From Basidiobolus meristosporus CBS 931.73 (Eukaryota > Basidiobolomycota > Basidiobolomycetes > Basidiobolales > Basidiobolaceae): a DNA stretch of 64,000 bases. The stretch spans positions 111,584 to 175,583 of the forward strand of contig MCFE01000092.1 of the NCBI GenBank assembly GCA_002104905.1, given 5' to 3'. Of the stretch, positions 1-64,000 are shown in pieces (position 1 is the stretch's first letter; every line of letters starts with the position of its first letter). The notes beneath the pieces are model-generated. The model searched no databases. It was not told where the DNA came from and saw nothing but the letters and a program-made list of their open reading frames with translations. Position numbers and translations under genes: made by a program.

Positions 1-42
1 GTGTACGTCCTGGAGCAGAATGAGGGTGTTGTCGAGCTGTGA
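1..42 (+). CDS. possible 3' end of an upstream gene
   Basis: The first 14 codons of the window, read from base 1, form an open frame ending in TGA at 40-42 and look coding in composition (Val/Glu rich, no rare runs). This would be the last 13 residues of a plus-strand gene lying left of the window. The stretch is too short to identify or to exclude chance. Confidence 0.2.
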   Translation: MYVLEQNEGVVEL

Positions 43-563
43 TTGGGTTGAACAGTGACAACGGATTTTGGAATTAAGCATCAATCTACTCATGTGAACA
101 TATCGAGCATTCGTAATCTACAGCCTACGACCATTATGTCCATCTCAGGGGAAGCGGTCATAATGCCGAGTTGATTATACACCAATCCGAACCACCCAGC
201 ATTCTTAGGAGTCACACTGGCCTTAATGCTGAGCGATTGGCTCCATCCTTTGGAACACGCTTTGCCTAAACATGAATGATTAACATGTGATTAAACTAAC
301 CAAGAGTCGTGGTTTGGTTAGGTTGGATCAGCAAAATGATCAGCATTTGTCAGCCACTGCGTACAGCAGCTTCGGCCGTTCCGCAATCCCTTCTTTTTTT
401 TTCTTTTGACGAGCTGACAAATCTTTTTTTCTTAAGTTCTTGATTAGTAGTCGAAGAAAAGGCCAGGGGAATCCGAATCATAGGGTAGTCGACGTTTCTT
501 GCCTTCGCAAGAGTGGTTTCTATTTGTTTTTTTGTATACTTAGTCCTTGACCCCTAAGCTAGC
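43..563. other. intergenic / REI1 promoter region
   Basis: No convincing gene. It holds CCAAT-like boxes (e.g. GATTGG near 235) and pyrimidine runs (389-410 and 424-432) of the kind common upstream of well-expressed fungal genes. It presumably contains the REI1 promoter and 5' UTR. Confidence 0.4.
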
Positions 564-1739
564 ATGTCTGACAACCCCTCCGAAAACGCACAAACCCCTT
601 TGTTCACCTGCCTCGCGTGCCATGTGGCCTTTCGTACACTTGAGCACCAACGCAACCATTATCGTACGGACTGGCATCGGTACAACCTGAAGAGAAAGGT
701 GGCCGAGCTTCCACCAATCACCGCCGAGGTTTTCGCTGAGAAGGTGTTGGCCCAGCAAGCGCAAACCGCACAGGAAGGGGCCGCTTTCAAGGGAGAATGT
801 GTCGCTTGTAAAAAGACCTTCGCTTCCGAAAACGCATACACCAATCACATCCAATCCAAGAAGCACAAGGAAACCGAGGCCAAGTTCGCCAAGAACCCAG
901 CCAAGCCCAAGAAGGTCGATTCCGAGACCCCAGTCGAGAAGGAGCTCACCATCGAGCAACAATTGGACCGGGTCACCGACGAGACCGAGTTGCTTCAGCT
1001 CCTGGACAAAAAGAAGGAGCAGGCCGTTCGTCTTACTCCTGAGGACTGCCTCTTCTGCACTCAAAAGAGTCAGAGTTTCGAGGAGAACGTGGATCACATG
1101 ACCAAGACTCACAGTTTCTTCATTCCTGATATTGAGTATCTTACCGATATCCAAGGCCTCTTCAAATACCTTGGGGAGAAGATTTCAGTAGCCAACATTT
1201 GCTTATACTGTAACGGAAAGGGCCGCACCTACCGTACTTTGGAGGCAGTTCGTGGGCATATGGTTGACAAGGGTCACTGTAAGGTTGCTTACGAGAAGGA
1301 AGAGGATATTTTAGAAATCTCCGACTACTATGACTTCACTTCTAGTTATCCCGAGGAGATGCGGGTGGATGATGAGAACGAAGAGTTGGCGGACGATGAC
1401 ATGGTTAACCCAATTGCTTATGGTGAAGAGGAGACCGAATTGGTCTTGCCCTCTGGTGCTAGGGTGGGTCATCGTTCCCTTAAGAGATATTACCAACAAA
1501 ACATCCGACCAGAGGAGGAAAGAGACTCTGTTATTATCAACCGTCTCCTCACTCACTACCAGAGCAATATGGGATATCGTGGCTCTCAAAGCCAGGCACT
1601 CATGCTTGCCACCAACAAGCAGCGTGTTGCTCGTGATATGAACACATACCAAGACCAGCGTAGAAGACATGAATTCAAGTCTGAGATCGGTGTGAAGGCC
1701 AACGGGTTACAAAAGCACTTCCGTGCCCAAATCTTGTAA
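564..1739 (+). CDS. REI1: REI1/ZNF622-family 60S ribosome maturation factor
   Basis: Single-exon gene for 391 aa. It carries four C2H2-type zinc fingers: about residues 14-41 (FTCLACHVAF...H..DWH), 78-102 (CVACKKTF...H..KKH), 162-185 (CLFCTQK...H...H) and 213-238 (CLYCNGKG...H...GH). The long acidic stretch DDENEELADDD is typical of the family. Rei1/Reh1 act in the cytoplasm in late 60S maturation, recycling Arx1 and probing the exit tunnel with the C-terminus; the C-terminal basic region (residues about 310-391) ends FRAQIL. The start is the first ATG after the pyrimidine-rich leader, and the length matches the yeast protein. I cannot tell Rei1 from its paralogue Reh1, and a single ancestral gene is likely. 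It is convergent with TOR. Intronless, unlike most neighbours. Confidence 0.93.
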   Translation: MSDNPSENAQTPLFTCLACHVAFRTLEHQRNHYRTDWHRYNLKRKVAELPPITAEVFAEKVLAQQAQTAQEGAAFKGECVACKKTFASENAYTNHIQSKKHKETEAKFAKNPAKPKKVDSETPVEKELTIEQQLDRVTDETELLQLLDKKKEQAVRLTPEDCLFCTQKSQSFEENVDHMTKTHSFFIPDIEYLTDIQGLFKYLGEKISVANICLYCNGKGRTYRTLEAVRGHMVDKGHCKVAYEKEEDILEISDYYDFTSSYPEEMRVDDENEELADDDMVNPIAYGEEETELVLPSGARVGHRSLKRYYQQNIRPEEERDSVIINRLLTHYQSNMGYRGSQSQALMLATNKQRVARDMNTYQDQRRRHEFKSEIGVKANGLQKHFRAQIL

Positions 1740-2182
1740 GTTAACCAGCATGTATTTGAACCTATCTTTCATACTCCTCCGTCGCATAGCCACTTTCCTG
1801 TGCCCTACTTTAGACTTAATTTCATGTAATCCCTTACATTGCCCCTCCCCTCAGTGAGTTGATTCGTCGTCGTTACTCACAATTGTCGATCACCTCTACA
1901 TGAACTGGAAGAAATTTCTTGTAATTAAAGAACGTCGGATAACAACGCGCATGACGATCTGGGCCGATGTGATTGTAATCATGATTGCTGACATTTATTC
2001 GTATTGTAAATGGAAACGGGTTGATGCTTTTGGTACAACATAAACATAAACGATGTGTGGGACGCTGAATTTGGGATATCACTGGTGCGGGATGCAGGCT
2101 TTCTGTGGACGACCCAATGGGTGGGCCAGTGATGGTGAAGATCTCTAGGGAGTAGTGTGGGATAAAGGTGGGGTTGCTTCGA
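1740..2182. other. convergent intergenic region REI1/TOR
   Basis: Region of 443 bp between two 3' ends. No ORF with family resemblance and no repeat seen. It should contain both 3' UTRs. Confidence 0.4.
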
Positions 2183-5100
2183 TTACCAGAAAGCGCACCA
2201 ACCGATGTAGCATTGGCAAAGGTTTTCCAAGGAAGTCGCCTGCTGTATCAGCTTCTCCACCTGGGTTGACACATCCAGCGTTTGGTTGGGCTTGAAGTCT
2301 CGTCCGGTCAACTTGTTGGAGATTCTATTGACCACGTTCAGGGCCTTTTGATTCAAGACTTCGGGGTTATTGCTAGGCTCCTCTTCTTGTGCATACTCCG
2401 ACTGGATCATTCTTCGGCTAGAAGGAACGGTTCGACTGAAGCCGTCCTCAACATTCTCACTGACTGAGCTGGCTGGTTGGCGAGGGTCCTGGTGAGGGCT
2501 GGGGGTTGTTAAGAGACGCCAGTTGATCAACGGATCATACACGAAGGCCTCCAACACCGCCATCAAGCTCTCCTTGTTCTCGCGTAGAACGCGCATGACG
2601 TTCTCACAGGTGGTACGGAAGTTTCCTTCGATACCGCTGACCTCCATGGCGTTGGTCAGCATGCGGGTCAGACGGAACGGAATGCGCTCAGGGAATTTCT
2701 CTCGGTGCATGGCCACCTCGAAACAATCGCCGAAATCGATGTGGATCACCTTTCCGGAGAATCTGTCCAACATCAGGTTCGATGGATGTCTATCCCCGAG
2801 ACCGAGAATGTAGCCAACCATGGACATCACTGCCAATGATCGGGTGTAGTTGGTACGGCGATCCAACCATGCCTCAGAGTTTCGGCTCTTCAGCCATAGC
2901 ACACGGTACAGGTCCTGACCAGTGGTATGCTCTAAAGCATACTCAAACACCTCCACCTTTTGCATCAAAGTCAAATTGTCGTAGTCCGGAGCCATTTGCA
3001 GCATAATTCTATGCTCGATGTTGAGCAGGATCTTTCTGCTCTCACGGTAATCGCGAATGAGGGCGTGGAACGTATCAGTGTTTGGTAACCAGCCGATCAG
3101 ACCGGAGTTGGGGGAAAGTGGGGTGACCGAGTATCTTTGAATATTCAAGTGTCTCTTGAATGTCTCCGGGTCTGTGGCAAGTAGTGTGTTGACGAGACCA
3201 AATAGCTGCATCACACGCTCATCCTGTCGCAGATCTTCATGACCCTTGAGAAGGAACATGTAGTCGTTTCCATCACTGCCCTTGATGGTGAACTTGCGGG
3301 GGCGTTGCTTGGATGTGATCACGTTGAAAGTGGGGACACACCGGGAAATCCTGATGATCTCTTCGCCACTCTTGTAGGTTCCAGGAACAGCAAGTTCCAA
3401 ATCCTGGGCGGCCAGAAGCCTGGGTGAAACGTATTGCAGCTCAAGGGTTGTGAGTTGTGGTAGCTGCTTATTGATGCGTCGGAACACTTGGTAGTAAAGA
3501 TCCCACGCTTGATGGAGATTGTTTTCATCCAGTGTCTGCTTGTAGCGTTTGCACCATTCTTGGGCTTCTTGCAAGTCTCTTCCAAAGGCTTGGTTGAAGG
3601 ATATTTCACGTAGGGTTTCGGGGCCTCGCTCGAGCATCTGATGCAGTGGCTCTAGAGTGGCGAACATCCCTTCAATACTACGGTCACCGAAGTACAGGCG
3701 GGATGCTTCTTCGAGACCCTCATGCCACATCTCATGCCATAGAATAGCCACCCGAATGAGTTCTTGACTCACCAACAACGCCTGCTCTACTAGCATAGCA
3801 CTGTGCGAGCGCATTTTGTCCATAATGGCCAAGGCAGCCCGTTTTCTCGAGGCATTGAGTGATTTCGAAGCAACAGTCAATGGATAGATCAACGCTTGGG
3901 GATGCTCCTTGCCAACGTCGGTGAGCAGGTGGTGAATCAATCGACGAACATTAGGGCTGGGGGCATGGATACGGGCGATCAGTTGAGGAATGACTTGAAG
4001 CCAAGTGTCAATGCTGACTGTACTGAAGCCTTCGCTTATCGCCACACTGACTTCTTGTTGATAGCCAAATTTGAACCACAAGGTGAGCAATCTAAGAGTA
4101 TCCTGCAAGCTGTTGCCACTCGACAGAGCGATTGAACGGAAGAATCCCTGGACGGCAGGAACAATGTGGGCGGTCATGATCTCTGAGGGAACTGATTCGC
4201 CCAATCTTTCGTAGTAAGTGATGACTTCAAAGTTCGAAAGAGCCCAGGCATGCCAAGCCTTGTACCAGTCTTTGTCGAAATGGGTGGCAAGATAATAGGA
4301 TCGAAGAATATCTGGGATCGTTTCTTCACTCCAGTCATCTTGCAAGGCCATTTGCCATTCTCCTTGTTTCAGGTAGCAACGAGCAAGCAGACGAGTGTAT
4401 TGTTCGTAGGCAGGGTCCCCGTGGACTAGTTCGGTGTTGACGTTGTGCTCATCGAAACCGAGCTCCTTGGATTTAGCCGCAGTGAACTCCCGGAGGAATG
4501 TAATGGTATCTTCCTTATGGCCTGTGGCCCACTTGTGCTTTAGATATGCATACACGATTTGTGGGGGAGCACTCGAATCATGTAGTTGTTCAAAGGTTGG
4601 TTGCTCTATCTCCAACAGGCCAGTGAGGGTTTTTTCGGAGAGACCAAGGCGCCCGCTTTTACGGCAAAGGTTGGCGAACTTGATCCACATTTCCATATCC
4701 TCCTTGGGTGATATGACAAGTGCCCGTATCTTCAGGATTCTCTGCCAGACGTCGACATTTCTTTGGCAGCCCTTCAGGCGCTTGACCCAGGTTTTGCGGA
4801 TGATTGCCTGACGATCGGGCAGATCATAAGATTTTTTGTAGGTGATGATCTCTTCGAGCTCCGCAAGCATTTGCACTCTGACAATAACGCTGTATGCTCG
4901 ACTATAACTTTCCCCAACAAGAGCAGTCAGCTCGGTATCCAACAAATCTCTGGTTGTGTTGATGAATTGATCCGCTTGTTGGAATTGGTTTCTATGTAAA
5001 GCCAAAATGGCGCGGAAGAAAGCACGGTCGGGCGACTCCGATTTCATGACAGCGATGAAATCGTCCATGATTTCCCACTGACCAAGACCCCACGCCGCAG

Positions 5101-8100
5101 CGGCAGCCAGAGGGGCAATGGCTCTGCGCATATCTTCTCCAGCATACGTCCATTTCTCCTGGGCAAGCTGAGAGAGTGCCTCCCATTCACCGAGAGCATG
5201 CAAGCATCTCATACGGCCCATGGTAATGTCGAATGAATTCGGGTCCTCCAGCTGCTTCTTTTCATAGGCTGCAAGAGCATCCTCCCATCTCTGGAGCTTC
5301 TCATACCAGGACTCCTTTAAGCCCAGGTCGTGATTCCGTTGGGCAAAGGTAAGAATACCCACGGCGGCATCAGGCTGCTGCAGCTGGTTGTTGATACTGA
5401 TCAACGCCTCGGTTGTTTCCGTCGAAGGCTCGGAGATAAACTCTAGTTCTTTGTAATGCAGAGCTTTAGCATAGGCGTGGCACTTGGCAGCAAAGGCGCC
5501 CAGAGTACGGATATCGATAGGAAGTGGCTTGTCATCGTGCTCCATAAATTCGGCCAGATTGAGCAGCATCTGAAGAATTTCTGGTGGTATGTTGGGGGAC
5601 TTTAGGGCAAACTCAAGTGATCTAACAAGCTCATCCTGGAAGTTATCGTCCAGTTCAGACCAGCAAGACACAAAGCCTGCATTGAAAAGCTCACGAGCTA
5701 GAGGGTAGTACACGGGGGCTAGGTTTGTAGCGCAGGCCCTCAGGGCCGGGGAAGGGGACTCCTTCAATAGCTCAACACTTAGTCGTCGGATCCATTCATT
5801 CCAATCATCCTTTGTGGATCGCTGGGTGGCTTCCCAGGCACGCTTGAGATGCTGCTGGTTGACGGGGAGCTTTTTCATTGCGCCAACATCCGCTGGTGAT
5901 TCTTCCAGCTTCATTTCGTTCAAGCGCTCGTCTTGGATCTTCCCTAAATCGCGTGGCAAGGGCTCATTCCTCAATAGCTTGGAGATAAGCATCTCGTATT
6001 CAGGGTGCTGGATCCTGTGCTTGATTAAAAGCTTCTTGACTGTAGGGGCAAACACAGCATAGTCCGGCCCTAGTTGATATGCGAGAATACATAGAGTGTC
6101 CATCGTGGCTGTACGTAACTCGTTCAGGTGAATGTTCAGCACTCTGGATAGAGGGTGTATCAACCTAGAGGCGAGATCACAGCAGTTCACATTCTTGCAC
6201 AAGTGGCCGGTAGTCTGGATGGCGATTTTACGTATTCCCACGGGAGTGTCGTTACGTTCAAAAAGCTTCACAATGACCGGAATGATCAGATGCATGTATT
6301 CTTCGATGCTGGACCCGAACTTAATCAAGGCATGTAGCACTTTTAGTGTAGGTTGCCGCTTGTCAGACATATCACTATCGATGATCTGAAGCATATGGGG
6401 GAGAAAAGCCGGCAAATGCACTTTGAATTCGCCCTCCAAGGCAACAGAGATGGCCTCGACCAGAGAGATGATACATATCTGGAGGTTCGAGGTGTTGTCC
6501 CAGAATTCCTGAATCAAGGAGAAAATGTCCTGAAGGTAATTTCTGATGTGCTGCTTCACAATGGATACCAAGATACCAAGCTGCTGGAAGTGGAACTCCA
6601 AGATACGAGGCGGTGAGGTTCTCATGACACTGAGAAATGTTGGAAGGATTTGGGGCAGGAAGGAGACGCACTTGAGGCCAAGGGTTTTAAAGATGTACAT
6701 AATGGCTTGTACAACCTCGGTGTGGTAAGCACTAAGTGAAGGATCGCGCAGAATCTTGAGCAAGCATTGAAAACCACGGTTGGGAAATAATCCTCGGAAG
6801 ACGGACCCATTCCCATCATCAGCAGAGACACATCTGTGTTTGCTGATCTGCTGTCCGCCTGAGTGTCGTTTGGTCCACCAACCGCCATCTTGTGTTTGTA
6901 AGGATCCAAGGCACCCAAAATACCCAGGAGCTTTACTGTTTCACGACGCAAGGATAGTGACTGCTCCGTTTTCAACATATCGATCAGAATATCGAGGAGA
7001 TTTGGATAGTTGAGATAGGGGTCAATAACGAATCCAGTGTTGCTGGCTATCTGTCCAAGAGCCCTAAGTGCAGCATCACGTTTCGTGGACGAGCTTTGAT
7101 CTTGGAGAGTCTCCATGATTAGAGGCAAGAGGTCATCCAAGTAGTCCAGCATGTCTTCGCCCCCAACCAAAGCAAGCTCTCCAATAGCATTCAGTACGCT
7201 AGAAGCAACACCCGGACTACGGTCTCTAGATTTAGAAAGCAACACCTTCAAAATCGGCTCTACATAGGGTTTGATCAGCCTTTGAGCGGCGGCGATTAGA
7301 TGGCTCAGCAGATGAGCACTCTCTTCCTTGTTACGACTAGCAAAGAAGTATTGTGAGATGCTGGCTGGCACAAGAGGATAGACTTCCAGAAACATACCTC
7401 ACACTGGAATACTCGAGCTCTGTCAACAACTGGATAAGGCTTTTTCTCAGCGATGGCATGACGTAGGCTGGGTTATGATTTGCAAGGCGTCCGATGATAG
7501 TAATGGCCACCTCACGAATAGCAAACACTTCATCATTAAGCGCAATAAAGAGCGAACGTACATTGTCCGCTTGTGCTAGGTGACGATCAAACCGTTCATC
7601 AAGCGAAGAGAGCACAGTAAGGCGAATGCTCGGATCTAAAGGCAAAAATCCATCAATAAGAACCGAGCACACATCATACATCACATCGACACATACCTGG
7701 GTCAGCAATTCCAGATGTGAGAAGCTTCTCAAGCACCTCGCTAACCACTTCAATGGCATGGTTGCTGGCCTGGAAACAGATCGGATCACGGACGAATAGT
7801 TGGCAGCAGGTCAAGGCTGCAGCCTTCCTGACCTCTACCGAGTCATCTTCCAAGTAGGATATAATGTGATCACGAACAAACTCGCTGAGCATATGCCCGT
7901 TGAAGTCGAAGCTCCCTAGAGTGTTGAGAGCTAGAGTTACGGTTTCTGGGTCGCGATTCTCGATCAACTGGACGTCACGCGGGGTGGGTACACTAGCGGC
8001 GATTAAACGAGCGGGTGCGCCAGGCTGTCGGTAAGGCTGTCCAGTCAAGATGATCGCAAGCATATTTAGGAGGCGGTCCTGGATGGTCGGTAGCAGGGGA

Positions 8101-9799
8101 GGGATGTTTTTCGAGAGATCGATCAAAGCTTGCTGCAATGGCTCACTCAACCCAAGCGAAAATATCAAATCCAGGATGTCGTGCATGTACTTGGTAAGCG
8201 CCTGCCCAACTGCAGTCGCTAGCATACTGATGCACTGGAACATGGGCGCCTCATTGGCCGTCTTGCTCTTGCCTCTAGATGCCATCAGCCCATCCTTGAT
8301 GGCCTGGATGGTAGCATCCAGGTATGGACTCATGTTGCTTCCAACAGCCATGGCTATCTCTCCGATGGCTGTGAAGGCGATAGAGCCGTCTTTGTCTTTC
8401 CTTAGCTGGCCCAACAGATGGTTCATCGATTTGTGAAGATAAGAGTCCGAGAACTCCACCGGATTGTATTTGGCTAGCGCAGGAATTAGCGATAACACAG
8501 TCTTCCTAATGAGAATATCTCGATGGTCTTTGAATCGAAGAACGTTATCGCCAACTTCGTTGTAGCGCTCGTGCATAAACATCCCGGTATGCTGTAACAA
8601 CTCGAGGAATGCAAGTAAAGATCCATGAATACACTCCGCTGTCCCCAGTTTGAATCCGCGTTGGCATTCGTCGTAGAGCCTGCAGTACCACTGAACACGT
8701 ATTTGGCTTTCACGATAATAAACGATTTTGAGGCAAGCTCCCAGGCAATTTGCACCGCTTTCTCTGATGATAGCCTAAATCCAAGCATTCGATATGAGAA
8801 CACTGGCTGGGGTGTGGTTGACATCGCTTGGTTACCTTGCTATCTCTCAATGCAACCCACAGGTTTTCTAAGATTTGGTTGACGTGGAAATAAATAAGAG
8901 TCGGGGCTGATTGGGCCAATTCCTTCAATATCAATACAGCTGCGTGTCTTCTGAACTCGTTTCGATCCCCTTCAAGATAGCCCAATATTCAGTAACCGAA
9001 GAATGTTGCGCGACAGTGAAATTCAGACTGACCTTGAAGCCACTCAAGAGCACTCTTGACCTCAAATTCGACAAAATCGGCTTTTAAAGTGCCACCTAGT
9101 GAGGCAAGTCGCCCTGTACAATATTCCCAGTAAATCGTAAGCCCAAACATGAATCTTTTGGGAAGCTGAACCCCTCCTACCTATCGATTTAGTGGCTAGT
9201 ATCATGGCCTGTGGGTTATTGCCAGAAATAATTTTTCTAAGGAAGTTAGCGGAACGCGTGATCTTTGTAGTGCTTTCCTCTCCGTCATAGTCGATCAGCT
9301 TGTCTGCAAGAATACATCATTAATATGAGCTGTCGTGTACTTTGTGCGGACACCAACACAGTGTGCACAAAATGGTTTTCGAAATCAAGGTGTTTACCGA
9401 TGGCTAATACGGCTCCGATCTTGTCGTTGTTATCACTCCCCTGAATCATTTCCAAAATTCTTTTGCCGAGGTCTTGGTTGAACTTTACCAAGGCATCGCC
9501 CGACAATTCACGGGCCACGGCATCGACCTACATGGCATCAAAGGTTCATTGTTAGTACACGCATAGTATGCGTAGCCAGTAATGTATAGAAGATGTTGAT
9601 CTATTACGTGATCTTTCAAATCATTGGCAGCTTTCAGTCGAGTTTCTTCATTTCTAAAGTACAGAGAAGACAATAGGTAAGTCTGGGACGCAATACTCAT
9701 CGGCCAGAAAGCCAGACGGGATGGGAGGCAAAGTTACCTGCTTTTAATCTCAGCAAGAATTCGCCCAAGAACATCTTGACCCTGCGCTAACGCTGTCAT
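2183..9799 (-). CDS. TOR: TOR serine/threonine kinase (PIKK), one apparent frameshift
   Basis: Exons: 9738-9799, 9608-9653, 9398-9527, 9181-9303, 9033-9113, 8836-8969, 7697-8774, 7398-7635 and 2183-7336. The eight introns are 61-94 bp (three are exactly 61 bp). The product is about 2,348 aa, normal for TOR. HEAT repeats fill the N-terminal half. The FAT domain is followed by the FRB domain near residue 1,820 ([20 protein letters not shown] and [13 protein letters not shown]), which keeps the Ser and Trp that contact rapamycin-FKBP12. The kinase has [12 protein letters not shown] and HIDFGDCFE near residue 2,140, and the protein ends in a canonical FATC tail, [14 protein letters not shown] is the catalytic subunit of TORC1/TORC2, controlling growth in response to nutrients. 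Reading frame is lost at about 6,764: one T appears to be missing between the Ala and Leu codons of the conserved [13 protein letters not shown] segment, and no intron explains it. Elsewhere both frames are perfectly conserved, so an assembly error is likeliest. Divergent from COG5. Confidence 0.95.
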
Positions 9800-10097
9800 C
9801 GTTTGCTAACAGGCCAGGAAATAATATGAACTTCAACTGAACGAAGGCTAGAATTCGAGGAGAATATTAGGCATCTCTTGCCATATGCTGGATCACCTAC
9901 GAGGATCATCCTGCTAAACCATTGGATTAGGGCTTACACAAATTATTATGTAAAATACTTCCAATTTCCTAGTCACATATCAAATCCACCAAATCAACCA
10001 ATACATTAATATCTTGAAATTGGGATCATGACTATGTCATCAGTATTTTCCAGCATTTGGATTGAAGCGTAGTGTAGCGGCACTTGGAACGTTAATC

Positions 10098-13000
10098 ATG
10101 GCCACCCTGACCGAGGCAGAGGAGCCTAAAACTCGTTTGTTTCTCGAGGAAAGTAAGTGACCCTCCAAATACTCCCTACCTGCTTACGCCTCAACCATGC
10201 TAAATGTTCTATGAAGACTATGCTGAATACCTTACGAAAGAATTCGACCCAAACGATCATGCCCAAGCAAGCGTTCGAAGCGATGATGGAGACTTGTCAA
10301 ATTCTCTACAGAGACTGTCGGCCAATATAGATGGTCTGAAAGCTTATTTGGATAAACATGTATGTACAAGCAGGCGTTTGAAGGACGAATCCATGTACTC
10401 ACCTTGCATACCACCAGGTTGCTGAAAACACTGAGGAGCTCCTTGAACGTGTCTATGGGATCACTCACCTGGAAAAAGATTTGGAAGGGGTCAAGCTGAA
10501 TGTCTCGTCCATGTCCGAGTCGCTAGTTAGGTATATGCTAGCAATGCGGCGTGGAATTTTCATTTCCTAACCTAATGGTACTACAAACGACAGACTCCGT
10601 AACAAAGTAAAAGTTCCGTATGAGCAGATATTGGGATATACGACGCAACTGGAACGGCTGCAAAATGCTTCGGATGTGTTACGGCGGGTAATGCGATTTC
10701 TTCAGCTTGCACAGCGGTTGGAAACCCAGGTTCAGGGCGGAGACCGCGAATTCACTCAAACAGCTTTGTCACTACGCGAACTTGGTAGACGTTTCTCACA
10801 CCTCGACGACTTTCACTCTTTTGACTGACTTGGAATATAAGACAAATTCCTTAGTGACCCAGACCTCGAAGGGATTGATGTGATAGATGCTGAAAAAGCG
10901 GATATTAGCCGCTATCGGACCCAGGTAGTCGAGGCCGCGGATAGACTACTACTTGATGGTCTTCAAACTCAAGTAAGGCTCATGCTCATACTCGTTCCCC
11001 TTGTGACCGCTTGTTTGTTGACACAAATCATACCAGAACCAAGCAGACATCGCATCGGGTCTTCAGATATTCTATAATCTCAATGAGATGGAGGAGCGCG
11101 TATGTGAGATCTTAAATGATATCAACGACAGCGTACTGGCCGAGATCCAGGTTGCATTCGATATGAATTCACTGCAAAAAGAACTTCGAGGTAATCTGGT
11201 ACGCCGATCTTTGGTATTGCTACTGGTGTAACACGTACATTAGATGCTGGTATAGAATATCCCAATGCAGCACGAAGGATAAAAGATTTATCCAACCCAG
11301 GGACTGCAGCATGGAGTATGGCGCTTTGGTCCAAGCTTGAAACACTCATGGATAGAATGGGTGAAGCCTGTAACAAGGTAAGCGATCACTAGCCCTTCGT
11401 TATCGGTAGCATTGCTCTAAGCTTTTTGCGGCAGGTGTATCTTCTAGACCGTGTATTATCGCTGAAAAGAGACCCAACTACTCATGTCAGCTTCCAGGAA
11501 GGGTTACTACAGGTTCTCATAGCAGTTGTTTATGATAGGCATGGTCTCATTCTAACGGATGTAATAGTCACTAGAAGGAAGCGTTGTAAATTTCTTTTGG
11601 CGAAACCTAGCGGCAAACTTTGAGGCTGAGCTAAATGACGCTGGAAACCGTAGTTTGCCTTTCTCGACCATTTCGCCTTTTCTGTGTTAACCAACTCCCC
11701 CCCCCCCTAGGGTCAACTATTCTGCAGCAAACTCTTCAGATTGGATACCCGAAGCTGCTGAGTTTGTTTCATCAATTTTTTTCTCGCATTGCTGTGTACA
11801 CCGGATATACTCTTGGGTATAATTCCCAAAGGTTGACCTGCTACGTATTGTGCTGGCAAAGGCTCTTGCTAACTCTTTCTATAGTCCCGAAGCCATTCTT
11901 ATGCTCAACACCATCTCGGCTTACGAATCTTCCTACCTTGCCAAATCCTCATCGCGCCTATTGGAAATGGTCAACTCAACATTCCCAACCTCTGGCTTCC
12001 GTATGATGCCGCGGCGAGAGGAGTTCACTCAAGCCATGAAGATCATAGCTGGGTAAATGAACTGAGATGACTCTAACTCACCATGCACCCCACTAATCAG
12101 TCAGACCCTCTTAGTGAGCTTGATCTTGTGAAATTTGATCGTCAGCTGCTTGCCGCCGTTAGCAAGAATATCGTTAAATGTCTAACCTCCATCAAGACAA
12201 AACTGGAAACCTGGGTAGCGCTGGTATACTTGCCTCCCTGTCTTACTTCCGTGCTTAACCCTCGCTTCTAGATATCAAGGGATAATAGCGCATATGTGAT
12301 CATCTTTTCCGGGGGCCTTACCGCGTCGCAGAACAACAATATCGAGATAGTTAACAACATGTATTACTTCCGTCAAGCCTTCATCAAATTTGTCGAGGAT
12401 TTGCCCCATGATATGCACAGCACTTTCGATAATTCTCTAGATGTAAGCCCTGGATTGACCTTCATCGAGGCAGTGTTTCTGACTTTAGCTTTATAGATTA
12501 TCCAGAAACTCTACCAAGGGGTTATACAAGGCCTCTTGCGCCAGTTCTTGAAAGAATTGGAGCTGGTCATATTGAAAGTACACCGAGAAGACTTTGGAAG
12601 GTAGTATACTATTGCTCCACATATCCTTGTGAGCGCCTCCTAATTGATTGCTTAGCTCCAATGCCGGCGATCATATGTCATCGAATGCAAGCCAGTATAT
12701 TGGCGAGTTAGCTGGGAAGCTCAGACACATTCAGCGCGAATACCTCTCAAAGTTTTCGTGTGGTGACGAAGGCAAAGAATGGTAATTCATCTATTAATGG
12801 TTCAATCACATAGTTTTCTAACCGCTTCGCCCCAGGGTAATCGACTTGACACGGCGCGTGGTTATTTATTTCCTAAGACATGCCTCCATGGCACACCCGT
12901 TGAGTGAAATGGGAAAATTGAAGTTGACTGGAGACATGACCCAGTTGGAATTCGTGATAAACCAAATTCTTGCCATTCAGGGCTTGGGCCTATCTTCGCT

Positions 13001-13436
13001 TGGCGAAGCGTATCGAGCCCTTCGAGCATTCAGGTTAGCAACCCAGCACTACCCTCGATGTCTTTTGCCACCACCTGTGCCACAGAGCAACAAGATGTAC
13101 TAACAAGTGGTTGCATTTGCCAGGTTCCTTATGTTCCTCGATTTAGAAGAAATTCCCACCTCGTCGCAAACCGAATCACTTCCGTATATCTACCAACTCC
13201 ATCATTTGTTCGTGCGCAGTGATCCGAATATACCCATGCCTCATGTGTACCAGGGCCAAACTGAACTGCAATACTCAGACTGGCTAGACGCGCATTCTGA
13301 TCTTGAAGCCTACCAGCTAGTATCTCAATGCTTGGACAATTATTCCAAGAATGTCCAGCAGCAGAACAAGCCAGTAGCCGATACCTATCCAATTTTGAGA
13401 CAAGTCCTTGAGAAAGCGATCAGCCATACACAATAA
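10098..13436 (+). CDS. COG5: conserved oligomeric Golgi complex subunit 5
   Basis: 17 exons: 10098-10152, 10217-10359, 10418-10530, 10594-10784, 10842-10972, 11037-11190, 11244-11377, 11435-11512, 11568-11649, 11711-11816, 11885-12052, 12115-12214, 12272-12442, 12497-12600, 12656-12781, 12836-13033, 13124-13436. All frames join. COG5 signatures: LRRVMRFLQLAQRLE and QGGDREFTQTALSLREL (N-terminal helical region), the Ala-Trp segment TAAWSMALWSKLETLMDR, KRDPTTHVSFQEG, LLAAVSKNIVK, and the C-terminal YFLRHASMAHPLSEMGKLKL (human counterpart: LFIRHASLIRPLGEGGK). COG5 belongs to lobe B of the COG tethering complex and works in retrograde traffic within the Golgi. The first exon and its acceptor at 10,216 are less certain than the rest. 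This is the most intron-rich gene in the window. Confidence 0.9.
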
Positions 13437-13683
13437 TAAAGTTCGATTGTTTATACAAACTATCACACAAACCATCGATATTTTCTGATTTCCCCGAGCA
13501 TTCAGTATCCTGGCCAAGATCTCGAAATCATTGAGAATTGATAGGTTACCATCCTGATCGCATCAACCGGTAAACAAGGTTTGTTTTGATTTTTTCGGAT
13601 GTTATGAAATTTTGTATGGGGTAGTCGTTTGTATCTGGAGAAGCGGAAGTCTCGAGTAGAGGACATATACCGGTGTTAACGCT

Positions 13684-15571
13684 ATGGGTTTATTTAATGC
13701 AGACCGGTTTCAAGAAGCCTATGATAAAATCAAAGAAGATGCGCTAGGCTTAGACTGCTCCATACTTATCTTTGTGGCTTCGGACCCTGACGCTTTGTGT
13801 GCTTGCAAGATATTGCAAGAGCTGCTCAAGACCGATTATCTCGCACATAAGATTGTCCCAGTCAATGGATACACCGATTTGAGCTATGCCAATCAAGAAC
13901 TCATAGAAGACAATCTGAACGTAAGCCCTCCATCTCCAACCAGCATCCAGTTGTCCGCCACCACTAAAGCCTTTTTCTCAGATACGGAGTATCGTTATGC
14001 TGAATTGTGGGGGCATGGTCGATCTTACAGAGTTTCTGAACATTTCCAGCAACACCGCGGTGTATGTGTTCGACAGTCATCGCCCGCTACATCTTTCAAA
14101 TATGTTTGGGTTTAGCCCAATCGTTGTCTTTGACGACGAAGACCCCGACTCCTTACAACACGTACAAAGAGCGTTTGAGGCCCTTGAGGTAAGATAGACA
14201 TTCTCATAGCTGGACCCAAATTGCCTAGTCTCTAACCACATCAAATAGTATGCAGAGTCTGACGCAGAGGACTCCGACGCCATGGAGGATGATGATGATG
14301 ATGAAACACCCAATCGCGTAGCTCGACAGCAACGACGTGAATACAAACAGGTGATCACCGCCTATTACTCATCAGGCACTCACTACGGCCCGGCAGCAGC
14401 GCTAATGATGTACACCTTGGCAAGCGAATTGGATCGCACTACCACATCGATGCTTTGGCTATCCATAGTTGGTGTGACCTCGCAATACCTCCAGGAACAC
14501 TTGGACGTTGACAGATATGAGTCACAAACTCAAGCCTTCAAAGACGAAGTTGTTCGATTAGGAATGGCTCAATCAGACCGGTTTTTGGGGTCTGACCACT
14601 CGGATGGTGGCACAGACAAAGAGGAATATGCCATCAAATATCATGAAGAACTAAGATTTATGTTGTTCCGGCATTGGTCGTTGTACGAGAGCATGTTCCA
14701 TTCGAGCTACGTTGCAGCTAAACTGGGGATTTGGCGAGAGAAGGGCCGTCGACGGCTGCTAAACATGCTGGCCAAAATGGGGTTCTCCCTCCGGCAGTGC
14801 CAACAGCTGTACACTCACATGGATCTGAACCTCAAGCGGACGCTTCGTCAGCAGATAGAGGAAGTGGCACCAGACTACGGGCTAGTGGATCTTTGCTACG
14901 GCTCATTCATGCGTAGCTACGGGTACAAGGGGAACCTATCGGCCAGTGACATTGTATACGCAATAACGGCTCTACTGAAGTCAACCCCGGAGGTCGCTAA
15001 GCGTCTTGGAGCCGAGATGGCGTGGCACGATACAACCAACGAAGAAGCCGACCAGGATTCGCAATGGATGAGGAGCTTTTATACTGCGTACGATGCTCTA
15101 GACGACATCGAACTCGTTCAACACGGACTCAGCCTGTCCATGAAGCTTCAACAGGCGGTGGTGCGGCAGGGCACCTCGATGATTGAGCGACACGCGATCA
15201 AGACCCTGAAAACCTTTCGCTTCGCGGTCGTCAAGGACGGCCCTGATCTTACATTTTTCACACACCCGGCTACGCTTTCGCAGCTGGCCCTGTTTTTGCT
15301 CGATGCCATGCGGGAATACCGAAAAGCCGACCTGCCGTTTGTAATCGCCGCCCTCAACGAAAACCAAGGCACGTATATGGTAGTCGGGGTGTCGGGCAGC
15401 AACCAACAAGGTGACACGAGAAAAAACCATTTCGGTTTAGCTTTTCAGCACACAGCGCATCTAACGGGTGCAAGATGTCGTCATGACAGTTTTGAAACCT
15501 CGGTCATGGAGATCAAAAGCGAAGATTTGGCTGTGTTCATGGAGCACCTTCATGTCCGTATCCTACAGTAG
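13684..15571 (+). CDS. CDC45: DNA replication initiation factor Cdc45
   Basis: Three exons, 13684-13920, 13982-14188 and 14249-15571, giving 588 aa (human 566). The N-terminus has the DHH-like core seen in Cdc45 (FVASDPDALCACKILQELL and VYVFDSHRPLHLSNMF). It is followed by the acidic loop (residues about 150-170, with EDDDDDE) and the conserved middle and C-terminal blocks FRHWSLYESMFHSSY, RKNHFGLAFQ and IKSEDLAVFMEHL. Cdc45 joins MCM2-7 and GINS to form the CMG helicase that unwinds DNA at the fork. The DHH phosphoesterase fold is catalytically inactive in the family. Start chosen at the first ATG, giving the family N-terminus. Confidence 0.93.
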
Positions 15572-15726
15572 CCCTTGTCAAATAATCATTCCCCGCAATA
15601 TGTACACGATCAATGCTCTTAATAAATCATTATTGTAGAATATGAGTTTCAATGGTCAACTATTTATTACAACATGTATAATGCAAGGGAGGAATGTGGG
15701 AAATGATGCGGTCGTGGTAGGTCCGT

Positions 15727-16091
15727 TTAGGCTTCCTCGATCTTGGCAAGAATCTCGGAGTCGCGGAAAAGAAGGTACTCTTCCTTGTCGACCTTGACGG
15801 GGTTACCACCATAGGGTGGGAGGAGAACCTTGTCGCCCTCCTTAACAGACATAGGGATAAGCTTGCCATCCTTGTCAAGAGCGCCCTTGCCAGTGGCAAC
15901 AACACGGCCCTCGTTCAAGGCCTCTTGGGCCTTCTCGGGGATGAGGATACCGGAGGCGGTTCTTTGCTCGGGCTTGATTCTTTGGACCAAAATACGGTCG
16001 AGGAGGGGAACGATTTGCTTAGCACGAGAAGCCTATACGGTGTTACGGTTAGCCAGAGCCTGCTGAATACTTAGCGTGAACTATTTACCAT
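15727..16091 (-). CDS. HSP10: mitochondrial co-chaperonin Hsp10 (GroES)
   Basis: Two exons: 16089-16091, which is only the ATG, and 15727-16032. The 56-bp intron starts GTAAAT directly after ATG and ends TATAG. The 102-aa product is full length for Hsp10 and shows the GroES fold motifs: LLDRILVQRI, the mobile loop TASGILIPEKAQEALNEG, VLLPPYGGNPVKVDKEEYLL and the C-terminal SEILAKI. The 7-mer Hsp10 cap closes the Hsp60 cage in the mitochondrial matrix. Its start faces that of HSP60 across 756 bp, so both halves of the chaperonin probably share regulation. No other in-frame ATG lies at the start of exon 2 (it opens Ala-Ser-Arg), which supports the one-codon exon. Confidence 0.93.
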
Positions 16092-16847
16092 GTCTGTTAC
16101 TGATCAGAGAGCAAGAAGCAGTAGAAACTGAAGTGACAAAGTTTTCCAACCATGCCATTCATATATCTATTCGAATCATGCATAGTCAATGACTGGAGAG
16201 GAATTTACTAGAAGCTCAGCGAACCAATGACCACCCCGCAAGATGAGATCCAAAGTAACCATATTACTACATATTACAAGCCTCGACACCCAATGATCCT
16301 GAGAACCTTTCAAATTCCAATCCGGATAATCTCCCCGCGAGCTGTCCTACTTCGATGGGGAAGGCCATTGGTGCGCTGGGATGTGCTTACGAAACAGATC
16401 TCAGGCGCCGGATAATTCACCACCATCTCTTACTAGGGACCCCCGAACAAGTGGCCAATCGTAAAATACTGGCTTTCCTCATGACCTTTGGTGATTGGCT
16501 TCTGGAGGCAATATGGTAAAATCCAGCAAATGCTCCGCAGCACTTGTTAAGCCACGAGATTTGCAGAGTAATATTGAACGTATTAGAAATTCTCACCAAA
16601 AAAGGTAGGGTGGGTCAGTTACTCCGCACCGAAATTCAGAACCAAATTGTTGAGTGAAACCTCCAGTCGTATTCCCAAAAAGTTCATCACTTTTCGAAAA
16701 CCTTCTCTGAGTTGACGCAGGAGTCTAAAAATTTTCTCTTGGTTTCCGAAGCGTTGGGTGGCTGCTATAATAAAATCTTTTGGTCGCGTTGTTCAACAAC
16801 CATTGCCTTCTTTCTTTCCTTTGTTCTTCTTTTGACAAATTCTCAAA
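16092..16847. promoter_or_regulatory. divergent HSP10/HSP60 promoter region
   Basis: The 756 bp between the two start codons. An array at 16201-16223 has GAA at 16201, 16211 and 16221, in exact 10-bp phase, with degenerate units (TAC, TCA) between them: a gapped heat-shock-element-like arrangement about 110-130 bp upstream of the HSP10 ATG. A TATA-like TATAATAAAA lies at 16766-16775, and a pyrimidine-rich tract at 16803-16835 precedes the HSP60 ATG. That a bidirectional promoter acts here is inferred. Confidence 0.45.
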
Positions 16848-18587
16848 ATGTTCCGTGGCGCAAAGACTGCTAAGACTCTCGCGAAGTCTCCTCTCGCTCG
16901 TCCCTCCTCCGCTCTTCGTTTCTATTCCTCCCACAAGGAGCTCCAATTTGGCATTGAAGGCAGAGCCTCCCTTCTCCGTGGTGTTGAAACTCTTGCCAAG
17001 GCCGTTGCCGTCACCTTGGGTCCTAAGGGTAGAAACGTCTTGATTGAGCAACCTTTCGGTAGCCCCAAGATTACCAAGGATGGTGTTACTGTCGCCAAGA
17101 GCATCACTCTTGAGAACAAGTTCGAGAACTTGGGTGCTAAGTTGGTCCAAGATGTTGCCAGCAAGACCAATGACATCGCCGGTGACGGTACCACCACCGC
17201 CACTGTTCTCACTCGTGCCATCTTCGCCGAGGGTGTCAAGAATGTTGCTGCTGGCTGCAACCCCATGGACCTTCGTCGTGGTGTCCACCTCGCTGTTGAC
17301 GCCATCGTGGACTTCTTGAAGCAAAACAAGCGTGCCATTACCACCTCCGAGGAAGTTGCCCAAGTCGGAACCATCTCTGCCAATGGTGACAGAGAAATCG
17401 GTAACTTGATTGCTCAGGCCATGGAGAGAGTTGGCAAGGAAGGTGTCATCACCTGCAAAGAAGGAAAGACCATTGAAGATGAACTTGAAATCACCGAGGG
17501 TATGCGTTTCGATCGTGGTTTCATCTCCCCTTACTTCATCACCGATACCAAGACCCAAAAGGTTGAGTTCGAGAAGCCTTTGGTTCTCCTCTCCGAGAAG
17601 AAGATCTCTGCTATCCAAGATATTCTTCCCGCCCTCGAAACCGCTGCTCAACAACGTCGTCCTCTCTTGATTGTTGCTGAGGATGTTGATGGTGAAGCTC
17701 TTGCCGCTTGTATTTTGAACAAGCTCCGCGGTCAAATCCAAGTTGCCGCTGTTAAGGCACCTGGTTTCGGTGACAACCGCAAGTCTATTCTTGGTGATCT
17801 TGCCACCCTTACCGGTGGTGCTGTCTTCACCGATGAATTGGATGTCAAACTCGAGAAGGCCACCCCTGAGCTTTTCGGTTCCTCTGGATCTATCACCATC
17901 ACCAAGGAAGATACCATTATCATGAACGGTGATGGTGCTAAGGAGGCCATTGCTCAACGTTGCGAGCAAATCCGTGCTGCCATGAGCGACTCTGGCATCT
18001 CCGAGTACGAGAAGGAGAAGCTCCAAGATCGTCTTGCTAAGCTCTCCGGTGGTGTTGCCGTCATCAAGATTGGTGGTGTTTCCGAAGTTGAGGTTGGTGA
18101 GAAGAAGGATCGCTTCGTCGATGCCCTCAACGCCACTCGTGCTGCTGTTGAGGAGGGTATTGTTCCCGGTGGTGGTACCGCTCTCCTCAAGGCCACCAAG
18201 TGTCTCGATGCCTTGAAGCCCGCCAACTTCGACCAGAAGCTTGGTATCAACATTGTCCGTCAAGCCTGCTTGCGCCCCTGCAAGACCATCGTTGAGAACG
18301 CTGGCGAAGAGGGTTCCGTTGTTGTTGGTAAGCTCTTGGAGGAGTACGGCGACAACTTCAACATGGGTTACGACGCCGCCGTCGGTGAGTTCACCGATAT
18401 GATCTCGAAGGGTATCCTTGATCCCGTCAAGGTCGTCAGAACTGCCTTGGTCGATGCCTCCGGCGTTGCCTCCTTGTTGACTACCTCTGAGTGCATGATT
18501 GTTGATGCACCCGAGAAGGACAAGCCAGCTGGCATGGGAGGTATGGGCGGCATGGGTGGTATGGGAGGAATGGGTGGTATGATGTAA
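16848..18587 (+). CDS. HSP60: mitochondrial chaperonin Hsp60 (GroEL)
   Basis: Single-exon gene for 579 aa. The N-terminal 25-30 residues are Arg/Ser/Ala-rich without acids, a mitochondrial targeting sequence. GroEL signatures follow: [37 protein letters not shown] (ATP binding), the apical domain, [16 protein letters not shown], and the C-terminal GGM repeat tail that lines the cage. Works with HSP10 upstream to fold imported matrix proteins. The coding sequence is strongly biased to C- or T-ending codons, which creates a 512-codon antisense open frame that I do not believe is a gene. It has no introns, whereas almost every neighbour does. Confidence 0.97.
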
Positions 18588-19087
18588 GTTCCATCAGCAT
18601 TCAATGAAACCTCATCTACACATTCATCCGAACAAATCATGTCCTTCCCATATTTCTTCATCATCACGGCTCAATATTCATTCCCACTATCTCTGTGTAC
18701 ACAATAATCCATTCATTTCATCGCGTCTTGACTGCAACTGAATAAAGTTCATTCATTAAAAAGTGTCGTTTCATTGATAAGGCCAAACGCGCATGCATCC
18801 TCAAATGCAGTTAGTCTTTGTTCCCCTTGGATGATGCTGATCATCGATGGAAGAGTGCATCACTGGATCACGTGTTGGTGATCTCACCAAAAATCTTCTC
18901 CCGTAGTGACGGCTTCGATACTTTCCAAAGAAAAACTTGTTTAGCTAACCAATCAAGTTAAATATAATGGAAGCCTCAAATTTCCGAATCATGATCGAAG
19001 TATTTGGGCCCCCTTTTATTGACACTCACGAGTGTTTTCAAACCAAACCTCAACTCAATCCCTCATCATTCGCGTACACCTTCTACT
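18588..19087. other. intergenic region HSP60/epsin
   Basis: 500 bp with the HSP60 3' UTR and the epsin promoter. No gene-like ORF seen. Confidence 0.35.
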
Positions 19088-21185
19088 ATGTCGAAATATA
19101 TGGCGAAAGGCGCTTTGCGCTCAGTGTACGCTTCGAGGAATATGTTGCTCCCCTGCTACCCTTGTTAACACTGGTACTCTTCTAGGAAAAATATGACCCG
19201 AGGCTACTCCGAAATTCAGGCCAAGGTCCGCGAAGCTACATCTAACGATCCCTGGGGTCCATCCGGCAGCCAGATGAGTGAGATCGCTCGTGCTACTTTT
19301 GATCCGTGAGTATCGTTACAGTAATTGTGAGAGTGACCGGATGTCCCGTACAGCCTTCCTGTCAAAACCAGCACTCAACATATTCTTGCTAACATCACTT
19401 GGACTAGTCACTATTTTCAAGAAATTATGGATATGATTGACAGACGTTTAAACGACAAGGGTAAAAATTGGCGCCACGTCTTTAAGGTTTATATTTCAGT
19501 TGTGTTCGCTCCACATGTAGGCCTACTTGGCTAATTCGATTCATCTCTAGGCCTTGACCTTGCTCGATTACTGTCTTCATTCCGGCTCTCAAAATGTCGT
19601 TGCCTACGCCAAGGATAATTTCTATATTGTCAAAACGCTGAAGGAATTCCAGTTTATTGATGAGCAGGGAAAAGATCAGGGAGCTAATGGTAGAGTCTAT
19701 ATTTTTTTTGTAGTTTGGGGCGTCGTTAACCATAATCCCATGTGAATACAGTTCGCCAAAAAGCCAAAGATATCACTGCTTTGCTGGCGGACGAAAGTCG
19801 CTTGAAGGAAGAAAGAAACAACCGGTCCACAATGCAAAATCGTATGGGAAGCGGAGCACCAGGCAACGATCTATCTAGATATGGCACATATCCCCCAAGA
19901 GGATCCAGCTTTGACCCTGAGGAGTATTATCAAAACGACGAGGATCGTGAGCTACAACGCGCAATTGAAGAGAGTAAAAGATCAGCCGCTGAATATGACA
20001 AACGAGTTCACAATAAGTAAGCAGCTTTCCCAAGAGCGAGTCACCTTTGTCTCATCTTTCTGACGCACGATCTCTTGTATAGCGATGATGACATACAGAA
20101 GGCAATCGAATTGAGTAAGAAGGAGGCGAGCGAGCAAAGCGCTAAAGTTTCGGAAACCAATGAGCTTGTTTTATTGAATGATATTCCAGGAACGCCTAGT
20201 GGAGCGTATGTTTACTCTTCATTCAACTTTTCGACGATAACATGCTGAATAGCCCATGTACTCACGCATATAGAAACCTCTACCAACAACCTCAGCAATA
20301 TGATATGTATGGAAATATCATCAACCAGCCCAGCCAGAATAATAACTCCTTCGATCCGTTCGATCCTCTGCAAAGCCAAGCAGGCAGTAATGGATACAAC
20401 AACGGGTTCCAAAGTCAGCAGGCCTTTAGCTCCTCTAACAATCCCTTCGGCATGCCTCAAAACCCCAACCAATCATTTAATGCTGTTGGTTTCCAATCCC
20501 AATCATCATACACACAGAATCAAACCTCCATGTACGGAAACAACGGGTAAGCACAGCTAATTTGCTTAGCACGACCTATGGCTAATGCACTTTCACAGCT
20601 CGTCGTTTGGCACACAGTCACCAAGTATTGGATATAACCAGCAAATGCCACAACACAGCCCCAATCCTTTCCAACAACAGACAGCACCCGCCATGGGTAA
20701 TAACGATCCCTTTGGTTCATTGGGAGGCTACGGCTCAAGTGTAAGTTTAGGTCGATTTTTTGGATTCTCGTCTGGTTAATGCTAACTCGTTTTTGTAGTC
20801 GCCTTATGGTGGAATGCAACAACAACCTTCACAACCCGCCACTAATAATCTAATTGATATTGGTCCAACGGAAACAACGTCCAATGCTCATTTCGGTAGC
20901 ACCGCCAGCAAGAATCCTTTCGCGCCTTCCGGAAGTCAGACATGGGGACCCTCTTCCACAAAGCCCTCCTTAAACGATATAATGAGACAGCAACAGCAAT
21001 CCTCACCATTCATGAACCAGCAGCAACAATCCTCGCCTTTCATGAACCAGCCCAACCTGAATGGCGGTATGAGCAATGCCTACAATAATGGTTATCAACC
21101 ATATCAACAACAGCAGCAGCAGCAGCAGCACCAACAGCCATACGGGGGCGGACTTAACAACAATAACAACCCATTCGGGTTTTAA
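19088..21185 (+). CDS. ENT1: epsin (ENTH-domain endocytic adaptor)
   Basis: Nine exons: 19088-19125, 19186-19305, 19408-19486, 19551-19689, 19752-20016, 20083-20205, 20274-20546, 20599-20740, 20799-21185. The N-terminal ENTH domain (MSKYMAKGALRSVKN..., NDPWGPSGSQMSEIARATFD, ALTLLDYCLHSGS) binds PI(4,5)P2. Two ubiquitin-interacting motifs follow (DRELQRAIEESKRSA and DDIQKAIELSKKEAS). The Gln/Asn/Pro-rich tail has four NPF motifs that bind EH domains, including the C-terminal NNPFGF, plus DPF motifs (FDPFDPL, NDPFGS) and two copies of QQQQSSPFMNQ. No obvious clathrin box at the very C-terminus. Acts at the plasma membrane in clathrin-mediated endocytosis of ubiquitinated cargo. The yeast paralogues Ent1 and Ent2 cannot be told apart here. 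Confidence 0.93.
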
Positions 21186-21655
21186 TGCTAACTCTGCTTA
21201 GGACATATCTTTCCACATTCACAAGAGATTTCACATCATCTTCATCCCTTCGAATTTGACCAGCTTGTTCACTATTTCTACTTCGAAATCAATTGTGTTC
21301 CCAGATATTTCCACTCTGTTCCCCTGTTTTTTGGTTTGTAAAATCGATGTACACAACAGAAAAGAACGTTTCCAAATCCACACATTCTATCTAAGTGACA
21401 TGGGCTTCTCTTCCGATTGTTTCATAATATCATTCATGAGAATTAAACTATTTTTGCACATTTCACTCTGAGGCGGTGTGGAAACATCGGCGCAGCACGG
21501 ATCATCCTGAAAATAGAGTTAGGACTAGGGTTGAATTATCATTCAATGTTGAGCGGTGGTTGACGTAATAATTTGGATAACATAATTAAGCCACAGCACG
21601 GTGTTAGGAGCTCTTTATACTTGCAAAGGGAAAGCGTGTTTTAGAAGTACGGCCA
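21186..21655. other. intergenic region epsin/PAAF1
   Basis: 470 bp, AT-rich, with no gene-like ORF. Contains the epsin 3' UTR and the PAAF1 promoter. Confidence 0.35.
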
Positions 21656-23597
21656 ATGGATCCAAAAAAGAAGCCAGTCATCCTACCCTATGTCACTGTT
21701 CAACCAGACTGGGTTGATGTCATAAAAGATGTGGGTAAAGGCGCGCCGCCCGAAGTTTTTTGGGTATCATACTATCGTGGTGGTTTGTGAAGCAGCAATC
21801 GTAATCCAAATCCTCCCCGCTCTAAACCAGTGAACCTTTCGATTTGGTAGGCGAAAAGTCCATACACGGCTCGATCAAAGTAACCTCTGCTTCGGAAGGC
21901 GTCTCCGTTGAAGCTATGGACGGGGCCACTTTCGAGCAAATCTCCGAAGTAAGAGAACGTTGTATTTTGACCAGGCGGAAGTAGACTCATTTGGGGCTTT
22001 TAGGTTTCGTTTGCAACTGGATGCGAACGTTTGGATCTTCCGAGGCTTACGGTCAAGAACCCTGTTGGTACTTACAAGCTAGAGGAGAAGCTCCCGGTAT
22101 GCCGCAGAGTCTGTTTGCACAGATGGCCTTGACCACTTATTCCCTATCTTTAAGGTTAATGCACTCGATGTTTCCCCTGGTGAAGAGCTTTATGTTGTCG
22201 GAAGTGATAACGGGTACATGGCAGTGTATGATGCCAACAATGGAGCACTTCTCGTATGTATATGCATGAACGTTCAACCAGGGCTGAAACTCAGTTTGTA
22301 AATTTGGGTTTAGAGAAAGCTTGAAGGGCACGTGGGCGACATCACAGCATGTCGATTTTTCCCCTCAGGACAAGGTACAACATAAATATGATAGTGTAGG
22401 GTTGTCAACAGCCAACTCATTGTTTGGAATCCAGTCATCCTGAGTGGAGCTACCGATTTTCGACTAAAGATTTGGTCCGTTGCGGATGGAAGTAATCCAG
22501 TCACGCTACAAGGGCATACTTCAGGTACGCTATGTCATACTCCGAGCCGCCGGCCCACCAACTAATACTTTGGCGGTTCACAGCCATTCTGGATACTGCA
22601 ATTGTTTCGAAGGGGAGAAACGTAATATGTAAGTGAAAGAAACCCCACCATCCTTTTGCAAACTGATGGTAAATATCAATATAGCTTGCTCGAAGGATGG
22701 CACAGTGAAACTCTGGGAGTGTGGTACGTCCATAGCTTACTGAAACGCCACCACATGAATGCATACTAATGGATACACGTAGGCTCCTCCTCATTGATCC
22801 GCAATCTTGCGCAGCATTCAGATCCTGTTAACCAAATTGCTCTGGACACAATACCTCCGCTATCGTTTGAGAAAAAGTCTGACCAACCCTCACTTGGTAC
22901 TCCGCTTCGGCATTGGATTTTGGACCAGCGCCCTTTATTCACCCCCTTTGCAGACTCTAGGGAAGTCGAAACCGTCGACAAACTTCTCGCGCTTGCATTA
23001 CAGAGCGGATCCGTTCGTGGTGTTGATCTGGGATCCAAAGCAGAGGTAACCTCAATTTGACTGTGTGAGCCATCCTGGTCCAGCTTGATTAAAGCGATGT
23101 ATAGATCCTCAAGGTCTTCTCACACGGCTACGCTCCAGTGAAGTCCACTGCACTTTGCTCCTCCAAGAATCTCCTGGCATTGGGAACTGCCAACGGTGTG
23201 GTCGAAATCTTTGACCTGAGAAATACAAAGTAAGCTTGACTCTCCTTGGATAAGCCTTGTACATGCGCTTATATCTCTCCAGACAACGGGCAGCGATGTT
23301 CCGTCGAAACGACGCTGGCATAGAAGCATTGGAGTTCCTGGATGATGGGGATGAACCAGGCCTGCTAGTTGGAACAGGTATGTTGCTTATTGTGGAAATT
23401 GCATGGCCCATGTGGTAACTCATCACGTGTTTGCAGCGGACGGGATGTGCTCGCAATACAATATCTCTTCCTACGATCAGATTCATGCTGTGACTGAGTA
23501 TGTTGGCTCCGATTTGGATGCGATTCGTGGGATTCGCAAGCTTCCCTCGGGACGACTCTTCACTGGAGCCCGTGATGGGTTTGTTAGAAAATACTGA
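21656..23597 (+). CDS. RPN14: proteasome assembly chaperone PAAF1/Rpn14 (WD40)
   Basis: 12 exons: 21656-21786, 21831-21948, 22004-22096, 22155-22253, 22314-22374, 22435-22524, 22584-22628, 22685-22723, 22783-23045, 23105-23229, 23283-23377, 23437-23597. The WD40 propeller units are visible as VNALDVSPGEELYVVGSDNG, LEGHVGDITACRFFPSGQ, LSGATDFRLKIWS, LQGHTSAILDTAIVSKGRNV and CSKDGTVKLWECG, and the protein ends TGARDGFVRKY. The order and the ILDTAIV.KGRNV block match human PAAF1, known in yeast as Rpn14. It chaperones the Rpt ATPase ring during assembly of the 19S particle. The first intron (21787-21830, donor GTGAAG, 44 bp) is the least certain. Stop is TGA. Confidence 0.85.
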
Positions 23598-23953
23598 ATA
23601 AATATGGATTTGCTAGAATACATCCACCCGACTCTATCAGATCGAAATGCACACTTGTTTTTATCAAATCATCAGATATTTTCACTTTGGTGTGGATTTG
23701 TAATCACACTATCAGATCCTTTTGCGCCCCAATTCATTGATCATGATGGAGAGTGGAATCAACTGGGAAATTTGTATTTCCATCCAATGATTTGGTGGAG
23801 ACCCATTTTTTGATTACATATCACACACCTTGCTGCTTTAAGATCGATCCGTAGCCCAAATCAGTCACCCATTTCACACAAAGAACCCCAAGGTTAACTA
23901 TTAAATATTGCGCATTTGTCTCCATATCGTTCTTGAAAGAAGCTTTTTGTACA

Positions 23954-24922
23954 ATGCCGTTAGTTCTAAGATCGTTGCGCACACTAAGACCTAGTTTGTT
24001 GACGAGAAGTGTCCTTCGTTTACAACCAAGACCTGCTTTACCTAGCATCACAAATATATCTTCTCGTGTCGGAAGACCTTTCGCCACCTGTACCTCCAAC
24101 CAACACTCGCATGAGAGTGGAAAAAGTTGTTGGCGTTGTCACGAGGATTTGAAGAGTAGCGAAGTATTCTGCCACAACTCCACCTGCAGAACCATACAAC
24201 CTGTCCCTACCACAGTTACCTTTTTTGAAGTATTGTTAGGGTAAATATCTCCACTTTTCTCCTTGATGAAGCCAAGTTGATACTAAATGCTGATTTTACA
24301 GGCAAGAAACCTTCGACGTCAATGTTCTTGAGCTTAAGAAGAAGTATCTAAGCCTTCAGCAAAAAGTGCACCCTGATAGCTACACTCGCAAACCACAGGT
24401 AAACAACCTTTATCTCCCTAACAACCAGTTTCTTGCATCTAAACCATCCTTTTCTATAATTCAGGAGGAATTTGAATGTGCTCAAGTTCAATCTGCCTGG
24501 CTCAACAAGGCCTATCACACCCTCCGGGATCCACTTCACCGTGCACAGTACTTGGTAAGCCTTTTTAGAGTGATATGAACCGAAGCCCCTTTGAATGGTA
24601 TAATTGATTAAGATATTTTTAGCTGGAGCTACGTGGAGTACAAGTCGATGAATCAGAGTCTCTTGATGATCCAGAGCTATTAATGGAGGTTCTAGAGGCC
24701 CGTGAGGAACTAGAGGATGCACAAACCGAAGCTGAGGCAGAAAACGTTAAATTAGCTAACGATGCAAGAATGAAAGCCACTATCAAGGAGCTATCACTGA
24801 CTTTCAAGAACAATGATATAGATCAGGCAAAGGCGTTGACTACTCAGTTGCGCTACTGGGTCAATATCAAGAAGGCAGTTCAAGACTGGTCGCCTCATAA
24901 GCAGATCTCATTCAATCATTAG
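23954..24922 (+). CDS. JAC1: mitochondrial Fe-S co-chaperone HscB/Jac1
   Basis: Four exons: 23954-24240, 24302-24398, 24465-24554, 24623-24922. The N-terminal presequence is Arg/Leu/Ser-rich without acids. A tetracysteine motif follows (CWRC, then CHNSTC 17 residues later). The J domain carries the invariant HPD (LQQKVHPDSYTRKP) and VQSAWLNKAYHTLRDPLHRAQYL, and the C-terminal HSCB helical bundle (ELLMEVLEAREEL...QLRYWVNIKKAV) binds the ISCU/Isu scaffold. The protein stimulates the mitochondrial Hsp70 to release Fe-S clusters from the scaffold. The zinc-type N-terminus resembles human HSCB and, as far as I know, is missing from yeast Jac1. Confidence 0.93.
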
Positions 24923-25650
24923 ATCAGCTTGACATCTGCCCGACCTTTTTGTATATTTTTCTCAGTACAAAGTTGTAATTAGCATAACTCTCAGCACCAC
25001 CCAGCTTCGGAAGTCTCGCACTTGCCCACTAATCCTCACTGCACACCACGAGTCGATAATAAATCCTTGAAACATGTTTTTTGGTTCTAGATTCGGAATC
25101 TCGACCACGAAAATCTGATAAATCATTGAAAAGTTTTCCTTCAAAATGGAGCCATTGGGTATTATCGGATTTCAAGAACATTCCACGATTTTCGGAGCCT
25201 CTGGTCACACAGTATAAATATATGGAGGGGGCAATGTTTGCAACTCGTACTCTAGAAATATATTGTAGGTGATTAAAGAAATCCCACTTTTCTCATCTCT
25301 ATCCTATTTCTTAGAATCGGATGTCTTAGTGCTCCTGTTTCTAAGCAACTGTGTTGATTTGCCACCTAGTCATGTCAACGTTGCCGGGAACGGACATGGG
25401 GATCCTCTTCGGAGGTGACTCAATTCCTTAATCAATTTAATCAAACAAGATAAATCACTTAGGAAATTTAAACGCATACTTCACTTGCGAAATGGGCCTG
25501 GAAAGTGTGGTTGGAAAATTTTGGCTCTATTCACGGATTTATTACCAAACTAGTAACTCAATGTTGAGGGAATATAAGACTGAATCCACCTTTTCCACAG
25601 ATAGCTAGCTGTTCGTATATACCACACACCGTTGTTCGTAGCTTTTCCCA
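24923..25650. other. intergenic region HSCB/COA1
   Basis: About 730 bp, AT-rich. Short ORFs show no family resemblance. A TATA-like AGTATAAATATATGG lies at about 25211-25225, too far from COA1 to be assigned to it with confidence. Confidence 0.3.
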
Positions 25651-26252
25651 ATGAACACTTTTCGTATTGTAAGTAGATGTCGCCTAAGCGGGTTGAGTGG
25701 CAGCTTTTCGAGACAGGCTGCTCGTCGTTTTGAGACCACTGGTGTCTTGAAGTCAACCGAGGGGAAAAAGGTCCCTTTGGCTATAGAACGTGAGCTCCCA
25801 GAGACCAGTTCGAAAACTGCTAGAAATATAGCTTTTGGTGCGGCTGGTTTGTCACTTTGGGTGTTTGGTACTGCCCTAGCCTTTAACCATCATAGATTAC
25901 ACACCAGTGTTGTGGATAGCACCATGTTTACCCTACGCCATGACCCCGATGTTCAAGAGACGCTGGGAAAAAATATCAAGTTCCGCGACAACTGGCCGTG
26001 GATTAGTGGTGATGTAAATCACCTCAAGGGAAGAGTCAGCGTAAGCTTTTGGATTAAGGGAGACAAAGGTATGGCGCTTCATTCACAAGTACTTCGAGGA
26101 ACACTGACTAATCATGGCTCTGATGAAACACAGGTGTAGGCCGTGCTCATTTTGCTTCGAGAAGACGTGACGACGACTGGGAAGTCCTCGAATTCTCACT
26201 CACCACCGAGAAAGGCAAACTCCCCTTGAAAGGAGAGCCTGTCTTCGAATAG
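25651..26252 (+). CDS. COA1: cytochrome c oxidase assembly factor 1 (Coa1/MITRAC15 family)
   Basis: Two exons, 25651-26068 and 26134-26252, giving 178 aa. An Arg-rich mitochondrial presequence (RIVSRCRLSGL...RQAARR) is followed by a single membrane span (IAFGAAGLSLWVFGTALAF, about residues 66-84). The conserved Coa1 domain comes next: ALGxN-like VQETLGKNIKFRDNWPWISG and GRVSVSFWIKGDKGVGRAHFASRR. Coa1 sits in the inner membrane and helps assemble Cox1 into complex IV. The open frame runs past the donor at 26069, so an unspliced reading would end differently; the spliced form restores the conserved C-terminal ...RDDDWEVLEFSL. Confidence 0.85.
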
Positions 26253-26899
26253 GCACTTTATCTCATCGAAAAAGCCGAACGCCTTCATTCAGCGCCCACT
26301 CGGTTCTTTTCTCTGTCATCTACACATTTTGATAAATACAAACTTCTACCCACCCTATCTTCCACATACCTTCCGTACTATCCCTGAAATGTATTGATTG
26401 ATTGACAAAACTCGCATCATTGCTGATGGTCTTGATGATCATCGCACTGGTTACTATCAATGGTGAATCAATGATCGAGTTGGCGGGAATGTCGATGGAA
26501 ATTGGCCAATCATAGATCCATCGACCATAGCATTGCGCTGCTCACAAAATAAGGCATTGTCGAAGATTTCAAGGCAATTTCCAAGCAAATAACAAGAGTG
26601 GACAAGCATATTTTTTTTCTCTAAAAAAAAGAAATACTTGTCTGATATCATAGAAATATTCGGGGTAACCCTGAGATTCCAATAACAACGTAAGGGCAGT
26701 AAATTTTCTGCTTGGCTTGACCTGTGGTTATTAGTAAATATTGTTTATCTATTGACCAACTTTTCATTTTTCTAATTGCCTCAGTCGTAAGTATTTTTCC
26801 GTAGCGCATTTGGACTGATGAGATGACCAGCTATTCCTCAACTGTATCATATATTTGTCGCCTAACTTACATTTCAGTGGGTTTTATTTAGAAATAAAA
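26253..26899. other. intergenic region COA1/KAP104
   Basis: 647 bp without a recognisable gene. An AT-rich stretch with an A/T homopolymer cluster lies at about 26608-26635. Upstream AG/GT signals leave a 5' UTR intron for KAP104 possible but unproven. Confidence 0.3.
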
Positions 26900-29744
26900 A
26901 TGAACTGGAATCCTCGACAGGAAGATCTCATTCAGCTCTTGCAGCTTCTAAGAGATTCCATCTCTTCTAGCAATGAGGTTCAAACTATGGTGCAACAGGT
27001 AAAGTTTGATGATGGCCCCATCCAGTGTGCACTGAGCTAAACCTTATTCTTCATCTAGAAATTGGATTCGTTTAACAAAATCCCCGACTACAATAATTAC
27101 CTTATTTATATCCTGACCCAAATGCCTCAAGAAGAGGCTTCCATCCGTGCCATTGCTGGCCTCTTGTTGAAGAATAACGTCCGCATACATTTCTTGGATA
27201 TTGCACCTCAGGTCATGGAGTATATCAAGGCTCTTTCGCTCCAAGCCATTGGTGATCCAGACCATATGGTCAGAGGTACCATTGGTACAGTCATCACCAC
27301 TATTGTTACCCGTGGTGGGCTCTCTACCTGGCCTCAAGTTCTCCAAAGATTGATGGAGCTCCTTGATCATCCCGATAAAAACGTTGTGGAGGTAAGCATA
27401 TCACTTCACTTTGTCGTTGCGACGCCATCTGACCATCATGTCTACTCCTTCATGGTAGGGTGCTTTCGGGGCCCTTCAAAAAATATGCGAGGATTCTGCC
27501 CGTGAGCTCGATCAGGATATCAATGGCACTCGTCCATTAGATTACATGATCCCCAAGATCATTAATTACTTTGATTCGCCCGAGTTGAAGATCCGTGTGT
27601 ATGCTCTCTCTTGTATCAACCAATTCATTTTGATGCGCTCGCAATCGCTCTTTACCCACATCGACGCCTTTGTCGGCGCGTTGTTCAAGAGAGCAACCGA
27701 CCACGCACCCGAGGTTCGTAAGAACGTTTGTCAAGCCCTCGTAATGCTTCTTGAGACCCGTCCCGACAAGCTTCTTCCTGAGTTGCCAAACCTTGTCGAG
27801 TACATGTTGTATTCCACCCAGGATGATGATGAAAACGTCTCCTTGGAGGCCTGTGAGTTCTGGCTTGCTTTTGCCGAGCAAGATGAGCTCCGTGAGCACT
27901 TGCGTCCATACCTTCCTAAAATCATTCCCGTTCTGCTCAAGGGAATGGTTTACAGCGAAATGGATATCTTGACCCTAGGTGGCGATGAGGATGATGCCAA
28001 CGTTCCAGACAACGAGCAAGACATCAAGCCCCGCCATCATCGTGCAAAGACCCACGAGTTCGAGCACACCGACCCTGCCAATCCAAGTGCCAACCGTGAA
28101 GCTGACGATGACGATGATGAGACCGATGATGAGGATTGGGATGAGGATGAAGATGACATCTATTCTGAGTGGAATCTGCGTAAGTGCTCCGCCGCAGCAT
28201 TGGATGTTCTTTCTACCGTTTATGGGAACGAGATGTTGGAGACACTGCTTCCTCTGCTTAAGGATCAGCTATTCAACCCCGAATGGAAGCACAAGGAGTG
28301 CGGTATCTTGGCTTTGGGTGCCATCGCCGAGGGCTGTATGTCTGGCATTGAGCCCCATCTCCCTGACTTGGTTCCATTCTTGCTTCAAAGCTTGAACGAT
28401 CCCAAGCCTTTGGTTAGATCCATTACTTGCTGGACTTTGGGTAGATATGCTAGATGGTGTGTCTTCCCTCCTCAGCCCGAGGAGCGCTCGAAATACTTTG
28501 AGCCATTGTTGGAAGGTTTGCTCCGCATGGTTCTGGACAACAACAAGCGTGTGCAAGAAGCCGGTTGCAGTGCCTTTGCCACGTTGGAGGAAGAGGCTTG
28601 TGAAGAACTCGTCCCTTACCTTGAGCCTATCCTTCGCAATTTGATCTTCGCCTTCCAGAAGTACCAACAAAAGAATTTGCTCATTCTTTATGATGCTATT
28701 GGCACCCTTGCGGACTCTGTCGGTAACGCACTCAACAAGAAGGAATACATCGACGTTCTGATGCCACCACTGATCGAGAAATGGCAGTCAGTCAGCGATG
28801 ATGACCGTGACCTCTTCCCACTTCTCGAGTGTTTGTCGTCAGTAGCCGCTGCCTTGGAGATTGGATTTGCACCATTCGCTCCCCCAGTCTACCAACGTTG
28901 TGTTCACTTGGTCAACAACACCGTAATGCAGATTCAGATGTACCATCAAAACCCTACCATCGAATTGCCTGACAAGGACTTCATGATCGTTGCTCTAGAC
29001 TTGTTGAGTGGATTGGTCCAAGGATTGAACACCAGTGTCGAGAGCTTGGTTGCCAGCAGCAACCCACCACTTCTTCCTCTCTTGGGTGTTTGTATGCAGG
29101 ATACCTCCGCCGAGGTCAGACAATCAGCATACGCCCTTCTCGGTGACTTGGCCATCTCGTGCTTCGCCCACCTCAAGCCCCATCTGGGTCAAATCATGCC
29201 TGAATTGATCCAACAAATCGATCCTCAATCGGAGCATATTAGCGTTTGCAACAACGCCGCCTGGGCCGCCGGTGAGATTGCTCTTCAGTGTGGAGCAGAA
29301 ATGCAGGTCTACGCCAACCCACTTCTTGAGCGCCTATTCCCTCTGCTCAACAACGAGCAGACTGCCCGCACTCTGTTGGAAAATGCTGCCATCGCCATTG
29401 GACGCGTTGGTTTGGTGTGCCCCGAGGTGGTTGCACCTCACCTTGAGATGTTCCTTGAGAATTGGTGCAAGGCATTGAGAGGCATTCGGGACAATGCCGA
29501 GAAGGACTCTGCGTTCCGTGGTGTATGCACCATGATCCAAACCAATCCCAACGGCGCAGCCAAGAGCTTCGTCTACTTCTGTGATGCCGCAACCAACTGG
29601 AGCACCCCATCACAAGAGTTGAACGACATGTTCGGCAAGATCTTTGCTGGATTCAAGCAAATGATCGGTGCCAACTGGGATAACTACGTGAGCACGTTCC
29701 CACCCACGATTAGACAGAAGCTTCAGGAAAGATATGGAGTTTAA
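26900..29744 (+). CDS. KAP104: transportin / karyopherin beta-2 (Kap104)
   Basis: Three exons, 26900-26998, 27059-27391 and 27459-29744, giving 905 aa (human TNPO1 about 898). HEAT repeats run throughout. Diagnostic blocks are [20 protein letters not shown] near the N-terminus, GLLLKNNVR, and the long acidic loop in the middle HEAT repeat (residues about 330-365, with [18 protein letters not shown]). This is followed by [17 protein letters not shown] and [12 protein letters not shown], as in transportin. It imports proteins with PY-type signals, such as hnRNP proteins, and Ran-GTP releases the cargo by way of the acidic loop. Start chosen at the ATG that gives the conserved N-terminus [10 protein letters not shown]. 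Confidence 0.95.
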
Positions 29745-30114
29745 ATCATCTTAGCTAACCCTACCTCACCCCACCAACATTTGCAACTAATCGCGCTCTC
29801 ACTATTTATCTCATCGATTAGAAAGTTTCTACCTGACATCCACTCCCACCAACACCACCACCACCCTTGTCTCGATTAATGCCTGTCAGTATCTTTTCAC
29901 TGCTTTCCCCCACAAAAAAGAATATGAAATAATCAATTCGATTTTCACTTGGAGCCGCTCCTTTCAACTGTGCATATCTTATTAAATGCTTTTGTATGTT
30001 GTGCGTGTGTTACCATCCCCTCGTTTCCGAAGAGTTTATTTGCAAAGGTAGTCTAATTGTACGTGTAGAGAGATGTGCTTTCTAAGGGGAATCGACAGAG
30101 CTGCGGGTCAAAGC
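29745..30114. other. convergent intergenic region KAP104/lectin
   Basis: 370 bp holding two 3' UTRs. Polypyrimidine and AT-rich, no gene seen. Confidence 0.35.
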
Positions 30115-31556
30115 CTAGAAACGCTTGGCGTTTCGTTGGTTGGATTGGTATACGTAGTAGATCAATCCGCCGACAGTACCAATGGCGATCAATTTCCAAA
30201 GGAACCCGAAGGATCCGTCGGTGTTTTGATGAACGGGTTGTGGTGCTCTAGGTGGTTTGTTCTGTGAGGTGCAAAAGAGATGTGAGGGGGGGGGGCAAGT
30301 TCACCGGCACTACATCATAAACGGACTTACCACAGACTTGAGGGAGTGAGAGGTTACACTGAGAATCTCATGGAAATCTAGAAGCAATTCGAATTAGCTT
30401 GATATGGTCTGATTAGATGAGGCACACATGGATTGTCTTACCGGAAATCTCTCCGGTGTGCGCACTGAAACCGAGGTAAACAACATTGGGAAGGGAGATA
30501 TCGTTAAGGAAGATGCAGTCCGTCCATTTTCCTTCCTCTTGGTATTGAAGCTTGACCTAGATCAATCAAGGCTGGCGGGTCAGGGTGAATGGACTACTGT
30601 CACGGTGGGGGTCATCTTGTTTACCTCCAGGTATTGGTCTTTCACATAGGAGACCTTGGCTTTAGTTGGGAACGGTCTACCACGGAAATCGGCCTATGCG
30701 GGAATCGAGCATGAGCCACTATACCAACATCAGGTTTATGAACGAGTCCAGTAAACATTACCTCACAACCACCGGCTTGTGTAGGCTCTCCATCTTTGCC
30801 GACATCGTAGGAAGTTTTACCGTCGCCAATCATGGCGCTGACATAGGGGAAAGAGTACTGATAACAGAGAAAATCACTCGGGTCAGGAACGGGCCATCGA
30901 TCAAAAGGCGCCAGAAGGAACTTACACTGTGCTTGGAGTTGGCGTAGGTATCAAAGAAAAGCCCCAAGCCATCGAAACGATCGACACTACCGAAAACGGG
31001 ACCTAACAAGACCAGATGAATACTCTCATTGCGTACGTGGACGACGTCGGCTCACATACCAGTCTGCGGGTCGTTGGTGGTGGCCCAGAAAGCAAAACCG
31101 TCGCCGAAAACACCGCTCCCGCTTCCGTGCACTTTGAACTCAAACTCGACTTCCCAGGCCTTGGTAGGTAGAGCCTAGTGTACAGCAACCATCGACGATA
31201 AAGCGTTAAAAAAAGGACCGTTGAAAGAGAGCCGAACCGCCTCGAAAACTAACATGCTTGCTCCACAACCAGCCAGCTCTACTGGGTAGATCGGGGGTCA
31301 GCTGGATTCCTCTGTAAGTGTGGATTACGGTATCACCTCCGAATTCAAAATTGTTCGAGCGCATTTCCTCGTCTACACGCGAAAGGAACATTGAGCAAAG
31401 GAAGCTAGATCAAGCACCAGTGGGGGGGATAATATTACCGATGTATGGAACGTTCAACGAGTGAGACCCTAAATAGACACTCTTGTCATCCTGGGCGGTG
31501 GCAGATAACAGGCCTGCCGCCAAGGTCAGGAAAGTGAAAACAGCTTTACGATACAT
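30115..31556 (-). CDS. L-type lectin cargo receptor (VIP36/ERGIC-53/Emp47 family)
   Basis: Nine exons: 31439-31556, 31254-31372, 31060-31174, 30926-31002, 30762-30857, 30625-30693, 30442-30556, 30331-30377, 30115-30261. The signal peptide is MYRKAVFTFLTLAAGLLSATA. The legume-lectin-like domain has GDGFAFWATTND and LGLFFDTYANS (metal-binding Asp/Asn), ending in FSAHTGEISDFHEIL. One C-terminal membrane span (about KLIAIGTVGGLIYYVY) leads to a short cytosolic tail ending AKRF, reminiscent of aromatic ER-export signals. No long coiled coil is present, so it is closer to VIP36/LMAN2 than to ERGIC-53. Such lectins bind high-mannose glycoproteins and cycle between ER and Golgi. Confidence 0.88.
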
Positions 31557-32791
31557 GATTTGCAGTACGTATACGTAGAAAGGTAGCTTCAATGAAATTT
31601 ATTCTTTTATGCCTATAGGTGATGTCGAAGCGTCACTTGTCTCGCCTGAAATCGTTGGTACGAAATGATTGGATGATTCCCAGTGGATTTCAAACAATCT
31701 TGGATCTAGAATACAAAACACAAGGACCGATACAAGGGCTACAAGGGCAAGCGTAGGTGCAAGTGTAGGTGCAAGCGTCCCATACCAACCACCCTCAAGA
31801 CCTCGACTACCTTCCACCACGCCAGAATTGACCACATTTAAACGTGCTCAGGGTGATGGTTCTCTGCTGAAACCATCTCGCTCGAATCCCGCGGATCTAC
31901 CGGTTTGGAAGCTTAACTCATTTAACTGCTTTGGAAAGGTAAATTGAATACTTGTTGTGGTCGCACACGTTAAATGAAAATTGTGATGTAATAAAGAGAT
32001 TGTTGGGACTTTAATATGTGAATAACGCACCGCAGATGATGAATTTGCGGGATACTGAGGCGGAATGGTACAAACGATCTTCGTACATAGCCAAGTCACA
32101 CTCAATAAACGGTCATTGCTTGATTGGCGGGGACTAATTGAACGACCGAATTAGGCAGATTTCCAATGGCTGCCTCAGAACAAAGGGAAGTTGAGGGTTG
32201 AGTAGCGGGAAACCAGTTTGTCAGTCAGGGCTGGCAGACTAGTGTATGCAAGAATTGTGGACTGCGCAGTAGCAGCCCAGTTGATTAAAACATTTATGCC
32301 GATAATTCTGTGGGTGTCACGTTGTGATTATTATCCAACTTGTGCTGGACCGATATGTACAGGAGGCATTGAGGAGATTTCTTAAACATTATTTTGGTCT
32401 TTTCGACTTGCGTTATCTAAGCGGAAGCAATTGTTTTGACCAATAAATAGATTGCATGTATTACAACCGGTTCACAAACGCTTCAGTACCCCTACGCCCG
32501 TTAATCCCCTAACTCCTCCTTCTTCTTCATTGGTAAGGATGGTATGGTGGTGGTTATAAATACCGGTCGGGATCACTATGCCTATTCAAAACATCGTCTC
32601 TGTTTATATTCCTTCTACTTACCCCTTTCGCTTATTAGCTAGTAATAGGACGCCCTATACTAAATAACCGACTCTAACCTTGTTCTATATCTAATTCCCT
32701 TTTGTTAGGTAAGCTTCCATGGACTAGACTGGTCTCGTTGATTCACTATACTAATGCCGTTTGTAGACTACCACTATTAATTATTAATAAA
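31557..32791. other. long intergenic region upstream of the PH-domain gene
   Basis: 1.2 kb between two divergent genes. A short tandem repeat of a 12-mer (AAGYGTAGGTGC, 2.5 units) lies at 31749-31778. No gene with family resemblance was found. The right end carries the 5' UTR intron described separately. Confidence 0.35.
32709..32766 (+). other. probable 5' UTR intron of the PH-domain gene
   Basis: GTAAGC at 32709 and TTTGTAG ending at 32766, with a perfect branch-point-like TACTAAT a few bases before the acceptor. 58 bp, the usual intron size in this window. It lies 25 bp before the ATG at 32792 and would remove the upstream part of an otherwise longer open frame. Confidence 0.6.
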
Positions 32792-34777
32792 ATGGCCACC
32801 GCTGTCGAATCCGCCACCCAAATCTCCTTGCCCGTTGAGAAGGAAGAGACCGCCGAAGTCTCAGCCCCAGTTGCTAATGAACAACCTGAGGCTGAAGCTG
32901 CTGTAGAAAGCCAAGCTGCTCCCGAAGAGCCTGCCCCATTAGAAGCGGAAGCTGAAGCTGAAACCGCAGCTGAACCAGCACAAGAAGAGCCTGTGGCTAC
33001 TACCGAGGCTACTGAGGAGCCCGCGGCCGCCGTTGAGGAGGAGGTTCCTGTCATCCAGCAAGGATACCTGCAGAAGCGAGGATTGAAACCCTTGAGACTC
33101 TGGAAAAACCGTTACTTTGGATTCCACAACGAGCCATTCGCTCTTGCACAATTACGTTTGGTTTCAAAGAAGAGCTTGAAGGCCACTTCAGCCCCTAAAG
33201 AGGAGTTCGAGAAGGTCAACAAGTCTCTCTTCCATAACATCGCTACCGCCACCGTCAGTGGTGAAAGTTTGATGTTCTACTTCAAATCCAGCAACCCTGA
33301 CCACGTTGAGGTTCCTCTCGGTGTCATCAATCTTGAGGATGTTGAGTCGGTTGCTCCAGCCAAGGCTAGCAAGCCACATGCCTTCTGCATCAAGACCAAC
33401 GTCAGAGATTACATTCTTGCTGCTCCAACCGCCGACGAAGCCAAATCTTGGGTTCATACTATCCAACAAAAATTGGATTCTCTCTCCTCTCTCTCCAGCG
33501 TTGTAGAGACTGCTCAATACAAGGAAACTTACGAAAGATTGGTTACCCGTCAAGCATTCAACGGCAAGAGTGCATCAACCATTCCTACCGGGATCTTATC
33601 TGATAGTGAGGTGCTTTCTGGCTCCGACAATGAGAAGGAGCCTGAGACCTCTGAAAGTAAGGAGGCCGAAGTTGCTGAGACCGCTGTCGAGGCTGAGGCA
33701 TCTGCCGTTGAAGAGACTCCTGTTGTAGCGGAAACCACTGAGGAAGCACCTAAGCGCAGATCAGTTCTTGGGGGTATCAAATCCTTCATCAAGAAGGAGA
33801 AGACCTCCAACTCCAGCATCGAAGTTGCCCCTGTTTCGGAAGAAGCTCCTGAAGCCACTGAAGAAGTAGAGGTCAAGGAGGCTTCTGAGGCAGTAGCTGC
33901 CGAAGAAACTCCCGCCGAGGCACCAGTAGAGGAGCAAGCTGCAGAGGAAGTCAAGGTTGAGGAAGCTACTGAGGCTGTTGAGGCTAAGGTTGAGGAGGTT
34001 GATGCCAAGCCCTCTCGTCCACTTTCATTTGGAATCCCAAAGTTCTTCAAGAGTGGAAAGAAGGAAGGTCAATCAGCTGAATTCACCGAAGCTGTTGAAT
34101 CTCCCACTGAGGAAGAGCCAGCCGCCGAGGTTGCTTCTCCAGAAGTGTCCGAGGATGCCGCCCCCGAGGCTGTAGTCGAAGCTGAACCTGCTGAAGTTAC
34201 CACCACCGAGGCTGTCGCTGAGGAAGCTACTGAAGCTCCTGAGCAAGCTGCCGAGGCTACCTCCGAAGAACCCGTCGCTGATGCTGAACCCGGATCCCCG
34301 ATTAAGCGTACTTTATCGAACCTATTCCGCTCAAAGAAGACCAAGAACTCCGAATCACAAATCGCCTCCGTGGAAGAAACCACTGAGGAACCTAGTGCTG
34401 CAGTTGAATCTCCAGTTGAAGCTGTCGCTGAGCCTCAAGAGCCCCCCAAGGCCGAGGCTGAAGCCGAGTCTGCTCCTGCCGAGCTTCAAGCCGAAGCCGC
34501 TGCTGAGGAGGCCGTCGATGCAACTGAAACCCCACAAGAAGCCGCCGAGACCACCGATGCCGAAGAAAAGCCCAAAAAACCTACTTTATTCAAGAGAATG
34601 ACTTTCATGCTTCGTTCCAACACCGGATCGGCCGTTAAGAGCACATCTTCTACCACCGAATCAATCCCCGCCGCCACATCCAGTCCCTCAGCTGAAGTAC
34701 TCACTGAGGCACCAGAGGAAGTGGCCCAGGTGGAACAGAAAATCGAAGCAGCCCCCGAAGCTGTGAAGTCCCACTAA
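32792..34777 (+). CDS. PH-domain protein with long Ala/Glu-rich repeats
   Basis: Single coding exon, 661 aa. Residues 1-87 are Ala/Glu/Pro-rich. A PH domain spans about 88-200 (IQQGYLQKRGLKPLRLWKNR, then ...NVRDYILAAPTADEAKSWVHTIQQ). The remainder is highly acidic, low-complexity A/E/V/T sequence. It is interrupted by four short basic-aromatic patches: RRSVLGGIKSFIKKEK, RPLSFGIPKFFKSGKK, IKRTLSNLFRSKKTK and TLFKRMTFMLRSN. The frame is open 30 codons upstream, but the ATG at 32792 (AAAATGGCC) follows a 5' UTR intron and is preferred. PH domains usually bind phosphoinositides or proteins. The layout recalls fungal Meu6-type PH proteins, but I cannot confirm orthology and assign no function. Confidence 0.8.
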   Translation: MATAVESATQISLPVEKEETAEVSAPVANEQPEAEAAVESQAAPEEPAPLEAEAEAETAAEPAQEEPVATTEATEEPAAAVEEEVPVIQQGYLQKRGLKPLRLWKNRYFGFHNEPFALAQLRLVSKKSLKATSAPKEEFEKVNKSLFHNIATATVSGESLMFYFKSSNPDHVEVPLGVINLEDVESVAPAKASKPHAFCIKTNVRDYILAAPTADEAKSWVHTIQQKLDSLSSLSSVVETAQYKETYERLVTRQAFNGKSASTIPTGILSDSEVLSGSDNEKEPETSESKEAEVAETAVEAEASAVEETPVVAETTEEAPKRRSVLGGIKSFIKKEKTSNSSIEVAPVSEEAPEATEEVEVKEASEAVAAEETPAEAPVEEQAAEEVKVEEATEAVEAKVEEVDAKPSRPLSFGIPKFFKSGKKEGQSAEFTEAVESPTEEEPAAEVASPEVSEDAAPEAVVEAEPAEVTTTEAVAEEATEAPEQAAEATSEEPVADAEPGSPIKRTLSNLFRSKKTKNSESQIASVEETTEEPSAAVESPVEAVAEPQEPPKAEAEAESAPAELQAEAAAEEAVDATETPQEAAETTDAEEKPKKPTLFKRMTFMLRSNTGSAVKSTSSTTESIPAATSSPSAEVLTEAPEEVAQVEQKIEAAPEAVKSH

Positions 34778-35099
34778 ATGTACACCTAATCCATAAATTG
34801 CTGCGAAAATAGTATACCCCAACCATTTATCACACACCGAGACCCATTTTTCCCCTTTCTCCCCCTTTTTCAGTAAACTAATCCAACCGATGACCTAGCT
34901 AACTTCAACTAAACTCAAACCAATACTTCCATACAACGCTCACGTTTATTTCGTTTTGCACCTAATAAAGCAGTTGTGAGATCCACTCGACGGAGCGGGT
35001 TGTTAATTGATATAGTACAGGTTGGGAACGGGCCCAGGGATCACTCGATATTGTTACATTGGCTGATAGTGGGATTGGGTGGTTGTATGAATCGCGTAT
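34778..35099. other. convergent intergenic region
   Basis: 322 bp of pyrimidine-rich 3' UTR sequence between the PH-domain gene and the Siva-like gene. Nothing else seen. Confidence 0.35.
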
Positions 35100-35642
35100 T
35101 TAATCTTTACAACTAAGACATAGAACAAAATCCCCTTCGGCGTCGTAGCTGGAGGAAGATAAGTTAGCTTCGAGGAGACTTCCCGTGATTCACCTGGGTG
35201 GACCAGCTTACCTTTTGGCCGAGCACAATGTGCAAAATTCAAGCTCGCAGCGCTTGCAGGTTCCCGAACAATCCTCACATACCTTCTGCTCGCAGAAGCT
35301 GCATTTCGTCTTTTCGTTACGCTTCTTGCACTGAGAGCAGGGGCCTTCGCAGCATTGCTCTACCTTGGTGTCGTTCTTCGTGAGCTTCTTCTGCCCGTGG
35401 AACAGCAGGAGCCTGGTGCGGGCTGTAGAAGTGGGATCAGCATGTCACCAGGCACACGGATGACAGTGGTCAAAAGAAATACCGTAGACAGCGCTCTTCT
35501 GCATTCTAGAGGGAACCCCTTTTCCTTTGGAAGAAGTCTCCTCGTCGAAGGGATTCTTCCTCTTCTCTTTTCCGGTGGGCTGCGACGTGGCCAACATGAG
35601 GGAGCAGGAGGAGCCAACGGGAAGCAATTTGTCTGTTGACAT
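35100..35642 (-). CDS. Siva-family cysteine-rich zinc-binding protein
   Basis: Three exons, 35483-35642, 35212-35422 and 35100-35148, giving 139 aa. Introns are 60 and 63 bp with normal GT-AG ends; all phases join. The C-terminal half is a dense run of CxxC pairs (QCCEGPCSQCKK, KCSFCEQKVCEDCSGTC, KRCELEFCTLC). It is followed by a Tyr-containing loop and a final CLSCKD, the same order and spacing as the zinc region of animal Siva. Just upstream lies ARTRLLLFHGQ, similar to the KTKRLLFLGAQ element of Siva. The N-terminal part is Ser/Lys-rich and probably disordered. Animal Siva is linked to apoptosis and p53 signalling; the role in a fungus is unknown. None of its exons is long enough to stand out as an ORF, so automated annotation may miss it. 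Confidence 0.78.
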
Positions 35643-35856
35643 GGATTGTTTATATTTTACTCTGATCACAATGATTTCATTGATTGGTCTAGGCCAGAAG
35701 TAGATCATGTTGGGAGTTTATTTGGTGGTATCAGGTGGCTGCATAGGGCGATGCTGCCGGTATGGTGATGATGGTAATTAGTGACCTGTGTGCTAGAGTA
35801 ATTTACAAACTTCCCATTGCTGTGGGTTGTGCAGTGTCTATTTGTGCCGAAGAACT

Positions 35857-36751
35857 CTAGTTGGCTTGCGAATTAGCAATTAGTGTCAACGAGGGGTCCA
35901 AATCCAGGTTGTACTTCTGGACGATCTGTTGTGCGCAAAGGGGGTAGACATGGGAGGCCAGAATATCCGATTCTTCTTGACGGAATTTCCCGAGAACGAA
36001 CTTCGACACGACGGCCGGGGAGCGGTCGTCTTTAGGTGGTCGTCCGATACCAATTCGAAGTCGCTGGAACTCCTAGAGTCGGGTCGTTAGTCTGACTGGA
36101 AGTTCTGGTGGAGCGCGCATTCTACTTACTGCAGTCTTGAGAAGGCTTATGATGGATTTGATCCCGTTGTGTCCGCTGTAAAGGAAATGATGGGTTGAAT
36201 ATCATGTTGATTATTTGCCTTGCTAAAGAAACCACGTACTTCGCACTCCCGGCCAACTTGAAGCTCATCTTTGCTAGATCACGCTGCATATCGTCATGAA
36301 GAACAAGCAAGTTGGATATGGGGAGGTTTAGCTCACGCACTATGGTTAACGTAAGCGAGCAGTCAGTATTCCGAGAGCTGTAATATGCGTGCTACGTCGC
36401 TTACCGGCAGCGGCGACAGATACCCCGCTGAGGTTCATCAAAACCTTGGGCTTTAGCAAGATAAGCTCAACATTCTCGGTCACCTCCTGCTTCTCCTTTC
36501 CAGATTTTATGACCATTGTTTGCGTCCAAGTCTTCCGTGCAACGTGGGCCTTCCACGGCTTATGGGTATCCCAAGACAGTCCCAAATGTTCAGCCAAGTA
36601 GTCTACTACCATCATGCCAATGTTGTGGCGGGTATTGGGAAAAGGCTGATTCCCCAAACCAGTTATCTACAACAAAGAGGAGGCATGTCAGTTTAGGGGA
36701 ACTTCGGGTATTCTAACATGAACGACACGGTACCAGCAGCTTTCTAGTCAT
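35857..36751 (-). CDS. PTH1: peptidyl-tRNA hydrolase (bacterial-type Pth)
   Basis: Five exons: 36734-36751 (six codons), 36405-36666, 36240-36339, 36130-36175, 35857-36072, giving 213 aa. Pth signatures: LLITGLGN near the N-terminus, TRHNIGMMVVDYLA (catalytic His), LLKPKVLMNLSG, LLVLHDDMQRD (Asp that activates the His), NGHNGIKSII and FQRLRIGIGRP. The enzyme cleaves peptidyl-tRNA released from stalled ribosomes; in fungi the bacterial-type enzyme usually works in mitochondria. No long presequence is visible, as in the yeast enzyme. The loop between GLGN and TRHN is a residue or two shorter than the usual GNPGxxY form. Confidence 0.92.
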
Positions 36752-37195
36752 GCTCTTTACCGTGAAAAAAGGAGAATTGAGCAGGTGAATTTTTATCGGG
36801 AATACCCAGAGAAATTTCCATCGATTGTGGGCAGTTGCGATACCGGTCATAAAATCCCTGCTGCGGAATCCGCACACCACTGGCTGGCCGTCGATTGTAG
36901 GGGAATGCAGGAGCGGATCGGGAATAGCAAGGTTTATTTGGAAGATTAACAAGACTCCAATTCGCATTATGTGTGTGGTTATACAACAAACGCAGTGCGT
37001 CCAGGGGAAAAGGTCCGTGATGATTCAACAAACTACGCAACCATCTACTGGGTCATTATTTTCTATTCAATATCAGGAGTGTGCTGTGGTTGCGGTAGTG
37101 GGTGTGGCAGTGGCAGTGGCAGTGGAAGTATTTACACATTTTTGATCGGGAGATGTAGGATTCGGTGCGTCTAAGGACCGAGCTCGGTAGATGTC
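36752..37195. other. intergenic region PTH1/TAF8
   Basis: 444 bp without a convincing gene. Contains a short GTGGCA hexanucleotide repeat (about 37103-37128) and further GTGG-rich sequence around it. Confidence 0.35.
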
Positions 37196-38097
37196 TCACT
37201 CAGTCCGTGGTCGCTTGGGCTTCGGGCCCTTTTTCCTTAATTGCCGTAGCTTGGCCAACTCGTAGTTCACGATCGGGAACAGCTCCGTGCTTAATGAGCC
37301 CAACATACCATTCTGATTGACATTGTCGGTGTTGTTTGATGACATGAGTAATCGTTTAAGATTGCCTTCGACCAGCCTTGTTTGCTCTGTATTCAGCTCT
37401 CGTAGTTTGTTGGGATCCTCAGGCCGCTGTGGAAACACCTGATGGGATAGGCACACCCCGTGAGTGACTTGGTACGCTTGGTATATCAGGCAAACGGAGT
37501 ACATACCGGTGTTTGTTTGAAGGTGTGGGTGCTTGGGAATGGTGGCATATGGTTAGGGATATACTCTGGGAACGGCTCAGACTCCTCGTCGTCGGTAAGA
37601 GGGTTATGCTTCCCTTCCATAAACGCTGGATCAATAGTGTTTTTATGAGACTCGTTATATTCATCTAGAGGAGGGAAGCAGATAGATCGGTAAGTATGGG
37701 AGCGATGGAGGAGGTCACCTATACTGTCAAAGTAACTGTGCATACTTAACGCAGGAAAGGTTATGTGCTTAAAAGAATACATGAAAGATTCCAACTTGTT
37801 CAAATCAATGCCCATATCAGCAAAAGTGAAAGCAAGATCATTAACGTTTGGTCGGGTGCGAGAGGATAGCTCGGCGTAAGAATGTGCCGTAGCAAGAATC
37901 TCCTCTATATCTGTGAAGTGGAATGGTTTCGATCGTGAGTGTGTGTTTCAAGCAACCACGGACAAGAGAATATTACATATGGGAGTGGCATCTAAAAGAG
38001 CGTCTAGTGCAGAAGCCGATATACCATCAAAACCTATCTCCTTGCATATAAGTGCGATTATTTTTTTGGTATATTCTAAGTAAAGGGTGGAGGTCAT
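37196..38097 (-). CDS. TAF8: TFIID subunit TAF8
   Basis: Three exons, 37977-38097, 37507-37910 and 37196-37438, giving 255 aa. The N-terminus is a Bromo_TP histone-fold domain (YTKKIIALICKEIGFDGIS ... ATAHSYAELSSRTRPNVNDL). The TAF8-specific block follows: YIPNHMPPFPSTHTFKQTPV, then FPQRPEDPNKLRELNTEQ. The C-terminus is a basic tail (GPKPKRPRT) like a nuclear localisation signal. TAF8 pairs with TAF10 in TFIID, the general factor that recruits RNA polymerase II to promoters. The chosen ATG (38097) is the first in frame. Divergent from SUMO. It has the TAF8 C-terminal motif, which separates it from other histone-fold TAFs. Confidence 0.87.
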
Positions 38098-38502
38098 CGA
38101 CGCTGATTGAAGTGGTGTCTTCTCAACAAGACAATACTCGGCAGACAATAGCAGTGTTACGCGGCCACCCCGTTTTCAAACGCGAGATGGTTGACTGGAA
38201 TGCTAAAGTTGATTAACTTCCAAATAAAAAAAAATCCTCAAGATCGCGGCCCTGAAAACGACAACTCCGGATGAAGGGCAATTTGCTAATCACAGTTCTG
38301 GAGTCGATAAATCAAGTTGAGTAGTTAATTGCTAACCACGTTTCATGGGATTCTAAGCATGCTGCGTGTTGTTATTTATCGATGCATGCGCGATAGCACC
38401 CTAGATTTCCTGGGCCCTAATTCTGGATCCTGCTTACGATACGATTATTTGTGGATTCATTTATAGACCCGCTCTTCTTCACTCTGTTCACAAGCTATTG
38501 AC
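38098..38502. promoter_or_regulatory. divergent TAF8/SUMO intergenic region
   Basis: 405 bp between two start codons; presumably holds both promoters. No clear TATA or factor site could be named. Confidence 0.3.
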
Positions 38503-38898
38503 ATGTCTGACGTAGATAAGAAAGAAAGCACCGAACACATCAACCTTAAAGTTGTAGGCAACGTAAGTACAAAGTGGATGCGATTTTATTTGAGAATCGT
38601 TTCTCACCTCCCACAATAGGACCACAACGAAGTGTTTTTCAAAATCAAGCGCACCACTGCTTTAAAAAAGCTGATGGAAGCTTATTGCGATCGCCAAGGA
38701 AAATCCGTCTCCTCGGTTCGTTTCTTATATGATGGCGTGCGCATCCAACCCCACAACACCCCCGCTGAGGTATGTAGCTAACAGGTAAACTTTGCCTGCA
38801 CGGACTGAACTAAACGCGTCATTTTCCCCCAGCTCGAGATGGAAGACGGCGATTCCATCGATGTCATGGTTGAGCAAATTGGAGGCTCATATTTTTAA
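38503..38898 (+). CDS. SMT3: SUMO (Smt3) precursor
   Basis: Three exons, 38503-38562, 38620-38769 and 38833-38898, giving 91 aa. Ubiquitin-like fold with the SUMO blocks INLKVVGNDHNEVFFKIKRT, LMEAYCDRQGKS, RFLYDGVRI and MEDGDSIDVMVEQIGG. The diglycine (residues 87-88) is followed by a three-residue propeptide SYF that a Ulp protease must remove before conjugation. Modifies nuclear proteins, septins and others in fungi. All introns are phase 0. Confidence 0.96.
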
Positions 38899-39331
38899 AG
38901 TATTCTGAACATTGACTCTTTATTAAACTCGTGATTCGGACTAGACAAACCTCGGCGTTTATTTCTCGTTGTTATTGTTGCCCTATATCGTTTTGTTGAC
39001 GTAGCCTCCTTGGCTATGCCAAACTGTCCATACTCTTTTGAACTAGGTTTCTCTGTAATCTCATATATCGCAACTTTTCAAGAAACAAAGCATCGAAGTG
39101 GGTTTACATGTTCACAACACATGATAGCTCATAATAGCCACTGTGTAACCAATAAACCATTTGAAAGGGAATTATTTCGTGGGCGTTTCAATCACAACAT
39201 CCGCACGTAGTCCTGAAATCAGTTTCAATATTTTGCGTACCAAAATCAATGAAAAAAATCAAAAAAATCTTGGCCCATGAATTTCTTGGACCCTGCGGGC
39301 GCTCTCGTCGTTAACCAGCCTTTCAGTTAAT
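38899..39331. other. intergenic region SUMO/BCP1
   Basis: 433 bp with the SUMO 3' UTR and BCP1 promoter. No gene seen. Confidence 0.35.
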
Positions 39332-40502
39332 ATGAGCAAAAGAAAAGTGAGCGAGCGTGCACCGAAATTGGACAAGGAGAATGACATGCACATCTCGGGT
39401 GACGAAGGCGACGATATGGTCGTTCTACCTGCAACTTTATCGTTTGCTACCAACTCTCGGTGACTTACACTTCTTTGGTAACTTTAGGACGTTGTCGACG
39501 TTGACTTCGACTTCTTCGATCCCAAAGAAATCGATTTCCACGCCATCAAAAATTTGCTGAAGCAATTGTTCGGTGCGGACCACGAATTGGTCAACCTTTC
39601 AGAACTTGCCGACCTTATTATCGGCCAGCCATTACTTGGAAGTACCGTCAAAGTTGATGGAGAGGGTGACCCATACGCCTTCATGTCCATCCTTAATATG
39701 CAAGTTCACAAGGTATGAGAAAAGGACGAAGCATGTATGCGCCTATAGTGGTTGTTAATCCCTCCTCAATAAGGACAAAGAATGCATGAAGCAGATCAAA
39801 GAGTATCTGTTGAGCAAGTGCAAAAAGAACCAAGCCGCCTTCGATCAGCTTAGCTCGATTCTCAAGGAAGACTCGGACAAACACGTTGGTCTTTTGTTAA
39901 CGGACAGACTGGTCAACATGCCCCCACAGATTGCCCCTCCTATGTACAAGATGCTTGCCGAAGAAATCGAGTGGGCTGTTGAGGACGTAAGTAGTCTCGG
40001 GACACACCTCGGCTCTTCCTTTCGTAACACCTTTGGATATTAGAAAGAGCCTTACGAATTCGAGTACTATTTGTTGCTGAGCAAGACCTATAAAGAAGTC
40101 GCACCTACAGTGGATGAGGAGGAAATGGCAGCACCTGTCACCCATACCAAAAAGAAGGGCAAGATGGTAGGCACCAGATACGATCAGGCCACTTGGCATG
40201 AGCTAACATTCACTCCCTCCCCCAGGCCGATTCTCTTCTCTTCTATTTCCATCCAGAAGACGAGCTCATAGCCAGAGTAAGTGGATGTTCATGGCGTGCT
40301 TGTCAACACCACCCTTTAACGCATCCATCTTTAGCACGCTGACTTGGTTCAGGACTTCAAGTTCACACAAGCCACCTCCGTCGCCGACTCCAAGCGTGCT
40401 TTCCAAGATTACGGCATCGCACCCGCCAGAAAGCTCATCGTCGTTCACAAGTCCAAGATGGCAAATCTAATCAAGAACCTCGAAGAGGCCATGAGTGTAT
40501 AG
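39332..40502 (+). CDS. BCP1: Bcp1/BCCIP family nuclear protein
   Basis: Six exons: 39332-39418, 39488-39712, 39774-39986, 40044-40166, 40226-40276, 40335-40502, giving 288 aa. Conserved blocks: VDVDFDFFDPKEIDFHAIKN, LADLIIGQPLLGSTVKVDGE, HVGLLLTDRLVNMPPQIAPP, YEFEYYLLLSKTYK, LLFYFHPEDELI and the C-terminal KLIVVHKSKM. Yeast Bcp1 is a dedicated chaperone for ribosomal protein Rpl23 and helps nuclear export; human BCCIP binds BRCA2 and p21. The donor of intron 1 is weak (GTCGTT at 39419; GTTCTA three bases on would add one Val), so the first junction is uncertain by one codon. Confidence 0.9.
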
Positions 40503-40789
40503 TTTAGTTTTGTACCTCCTTAGAATCTCGGATTAATCACGAACAGCTATTCTATAAAATACATCAGATCCATGATTCATTTTCCCACTGTTTTAGTATT
40601 ATAAAGTGAAAGTGACATCTGCTAACTAGAATCAGTGCTTAGTGCTTAGTGTGAGCATAACTGTGATTGATCAATCCAATTTCGTTGAAGCTGAAACCGA
40701 ATTCGGCGTTCAAATAGCTTTCTCTAATCAAGCTGATGTTCAATCTTTTCCAAAGCTACTAAGCGTAGTCAGGAAGACTCTTGATTACC

Positions 40790-42473
40790 ATGTCGGTTGT
40801 ACGTATTTTTTGTGGGCAGATCAAGGGGCTGGCGAAATGCTAACGTACTAAATTTCAAAAGTATTCAGATGATGAATTTTACAGTTCCCCTTACCACAAC
40901 GATATAGGGTATTTGCTCCTTTAACCTCTTCCCCTCTCCTGCTTCTAACCAAGCTCCATTCACATTGGGTAGTCTCGGCGACGAATATCCTGAGGATGTA
41001 AGCAAAGACCACAAACCACGACTACTATTGATGGGCTTACGAAGGTCAGTCTCCATCGAGCATGTACCCCTGGTTATTTGCTAAGCTCGGATCTCTCCTC
41101 GACAACCAAACAGAAGTGGAAAATCAAGCATCCAAAAAGTGGTTTTTCACAAAATGTCGCCAAACGAAACCCTCTTTCTAGAAAGCACCAGTAAAGTGGT
41201 GAAAGATAACATCATGTAGGTGTTTTTCGTGGCATTCGTCGCCCCTGGCCTGCAACCAACGTTTCTCATTGTTACTTGCCGTGTGATAGCTCTTTCATCG
41301 AATTTCAAGTGTGGGACTTTCCAGGCCAAATAGATTTCTTTGATCCCGCCTTTGATTCAGACGCCATTTTCGGTGAGGTCGGGGCACTGGTGTTTGTTAT
41401 TGATGCCCAGGTTGGAAACGTTTTTGTTGGCCTGCCTCGTACTCAGTATATTGAAGAGATTCTGTTCGAACTATTAGGACGATTATATTGAAGCTTTGTC
41501 CAAACTTCACATGACTGTTGTAAGAGCCTACCGAGTAAACCCCAACATCAAGTTTGAGGTCTTTATTCATAAAGTCGATGGTCTGTCTGACGACTACAGA
41601 ATAGGTAGGGCATTCATCACCACAACACTGTTTGACCCTTTCCCTAAGCTTTGTATCCCACGAATAGACACTCAACGGGATATTCAACAGCGGACCATGG
41701 ATGAGTTGACCGATGCAGGACTAGACAACATTCATCTGAGCTTCTATTTGACCAGCATCTACGACCATTCCATTTACGAGGCGTTCAGCAAAGTGATCCA
41801 AAAGCTCATTCCACAACTTCCGACTCTAGAGAACCTTCTGAATATTCTATGCTCGGTATGAATAGGCGGGCCCATGGGTGTGTTGTGCGTCAATTAACCC
41901 TCTCATCTTTCACTAGAATTCCGGGATTGAAAAGGCCTTTCTGTTCGATGTGGTCAGCAAAATTTATGTCGCGACCGACAGTTCACCCGTAGATATGCAA
42001 TCGTACGAAATCTGTAGCGACATGATTGATGTGATCATCGACATTTCTTGTATTTATGGGTAAGCGCACGGACGTATCGATGAGCACTTTGCATGATTCT
42101 CACTTCTTTTGATTTGAAGGCCTACTCCGACTAACCGAAGGGAAAGCTTCATGGACGAAAGAGAGGGAGACGAGGGAACGTCTGGTCAATCCGGGTCAGA
42201 CAACGAGGCCTTTTCGCTGATTAAGCTTAACAATGGAATGGTTCTTTATCTCAGAGAAGTCAACAGGTAGCCATTCAGCCATCCACTTTACCACGCACCC
42301 TGCTAACCCGCCTTAGGTACCTTTCACTCGTGTGCCTTCTACGCTCGGAAAACTTCGAGAAGCATGGGCTACTGGACTACAATTTCCACTGCTTCAAGGA
42401 TGCCATTCTTGAAGTGTTTGAGGTCAGACGAAGAACCGCCGAGCAGATGAAGAATGGGATTTTTGAAGAATAG
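40790..42473 (+). CDS. GTR2: Rag GTPase Gtr2 (RagC/D type)
   Basis: Ten exons: 40790-40798 (three codons), 40862-40908, 40973-41044, 41114-41215, 41290-41410, 41478-41604, 41668-41855, 41917-42059, 42120-42266, 42317-42473. The G domain has the P-loop [32 protein letters not shown] (switch II), FVIDAQDDYIEAL and HKVDGLSDD (NKxD variant, as in RagC). The roadblock-type C-terminal domain has [20 protein letters not shown] and [12 protein letters not shown]. RagC-type GTPases pair with Gtr1/RagA on the vacuole and, when bound to GDP, activate TORC1 in response to amino acids. TOR itself lies at the other end of this window. The 9-nt first coding exon is supported by its donor GTACGT and by the next exon having no better start. 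Confidence 0.93.
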
Positions 42474-42639
42474 CAAGCCCATGCAAACACAAGTATCATA
42501 CATTCATGAATCATCCAGCCAGTATTGGCGCATCCCTTTCTTCAGTTCTTGCACTTGGAGGGGACTTTGCGGTACTAACACACACAACACTTATGATCGC
42601 TTCGAAATAAAATGGTGCGCAACACTCAATGTATAAACC

Positions 42640-42755
42640 TCTATTCATCTCAATAATACATGAAGTACATCAATCTATATCCATCTCCACAACACAGGAA
42701 GTACATCAATCTATGTTCGTCTCAACAGCATGGAAAGTACACCAATCTATATTAA
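42640..42755. repeat. 36-bp minisatellite, about three units
   Basis: Diverged head-to-tail units starting GAAGTACATCAATCTAT appear at about 42661 and 42697, with a variant at about 42733; a partial unit lies before them. It falls between the 3' ends of GTR2 and PRO1, and its last unit covers the PRO1 stop codon (42747-42749). Confidence 0.75.
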
Positions 42756-44061
42756 ACGAGCCAGATTCTCTCTCTCAACGATACACGGGGAGTCGACGTA
42801 TCCCAGGAGGTCGGCGAATTGCGAGCTCTTGCACCCCTTGATAATGTTGATCTCCACGCTGGAGTAATTCACCAGCCCTTTGGCCACAATGACCGACTCA
42901 ACGCTCCCATCAGCCTTGGTCTCCTCATGCACGATCCTCACCGCCTGATTTGCATTGAAGTGGCCATCCACACGCACAATGCCGGCTGCGAACAGGCTGC
43001 TCTTGTGCTCGGTTAGGGCCGATTTTGCCCCTTGATCCACGTAAATAGTCCCCGCGTTGTACAGGCCATGTAGAATCCACCATTTTCTGTCCATCATTGG
43101 GACGTGCTTAGCCACGAAGCGGGTGAACAACGGCGGAGTCTTGAGGGACGTGTTCTGCAAGCTGTCGATAATCTCGAATACTCGCTCAGGCTTCGATCCA
43201 TGGGTGATGATGGTGGTGACCCCGGCTGCGGTAGCCAGCTCGGCTGCAACAAGCTTCGTAACCATCCCGCCTGTTCCCAATGCGCTTCCGGGCGTGGTGA
43301 CGGTGATTTCTTTCTTGAGCTCACCGATGTCCTCCACCACTCTAACCGGCCGTGCGGACGGATTGGTGCGTGGGTTGTCGGTGTACAGACAATCCACATC
43401 CGTCAAGAGGAAAAGATAGTCCGCGTGAATGATGCCGGCGGTGATGGCGCTAAGTGTATCGTTATCCCCGAAACGGATCTCGGCCACACTCACGGTGTCG
43501 TTCTCGTTGACGATAGGGATGACGTTCATGTTGAAGAGCTCCTCGAAGGTGTTGCGAGCGTTCAGGTACCTGCTCCTCTTTGTGGGAAGCTGTTGGTGAA
43601 AAGGTCTGGGAAGAACGGCGTGCACTACAAACTGAACAATACCTGGGCCAAGTCGTTCTTGGTAAGGAGGATCTGCGCGATGGGCTGGCCGAACTGGTCG
43701 AACAGATTGTCATACAGACTCATAAGCCTGCCTTGACCAACGGCAGCAATAGCCTAACGTCCATAAAGGGTTGGTGGAAAATCACAAAAAGTCATGCAAT
43801 GCATTGTACCTGCTTCTTGGCCAGCTCGGAGGGCTTGACTGGGAGATCGAGCCTTCTCAGGCCCACACCAACAGCGCCACTGGTAACCAACACCACGCGA
43901 TGACCCATTTTCTGGAGCCTAATGATGGTTTCGACCATACTAGACAAGGTGGCCAGTAGTGGGAAATGAGTGACCTCGTCGCATATGGACGATGTGCCAA
44001 GCTTCAATACGATGGTGAGGCCCTGAGGTCTCCCATGTCTAACGCTGTTAGTTAAAGTCAT
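42747..44061 (-). CDS. PRO1: glutamate 5-kinase (gamma-glutamyl kinase)
   Basis: Three exons, 43810-44061, 43643-43753 and 42747-43577, giving 397 aa. Amino-acid kinase domain: [89 protein letters not shown] and [17 protein letters not shown]-terminal PUA domain (about residues 290-375) follows, as in yeast Pro1. Catalyses the first, feedback-regulated step of proline synthesis, phosphorylating glutamate. The separate kinase means that the reductase (Pro2) is a different gene, unlike the animal fusion. The last codons overlap a minisatellite, so the C-terminus may vary between strains. Confidence 0.95.
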
Positions 44062-44222
44062 AAGGTAAACGTGGATTGCACGACTAAGCTACAGCGATGC
44101 AAAAAAACCAAACTGGTACAAGATTTAGCCCTAGCTCGTTGTTGATATCCCAATTGGGCAAACGTGGATTTCCTTTATTACTGTACAAATAGATCCGATG
44201 GGTTAGAAGATTCCGAAAAAAT

Positions 44223-45931
44223 TCAAAGTGAGTTCAACAATCTATAGTAATCTTCTTCTACACTTCGATAAGTCTCCTCCAGCTTCACCAGGCGGTCATT
44301 GTAATCCATGGAGCTGAGCGCCTCCTGTAGCATATCGGGTTAGTCCCTGGCCAAGGATGGGCAAATCGTGAACGAACCTCATTAAATCTATACAATCTAG
44401 CCTTCACAAACAAACGGTAGGCGCGTGCTGCTTTGGAGTTTCGTTTGTCGAGCTTTTTAAGCAACGCCATCTCGAGCAACCTGCTGGCTTGGCGCTGGAG
44501 GAATGGGAGTTCAGTGAGGTGGCCAATGGAAATGCCTGATGTCGCGATTACCTTGTGCAATTTGTATTGCTTCTTGATGGAGTCCAGGACGCTTTTATCC
44601 ACCGGCGCGCTGAGGCCTTCGAATGTGCCTTTGGACATCAAAAACCGAAGGTCGCATCTATCTCTGAGGTCCGAGAACGCCTCATTGGGATCCTCGACTG
44701 GAAATCATATCAGTACGTCAGCCTTCGGTGTGAATGATAGCCGAGCAATACCTGTTAGCTCCACGATGTTGCTTCTGCTCAAAAACTCCTGATACAGCGT
44801 GTTGTAGAGGGAGCCTGAAAACAAGCGGGGTTAGCGGAGGAAGAAGCTCGCCGCAAGATCCAGGTACTTACTGGCATGGCCTAGATTGCGATAGGGCGGG
44901 AGGATCAAAAATTGGCTGATTCTCATACGGATCTTGTCGGGGAAGTAGAAGTATTGATACATGGTGCAATAGCCGACAATGTGGTAAGATGTAACCCCGT
45001 CAATCTTGAGCTTTTCGTATCTGGCAAGTAAACGCTTAGCTTCCGTTGGAAAGGGGTGGGGCTCTGGCGAGGCTTACATTAAGGCGATTTCCCATCTGTC
45101 GTCGTCCTCTTCGATGTATGACGCGCCCTCGATGTAGAAAAGCGCAAAGATTTGCAGACGACGATGATACTCCTTGAACCCTGGTGTATTGAAGGTGGCC
45201 TATGAAGTAATTCGGGTTATTCGGGTTATCCGGGTCATCCAACTCTGGGTCGATCAAAATATCCGTACTTTGTAGATCTCGAAGCAGTGCTCTTGAACAT
45301 TCTCTGGGTATTTCGCCTTCTTGCTTTGATATTCGTGGATCTTTTCGCCAATCGGTCTGAACGTTTCGTAGTCCTCTTGCACCTTAGCCATGAACAAGTC
45401 ATGGTTCGAATAAACCCCTTGATCCTCATTAGTAAATCACCTTTACCAAACATGACGTGGCGAGCTACCTTCACCGAGATGCTCCATAAGCTCTTTTTCG
45501 ATTTCCGTCGCACCCTGCTTCGCCCCTAGAGTCTCCGAGAATTGAATCCCAAGATAGGTTGCTAGAGAACCTGAAGAATAATGAAGCTGGAAGGGGATCA
45601 CTATCTGCACGCATTCTCCCCTTAGAAAAACAGGAAGTTTACCTTCACTTTCAGATTTTTGTAACCGTAGATTTGCTCCGCCTCTCCAAAGAGAGGATAC
45701 GTGAAAGCAGGATGGAAGCCTTCCGCTGGTTTGGGCAGAGGTCTCACTAGATTACCGAGATGTAAGGTTGAATCAATAAAAAGACTAGATAAAACGCGAA
45801 AAAATCCGATATTCACCTAGTTTAAGCTCCAACGCGTTGTTTGAGGAGCAAACCCATTCAGCATTTTCTGGCTTCAAAAAGAACTCTGTAGCAATGCAGG
45901 GTGTGGTGGTTACTTTCTTACCGTGCCGCAT
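44223..45931 (-). CDS. HAT1: histone acetyltransferase type B catalytic subunit Hat1
   Basis: Nine exons: 45817-45931, 45643-45746, 45469-45586, 45269-45417, 45078-45199, 44872-45020, 44752-44814, 44378-44697, 44223-44324, giving about 413 aa. N-terminal Hat1 domain: WVCSSNNALELKL, FTYPLFGEAEQIYGYKNLKV. The GNAT core is HCFEIYK, GFKEYHRRLQIFALFYIEGAS, DDDRWEIALIYE, TMYQYFYFPDKIRMRISQFL and ILPPYRNLGHASSLYNTLY (acetyl-CoA loop), then LTVEDPNEAFSDLRD. Acetylates newly made histone H4 (Lys5 and Lys12) in the cytoplasm and nucleus with Hat2/RBBP7. The start is uncertain: ATG at 45931 is the first in frame, but a GTAAGA inside exon 1 leaves a slightly different first intron possible. Confidence 0.88.
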
Positions 45932-46666
45932 AATGGCTGATAGATTCTCATACCTTCTGTACTCATTGGGAATGTGACAATAGTTTGAGTATTTCTCAGA
46001 CTTGGAACTTCTTTGTTTATTCAAAAGAAGAGAGAATATTTGAAAAGTTGGGAATTAGATGATGCTGATTTGACAAGCTTGTTGATCTTGTTTACCCTAG
46101 GGTCAATCATCACCTGCTGATGGTAGGGGACTTGGGTGACTATCATGCGAATCGGTGGGAGATAATACTGGAACAGAGTAGCATGGATGTAGGGTATTCG
46201 TCTATGCTATGTTCGGAACGAAATCGTGGGAAAGCCTGGTGGTTGATGTTTGTTGTGAAACCTGGGATGGGAACCTTGTGTCCATCTATCTGACATGAAG
46301 GAAGCGGAAGTGAGCATTGCTTCAGAACGGAGGCACTGTACAACATAAGGAAACTGACATTAAGATTTGAAGCTTTCTAACGTAGGGAACACCCCCCGAA
46401 AGCCAATTTTGGAAACCGTAAATGTAGTAATATTTGTGATATGAATGAATCCATATTTCTAATTTCCGGATATCGAGTACCGGGAACACCGGACAATTTC
46501 AAATTCTGAAAAAACGGATGACAAATTTTTTCTAATGAGAAACCTCGCCAAGCACCAGTGATTTTGTGATTTTGTGATACAAAAGGGTAGTCAAGAATGC
46601 TGCTAGAGTGGAGGTCTCCATTGCTTGGCTCGTTCATTCCCTAGATACCCAACCCTGTTAATTATT
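45932..46666. promoter_or_regulatory. divergent intergenic region HAT1/ECM31
   Basis: 735 bp between divergent starts. The open frame before the HAT1 ATG continues to about 46,024 without an ATG, so part is HAT1 5' UTR. Nothing else recognised. Confidence 0.3.
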
Positions 46667-47949
46667 ATGCCCTCCTTTCAGCTATCCACACTTTCATTAA
46701 GAACTCTTTTACCACAACTAGGCAAGAGTTGTGCAAGCAAGCACTCTTTACTGAGAGCCTACAGTTCTGTTCCCATTACAACCGAGAATACAGGTAGATA
46801 AGCGGCTTGAGGCCAAACCAAGGATTTGGCAATTAACAATTTCACTTGAAACCATTACAGCTCGCCCCAAAGTTACCATCAACACCATAAAGAAGCTGTA
46901 TGCTGCAAACAAGCCCATCACGATGTTGACTGCCCAGGATTACCCCACCGGACTCTTGGCTGACAAGGGCGGCATTGACATGACGCTTGTTGGTGATTCT
47001 CTTGCCATGGTCGCTTTGGGTTACGATTCCACTACAGAAATTACTGTCGACGTAAGATGCGTTTCTTCTCCAATCAAGTAATCCGGGAATCAAGGCTTAA
47101 CCGTTATGTCCAGGAAATGCTGCATCATAGTCGTGCGGTAGCCAGGGGCGCCAAGGCCTCCTTCCGAGTATGTGACTTACCTTTTGGAAGTTACGAGGTA
47201 TCTCCCGAGCTGGCGGTTCAAAACGCTCTGCGGTTCGTCAAGGAGGGCAATGCCGAGGTTGGTGAAGTACCACAGTTATCGAATACTGAAGCGGGATCTT
47301 AACTTTCATTCAGGCAGTGAAACTTGAGGGAGGAGTCGAGTTGAAAGAAACCATCAAGCGCATCACAAGCGTCGGCATCCCCGTCCTGGGCCATGTAGGG
47401 TTGACTCCACAAAGACACAATGCACTGGGTGGATTCAGAGTCCAAGGCAAAACCATGGATCAGGTAGGATTTAGCCAGAGGGTACTTTGGCAGGCGCCGG
47501 CTAAACTGTCGAATCTATAGGCCCTCAGCGTGTTGGAGGATGCTCTGGCTGTCCAAGAAGCCGGGTGTTTCGCAGTTGTGCTAGAGGCCATCCCAGAGCC
47601 AGTGGCGACGCACATCACTCAGCAGTTGTCGATTCCCACCATTGGTATCGGAAGCGGAAATGGATGCTCTGGCCAAGTGCTTGTTCTCAACGACATGATC
47701 GGCGTGTTTGACAGATTTACCCCCAGGTATGGTATTCGATCTAGCAAGAACTCCCTGCCGATATACTAATATGAATGGGGTTTCAGATTCTGCAAGAAGT
47801 ACCTGAACCTGGATCAGACCATTACTGCCGCCATTAGCGAGTACTGCGACGAGGTCAGATCGCGGAAGTTTCCCTCGCAGGAACATTGCTATCCAATGAA
47901 GAAGGATGAGGAGGGGAAATTTTTAGAATACATCAAGAGGCAAGAGTAA
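46667..47949 (+). CDS. ECM31: ketopantoate hydroxymethyltransferase (PanB)
   Basis: Six exons: 46667-46793, 46861-47051, 47114-47257, 47314-47463, 47521-47726, 47787-47949. An N-terminal presequence (basic, Ser/Leu-rich, residues 1-40) suggests mitochondrial import. PanB TIM-barrel motifs: [30 protein letters not shown] (metal-binding Asp), [30 protein letters not shown] (catalytic Glu) and [19 protein letters not shown]. The enzyme adds a hydroxymethyl group from methylene-THF to 2-oxoisovalerate, the first committed step toward pantothenate and CoA. Length and motif order are normal. Confidence 0.95.
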
Positions 47950-48247
47950 TCAATCAATAAATATACTTGCCATGTAATGCCATGTAATATAAATCAAATC
48001 AGATATTCTATTTCGAGAAAAGACTAGTCTAGAGTAAACGTCAACATTCAAGCGGCATTTAAATTCTAACTATATTAGGAACATCGGGCATGTCTAGATT
48101 CTCCCGAGATTCACAACCCAGAGATCAATCAATTGGCAACGTCGATTGGCAACGTCGAAAAAAACCCTTTGTCCAATCACTACATGCTTGCGATAGTTGA
48201 ATAAGAGCGCTTGATTCCACTGTTCGAAGCTCTTTCACCCAAACGCA

Positions 48248-50034
48248 ATGTCCGACCACGAAGCCGAATCTCGTAAACGCAGTCGTACTACCGCGCCCAT
48301 TACTGACTCGTTCTACCAAGGATTGCTCTCTGAAGAGAGCCGTCAGAGGCTGGCGAAAGAGCATGCCGAGTCCAGTCCCTATCTCCACTGTAAAATCGAC
48401 CAACTCTGCGATGACCAGCTGCTGAGAAACGTCAGAGAAGAGATTTTGACCAAGCTCCATTTCACTACAAAGGAGACCGATATTTACAAGGTACGGGATT
48501 AGCGGTAAAGTCTGCACTGCCGTGGCAAATACTCATCTTGGTTTACTAGGTATGCCAAACCGGAGATTTGTGCAATCTTGACGGCCTTCCTGCCGAAGAG
48601 CTTGAGCAACTTCCCTCTTTGCTTCAACTCCGTAACGCGCTTTACTCCGATGAATTCCGTGATTTCGTATCGGAAGTGACCGGTTGTGGCCCTCTGTCTA
48701 GAACTAAAACTGATCTGAGCACCAACATTTACCGCAATGGCTGTCACCTTCTTAATCACGATGATGTTATTGGAACCAGACGTATCTCTTATATCCTCTA
48801 TCTACCTGATCCTGATCAACCTTGGCCAGTCGAAAATGGTGGTGCCTTGGAGCTGTACCCTGTGGTGGAGAAGGGCGCACCCGATGTTTGCCCAACGCTC
48901 TCAATCCCACCAAAATGGAACCAGATGGTCTTCTTCGTTGTACAGCCCGGCCATTCTTTCCATTCCGTCGAGGAGGTTGTAGTCGATAGCCCCAGATTGA
49001 GTGTCTCTGGTTGGTTCCACACCCCCCAAGAAGGCGAGGTTGGTTATGAGGCTGACAAGCAGCCAGGTGAATCCCGTTCCTCCCTTCAACAATTGCAGGT
49101 AATGGCCTTTGTGGCGACTCCCTTGTTAACTGGTCGTTAACTCGTTTGCAAATCGATTGTTTAGGAAGCTGCCGATGCCTTGAATCCATTCAAGCCTTAC
49201 GAGAAGGAGATCGACTCCGAAGCCCTCGACGGCCTTTTCGAGGAGGACATAACCGAGCTCTCCAAGTGGATGAACGTGAAGTACTTGGACATGAACATTC
49301 TCCAGCAAGTGTCGGAGAAGTTCGTTGAAGAGTCATCTATTCAGCTGGTTGATTTCCTTAACGAAGAGTTCGCCACAGAGCTTCTAAAGCACACCTTGGA
49401 AGCAGACAAACAAGATGGTTTGACCTTGCCCAAAATCCCTCAGCATGGCACCGGTGAGCGTGGCCAATGGAAGGCAATGGGTCCCGCACACAAGCATCGT
49501 TTCATGGGGATCGATAGCTCTCTTCCCGAGGACGATGAGCCAACTGCTAAGATGATGGGCCAATTGCAGAACTCGCTCTTCCCCTCATCAGCGTTCCGTC
49601 GCTGGTTGGCTTTGGTTACTCAACTGGTTGTCAAGGGCTACCGTGGCCAAGCCCGTCGTTTCCGTCCCGGATTGGACTACACCCTGGCCACTGCCGACTC
49701 TTGCCGCTCCATTCTTGATGCCACTCTCTGCATGGCTACCTCAGCTGACGAGAAGGATGTCGAGAAATGGGAGAGCGACGAAGTCGGTGGATACGAGTGC
49801 TATATGGCTCAGGATACAGAGGAAGATCCCGCCGTATACAAGTCGGCACCTGCAGAGGACGACGGCGCCTTGTTGACCATCTCTGCCGGAAGCAACGTGT
49901 TAAGCTTGGTTCTAAGAGACGAGGAGGTCATGAAGTTCACCAAATACGTCAGCAGCTTGGCTCCAGGGTCTCGTTGGGATGTGGCATTTGAGTACGAGCT
50001 CACCCCCGAAGAGCTCGCGGAATCAACCGCATAG
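48248..50034 (+). CDS. TPA1: Tpa1/OGFOD1-type 2-oxoglutarate dioxygenase (ribosomal prolyl hydroxylase)
   Basis: Three exons, 48248-48490, 48550-49098 and 49165-50034, giving 553 aa. The N-terminal catalytic double-stranded beta-helix has the iron ligands HxD in [12 protein letters not shown] and the distal His in [12 protein letters not shown], with the 2-oxoglutarate-binding Arg in [10 protein letters not shown]. The C-terminal half is the second, non-catalytic DSBH domain typical of the family ([50 protein letters not shown]). The family hydroxylates a proline in small-subunit protein uS12/Rps23 and affects translation termination. Most of the gene lies in two long exons. Convergent with ATP2. 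Confidence 0.94.
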
Positions 50035-50191
50035 AATGCATTTCTGAAGTTGTTATTGTTTATACCTTTCACCTCGTTTTTCTGATCCCGTCTTCCAGCC
50101 AACTCAGTCGCATTGTCCATTTAGAGGAATAAATCTGTTTTGATGTCTCATGTTATGTAGTGTTTATTTGTGTATTTTGCCGCGAATTCGA

Positions 50192-50219
50192 GATGATGAT
50201 GATGATGATGATGATGATG
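50192..50219. repeat. (GAT)9 microsatellite
   Basis: Nine uninterrupted GAT units just beyond the ATP2 stop codon, within its 3' UTR on the opposite strand. Likely length-polymorphic. Confidence 0.95.
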
Positions 50220-50266
50220 GAAGGTAGAGAAATGAGTTGGCATGCCAATCAGGAGGGGATGCTTGC

Positions 50267-51962
<1,696 letters not shown>

Positions 51963-52472
51963 AGCTAGAAATTAAGCTAAGAGAAGCAAAATGTGTTAGA
52001 TAGGAATGGTTGCAGGACACTTTTGAAATTTTGGCAAGTCCGAAGATTCCCGGTCACTGAGTACCCAATCTTGGCCCGCGTACTATTTCGAGTGGGGTAG
52101 ATTTGATGGGGATATTGGGGCTGGGTTCGTTGCTCGTTCAGTAGGGGCCTGGGGAATCAGTTCATGGCTGGTGCGTTTGCGCAAGCTTGGTTGGCCCTTG
52201 TGGTGATTGGCTGGAAATAGCGGTCATTCAATGAAATCCTACATAAATATAAGCTGAATGCGATTTATCGATTAGCAGGTGAATGGGGGTTTTGTCTACT
52301 CAATTTCTGGGGAAATCAGCTGATGGGAGGGGCGAATTCACATTTGTGATAACATTGTGAGTTATAGGAATTTTTTCGAAGCACCAAAAAGATTTGCGCT
52401 ATTGGTCTACAACCTACCCTCTTTTATCAACCACTGTTTGTAGAAGACTCTTTGTACCTGTAGTTTATTGCT
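51963..52472. promoter_or_regulatory. divergent ATP2/ATP16 promoter region
   Basis: 510 bp between the start codons of two F1 subunits. CCAAT-type boxes are visible in both orientations (e.g. GATTGG at about 52206). A shared, HAP-like control is possible but inferred. Confidence 0.35.
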
Positions 52473-53122
52473 ATGAACTTCCTCGCCAGAACCGCTAGAG
52501 CTGTCAGACCTGCTCGTTTCGGTAAGGACATCCTCCCTGCTGCTGTGTATATAGTCTAGAAGACGAATCAATGCTCTCTCGCTTTTGTCGCCCTCCATAC
52601 TCATTTGAATTCCTTAGCTATTCGTGGTTATGCCACTGATGCCCCCGCTGTTAACGATAAGCTTGTCTTGAACTTCGTTCTCCCCCATCAGGTAAGAAGC
52701 TTGAGAGGACCATTCGACGTGACTTTCCTTGACGTATCCATCTTCGTTAGGTTCTTTTCAAGAAGACTGCTGTCCAACAAGTCAACCTTGCCTCTACCTC
52801 TGGTGATATGGGTATCTTGGCCAACCACGTTCCTTCCATTGAGCAACTCCGTCCTGGCGTTTTGGAGGTCATCACCGAACAAAACACACAAAAGTGGTTC
52901 GTCAGTGGTGGTTTTGCCATTGTCAACCCCGACTCTACCTTGAACATCAACGCCGTTGAGGCTTTCCCTCTTGACGACTTCAGCCCCGAGGCTGTCAAGG
53001 AAGGTCTTGACAAGGCCAACCAAATTTTGGGATCCAACGCATCCGAGCAAGAGAAGGTTGTCGCTAAGATTGAGCAAGAGGTTTTCGAGGCCCTTCAATC
53101 TGCCGTCGGTAAATCCGCCTAA
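52473..53122 (+). CDS. ATP16: mitochondrial ATP synthase F1 subunit delta (bacterial epsilon homologue)
   Basis: Three exons, 52473-52521, 52618-52691 and 52751-53122, giving 164 aa. A short Arg/Ala presequence (MNFLARTARAVRPARF) is followed by the N-terminal beta-sandwich: LVLNFVLPHQ, VNLASTSGDMGILANHVP and SIEQLRPGVLEV. The C-terminal helices have the Ala/Glu-rich LDKANQILGSNASEQEK. The subunit is part of the central stalk with gamma and epsilon. Head-to-head with ATP2. Confidence 0.95.
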
Positions 53123-53294
53123 ATGCAGGAAAGACTTCTTGCGCAATAACCTCATAACTTTCTCCTTTCACGCATGTCTGTTCTTGAATTTGCATCAACA
53201 TTATAAATATTTTTAACTGGAGTATAAAATAAAGCTCTTTAATTAAAAATCTTGGTCAAGCTGGAGCATGAGCATGGACTATGTAGCGGTCGGT

Positions 53295-54570
53295 TCAATA
53301 ATGATTTATGTTCCTCCAGGTAAACACCGCATTGAGGCATCTCATGAAGATCTTGCCAATACTGAATTGGAGCCCGATGTTGTGGTTCCTCCAAGTGTTA
53401 GCCAGTGAATCCTTCACTTCGGCTGAGCCTCGTTTCCACATGGTCTCCTCATACTCTGTTAGTGCTTGTCGCCAGTCCTCTTGCGACAAGGCTTTGGCCA
53501 GATCAATGGAGTCTTTGAGAGCTGTGTTTGCGCCCATGCCCTACATCCAAAGAGAACTTAGTACCGTCACTCTGCTTGCCCAGAATTAGCGAGCTTACCT
53601 TGTTGGTTGTCATCGCGTGAGCTGCATCACCAAGTAGAGTGACTCGCTGGTGTGGGATGCTTTTAAGTGGATTCACTGCCTGATAATTTGTGGTGTGCAC
53701 ATGACGAATGCCTCCAAGAATGACATCCTGGGCTGTGATTTTATTGAATACCAAGGCTACCTCGGCATGGAAATTCTCTTCGACAATCTGTTTTGCCCAA
53801 TGGATAGTCCCTTCTATCTCCGTTGGTACCGGCTCTGACTGAATACTGTCTGGCCAAGAAAGACCAAAGAACATATGCTTCTCGTCTCCCTCGTCTTGGC
53901 AAATTCCCATTAACACACTATATCCTGTTGGGGAAGAGGTACGCAGCATGGCAAAGGACAGTGCTTTGTACAAAGTCGGTATCTCCTCTTGTGTCGGCGC
54001 ATTGATGACCGCACCAAAGTTGGACACTCCAACTGAGCTGTATACTATCCCAGGAGCAAGCTGTGTGCGAACGAGGGACCAGCACCCATCAGCACCAACT
54101 AATAGATCAGCAGAGACATTGGTGCCATCTTCAAAGAAAACCTCAACACGATCCTCATGCTCTTCATATTTGACAAATTTTTTGTTATACACTATCTCGA
54201 GGCCCTTCTCAAGTTGATTGTGCAGCAGTGTCCGGTGGATAATAGCAGTAGCATGCTTGGGCAATTCGTTGTCACGAGCAGGGCCACCTATACGAAGAAG
54301 CTCGTTCAAATACTCGTCATATACAATAAAGCCGGTTACAAGATTTTTTTCAAGGATGCTGTCAAGTCCATCAATTTGTGCCTCTTTCAAGGATTCTAAG
54401 CCCCACTCGTTGATACCTAGGTGCCAACCTTGAGGCTTGTGCTCTCGGGATTCGATTCGCTCATAGATGGTTACACGAAGGGAAGGGTTGTAACGGCGAA
54501 GAGCTTGGGCCAGGTTCAGACCACCTATCCCCCCGCCAATGATAGCCAGAGTTTGAATGGGTGAAGACAT
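53295..54570 (-). CDS. FAD-dependent monooxygenase (salicylate hydroxylase-like)
   Basis: Two exons, 53599-54570 and 53295-53540, giving 405 aa. N-terminal Rossmann FAD-binding motif LAIIGGGIGGLNLAQALRR (GxGxxG), then the DG motif region LLVGADGCWSLVR, then VTLLGDAAHAMTTNKGMGAN (GD motif contacting the FAD ribityl chain), which is completed only after splicing. It belongs to the group A aromatic-hydroxylase superfamily; the substrate cannot be read from sequence. No membrane segment or signal peptide. Neighbours give no biosynthetic cluster context. Confidence 0.88.
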
Positions 54571-54895
54571 TTGAAGGTTCTATTGCGGTCTACATCATTT
54601 ATATGGGCTGTCAAGTATATTGCGGAGCTATGTTGGCCAAACTGCGGACTAGTAGGTGACTTGGTTTCACCCTGCACCATAACCACATATTTATTTGCAA
54701 AGATAATATGGCAATTCAACAGAATGCCATGAAAAGGATGCCAGCAGATAGGAGGCTACGGGGTATGTGTAACAAATTCCTCAGCCGCATACAAAATAGA
54801 AGCAATAGGCAGTGCACAAACAAACCATCTGCTGGTTAATCTTTGTGTGGGAACATTTCCCGGCTCATTTATTGTATCTCAACAGGCAGCCAAGA

Positions 54896-56928
54896 CTAGA
54901 ATTTATATGGAAGAGTGGTATTTGTGTACTTGCCTGTCCACTCAAGAATCTCCTTATGCCATCGAAGAGAGTTGGCTGGCTTCAGTACCCAGTGAGTCTC
55001 ATCGGGGAAATAAAGCAACCGAGAGGGAATTCCTTGACGTTGCAAGGCTGTGAAGACAGATAAGCCTTGTCCATCCACTATCCTGTAGTCATGCCCGTTG
55101 TGGATAACCAAGGTGGGCGTTTTCCAATTCTTCACGTACCGAGCGGGGGAGAATTTCTCATAAGTTTTAGCTTTATCCCAAGGCAATCCGCCGAATTCGC
55201 TTTCCATGAAGTACAGCTGGTCAATGGTGTAGTAGTTGCTTGTGGGGTCAAAGATACCTCCATGGCTGATCAGGCAGCTGAAGCGATTGGTCTGACCGTT
55301 GATCCAATTGATCATGTAACCGCCATAGCTAGCGCCCCAGGCACAGGATCGATTTCTGTCAATGAACGGGTACTTCTCCAAGGCGAAATCCAGTCCTCTC
55401 ATCAAATCCTCGTAGGGCAGGGAGCCCCAATTACCCAGGACAGACTCGGTAAATTTCTGGCCATAGCCATCGGAGCCATGGAAATTGATATTAATCAGCA
55501 CGTAGCCGGCAGATGGAGGGATCTGATAGTTCCAGCGGTTGCTCCATGCGTCGCCAAATGACATCTCAGGGCCACCGTGAATCCAAAAGGCCAACGGGTA
55601 CTTCTTGCTTGCATCAAAATCTCTTGGCTTCAATATAAATCCTTGAACCATTTCCTCCCGACTGCCTTTGAACCAAAAGTATTCTGGTTCGGAGGTGTGG
55701 ACACCCGCCATAGCCTTATCATTGATGTGGGTGATCTGTTTCAGCTCACTGCCATCGGTCTTGATGGTGAATAGCTCGCTGGGATGGGTCATGGAATGCT
55801 GATTCAACAAAAGCGTGTCATTACCGATCACAGCCACAACGCTGGATGTGTGCTGTTTAGTGAGCTCTTTAAGGGCTCGGGTCGCAAGATCAATGGAGTA
55901 CACCTTGGTTTGCGATTTGTCAGCTGCCGTTACAAACACTGTTTTGGAGTCGGGGGAGAAAGTCAATTGGCTGGCGCTTGAATCCCATTTCTCGGTCACA
56001 TACGAGATCTTTTCAGTCTCCCGGTCGTAGAGGGTGACGATAGCTCGGTCCGCTTCGTTAATAGGATTCAGCATCTGCAGCCAAGCAAGGTATCTTCCAT
56101 CGGGAGAATACCTGGGGAAAGTAATGGCTCCCTTATCGCCTTTTGTTAGGGCCCTGGGGACAGCTTGACCACTGGTAGGCACAACAAATATATCGACTGT
56201 GGTATGCCACGCTACTTGGTTGTTATTGGGACGGGAGAGGAAGGCCACTTCGGCACCATCAGGGGATATTATAAAATCATTGGCGTCCCCAAAGGGCTTT
56301 ACGGGGGTGTCCAGGCCTGGCGTCTCTTTCATCAAATCAATGGCGTTATAGCCAGGTTGGCACCTATGGTGGCCACATGTAAGATGCTGATGTGTGTAAT
56401 CATACCAAGTATCCCAGGATGCGCGTGAAGAGTTTATCATAGGCCAATCCAGTGTCAAAGCCTTTATTCAGATCCTTGACAGGAACACCAGTGGTAAACA
56501 GCAACTGGTTGGAGTCGGGGTGAAAAATGCCATTGTTGACCTCGTCGTAAGTAAAGTTTGTTCGCTGGACTGGCGTGCTATTAGCATCGTTCGGGTCGAC
56601 TGCCCATAGATTGGGCTTGCCTGATTTGTAGGAGATGAAGCCAAGCGATGCATCATTCAGCCAGACTGGGTTTCCAAAATCATTGCCAACAATGTCAGTG
56701 ATGCTTCGAGCCATCCCTGTCTTTATGTCCAACAGACTTGTACTGGACGTTCTTTTGTTAGTGTCTGGATTGTAACGAATCTCGCTCCATACCTACGTAT
56801 CTACCGTTGGGTGAGGCTGCGATGTCGTACGGCCGGGCCATGGTTACCAAGTCCACCGGGGTAAAGGGCCTTAAACAATATGCTCCTTGCATGGCCGTTA
56901 ATAGCCCAATAAATGCCGTTAGCTTCAT
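54896..56928 (-). CDS. secreted S9 family prolyl peptidase (DPP5-like), two apparent frameshifts
   Basis: Signal peptide MKLTAFIGLLTAMQGAYC at 56,928, then FTPVDLVTMARPYDIAASP as in fungal DPP5. A beta-propeller follows, and the C-terminal alpha/beta hydrolase has the nucleophile motif CAWGASYGGYMINW, the acid in HNGHDYRIVDGQ and the His in DETHWVLKP. Total about 675 aa. The frame breaks twice: near 56,794, where one base seems extra between NGRYV and WSEIRYN, and near 56,406, where one base seems extra between LFTR and WDTWYDY. Coding similarity continues across both breaks and no GT-AG intron repairs them. From 56,400 down to the stop at 54,896 the frame is clean and the triad is complete. 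It is either a young pseudogene or a correct gene with assembly errors. Confidence 0.82.
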
Positions 56929-57661
56929 GTCGAACGAATAGTAGAAGTAGCGGTTGTAATTTGCATTGGTTGCTTTGCGCTTTTATACAGAAGACTCAGC
57001 TTTGCTTAGTAATTGTTTCTCAACGTCACAAATGGCAAGTCCAATCTTAAGCTTTGCTCATGGCCTAAACCAGTATTAACACTTCAATATAGTAAGTAGA
57101 AGCAGGTATTACAAGCGTAGTGTAATTGTTGTATTGCTGTCGTGAGTAGAATCTACCCTAGCAGTAACCAATCGCTTGAATCCGGCTTCATTTTTGCTAC
57201 GTCTTCTGCAGTGATCTTCCAGACAATATGCTTGCTTATGCTAATAACAGGTATGGCTGCAGTCTGACTAAGAAGTAGTCTCTATTCTGGGTTGTGTAAC
57301 ACTGAAATACTTTGATATGGTTCAATTGTCTGCACTCACAAATCTACCTCTCCTGTGTTGTGTGAAGTTGGTAGAGTTGGCTCTAGAGATGCTCTGATAT
57401 GCACAGAGCATCTTTCTTCTGTTACTCTGGAGTATCTGCAGCACTTCACTGAGGCATTTTGCAAGGTCATTGCAAGTGTTAGGCTTCTATGACCAAATAC
57501 AAGCTTCAGTTGTTACAGGCAAAGGTACATTGAAACTGGTAGAATTCTAGATGTTCATTAGCTTTGATGTCACAAAGTAATAGACTCAATCATTGAAGGA
57601 TTGATTATACTCCTAAGATAGTCTAAGGGTGCCTGCTTGTAGCTCCCACTGGAGTATCTTG
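56929..57661. other. transition from host DNA into transposon island
   Basis: About 730 bp without a gene. CpG dinucleotides occur up to about 57,208 and then vanish for over 800 bp, as in the transposons to the right, so the right part is probably old, unclassified transposon sequence. Confidence 0.4.
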
Positions 57662-57941
57662 TATTGTAAGAGTTTTGAAGATATTAGAAGTGATTTAAAG
57701 AATATGTTGATTACATGGTTGTCATTTGATAATTTTTTGAATATAAAAGTAGTATTTATACTTTTACATGGTCTTCATAAGGGAAACATGTAGAGTATAT
57801 TTAGAAATGTCCTAAGAGCATTTGTGAAGAGTTCCTGGCTGCTTGGACAACTAACCAGTTTCTATGTTCTGGGCACAGATATTTTGATGAAAGTTATGAG
57901 TTCTCACAAAACAGAGAACATACAAGATGGGTCATTGATAG
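57662..57941. mobile_element. decayed, truncated copia-type LTR
   Basis: Begins TATTGTAAGAG and runs in parallel with the LTR at 57,942. Shared segments include TTTGAAGATATTAGAAGTGATTT against CTTGGAGATATTGGAAGTGATTT (compared in part), TGGACAAC, and ATGTTCTGGG. It loses similarity near 57,880, where the intact LTR begins shortly after. Probably a solo or partial LTR of a related element, interrupted by the younger insertion. Confidence 0.65.
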
Positions 57942-58290
57942 TGTTGTAAGAGTCTTGGAGATATTGGAAGTGATTTGGAGAACAAGTAGATTATGTGGTT
58001 TTCACTTAATGATTTATTGAATGTAAAAGTAGCCTTAATACTTTTACCTGGTCTTGGCATTATAAACACGTAGAATAGGTTAATGAAGGTCCCAAGAACA
58101 TGTGTGCAAAGTTTGGGGCTGTTTGGACAACTTCGAGAATTCTCATGTTCTGGGTACCTGGTATTTTGGTGAAAATATTCCAAGTAAATCCCAACAAGGA
58201 ATTTGGTCAGTATTCTCTAGGATTTGAGGGTAATGATTTAAGTGACTAAGTTAGGTGAATATTTAGGTGGAATAACAAATTTTTACAACA
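57942..58290 (-). mobile_element. 3' LTR of Ty1/copia element
   Basis: 349 bp bounded by TGTTG at the left and CAACA at the right, the inverted ends of copia LTRs. It is followed at 58,291-58,302 by a purine-rich tract on the minus strand (GCTGAGTGGGAG, the polypurine tract that primes plus-strand DNA), directly next to the RNase H stop codon. The matching 5' LTR would lie right of the window. Confidence 0.8.
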
Positions 58291-58301
58291 CTCCCACTCA
58301 G

Positions 58302-58671
58302 CTAAATGTCCATACTGACTAGTCCTAATTTTGACCTAAGATATTCAAACTTGTTTCTAGCTAATGGTTTGGTAAATATGTCTGCAATCATTTCATCTGT
58401 AGGACAGTAAACTAAGCTAACTAAGTTATTCTCTATAGCTTCACATATGAAATGATGTCTAATATCTATGTGCTTGGTTCTAGCATGAAAAGTTGGATTT
58501 CTACCTAATTGTATACATCCTTGATTATCTTGAAATAAAGTAACAGGCGTTTTTTGACATAGGCCTAAATCTGTAAAGAGTTTTCTTAACCATATTGCTT
58601 CTTTTGTTGCTTCACAGGCTGCCATATACTCTGCCTCTGTAGTAGAAAGTGCTACAGTTGGTTGCTTTCTT
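58302..58671 (-). mobile_element. Ty1/copia polyprotein, RNase H 3' end (interrupted)
   Basis: Reads KQPTVALSTTEAEYMAACEA (catalytic Glu), then DNQGCIQLGRNPTFHARTKH (Asp), KHIDIRHHF, and the closing copia motif MIADIFTKPLARNKFEYLRS, with the stop at 58,302. The frame is intact over about 120 codons. At its upstream end the sequence changes abruptly into the 3' end of a LINE, just before the codons for KQPTVALS. The rest of the copia polyprotein should resume on the far side of the LINE array, outside the window. Confidence 0.9.
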
Positions 58672-58740
58672 AGGGGGTTAGGGGGGAGACAGTCACCAAC
58701 AGGTGAAATCTTTATTCCAGTTGAAACAAAGAAGCCAGCG

Positions 58741-61509
58741 CTACTGTTGTAGCTTTGATACAAGAGTATGTAGCTGAGGGGAATTTGTAGGTAAGTTAAT
58801 CAGAAGTGATGATAGTTCTTCAGTGCTCAAGACACTGTTCAGTGGGAAGGGGGGTAGCAAGAGAGGTAAGAATGACTTGTGAACAACATTAATGAGGGGA
58901 ATGTGATAAGGATTGATATTCATCATAAAGGGAGTGTGCTGCTGCAGATATTGCTGCCAAAGGTCTGTCAAGTACTTCAGGTAGGCCAGCTTGGGTTTTT
59001 CTGACTGCAGAATATAGTGAGCAAACTTCTTGACTTCAGGATCTCCAAGTATAGTTCTCCAGCAGGAGCCAGGTGTTGTGTGGTGTGTTCTCTTCCAGGC
59101 CTTAATCAGTGGGTTGTTGCAGTTGTGAAGTCTGAGGTATAATCTGGTTCTAAGGTAGAGAAGTCTGATCTTATAGGGCATAAACCCAAAAGCACCAAGA
59201 ATAGCATGTCTGTAGGGACATTCAGGCAAATGAGGCACCAAGGAGGTAATGCACCATACTGCAAACTTGTCAAGCTTAGTGCAGTCTCTAGAAGTAAGAG
59301 AGAGAAGTGGTAAGCCAAACTCCAGGACAGGGAAGACAAACTGCTTGAGTAGAAGGAGGCAGCTGGGAGCTGAAGTTGTAGGAGGAGTAACAGCCAGTAG
59401 CTTGTGGAGTGCCTGTCTTGCCAGGATAATTCTCTTCTTCAGGTGTGCTCCAGAGTCTAGTCCAGTAGGAAGGAAAGGAAAGCCAAGATATGTAGCAGAA
59501 ACCTGAGCAGGTAGAGTGGAGTTCTCCAAGTTGATGGGAGAGCCCAAAGGTACTGTCTTTGCAATGGAAAGCTGGAGATTATTCTTCTGCAGATACTGGT
59601 GGATGGTCTGGGAGTCTTGTTGCACATTGGAGGAGGATATTCTGATGTCATCAGCAAAGAGAGTAACCAGGCAGTCAGCTGAGAGTCTTGGGAAATCATT
59701 CAGGAAGATGGCAAACAGTATAGGACCAAGCACAGAGCCTTGAACCACTCCATTAGGAACTGAGAACACAGCTGATTGCTCACTTGGGTGCAGAATTCTT
59801 GCTTGTGTATCCAGAAACAGAGACCTGACAAGGAGGGTGAGAGAGGTACTGGAGAAGCATTGCAACTTGGACCAAAGCAGATTTCTGTCAACTGAATCAA
59901 AGGCCTTAGTAATATCAAACAGAACAGAGGGATACTTGCTCTGGAGAGAGTGATCTTGGCTAAGTATGACTGCATATTCCAAGGAGAGGCCAGGAACAAA
60001 GCCAAACTGTGCAGGATGAAACTTGAGGGAGTCAGAGTAGAGCTCCTGAGCTAGCAGAAGCTCAAACACCTTTCTGCAGGTGGGCAGCAGAGATATTGGC
60101 CTGTAGGAGCTAGGATCCAGGTGCTTTCCTTTACCCTTGTACAGTGGCAGAACATTTGCAAAGGACCATTCCTCAGGAGTAGAAAGCTGGGCTGAGCATT
60201 GCTGAAACAGTGGAAGCAGAAGTGCAGACATGGCAATGGTACTAGTCTTCAGAAGCTCATAAGAGATTGTGTCCACACCTGGAGCAGTAGAGTTGGGAAG
60301 CCTCTTGAGCACATCATGGATTCTCCTTTGATCAAGTGCAAGTGGGATGGGCAGAGTCTTGAAGTCAGGATGAAAGCCAGGAGTTGAGTACTGCTTTGTA
60401 GAGAAGAAGATGTTAGCCAGCTGTTCTGTTGAAGGTAACTTCCTGGAAGAGAGCCTCATTGCCCTGTAGAGTCTTGATACTATTCTTGTTAAAGAGTTGG
60501 AAGATTGCAGAGGCAAGGAACTCATAATATGATCCCAGAGCTGAGTATGCAGAGTGTGGTGAATTGCCTTGGAGTGGTGTATGGCTGTCAGGAGGAGTTT
60601 CTCTGTTTTTGGGTTAGGGAAACTCAGGTAGCTTTGTTGCAGGGCTGAAACAATGGATTCCCATTTTCTTGAGGTAACAGCAGTAGTCTTGCATGGCAGT
60701 GAGAGGGAGGCAGACACCAGAATCAGATGCTTCACAAAGAGCCAGGCATAGTTGAGATCATCTGGCAGAGAAAGTAGCAAACTGGCAAGCTTCAAGTAGT
60801 TCCCAAAGTCTTTCTTCTGATTCTTGGTAGCTTTGTGGGTGAGCACAGTAAGTTTTGGCAGCTTCTCCTTCACAACTGGTTGCATAGAAAGGGACCAGGC
60901 TGGGTGGTCAGAGGCTCTCAAGGATCCTAGCTCAGCTCCAGAGAATTGCTTAACTTCATCCACAAAGTAGAGGGCAGCAGCAGAAGGGCAGATCCAGTCA
61001 ACACATCTTTTCTCAGATTGAGCACCTAGTGCTAGCAGATGGCTTTCTCTCAGGAAGTTCAGTAGGAATGTTGACCTTGGCTTCATTCTTGCATTCAGAG
61101 TAGTCTTGTTCTCAGGATGGGGAATGTTGAGATCTCCAAGCAAGATAGCAGGTGTTGATATAGATTGCAGGTATTGCTGAACTTTCTGGCATATAACTTG
61201 CACTTCCTGAAGGGCAAGACTTGGAGGCAGATAGCAGAGCACCAGACTGATAGTTGGCAACTGGAGAGCAGCACAGTAAGGGGAGTAAAGAGGAACACAG
61301 AGCTGAGGAGTATTGATGGTAGAAGAGATGAAGCAGATAGAGGAGGTATTCTTTGTTCTAGGAGTAGAAAAGCAATATAGATTAGTCAAAAGTATAGAGG
61401 GTAGCTGGACATCAATCAAACACAGGAGGGTAAATCTTGAAAGAAGTCTCTCTAGAGTTGGTCTTGATGGCTGTATGCTGTTGCAGTTAAGCAACAGAAC
61501 TTCAGGTAG
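58741..61509 (-). CDS. LINE ORF2: endonuclease and reverse transcriptase
   Basis: Open frame of 922 codons starting directly after the ORF1 stop codon. The first in-frame ATG (61,086) is 141 codons in, already past the endonuclease GDLN motif. APE-type endonuclease elements: LLLNCNSI, VLCYLPPS, ILLGDLNIP, CVDWI and SDHPAW; a clear catalytic Glu (usual QE motif) is not visible in CLIDVQLPS. Reverse transcriptase: SYRPISLLPTCRKVFE, FGFVPGLSLEYA, LFDITKAFDSVDR (Asp), NGVVQGSVLGPILFAIFLND and LFADDIRIS (catalytic FADD). No CCHC knuckle or RNase H was seen at the C-terminus. Stop TAG at 58,741-58,743. Provides target-primed reverse transcription. Confidence 0.88.
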   Translation of the reverse strand, partial: LPEVLLLNCNSIQPSRPTLERLLSRFTLLCLIDVQLPSILLTNLYCFSTPRTKNTSSICFISSTINTPQLCVPLYSPYCAALQLPTISLVLCYLPPSLALQEVQVICQKVQQYLQSISTPAILLGDLNIPHPENKTTLNARMKPRSTFLLNFLRESHLLALGAQSEKRCVDWICPSAAALYFVDEVKQFSGAELGSLRASDHPAWSLSMQPVVKEKLPKLTVLTHKATKNQKKDFGNYLKLASLLLSLPDDLNYAWLFVKHLILVSASLSLPCKTTAVTSRKWESIVSALQQSYLSFPNPKTEKLLLTAIHHSKAIHHTLHTQLWDHIMSSLPLQSSNSLTRIVSRLYRAMRLSSRKLPSTEQLANIFFSTKQYSTPGFHPDFKTLPIPLALDQRRIHDVLKRLPNSTAPGVDTISYELLKTSTIAMSALLLPLFQQCSAQLSTPEEWSFANVLPLYKGKGKHLDPSSYRPISLLPTCRKVFELLLAQELYSDSLKFHPAQFGFVPGLSLEYAVILSQDHSLQSKYPSVLFDITKAFDSVDRNLLWSKLQCFSSTSLTLLVRSLFLDTQARILHPSEQSAVFSVPNGVVQGSVLGPILFAIFLNDFPRLSADCLVTLFADDIRISSSNVQQDSQTIHQYLQKNNLQLSIAKTVPLGSPINLENSTLPAQVSATYLGFPFLPTGLDSGAHLKKRIILARQALHKLLAVTPPTTSAPSCLLLLKQFVFPVLEFGLPLLSLTSRDCTKLDKFAVWCITSLVPHLPECPYRHAILGAFGFMPYKIRLLYLRTRLYLRLHNCNNPLIKAWKRTHHTTPGSCWRTILGDPEVKKFAHYILQSEKPKLAYLKYLTDLWQQYLQQHTPFMMNINPYHIPLINVVHKSFLPLLLPPFPLNSVLSTEELSSLLINLPTNSPQLHTLVSKLQQ

Positions 61510-63018
61510 TCAGGCAGAGGTTGTAGCTTCTTCAGAGGCAGCATTGACAATGTGACCTGCAGAGTCCCAGAGCTCTTCAAATGGTGCATCACTTAAGTCA
61601 GCAAGGAGGGAAATGGCATGGTTCTTGAGGAAGTATGCCACATCATAGGAGGGGGCTTGTCTCTTGATGGCAGCAAAGAAAGACAGAATGGCAACATGGG
61701 CTGGAGGCTTGTTGAACAGTAGAGAGTCAGAGGATTCAGATTCTTCAGGCACTATCTTGAAGTCAGTTTTCAGCCAGTTAAGGTTCTTCTCCACAAAGGC
61801 AACAAATGGGTCAGCAATGTTTTGGTCTAGGATAACCTCCAGAATCTTCCCTTTTCTCCAGGCCAGGTTGACAATTCTTGAGAGCTGAATATTGCATGCC
61901 TTGAGTGCTCTCCTGATGTTGGAAATGGGAGTCCAGGGAACTTGCTTCAAGTACACCACAGTCCAGGTAGAAGCTGGTGGTAGGTTTGCTGGGGGCTTGT
62001 AAGTCCTTCTGTGTGGCAATGGAGCTGCAGTAGTCAGATTGGAGTCCACATTCTCAGTAGAGGGTTTTCTTGATGTGTCTTGCTGAATGGTACTGGAGCT
62101 GGATGTGCTGATAATTCTTGCTAGAACCTTGCCTGCATAAGTCTGAGGCATAGCTGAGGTGACTGTAGAGGTGGTGGCAGCTGGTGCAGGTGGAGAGGCA
62201 GAAACTGAAGCAGGAACTGAGGTCACCTGGGAGAAGGCAGTAGAAGCAGGTTTTCTGGGAGGAACAGAGTTCACTATCCAGTTGTTCTGTAAAACACTGG
62301 AGTAGCTTTTCTGTTGAACAGGATCTTGCTCTTGAACAGGAACAGAAGCAGGAGGCTGGGGCTGAGCAGTAGTGGTAAGGCAGTGGCACTCCAAGGAAGC
62401 TTTTTGCAAGGCATCTCTGGCAGTTTTCAGGGCAGTATTGGCTTCATTCTTGAGCTTCTTGCATTGGGCATCCAGTCTCTTGTTTTCAATAGCCAGGGCA
62501 GTATTGGCAGCCTCTAAATCAGCAATTCTCTTCTCAATTGCAAGGAATCTCTGAAGAAATGCATCAGTAGAAGTGCTGGCATCTGGGAGAGCAGTGGCAG
62601 GAATAGAGTCCATTGACAGTGGGCTTCTTGGAGGCAAGGAAAGTGGACTGGCAGATTCAGGCACAAAAGGAGATATCCTGGCAGGAGGAGAAGGAGTATC
62701 CAAGGCAGTAACAGAGGCAATTCTTGTTGGTGAAGCAGCAGCAGGGGAGGCAAGCCTGTTCAGAAACTGGGCAGGAGAGAGTGCTTGAGGAGAGGGAGTC
62801 TTCAGCTTGCCAAGCATGTCTTCCATCAGAGTGATACCAATATTCCTGGTGCATTTGCAGAGAAAAGTAAGCTTCCTGAGTCTGCCAGCTCTTCCATTCC
62901 TTCTGATAGTTCCTTTGTTTCCACAGTTGGGGCAAGAAATCTTCTTGACAGACTTGTCAAAGCAATCAAGAACCTTCCTTTCAGGTGTAGTGGGCTCCTG
63001 TTGAGGTTTTGGTGGCAT
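61510..63018 (-). CDS. LINE ORF1 protein
   Basis: 502 aa from ATG 63,018 to TGA 61,510. The N-terminal zinc-ribbon-like motif is ISCPNCGNKGTIRRNG followed by LTFLCKC (Cys pairs about 24 residues apart). Next come a Ser/Pro/Ala-rich linker and a coiled coil (about residues 155-205, with RIADLEAANTALAIENKRLD). A long low-complexity region leads to an RRM-like segment (WTVVYLKQVPWTPISNIRRA ... ILEVILD) near residues 360-435. ORF1 proteins bind element RNA. The zinc ribbon at the N-terminus is more like those of transposases and polymerases than the usual CCHC knuckles. The stop is followed by CTA and an open ORF2 in the same frame. Confidence 0.85.
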   Translation of the reverse strand: MPPKPQQEPTTPERKVLDCFDKSVKKISCPNCGNKGTIRRNGRAGRLRKLTFLCKCTRNIGITLMEDMLGKLKTPSPQALSPAQFLNRLASPAAASPTRIASVTALDTPSPPARISPFVPESASPLSLPPRSPLSMDSIPATALPDASTSTDAFLQRFLAIEKRIADLEAANTALAIENKRLDAQCKKLKNEANTALKTARDALQKASLECHCLTTTAQPQPPASVPVQEQDPVQQKSYSSVLQNNWIVNSVPPRKPASTAFSQVTSVPASVSASPPAPAATTSTVTSAMPQTYAGKVLARIISTSSSSTIQQDTSRKPSTENVDSNLTTAAPLPHRRTYKPPANLPPASTWTVVYLKQVPWTPISNIRRALKACNIQLSRIVNLAWRKGKILEVILDQNIADPFVAFVEKNLNWLKTDFKIVPEESESSDSLLFNKPPAHVAILSFFAAIKRQAPSYDVAYFLKNHAISLLADLSDAPFEELWDSAGHIVNAASEEATTSA

Positions 63019-63245
63019 ATCCAGAGTTTCAGCTTCAAATTTCAATTTTTGAGATTTTTGGGTGATTTTTGATGGGCGGGATCAAAATTAGGGTTAGGGT
63101 TGCGCGCTGTGACTGCTTTTTACGATCGCAAGGTCAGAACCTAGGAAAAAATAAAAATAGTTAGTAAAGGTGATTTAATGGATGGATGGATGGATTCGGA
63201 GTCAGATTCAATCAAAAAATCAAATGTTGACTAATTTAAAGAGGA
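63019..63245. other. junction between LINE copies (5' UTR of copy 1 and spacer)
   Basis: Contains TTAGGGTTAGGGTT at 63,088-63,101, a TGGA tetranucleotide repeat at about 63,179-63,195, and at least six CpG sites (63,077 to 63,197) in contrast to the CpG-free LINE body. It may be the LINE promoter/5' UTR, or partly a leftover target. Confidence 0.5.
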
Positions 63246-64000
63246 GGGTTAGGGGGGAGACAGTCACCAACAGGTGAAATCTTTATTTCAGTTGAAACAA
63301 AGAAGCCAGCGCTACTGTTGTAGCTTTGATACAAGAGTGTGTAGCTGAGGGGAATTTGTAGGTAAGTTAATAAGAAGTGATGATAGTTCTTCAGTGCTCA
63401 AGACACTGTTCAGTGGGAAGGGGGGTAGCAAGAGAGGTAAGAATGACTTGTGAACAACATTAATGAGGGGAATGTGATAAGGATTGATATTCATCATAAA
63501 GGGAGTGTGCTGCTGCAGATATTGCTGCCAAAGGTCTGTCAAGTACTTCAGGTAGGCCAGCTTGGGTTTTTCTGACTGCAGAATATATTCAGCAAACTTC
63601 TTGACTTCAGGATCTCCAAGTATAGTTCTCCAGCAGGAGCCAGGTGTTGTGTGGTGTGTTCTCTTCCAGGCCTTAATCAGTGGGTTGTTGCAGTTGTGAA
63701 GTCTGAGGTATAATCTGGTTCTAAGGTAGAGAAGTCTGATCTTATAGGGCATAAACCCAAAAGCACCAAGAATAGCATGTCTGTAGGGGCATTCAGGCAA
63801 ATGAGGCACCAAGGAGGTAATGCACCATACTGCAAACTTGTCAAGCTTAGTGCAGTCTCTAGAAGTAAGAGAGAGAAGTGGTAAGCCAAATTCCAGGACA
63901 GGGAAGACAAACTGCTTGAGTAGAAGGAGGCAGCTGGGAGCTGAAGTTGTAGGAGGAGTAACAGCCAGTAGCTTGTGGAGTGCCTGTCTTGCCAGGATAA
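63246..64000 (-). mobile_element. LINE copy 2, 3' end (runs off window)
   Basis: Same element and same strand as copy 1, matching 58,675-59,430 with about seven substitutions and no indels. It includes the 3' UTR and the C-terminal codons of ORF2 (stop at 63,312), open to the window edge. It lies head-to-tail behind copy 1, separated by about 140-230 bp. Confidence 0.93.

Follow-up and report, generated by a model that had tools for sequence, protein, structure and literature searches.

Two-ORF LINEs have long posed the question of how their second open reading frame is expressed, and the answer usually given is re-initiation, overlap or frameshift. A LINE found in the 64,000-nucleotide stretch of Basidiobolus meristosporus DNA analysed here (hereafter the window) raises this question again, as its ORF1 and ORF2 occupy one frame and are separated by a single TGA. 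We refer to this element and its close copies as family A. The parts of the element and its neighbour in the window are the following:

63246..64000, minus strand: 3' part (ORF2 end and tail) of a second family A copy, more distal in a head-to-tail array and cut by the contig end
63019..63245, minus strand: 5' leader of the element, adjoining the 3' tail of the more distal copy
61513..63018, minus strand: ORF1, 502 codons from the ATG at 63018 to the codon before the stop
61510..61512, minus strand: ORF1 stop codon TGA, the proposed readthrough site
61507..61509, minus strand: CTA codon directly behind the TGA (UGA CUA context)
58744..61509, minus strand: ORF2, APE-type endonuclease and reverse transcriptase, 922 codons in the frame of ORF1
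60877..61509, minus strand: APE-type endonuclease domain, ORF2 residues 1-211 (modelled fold)
61084..61086, minus strand: earliest ATG in the ORF2 frame, at codon 142 behind the stop
59476..60114, minus strand: reverse transcriptase core RVT_1 (Pfam PF00078, E 8.4e-26), ORF2 residues 466-678
58741-58743, minus strand: ORF2 stop codon TAG
58675..58720, minus strand: 3' tail of the element, with AATAAA, a small hairpin, a C-run and a telomere-like CCCTAACCC end

The protein encoded by ORF1 has a cysteine-rich N-terminus, a coiled-coil-like middle and a conserved C-terminal part. As stated in the preliminary description of this DNA, ORF1 ends in a TGA (61512-61510) that is followed by CTA, after which the same frame stays open for the 922 codons of ORF2; if read through, the product would have 1,425 amino acids (502+1+922). 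The further statement that no ATG occurs in ORF2 before codon 141 also holds, the first in-frame ATG being codon 142 (61086-61084). A search of the whole window against Rfam gave no match at gathering thresholds. Directly inward of the 3' end of the LINE, a Copia-type RNase H remnant was recognised by eye (window 58302-58680, minus strand).

ORF2 contains both an APE-type endonuclease and a reverse transcriptase and thus belongs to an APE-type LINE; the reverse transcriptase resembles L1 ORF2p by sequence, a resemblance that does not amount to a clade assignment. The modelled APE-type fold aligns from ORF2 residue 1, with residues 3-8 as its first strand, and the endonuclease motif Asn is residue 8, so that seven codons lie between the stop and the Asn of the NCNS motif. 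Because the fold begins this early, an ORF2 protein started at the ATG of codon 142 would lose the endonuclease, as had been proposed. The ETxL glutamate motif usual in APE-type endonucleases has Asp for Glu here (LIDVQL, LIDVKL or LIDVKI); this altered motif, at ORF2 residues 31-36 of family A, is also present in the second family and in the proteins P0001 and P0002 described below.

We scored 49 ORF2 copies of family A out of 1379 candidates. The frame between stops was exactly 922 codons long in 48 of them and 932 codons in the remaining one, and three of the 49 contained an internal stop. Among copies with an exact 15-base anchor, no indels and less than 6% difference, drawn from the 32 junctions found, pairwise pN/pS was 0.26 for ORF1 (nine indel-free copies) and 0.41 for ORF2 (15 indel-free copies, two of them with internal stops), and both ORFs are under purifying selection. 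At the junction, a search pattern in which the stop codon was left open and one that contained TGA each matched 132 places, and therefore all 132 exact-flank junctions carry TGA; this count is uninformative on CTA, which was fixed in the pattern. When the fetched copies that run across the junction were aligned, which avoids the pattern bias, all 32 had TGA CTA (matches that did not span it were excluded and left uncounted). However, conservation within family A is weak evidence, because just eight of the 183 columns of this alignment vary. Most of the 132 junctions (127) are on the minus strand, and the 100 family A places listed are spread over 92 contigs, the fetched ones lying mostly near right contig ends.

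A diverged sister family (family B, locus L012) in the same genome allowed a more distant comparison. Families A and B are 40.6% identical in ORF1 (387 aligned residues) and 42.7% identical in the endonuclease part of ORF2 (384 aligned residues). The family B junction reads TCTGCC TGA CTA CAG AAC ATA CTC TTA CTC AAT TGC AAC and matches that of family A in the stretch TCTGCC-TGA-CTA-C with its stop and next codon, in the frame and in the seven-codon spacing to the motif Asn. Since the TGA-CTA arrangement recurs at about 41-43% amino acid identity, we consider it to be more than chance. The open frame of family B comprises 949 codons between stops (16 rows), and its first in-frame ATG is codon 59, counted from the translation. 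Among 21 fetched junctions, 20 have TGA, 20 have CTA and 19 have both; the two deviant ones read TGA GTA (L052, on C102) and CAA CTA (L053, on C830), and in the latter, where the stop is lost, NFNS replaces NCNS. With exact flanks, TGA was found at 22 of 23 junctions and CAA at the other, a set smaller than the whole family because the pattern misses the CTACAA copies (six of the 21 fetched).

The two families use the same codon in nine of 53 aligned Leu-Leu pairs, and CTA is paired with CTA just once, directly behind the stop. The run of identical bases at the junction (13) is tied for third-longest among the runs compared and by its length is unremarkable. The longest such run, of 20 nt, lies in ORF2 (window 60604-60623, minus strand, GTTTCCCTAACCCAAAAACA); it covers the codons for FPNPKT and contains the telomere-like CCCTAACCC. 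In this comparison of two families, the stop and its context are kept across diverged relatives while the flanks change, and it is chiefly through family B that the expectation set out for other copies, namely TGA CTA, frame and spacing kept with varying flanks, was borne out. Neither the 27 scanned loci nor the 104 scored rows showed an ORF1-ORF2 junction of any further family. A 92-residue ORF2 fragment 29% identical to family A (L017, 502-777, minus strand), for which no junction was found, perhaps represents a more distant ORF2 lineage.

The use of TGA can be set against the stops of neighbouring and host genes. The same arrays contain two kinds of ORF1-only relatives, which have no ORF2; their frame stays open for no more than 19 codons past the stop, and a 3' tail lies nearby. 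All seven intact ORF1 ends among the eight rows examined carry TAG, the row left out (L031) having a premature TAA. Such relatives occur at L009, L011, L020, L024, L026 and L028 and are likely non-autonomous partners. Twenty host genes of the PGK, GAPDH and MDH/LDH-like types, fetched from 30 places found, end in TAA (14) or TAG (six) and never in TGA. Thirteen host ORFs inspected in the window end in TAA (seven), TAG (five) or TGA (one), although these are ORF ends, some possibly intronic, the TGA one probably so. TGA is thus a rare stop in the host sample, and both ORF2-bearing families nonetheless use it for ORF1. The 20 host genes examined thus included none with TGA-CTA readthrough. The window also encodes a 2OG-Fe(II) oxygenase domain (PF13661, 48550-49140, plus strand), in an ORF that we take to be Tpa1/OGFOD1-like, an enzyme type linked to termination fidelity.

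Among the matches listed, the closest relatives were the proteins P0001 to P0005. The nearest full-length one, P0001, is 59-62% identical, and its predicted start (MDLLLLNCNS) lies one codon behind the expected CTA position. Prokaryote-style gene predictors accept GTG and TTG besides ATG. The predicted start may be P0001's own start codon, which is our chief reservation; if it is an ATG, P0001 may re-initiate, and readthrough may then be derived in families A and B, or shared, with a start added in P0001. The predicted starts of P0002, P0003, P0004 and P0005 lie behind the first motif, at about residues 29 to 259 of ORF2, which fits ORF2s that lack an early start, although contig ends or the choice of the predictor might equally account for it. 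Searching viral contigs with P0001 and P0003 yielded no relative.

Taken at the sequence level, these observations make it probable that programmed UGA-CUA readthrough provides a low-level ORF1-ORF2 fusion in this telomere-associated APE-endonuclease LINE. The majority of ribosomes would terminate at the UGA and release ORF1 protein, and a small fraction would get past the leaky UGA-CUA by inserting an amino acid and continue in frame to give the fusion of about 1,425 amino acids. The ratio between the two outcomes would keep ORF1p in excess over the enzyme, an effect that gag-pol readthrough has in some retroviruses. For this LINE, the occurrence of readthrough, its level and the activity of an uncleaved fusion are inferred. 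UGA CUA had been put forward as a leaky-stop context, and in the fungus Ustilago maydis it suffices for readthrough, according to the available portion of the report (PMC4207609). The accessible part of work on mammalian genes describes the strongest motif as having a G after the CUA (PMC12233894). In families A and B this base is a C, and the level of readthrough may therefore be modest.

Folding of the RNA 3' of the stop, proposed beforehand as a check, gave a divided result. Family A has a hairpin 13-32 nt behind the stop (z -2.28 in a 48 nt fold, -0.83 in 116 nt), but family B has no counterpart within 48 nt (z -0.09), so no structure is shared. Longer folds (116-119 nt, z -0.83 and -1.18) were not significant, and we rejected a stimulatory hairpin as the common signal. 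This leaves UGA CUA itself as the signal common to both families.

Other routes to an ORF2 protein have to be weighed against this. Ribosomes might re-initiate after the ORF1 stop at a near-cognate codon, much as in SART1 but without an AUG, and so produce ORF2 protein on its own, its endonuclease intact. In the sections available of a review (PMC5972666), SART1 is described as re-initiating, the same is proposed for L1, and caliciviruses are said to tolerate non-AUG codons in re-initiation. CTG and TTG are present at codons 5-6 of family A, and the predicted start of P0001 is at the codon after the expected CTA. However, families A (CTA CCT GAA GTT CTG TTG CTT) and B (CTA CAG/CAA AAC ATA CTC TTA CTC) have no common near-cognate start before the motif Asn, and an overlap of stop and start of the SART1 type finds no in-frame ATG before codon 142 (A) or 59 (B). 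Nor would re-initiation account for the joint conservation of the zero frame, TGA and CTA, and we regard it as unlikely. Much less probable still is an alternatively spliced intron that removes the stop in some transcripts and so fuses the frames. Both families have CTGAC within CCTGACTAC at the stop, which we take to resemble the branch site consensus, YAG trinucleotides follow downstream, and in most family B copies TACAG stands behind CTGAC. Against this, the 400 nt upstream of the stop contain no GTRNGT donor in either family, and the six of 21 family B junctions that read CTACAA are without that AG. Elements copied from spliced RNA would moreover be missing the stop, whereas 34/34 motif matches (27 loci, a limited sample) have one at the junction.

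Of two further readings, we give either very little credence. ORF2 could come from a separate subgenomic or internally started transcript, with translation from a downstream ATG and the in-frame stop being incidental. A precedent of a kind is Tca2, an LTR element of gag-stop-pol layout, for which the portion available of a review (PMC7175516) gives no readthrough and weak promoter activity in a reporter; anatomy alone is therefore not proof. For the present LINE, however, a start at the first ATG (codon 142 in A, 59 in B) would remove the first strand and the motif Asn of the fold, and ORF2 as a whole is constrained. Otherwise the family could be non-functional and its TGA a dead stop passed on by descent, or the host could use UGA as a normal sense codon, with which the avoidance of TGA stops in the sampled host genes would agree. 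Opposed to a dead stop are the pN/pS values of 0.26 (ORF1) and 0.41 (ORF2) and the keeping of TGA in two diverged families. An ordinary sense role for TGA is contradicted by long conserved host ORFs that stay open when TGA is treated as a stop, such as TOR (1585 codons; Pfam) and those recognisable as HSP60 or ATP synthase beta. Readthrough of the ORF1 stop, as originally suggested, is supported by the family B junction, by the endonuclease that an ATG start would cost, and by the lack of a shared alternative start or a GTRNGT donor.

In the loci that we read (L009-L035; window 58675-64000), the elements are arranged head to tail with their 3' ends toward the chromosome interior. Contig ends are reached by 22 of the fetched loci, and in eight of these the contig end is a TTAGGG array. 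A small hairpin and a C-run close the element tails, frequently together with CCCTAACCC-like bases; a pattern common across families is AATAAAGATTTCACC-loop-GGTGACTNTC-C-run-TAACCC. Units of about 530 bp that end in the LINE 3' tail were seen at L014 (about 4,900-7,100) and L020 (about 500-1,600; element sense, index within the locus). They carry GGTTGTGGGTTCAAATCC, presumably a B-box, and are probably a tRNA-derived SINE that uses the LINE tail. MoTeR and FoTeR are restriction-like-endonuclease elements and are not known to carry an APE domain. They too are fungal telomere-associated non-LTR elements, found in ascomycetes (PMC12857005, PMC7367193, in the parts available), from which the present LINE differs by its APE-type endonuclease. 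Tail and array layout would recall target priming from telomere repeats, which the accessible text of PMC4700185 discusses for SART/TRAS.

Among known systems, U. maydis tpi1 and mammalian MDH1, LDHB and AQP4 share the hexanucleotide, the in-frame extension and the short context, going by the available passages of PMC4207609 and PMC12233894; their extensions are tails of cellular proteins, whereas here the extension is a 922-amino-acid endonuclease-RT and no G follows the CUA. In murine leukaemia virus, a reverse transcriptase is likewise fused to a gag-type protein by in-frame readthrough (PMC5009743, seen in part), but this LTR element uses UAG with a 3' pseudoknot, in contrast to a non-LTR element with UGA CUA and no structure common to families A and B. 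SART1 and TRAS1 are silkworm telomere-specific LINEs, and SART1 combines stop-start overlap with re-initiation (PMC5972666, same sections), unlike the in-frame TGA and the absence of an early AUG here. Zorro3 of Candida albicans is also a fungal two-ORF LINE; in the portions available of PMC1965478 and PMC7175516, multiple stops and an inter-ORF region separate its ORFs, and the first ATG of ORF2 is important for mobility. We found no LINE with in-frame readthrough in the accessible sections of the open-licence PMC literature, and those of PMC8226300 and PMC4640811 contain nothing on this question.

If confirmed, use of the compact and transplantable UGA-CUA signal would bring to LINEs readthrough as a mode of ORF2 expression, one for which retroviruses, plant viruses and certain cellular genes provide documented cases. 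It would also predict an ORF1p-ORF2p fusion and tie retrotransposition at chromosome ends to the control of translation termination. We lean, with some reserve, towards the broader view that this telomere-dwelling LINE lineage makes its reverse transcriptase solely as an ORF1-ORF2 fusion via UGA-CUA, in a host whose sampled genes avoid UGA, so that the output of the transposon, and possibly the growth of chromosome ends, would be set by the fidelity of termination.
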